Positions 1 through 5,023 of a stretch of 5,023 nucleotides of DNA are shown here, in pieces. Each line of letters starts with the position of its first letter. Position 1 is the first letter of the stretch. The notes beneath the pieces were generated by a model that worked only from the letters and a program-made list of their open reading frames with translations, did no database searches and was not told where the DNA came from. This DNA is from Candidatus Cloacimonadota bacterium. GTDB taxonomy: Bacteria > Cloacimonadota > Cloacimonadia > JGIOTU-2 > B8-G9. A program made the position numbers and the translations under genes. The DNA lies in NCBI GenBank assembly GCA_003647765.1, contig QMNM01000142.1, positions 1 through 5,023 on the forward strand, read 5' to 3'.

Positions 1-68
1 CGAAACCACAGGCTATCGGGGATCCAGGAGGAAAAGGTAGGAATGTTTTTAAATCTAAGAAGGTTTAA
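1..68 (+). CDS. 3' end of an unidentified protein gene, cut by the window edge
   Basis: Reading from base 3, the frame is open and encodes a C-terminal tail ending in ...GGKGRNVFKSKKV, with a TAA stop at 66-68. The glycine- and lysine-rich, well-formed tail looks like a genuine bacterial C-terminus, but only about 21 codons are visible, so no function can be given. The codons for G-D-P-G-G contain GGGATCCAGGAG (19-30), which is exactly complementary to the left end of the palindromic repeat at 86-97. Either the repeat arose by chance similarity, or the tail was itself derived from a repeat copy. The main alternative is that this is non-coding DNA belonging to the repeat. Confidence 0.4.
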   Translation, partial: KPQAIGDPGGKGRNVFKSKKV

Positions 69-97
69 GTAGCACATAGCTTCTTCTCCTGGATCCC
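19..97. repeat. 12-bp perfect inverted repeat linking gene tail and palindrome
   Basis: GGGATCCAGGAG (19-30) and CTCCTGGATCCC (86-97) are perfect reverse complements separated by 55 bases. Pairing continues imperfectly inward (31-36 with 80-85). As RNA this could fold at the end of the upstream transcript and would compete with the hairpin at 96-135, because both use the CTCCTGGATCCC arm. It may reflect two oppositely oriented repeat copies, one now within coding sequence. Confidence 0.55.
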
Positions 98-140
98 GGA
101 TATTTTTCTACGCATTCGCTCCGAAAAATTCCAGGATGAC
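86..140. repeat. Short palindromic interspersed repeat (REP/RPE-like)
   Basis: The bases CCGGATATTTTTC (96-108) and GAAAAATTCCAGG (123-135) pair into a long stem with two single-base bulges, closing a 14-base loop (109-122). The outer CCTGGA (88-93) can pair alternatively with TCCAGG (130-135). The layout, with a TCCTGGATCCCGG start and a CCAGGATGAC end, resembles the small palindromes scattered between genes in Rickettsia and in many CPR genomes; that comparison is from memory. The run of five T after the first arm could also help end transcription of the upstream gene. Whether it occurs elsewhere in the genome cannot be seen here. Confidence 0.6.
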
Positions 141-301
141 AAGGAAGAAATCTCGTCAGTGAATTAGAAAAACATGAAAGTGGTAAAGCAAACTGGCAAA
201 AACCGGGAAATGAGTATATTATAATAATAGATAAATTAATTATTTTTAAAATTAAAATATATGGAGAAAAAATTTATACAGTCATTAACAAAAAACTTTG
301 A
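140..301 (+). pseudogene. Possible decayed gene fragment without a start codon
   Basis: Immediately after the TGA at 137-139, at the very end of the palindromic repeat, this frame is open to a TGA at 299-301. Its first 33 codons have a protein-like composition, including the stretch HESGKANWQKPGNEY (173-217), and then become AT-rich and low in complexity. There is no ATG, GTG or TTG start ahead of the protein-like part, and the end overlaps the following gene in another frame. I do not recognise the family. It could be the relic of a gene truncated by the repeat, or a chance open frame. Confidence 0.22.
220..225 (+). promoter_or_regulatory. Possible -10 box ahead of the DinD-like gene
   Basis: TATAAT lies 35 bases before the ATG at 261. 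No convincing -35 hexamer sits at the usual distance; CTGGCA at 193-198 is about 21 bases away, which is too far. In DNA this AT-rich an exact TATAAT can arise by chance. The start at 261 has no Shine-Dalgarno sequence, only AT-rich leader. Confidence 0.25.
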
Positions 302-599
302 ATCTTTTGCCCATAAAACAGAAGATGGGGTTGAATTTTGGCTGGCAAGAGATTTACAACATTTACTTGATTATTCAAAATGGGACAATTTTCAGAATGT
401 AATTTCAAAAGCAAAAACAGCCTGTGAGTTATCCGGTGCTAAAATTTCTGATCATTTTGCCGATGTCGGGAAAACGATAGAAATGCCTAAAAATGCGCAA
501 AAAGAGATAGATGATATTATTTCGGAAGACTTATCGCCGGAGGATGATGTGAAGAAAGTTGAGAGAAAATTAAAGGCGGAGGAGAAGAAGATAAAATGA
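261..599 (+). CDS. dinD: DinD-like protein with the central region deleted
   Basis: This 112-residue protein matches the two ends of the DNA-damage-inducible protein D family, which is normally about 270-285 residues. Residues 11-86 hold the conserved N-terminal block: NFESFAHKTEDGVEFWLARD, then LLDYSKWDNFQNVI, then AKTACELSG and DHF. They lead up to EIDDI, where full-length members continue with a conserved LSRYACYL segment. Here residues 88-112 switch directly to a tail like the family's C-terminus (EDLSPEDDVKKVERKLK). About 165 residues appear to be lost in frame. E. coli DinD is SOS-induced and blocks RecA-dependent DNA processing; what a protein with only the ends would do is unknown. 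The ATG at 261 fits the usual family start. The stop is one base before the next gene, suggesting co-transcription. It may be a relic that stayed in frame by chance or a functional mini-version. Confidence 0.72.
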   Translation: MEKKFIQSLTKNFESFAHKTEDGVEFWLARDLQHLLDYSKWDNFQNVISKAKTACELSGAKISDHFADVGKTIEMPKNAQKEIDDIISEDLSPEDDVKKVERKLKAEEKKIK

Positions 600-600
600 T

Positions 601-813
601 ATGAAAGACAATAAAGATATAAGAAAACAAATAAGGACTTTGAGAAAGGAAAGAGAGGAATTTAAGAAAACCAATTTTAAGGCTAATGAACTTAAAAGGG
701 ATTTTGATTTGGATGATAGTGATTTAGAAAAAATAGGCCTCACGCGTAGGTTTGGGGAGGAGAGATATTTAAGAGATGATATTTTTCGGTATTTGAGTGA
801 TAAGAAAGGGTAA
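601..813 (+). CDS. Small basic protein, possibly winged-helix DNA-binding
   Basis: I do not recognise this 70-residue protein. Residues 1-35 are highly charged and predicted helical (DIRKQIRTLRKEREEF), possibly a short coiled coil. Residues 28-66 have a pattern reminiscent of MerR/excisionase winged helices: an ELxxxFxL helix start, then GLTRRFGEERYLRDDIFRYL, where Arg-Phe-Gly then Arg-Tyr-Leu-Arg-Asp-Asp could form the wing and last helix. That resemblance is by eye only. The ATG is one base after the DinD-like stop. A GGAGGAG at 578-584 and GAAGAAG at 584-590, inside the end of that gene, give purine-rich ribosome-binding sequence, so translation is likely coupled. No membrane segment or signal peptide is visible. 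It could be a regulator of the unit or of a lost element, or a short unrelated charged protein. Confidence 0.6.
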   Translation: MKDNKDIRKQIRTLRKEREEFKKTNFKANELKRDFDLDDSDLEKIGLTRRFGEERYLRDDIFRYLSDKKG

Positions 814-822
814 GACAAAACA

Positions 823-858
823 TCTAATTTTAGCGGAATTAGACTGGTAATTTTTTTT
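823..858 (+). terminator. Weak rho-independent terminator-like hairpin
   Basis: TCTAATT (823-829) and AATTAGA (837-843) are perfect complements with a 7-base loop, extendable by one T-G pair. A run of eight T follows at 851-858, seven bases after the stem. It starts ten bases after the stop of the 70-residue protein gene, in the right place to end that transcript. The stem is AT-rich and the T-run is somewhat distant, so it would be a weak terminator. Confidence 0.45.
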
Positions 859-924
859 GGATGGGTGTATTATTAGTATTAAGTGATATAATTAAATATA
901 GATGTAATTATTATATTATAAGTT

Positions 925-952
925 TTGATTTTTGTTATACAAAAAGTATAAT
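925..952 (+). promoter_or_regulatory. Sigma-70-like promoter for the nuclease-helicase operon
   Basis: TTGATT (925-930) and TATAAT (947-952) are separated by 16 bases, giving a four-of-six -35 match and a perfect -10. A transcript would begin near 959 and leave a short, AT-rich leader before the ATG at 983. That leader lacks a Shine-Dalgarno sequence. A second TATAAT at 887-892 has no matching -35 and is less likely. Confidence 0.45.
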
Positions 953-956
953 AAAA
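930..956. promoter_or_regulatory. Inverted repeat over the -10 box, candidate operator
   Basis: Bases 930-940 and 946-956 form 11-base arms around an AAAAA centre, with one mismatch (934/952). The core TTATAC-AAAAA-GTATAA is perfect. The right arm covers the -10 hexamer, so a dimeric repressor bound here would block the promoter. No dedicated regulator gene is obvious, though the upstream 70-residue protein is a candidate. AT-rich DNA produces such repeats more easily than average DNA. Confidence 0.4.
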
Positions 957-982
957 TTATTTATTATTAATTTATATTTGGT

Positions 983-3900
983 ATGAGTAATGATTTAACA
1001 TTTATAACAAATGAAAATGGGAATAATTTGAAAGATAGATTCAATGCTCTTATAAAAGACACTCAATTTTTTGATGTGTTGGTTGGTTATTTTTATGCCA
1101 GTGGTTTTTATGCAATTTATTCCAAATTAGAAAAAACTGAAAAAATACGAATTTTAATAGGTATTAGCACAAATAAACAAACTTATGAACTGCTTCAAAG
1201 AGTTAAATCACATAAAGAAATAAATGAAGAAGTTGGAGATAAAATTAAGTCCGAGATGGATGAGTGTCAGAATAATTATTCTGTAGAAGAAGGTGTCTAT
1301 AAATTTCTTGAATGGTTAAAAAGTGGAAAGTTGGAAATAAAGGCATATCCGGAAGAAAAAATACATTCAAAACTTTATATTATGACTTTTGAAGAAGATG
1401 ATCGTGATATAGGTAGAGTTATAACAGGATCAAGTAATTTTACACAAAGTGGCTTGGTGGATAATTTAGAATTTAATGTTGAACTTAAAAATCCATCTGA
1501 TTATAAATTTGCTAAAGAAAAATTTGAAGAATTATGGGATAAAGGAATTGATGTTAGTGAAAAATATATAGAAACAATAACAGAAGACACATGGCTTAAA
1601 GAAGATATAACTCCATACGAGTTATATCTCAAATTTCTTTATGAGTATTTTAAAGAAGAAATAAATGAAGAGGATGTTTTAGAACATAGTTATAGACCTG
1701 ATAATTTTAAAGAATTAAAATATCAAGATCATGCTGTAATTAACGCAAAAAAAATTGTAGAAGAATATGGCGGTGTATTTCTTTCTGATGTTGTTGGTTT
1801 AGGAAAAACATATATGGGAACTATGCTTTGCCAAGAACTAAAAGGAAGAACTTTAGTATTAGCCCCTCCTCATCTTATTGATGAAAACAGTGAAGGTAGT
1901 TGGGAAAATTCTTTTAAAAATTTTGGATTTCGTGCCAAAGATTATAAATGCGAATCTATTGGAGTATTAGATAAAATAATAAAAAAAGAACTACATAAAA
2001 AATTTGATATTGTTCTTATTGATGAAGCACATCGTTTTAGAACAGAAGAAACAGAAACATATGCGAAGTTAGCTCAAATTTGTCGTGGTAAAAAAGTAAT
2101 TCTTGTTACTGCTACTCCATACAATAATTCTCCGAAAGATCTACTTTCCCAGATTAAACTTTTCCAAAAAGCAAGACAGAGTACAATACCGAATCTATTA
2201 AATTTAGAAGGATTTTTTAAAAAATTAGAAGGAAATATTAAAAAGCTTGATAGAAAAAGAGATAAAGAAGAATATATTAAAAAGACAAAAGAAAATTCTA
2301 AACTTATTCGTGAAAAAGTACTCAAATATTTAATGGTTAGAAGAACAAGAAAAGAAATTCAAAAATATTATGGAGATGATTTAAAAAAACAAAAAATGAG
2401 CTTTCCTGACATTGCGGAACCAAAACCTATTCTTTACGAATTTAATGAAAAAGAAGATGAAGTCTTTTTTAAAACTATAGAGATAGTAGCAAATGATTTT
2501 AAATATTCTCGTTATACGCCTATGCTATATCACAAGGGAGAATTAGGTTCTGATAAAACAAGGCAGGAAAATATGCGTAAGTTTATGAAAATGCTTTTGA
2601 TTAAACGATTGGAAAGTAGTTTCTTTGCTTTTACCCAGTCAATAGATCGATTTATAAAATCTTATGGGAAATTTATAAATGAATATAATACAGGCAGTGT
2701 GTATGTGAGTAAAAAACACATAGGAAAAATATTTGATTATTTAGATAACGGTAATTTAAATGCCGTAGATCAGCTAATCTCTGATGGGAAAGCAGAACAA
2801 TTTTCCAGTGATGAATTTCGTGAAAATTTCATAGATGACTTGAATAAAGATTTTGAGACTCTAAAGAAAATAAAAGAACTATGGAAGGATATTGATAGAG
2901 ATCCAAAGATTATTGCTTTTAAAGAAAAATTAGCAAAAGAAACTCCAATCAAAAATGGAAAATCAATTATTTTTACAGAATCAGCAGAAACAGCAAATTA
3001 TCTTGTGAAAAATTTACAAGATGTTTTCCCAAATCAAATTATCTATTTTTCCGGTGGAAGTTCACGAGCGGAACGAGAAATCGTAATGGATAATTTTGAC
3101 ACCAACACAAAAAACATTAAAAATGATTTTAAACTACTTATTACAACCGATGTATTGGCAGAAGGAGCAAACTTGCATCAAGCAAATGTTGTTATAAATT
3201 ATGATATCCCATGGAATCCAACTCGTATAATGCAAAGAGTTGGTCGTATAAATCGTGTTGATACAAAACATGACAAAATTTATACATATACCTTTTTCCC
3301 TACCGAGCAATCAAATGAAGAAATAAAACTTAAAGAATCAGCAGAAGCTAAAATTCAAGCATTTATCACCTTACTTGGAACTGATGCAAAATTATTAACA
3401 GAAGGAGAAGTTCCAGAAGATCAGGGCTTGTTTAATCGTATATTATCAAAAGAAATGATTGAGGGAGAAGAAGGCGAAGAGGAAAGTGAATTAAAATATC
3501 TACAAGAAATTAGAAAGATAAGAGATGAAGATCCAAATTTATTTGAAAAGATTAAAAAACTACCCAAAAAGGCTAGAACTGCACGAAATATTCAAGATAA
3601 TCAATCAAAACTACTCACTTATTTTAGAAAAGGTAAATTACAAAAGTTTTTTATAGTTGAAACGAGTGCAATCTCTGTTTCTAAAGAAATTGATTTTATA
3701 GAAGCAGCAAAACGGTTGATTGCAAAAACAAATGAAAAACCTAGCAAACTGGATAAAACATTTTATGAATTGCTTAATAAAAATTTAAAAATGCTAACAC
3801 AGGTAGATAAAAATGAAGAAGATGAATTTTCTGCAAAACGAGGAAGTAGAGATAATTCCGCTAGACTTTCTAAGATTTTGAATGCAAAGAATATAAAAAA

Positions 3901-4168
3901 GTATCAAGGGTTTACAGATAATGATGAATTTTATATTCAATCCGTAATCAATGAATTAAATGCAGGCACTATTCCTAAAAAAGTATCTCAAAGAATATAT
4001 AAAAAGGTTCAGGACACTCCTGAAATAATTTCAAATCCTTTAAAACTTTTAGCATTGCTAAAAACAACTCTTCCAAATGATTTTCTTCAACCAACTCAAA
4101 ATGAAATAGACAAGGGAATCTCTGGTAAAAAAGAAATAATACTTTCTGAATACTTTAAGGTTAGATAA
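983..4168 (+). CDS. PLD-family nuclease fused to SNF2-like SF2 helicase
   Basis: A 1061-residue probable defence or restriction enzyme. Residues about 10-200 form a phospholipase-D-type nuclease domain with one HKD motif: H128-S-K130, nearby acidic residues, then GSSN at 149-152. One motif per chain implies an active site built by a dimer, as in BfiI. An SF2 translocase follows: Q248 in a Q-motif position, Walker A VVGLGKT (270-276, K275), DEAH (347-350) in VLIDEAHRF, and TATPYNN (376-382). The second RecA-like lobe carries SIIFTES (661-667), TTDVLAEGANL (721-731) and QRVGRINR (751-758). Every expected motif is present, so it looks active. Residues 800-1061 form a C-terminal domain with an acidic patch (824-837) and no catalytic motif I recognise. 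It probably moves on duplex DNA and cuts by the PLD domain. The methylase-like gene two bases downstream suggests one operon. It resembles DISARM components (PLD DrmC, SNF2 DrmD) in parts, but here they are fused and the other DISARM genes are not in view. Confidence 0.88.
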   Translation: MSNDLTFITNENGNNLKDRFNALIKDTQFFDVLVGYFYASGFYAIYSKLEKTEKIRILIGISTNKQTYELLQRVKSHKEINEEVGDKIKSEMDECQNNYSVEEGVYKFLEWLKSGKLEIKAYPEEKIHSKLYIMTFEEDDRDIGRVITGSSNFTQSGLVDNLEFNVELKNPSDYKFAKEKFEELWDKGIDVSEKYIETITEDTWLKEDITPYELYLKFLYEYFKEEINEEDVLEHSYRPDNFKELKYQDHAVINAKKIVEEYGGVFLSDVVGLGKTYMGTMLCQELKGRTLVLAPPHLIDENSEGSWENSFKNFGFRAKDYKCESIGVLDKIIKKELHKKFDIVLIDEAHRFRTEETETYAKLAQICRGKKVILVTATPYNNSPKDLLSQIKLFQKARQSTIPNLLNLEGFFKKLEGNIKKLDRKRDKEEYIKKTKENSKLIREKVLKYLMVRRTRKEIQKYYGDDLKKQKMSFPDIAEPKPILYEFNEKEDEVFFKTIEIVANDFKYSRYTPMLYHKGELGSDKTRQENMRKFMKMLLIKRLESSFFAFTQSIDRFIKSYGKFINEYNTGSVYVSKKHIGKIFDYLDNGNLNAVDQLISDGKAEQFSSDEFRENFIDDLNKDFETLKKIKELWKDIDRDPKIIAFKEKLAKETPIKNGKSIIFTESAETANYLVKNLQDVFPNQIIYFSGGSSRAEREIVMDNFDTNTKNIKNDFKLLITTDVLAEGANLHQANVVINYDIPWNPTRIMQRVGRINRVDTKHDKIYTYTFFPTEQSNEEIKLKESAEAKIQAFITLLGTDAKLLTEGEVPEDQGLFNRILSKEMIEGEEGEEESELKYLQEIRKIRDEDPNLFEKIKKLPKKARTARNIQDNQSKLLTYFRKGKLQKFFIVETSAISVSKEIDFIEAAKRLIAKTNEKPSKLDKTFYELLNKNLKMLTQVDKNEEDEFSAKRGSRDNSARLSKILNAKNIKKYQGFTDNDEFYIQSVINELNAGTIPKKVSQRIYKKVQDTPEIISNPLKLLALLKTTLPNDFLQPTQNEIDKGISGKKEIILSEYFKVR
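4157..4160 (+). promoter_or_regulatory. Weak ribosome-binding site for the methylase-like gene
   Basis: AAGG lies ten bases before the ATG at 4171, inside the end of the nuclease-helicase gene. With a two-base gap between stop and start, translation is probably coupled to the gene before it. Confidence 0.35.
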
Positions 4169-4170
4169 TT

Positions 4171-4908
4171 ATGAATAAACAAGAAGCCAAAAATCTTATA
4201 CAAAAAACATTTAGCAGTAATTTTGATGCAAATAATTACCAAAGTTTTATTGCGAATCTTTTTAAAAAATATACTGCTATTGATCAAATAATATCGGGGC
4301 AATATATAAAAGAGGCTTTTAAGCAATTTATAGTAAAATATAAAAGAGTTGGAAAATTTGAAGATGGTGAAAATAACGTAATAGATATTTTAGAGGTTTA
4401 TCTTAAAAAAACATCAACACTAGAGCAAGCAAGGACAGCTCAAAGAAATTTTGTAGCAGAATATCTTAAATCAAGAAATAAAGAAGCCGCACTCGTTGCT
4501 TTTATTTCTCCTGATAGCAAAGAATGGCGACTATCCCTTGTAAAATTAGAACATTCTTTAGTCGTGGTTAATGATAAGTTAAAAACAAAAGAAGAAATTA
4601 CGCCTGCCAAAAGATGGTCTTTTTTAGTTGGCGAAAGTGAGGGCAGCCATACTGCTCAGAGTAGATTTATTGATTTACTCATAACTGATGAAGATCCAAA
4701 TCTTAAAGAACTGGAACAGGCTTTTGATATAGAAACAGTAACAAAAGAATTTTTTGATAAATATACAGAACTATTTTTTCAATTAAAAGAACATTTAGAT
4801 GATTTATTAAAAAAAGATGAAATAATAAAAAAAGACTTTGAAGAAAAAGAAATTTCTACGGTTGATTTTGCTAAAAAAACTTTAGGACAAATTGTATTTC
4901 TGGTTTAA
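4171..4908 (+). CDS. N-terminal fragment of Eco57I/PglX-like DNA methyltransferase
   Basis: The 245 residues resemble the N-terminal region of large (around 1000 residues or more) Eco57I-type adenine-specific methyltransferases found in type IIG-like restriction and BREX-like systems. Recognised segments are ARTAQRNFVAEYLK (87-100), AALVAFISPDSKEWRLSLVK (106-125), TPAKRWSFLVGE (144-155), HTAQSRF (160-166), VTKEFFDKY (190-198) and VDFAKKTLGQIVFL (231-244). In full-length members the last segment continues with YFLQKKGW and then the SAM-binding and NPPY catalytic motifs. Here TAA TAG stops follow one residue after IVFL, so no methyltransferase domain is encoded. The fragment cannot methylate DNA on its own. 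It could still be a specificity or accessory subunit of the upstream nuclease-helicase, or simply a broken gene. No clear PD-(D/E)xK nuclease site is visible. Family assignment is from memory of related proteins. Confidence 0.75.
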   Translation: MNKQEAKNLIQKTFSSNFDANNYQSFIANLFKKYTAIDQIISGQYIKEAFKQFIVKYKRVGKFEDGENNVIDILEVYLKKTSTLEQARTAQRNFVAEYLKSRNKEAALVAFISPDSKEWRLSLVKLEHSLVVVNDKLKTKEEITPAKRWSFLVGESEGSHTAQSRFIDLLITDEDPNLKELEQAFDIETVTKEFFDKYTELFFQLKEHLDDLLKKDEIIKKDFEEKEISTVDFAKKTLGQIVFLV

Positions 4909-5023
4909 TAGTCAAAAAGTGTTGGTAAAATAACCAGTTTCATTGTAATATTAGATTAAATCTAATTAATTTTGTAAATCATTCTACAATTATGACTATT
5001 TTATCAAAAAAAACTTTGTCCAA
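4909..5023. other. AT-rich end region with inverted repeats, no identified gene
   Basis: This stretch carries no recognisable continuation of the methyltransferase. It contains AATAGTCA (4907-4914) paired with TGACTATT (4993-5000), CTGGTT (4900-4905) paired with AACCAG (4932-4937), and the palindrome at 4950-4966. A frame beginning with ATG at 4992 reads M-T-I-L-S-K-K-T-L-S to the window edge. It has no Shine-Dalgarno sequence and is too short to call a gene. The region could be an insertion junction, the decayed remains of the methyltransferase, or an ordinary spacer before the next gene. Confidence 0.5.
4950..4966. repeat. 17-base near-perfect palindrome after the methylase fragment
   Basis: ATTAGATT and AATCTAAT are exact complements around a single central A (4958). 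As DNA it could be a dimer-binding operator for a gene to the right. As RNA it would form a small AU hairpin with no T-run, so it is a poor terminator. Confidence 0.45.

Follow-up and report, generated by a model that had tools for sequence, protein, structure and literature searches.

Is an open reading frame encoding an HKD nuclease domain and an SNF2 motor in one chain, followed two bases later by the beginning of an adenine methylase, part of a restriction system, and if so, of which kind? The window analysed here is one entire contig of 5023 bp (C168 of bin G000). The bin is fragmented (1.97 Mb in 360 contigs) and 88.8% complete. The window has a GC content of 28.5%, as against 30-36% for those contigs of the bin that were sampled; in tetranucleotide composition it falls inside the range of the bin. 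Both ORFs were found where the initial annotation had placed them, with the same 2-bp spacing (Table 1). Judged by sequence comparison, the HKD-SNF2 protein and the Eco57I-type methylase form a real, widespread and well-conserved restriction-type pair, known in parts.

Table 1. Features of the window and inverted repeats in three related loci
Feature	Coordinates	Strand	Support and remarks
Shortened DinD/Bro-N-like gene, 112 aa	261..599	+	PADLOC PDC-S13, NCBIfam DinD
ORF1, predicted HKD(PLD)-SNF2 helicase-like nuclease/translocase	983..4168	+	1061 aa, intact; Pfam, PADLOC, AlphaFold, dN/dS
PLD/HKD nuclease domain of ORF1	1064..1555	+	Residues 28-191; Pfam PLDc_2, RE_NgoFVII; SauUSI 7clg profile match
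SF2/SNF2 motor of ORF1	1709..3259	+	Residues 243-759; Pfam, invariant motifs, ISWI/INO80 structure matches
Motor motif, Walker A	1790-1810	+
Motor motif, DEAH	2021-2032	+
Motor motif VI, QRVGRINR	3233-3256	+
C-terminal ~260 residues of ORF1 (800-1061)	3380..4165	+	AlphaFold: low-confidence linker, then mixed strand/helix region; no assigned family
ORF2, N-terminal piece (245 aa) of truncated Eco57I/type IIG-like adenine methylase	4171..4908	+	PADLOC; L004 alignment
Contig tail, last ~120 bp	4903..5023	.	Unalignable to methylases of relatives
Inverted repeats, L114	11652-11955 and 13047-13350
Inverted repeats, L108	11722-11822 and 13392-13492
Inverted repeats, L081	11340-11386 and 14031-14077

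The HKD-SNF2 protein

The combination of an HKD nuclease domain with a complete SNF2 motor, proposed from the sequence of the window, is borne out by family profiles, invariant residues and structure matches. Two PLD families of Pfam score above their cut-offs at the N-terminus, PLDc_2 (residues 28-185, E 2.9e-11) and RE_NgoFVII (residues 45-191, E 1.8e-8). They are followed by ResIII/SNF2-rel (243-463) and Helicase_C (655-759, E 1.4e-21). The architecture is already modelled in PADLOC as C3a139, 'HKD+Snf2', a near full-length match (residues 10-987 against positions 6-943 of 948, 1.4e-48).

The HKD pattern HxK ... GSSN ... E and the SF2 motifs are invariant across homologues. H128, K130, N152 and E163, the predicted catalytic set, do not vary in 22 aligned homologues down to 28% identity, nor in an alignment of 23 sequences. 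The same 22 homologues retain the motor residues G272/G274/K275, D347-E348-H350 and Q751-R752-G754-R755-R758. Since both sets are invariant, the identification of domains and motifs is far beyond chance.

The PLD fold of residues 1-200 was checked separately. Nothing was found by phmmer with the single domain, but a profile of the same domain matched the SauUSI structure 7clg (E 6e-13) and, weakly, BfiI 2c1l (E 0.05). The AlphaFold model of ORF1 has a mean pLDDT of 81. Its residues ~225-800 resemble the SNF2 remodellers ISWI and INO80 (Z 22-24, maximum 23.9), and the top Foldseek matches of the model include RapA and SauUSI (rank 6). ORF1 is under purifying selection, with a dN/dS of 0.086 against the closest relative, L004 (GenBank JAGGWE010000107.1), whose ORF1 is 94% identical.

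The truncated methylase

ORF2 matches the PADLOC family REase_MTase_IIG only at positions 1-250 of 1148 (1.2e-74). Thus the expected Eco57I-type N-terminal region is present two bases downstream of ORF1, but the large methylase itself is not in the window, which holds only its first ~244 residues. In L004 and in more distant relatives the methylase reads on past the point where ORF2 stops. The L004 gene continues for 742 aa to the contig end and contains the NPPY motif, and in L007 the methylase is complete (1059 aa) and contains both an Eco57I and a TaqI_C domain. The window and L004 can be aligned to position ~4903 and diverge thereafter. By this alignment, ORF2 is the start, cut off after residue ~244, of a methylase that is no shorter than 742 aa. 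The SAM-binding and NPPY motifs and the specificity domain, present in the methylases of relatives, are absent from ORF2. The GC content of positions 4909-5023 is 21%, and a search with the last 120 bp yielded no more than a marginal match, AT-rich and located within other genes.

The N-terminal piece is itself under purifying selection (dN/dS 0.10 against L004). With such values for both ORF1 and the piece, a break, if there is one, must be recent; otherwise the stop is artefactual. Both readings of the truncation are compatible with the main reading of the locus given below. That the stop is an assembly artefact at a short contig end, the genome having an intact system, has a little under an even chance. 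The contig is exactly the window, divergence begins only 120 bp before its end, selection has kept the N-terminal piece, and the methylases of relatives read through. On the other hand, a search of the bin did not recover the remaining part of the methylase gene, though the bin is only 88.8% complete. Should the stop be an end effect of the assembly, then the system may be intact. If the break is real, this copy would have no modification or recognition through ORF2 and is probably inactive.

Foldseek gave no reliable match for the N-terminal domain of the methylase. The best VIA Z-score is 5.5, to unrelated folds that include two restriction-type proteins. From the order of strands and helices one could guess, and only guess, at a degenerate REase-like domain. 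With no clear fold match, the domain may conceivably be a second nuclease.

In another locus, L069 (4973-8469), the methylase is found in two ORFs of 642 and 455 aa, possibly another broken copy.

Conserved pairing and possible horizontal spread

Homologous loci were collected in the window's own phylum, in scattered genomes outside it, and on plasmids and viral contigs. The census was based on 45 of these, in which the HKD-SNF2 gene is 3'-complete and followed by at least 3 kb. An Eco57I-type methylase gene lies nearby in 42 loci: it is the next gene in 29, lies within four genes downstream in 39, and occurs only upstream in three. It was not seen in the available stretch at L082, L107 and L118. 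Loci with less downstream room that lack a methylase are mostly contig ends. Genomes of the phylum have about five Eco57I genes each, and the chance of adjacency, estimated from gene counts and not by simulation, is ~1%. Given these numbers, the linkage is not due to chance. Tabulation of the next gene, suggested by the initial annotation, therefore shows homologues that are frequently paired with full-length Eco57I-type methylases and are not solitary.

Pairwise distances in one protein track those in the other (Mantel r 0.74 versus a permutation maximum of 0.26, 34 loci). This fits joint inheritance, be it by co-transfer or by shared vertical descent, between which the test does not discriminate. 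Annotated plasmids of Parabacteroides, Prevotella and Thermus carry the pair. The closest relatives of ORF1 (94, 87 and 68% identity) come from genomes labelled Sulfurimonas, uncultured bacterium and Patescibacteria, whereas the best relative inside the phylum is 55% identical. Such a distribution would be explained by horizontal transfer, or else by short contigs having been misbinned.

Accessory genes and possible specificity switching

No recurrent third core gene was observed in the neighbourhood census. Often, one additional gene of regulator type lies between or beside the pair. It is Bro-N/DinD-like in eight loci and an AlbA/Schlafen gene with HATPase and winged helix in seven. An HTH-IrrE protein is found at this place in L049 and a SatD-like protein in L059.

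In the window, a DinD/Bro-N-like gene lies upstream of ORF1 and is the only copy in the bin. It matches PADLOC PDC-S13 (1.9e-34) and NCBIfam DinD (1.2e-34), the 288-residue DinD model being covered in two stretches as if the gene were internally deleted. In eight homologous loci, a longer member of the PDC-S13 family directly follows the HKD-SNF2 gene, and the gene in the window is therefore possibly a displaced or decayed accessory of the pair.

Directly 3' of this gene is an ORF of 70 aa (601-813) with no family match. Positions 14-102 contain an imperfect inverted repeat of 26 nt (85%) around GGATCCAGGAG and CTCCTGGATCC. This stretch is single-copy in the bin and is possibly a small repeat element.

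In L007, a gene for an ApeA-type HEPN protein (9761-11140) lies directly 3' of the pair, which points to a defence island.

Three loci, L114, L108 and L081 (one Prevotella plasmid and two viral contigs), have a piece on the opposite strand 3' of the methylase gene. It is similar to the C-terminal region of a methylase in L114 and L108 and is annotated as an Eco57I methylase in L081. Inverted repeats join the methylase gene to the piece; they measure 304, 101 and 47 nt, respectively, with 88-100% identity. This arrangement suggests that inversion may switch specificity at these loci.

Candidate mechanism and alternative explanations

With a probability of roughly 0.7, we take the locus to belong to a widespread restriction-modification system of two genes that depends on ATP and works in the manner of SauUSI, CglI or the type ISP enzymes. 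In complete members, the Eco57I-type methylase would recognise a DNA site via its own TaqI_C-like specificity domain and protect host DNA by methylating adenine. On unmodified DNA, it would form a complex with the HKD-SNF2 protein and recruit or activate it. The latter would translocate on DNA by ATP hydrolysis and cleave with the HKD nuclease, whose active form would be dimeric, as it is in SauUSI. The assignment of the HKD-SNF2 protein as the putative cleaving motor is based on analogy with SauUSI, CglI and the type ISP enzymes. A stronger version can be offered only tentatively, at less than even odds: that the pair is a distinct, widespread and unnamed class of two-protein ATP-dependent restriction systems, with a swappable regulator gene in between and, in part of the lineages, a switch of specificity through inversion of a silent TRD cassette. 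PADLOC has separate families for the two proteins. No paper naming the pair was found in the open-licence literature, which is weak evidence of absence.

One alternative is that ORF1 is a stand-alone modification-dependent (type IV) nuclease like SauUSI, its closest solved PLD relative, with the methylase as a bystander. The methylase is indeed broken in the copy of the window. However, a bystander would not be expected to be linked in 42 of 45 loci with correlated protein distances, and this explanation is improbable.

The initial annotation had seen in the locus functions carried by separate DISARM proteins (PLD and SNF2), here fused and combined with a large methylase. In a DISARM derivative, DrmC (PLD) would be joined to DrmD (SNF2), with DrmMI as the partner. 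DrmD models give the motor good scores (PADLOC 4.8e-34, NCBIfam 3e-40), and the methylases of relatives match DrmMI weakly. However, the NCBIfam DrmD score is 138 bits against a cut-off of 610, and the full-length match of ORF1 goes to the separate HKD+Snf2 family. No match to MZB/DUF1998 (DrmA/DrmB) was found in the bin (88.8% complete) or within the homologous loci; DUF1998 and an HKD-SNF2 homologue occur together on one contig only (G001:C1), ~960 kb apart. With the third core gene lacking as well, the DISARM framing is not supported, and such a derivative is very improbable.

A BREX-Related type 2 system, centred on DUF499, would share with the pair the helicase with an N-terminal HKD domain and the N6-methylase partner (PMC12839542), but can hardly be credited here. 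DUF499 has no match in the bin (88.8% complete), and none of its ten matches in the phylum shares a contig with a full-length HKD-SNF2 homologue. DUF3780, reported in 98% of BREX-Related type 2 loci (PMC12839542), has no recurrent counterpart beside the homologues among the neighbour families tallied in the census.

The interest of the restriction-modification reading lies in the family more than in the window, whose methylase is cut off. If it is confirmed, a common pair annotated as 'helicase-related protein' and 'N-6 DNA methylase' becomes a defined restriction system.

Comparison with known systems

Several systems resemble the pair in part. DISARM class 1 has the same PLD, SNF2 and adenine methylase functions, but in separate genes and together with DrmA/DrmB, both absent here. 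BREX-Related type 2 combines an HKD-Swi2/Snf2 effector with an N6-methylase (PMC12839542), but is built on the DUF499 ATPase and DUF3780, the former missing here and the latter not seen among neighbour families. PbeA and CxC-ABC ATPase systems contain an HKD-SF2 helicase fusion like ORF1, and the PLD domain of the window matches PbeA models. However, their core is an ABC ATPase with a DndE homologue (PMC10853773), and no such neighbour family recurs beside the pair.

CglI and NgoAVII consist of a PLD nuclease, an SF2 ATPase and a methylase and are NTP-dependent (PMC4267653, PMC5737866). Unlike the pair, they have nuclease and motor in separate subunits, a B3 recognition domain on the R subunit, and three genes. 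SauUSI of Staphylococcus aureus, the best PDB match of the PLD domain of ORF1, carries an N-terminal PLD and an SF2 motor in one chain, as ORF1 does; its PLD domains dimerise and its motor translocates (PMC7913695). However, its recognition domain is of the SRA type and its substrate is modified DNA (PMC7913695), whereas here the conserved partner is a methylase with a TaqI_C-like domain. The type ISP enzymes LlaGI and LlaBIII share with the pair the nuclease, translocase, gamma-methylase and TRD modules (PMC3874165), but unite them in a single polypeptide with an Mrr-like nuclease, whereas here there are two proteins and an HKD nuclease. If confirmed, the pair would bridge two groups: enzymes with PLD and SF2 in one chain, SauUSI for example, and modification enzymes that are type I or type ISP-like.
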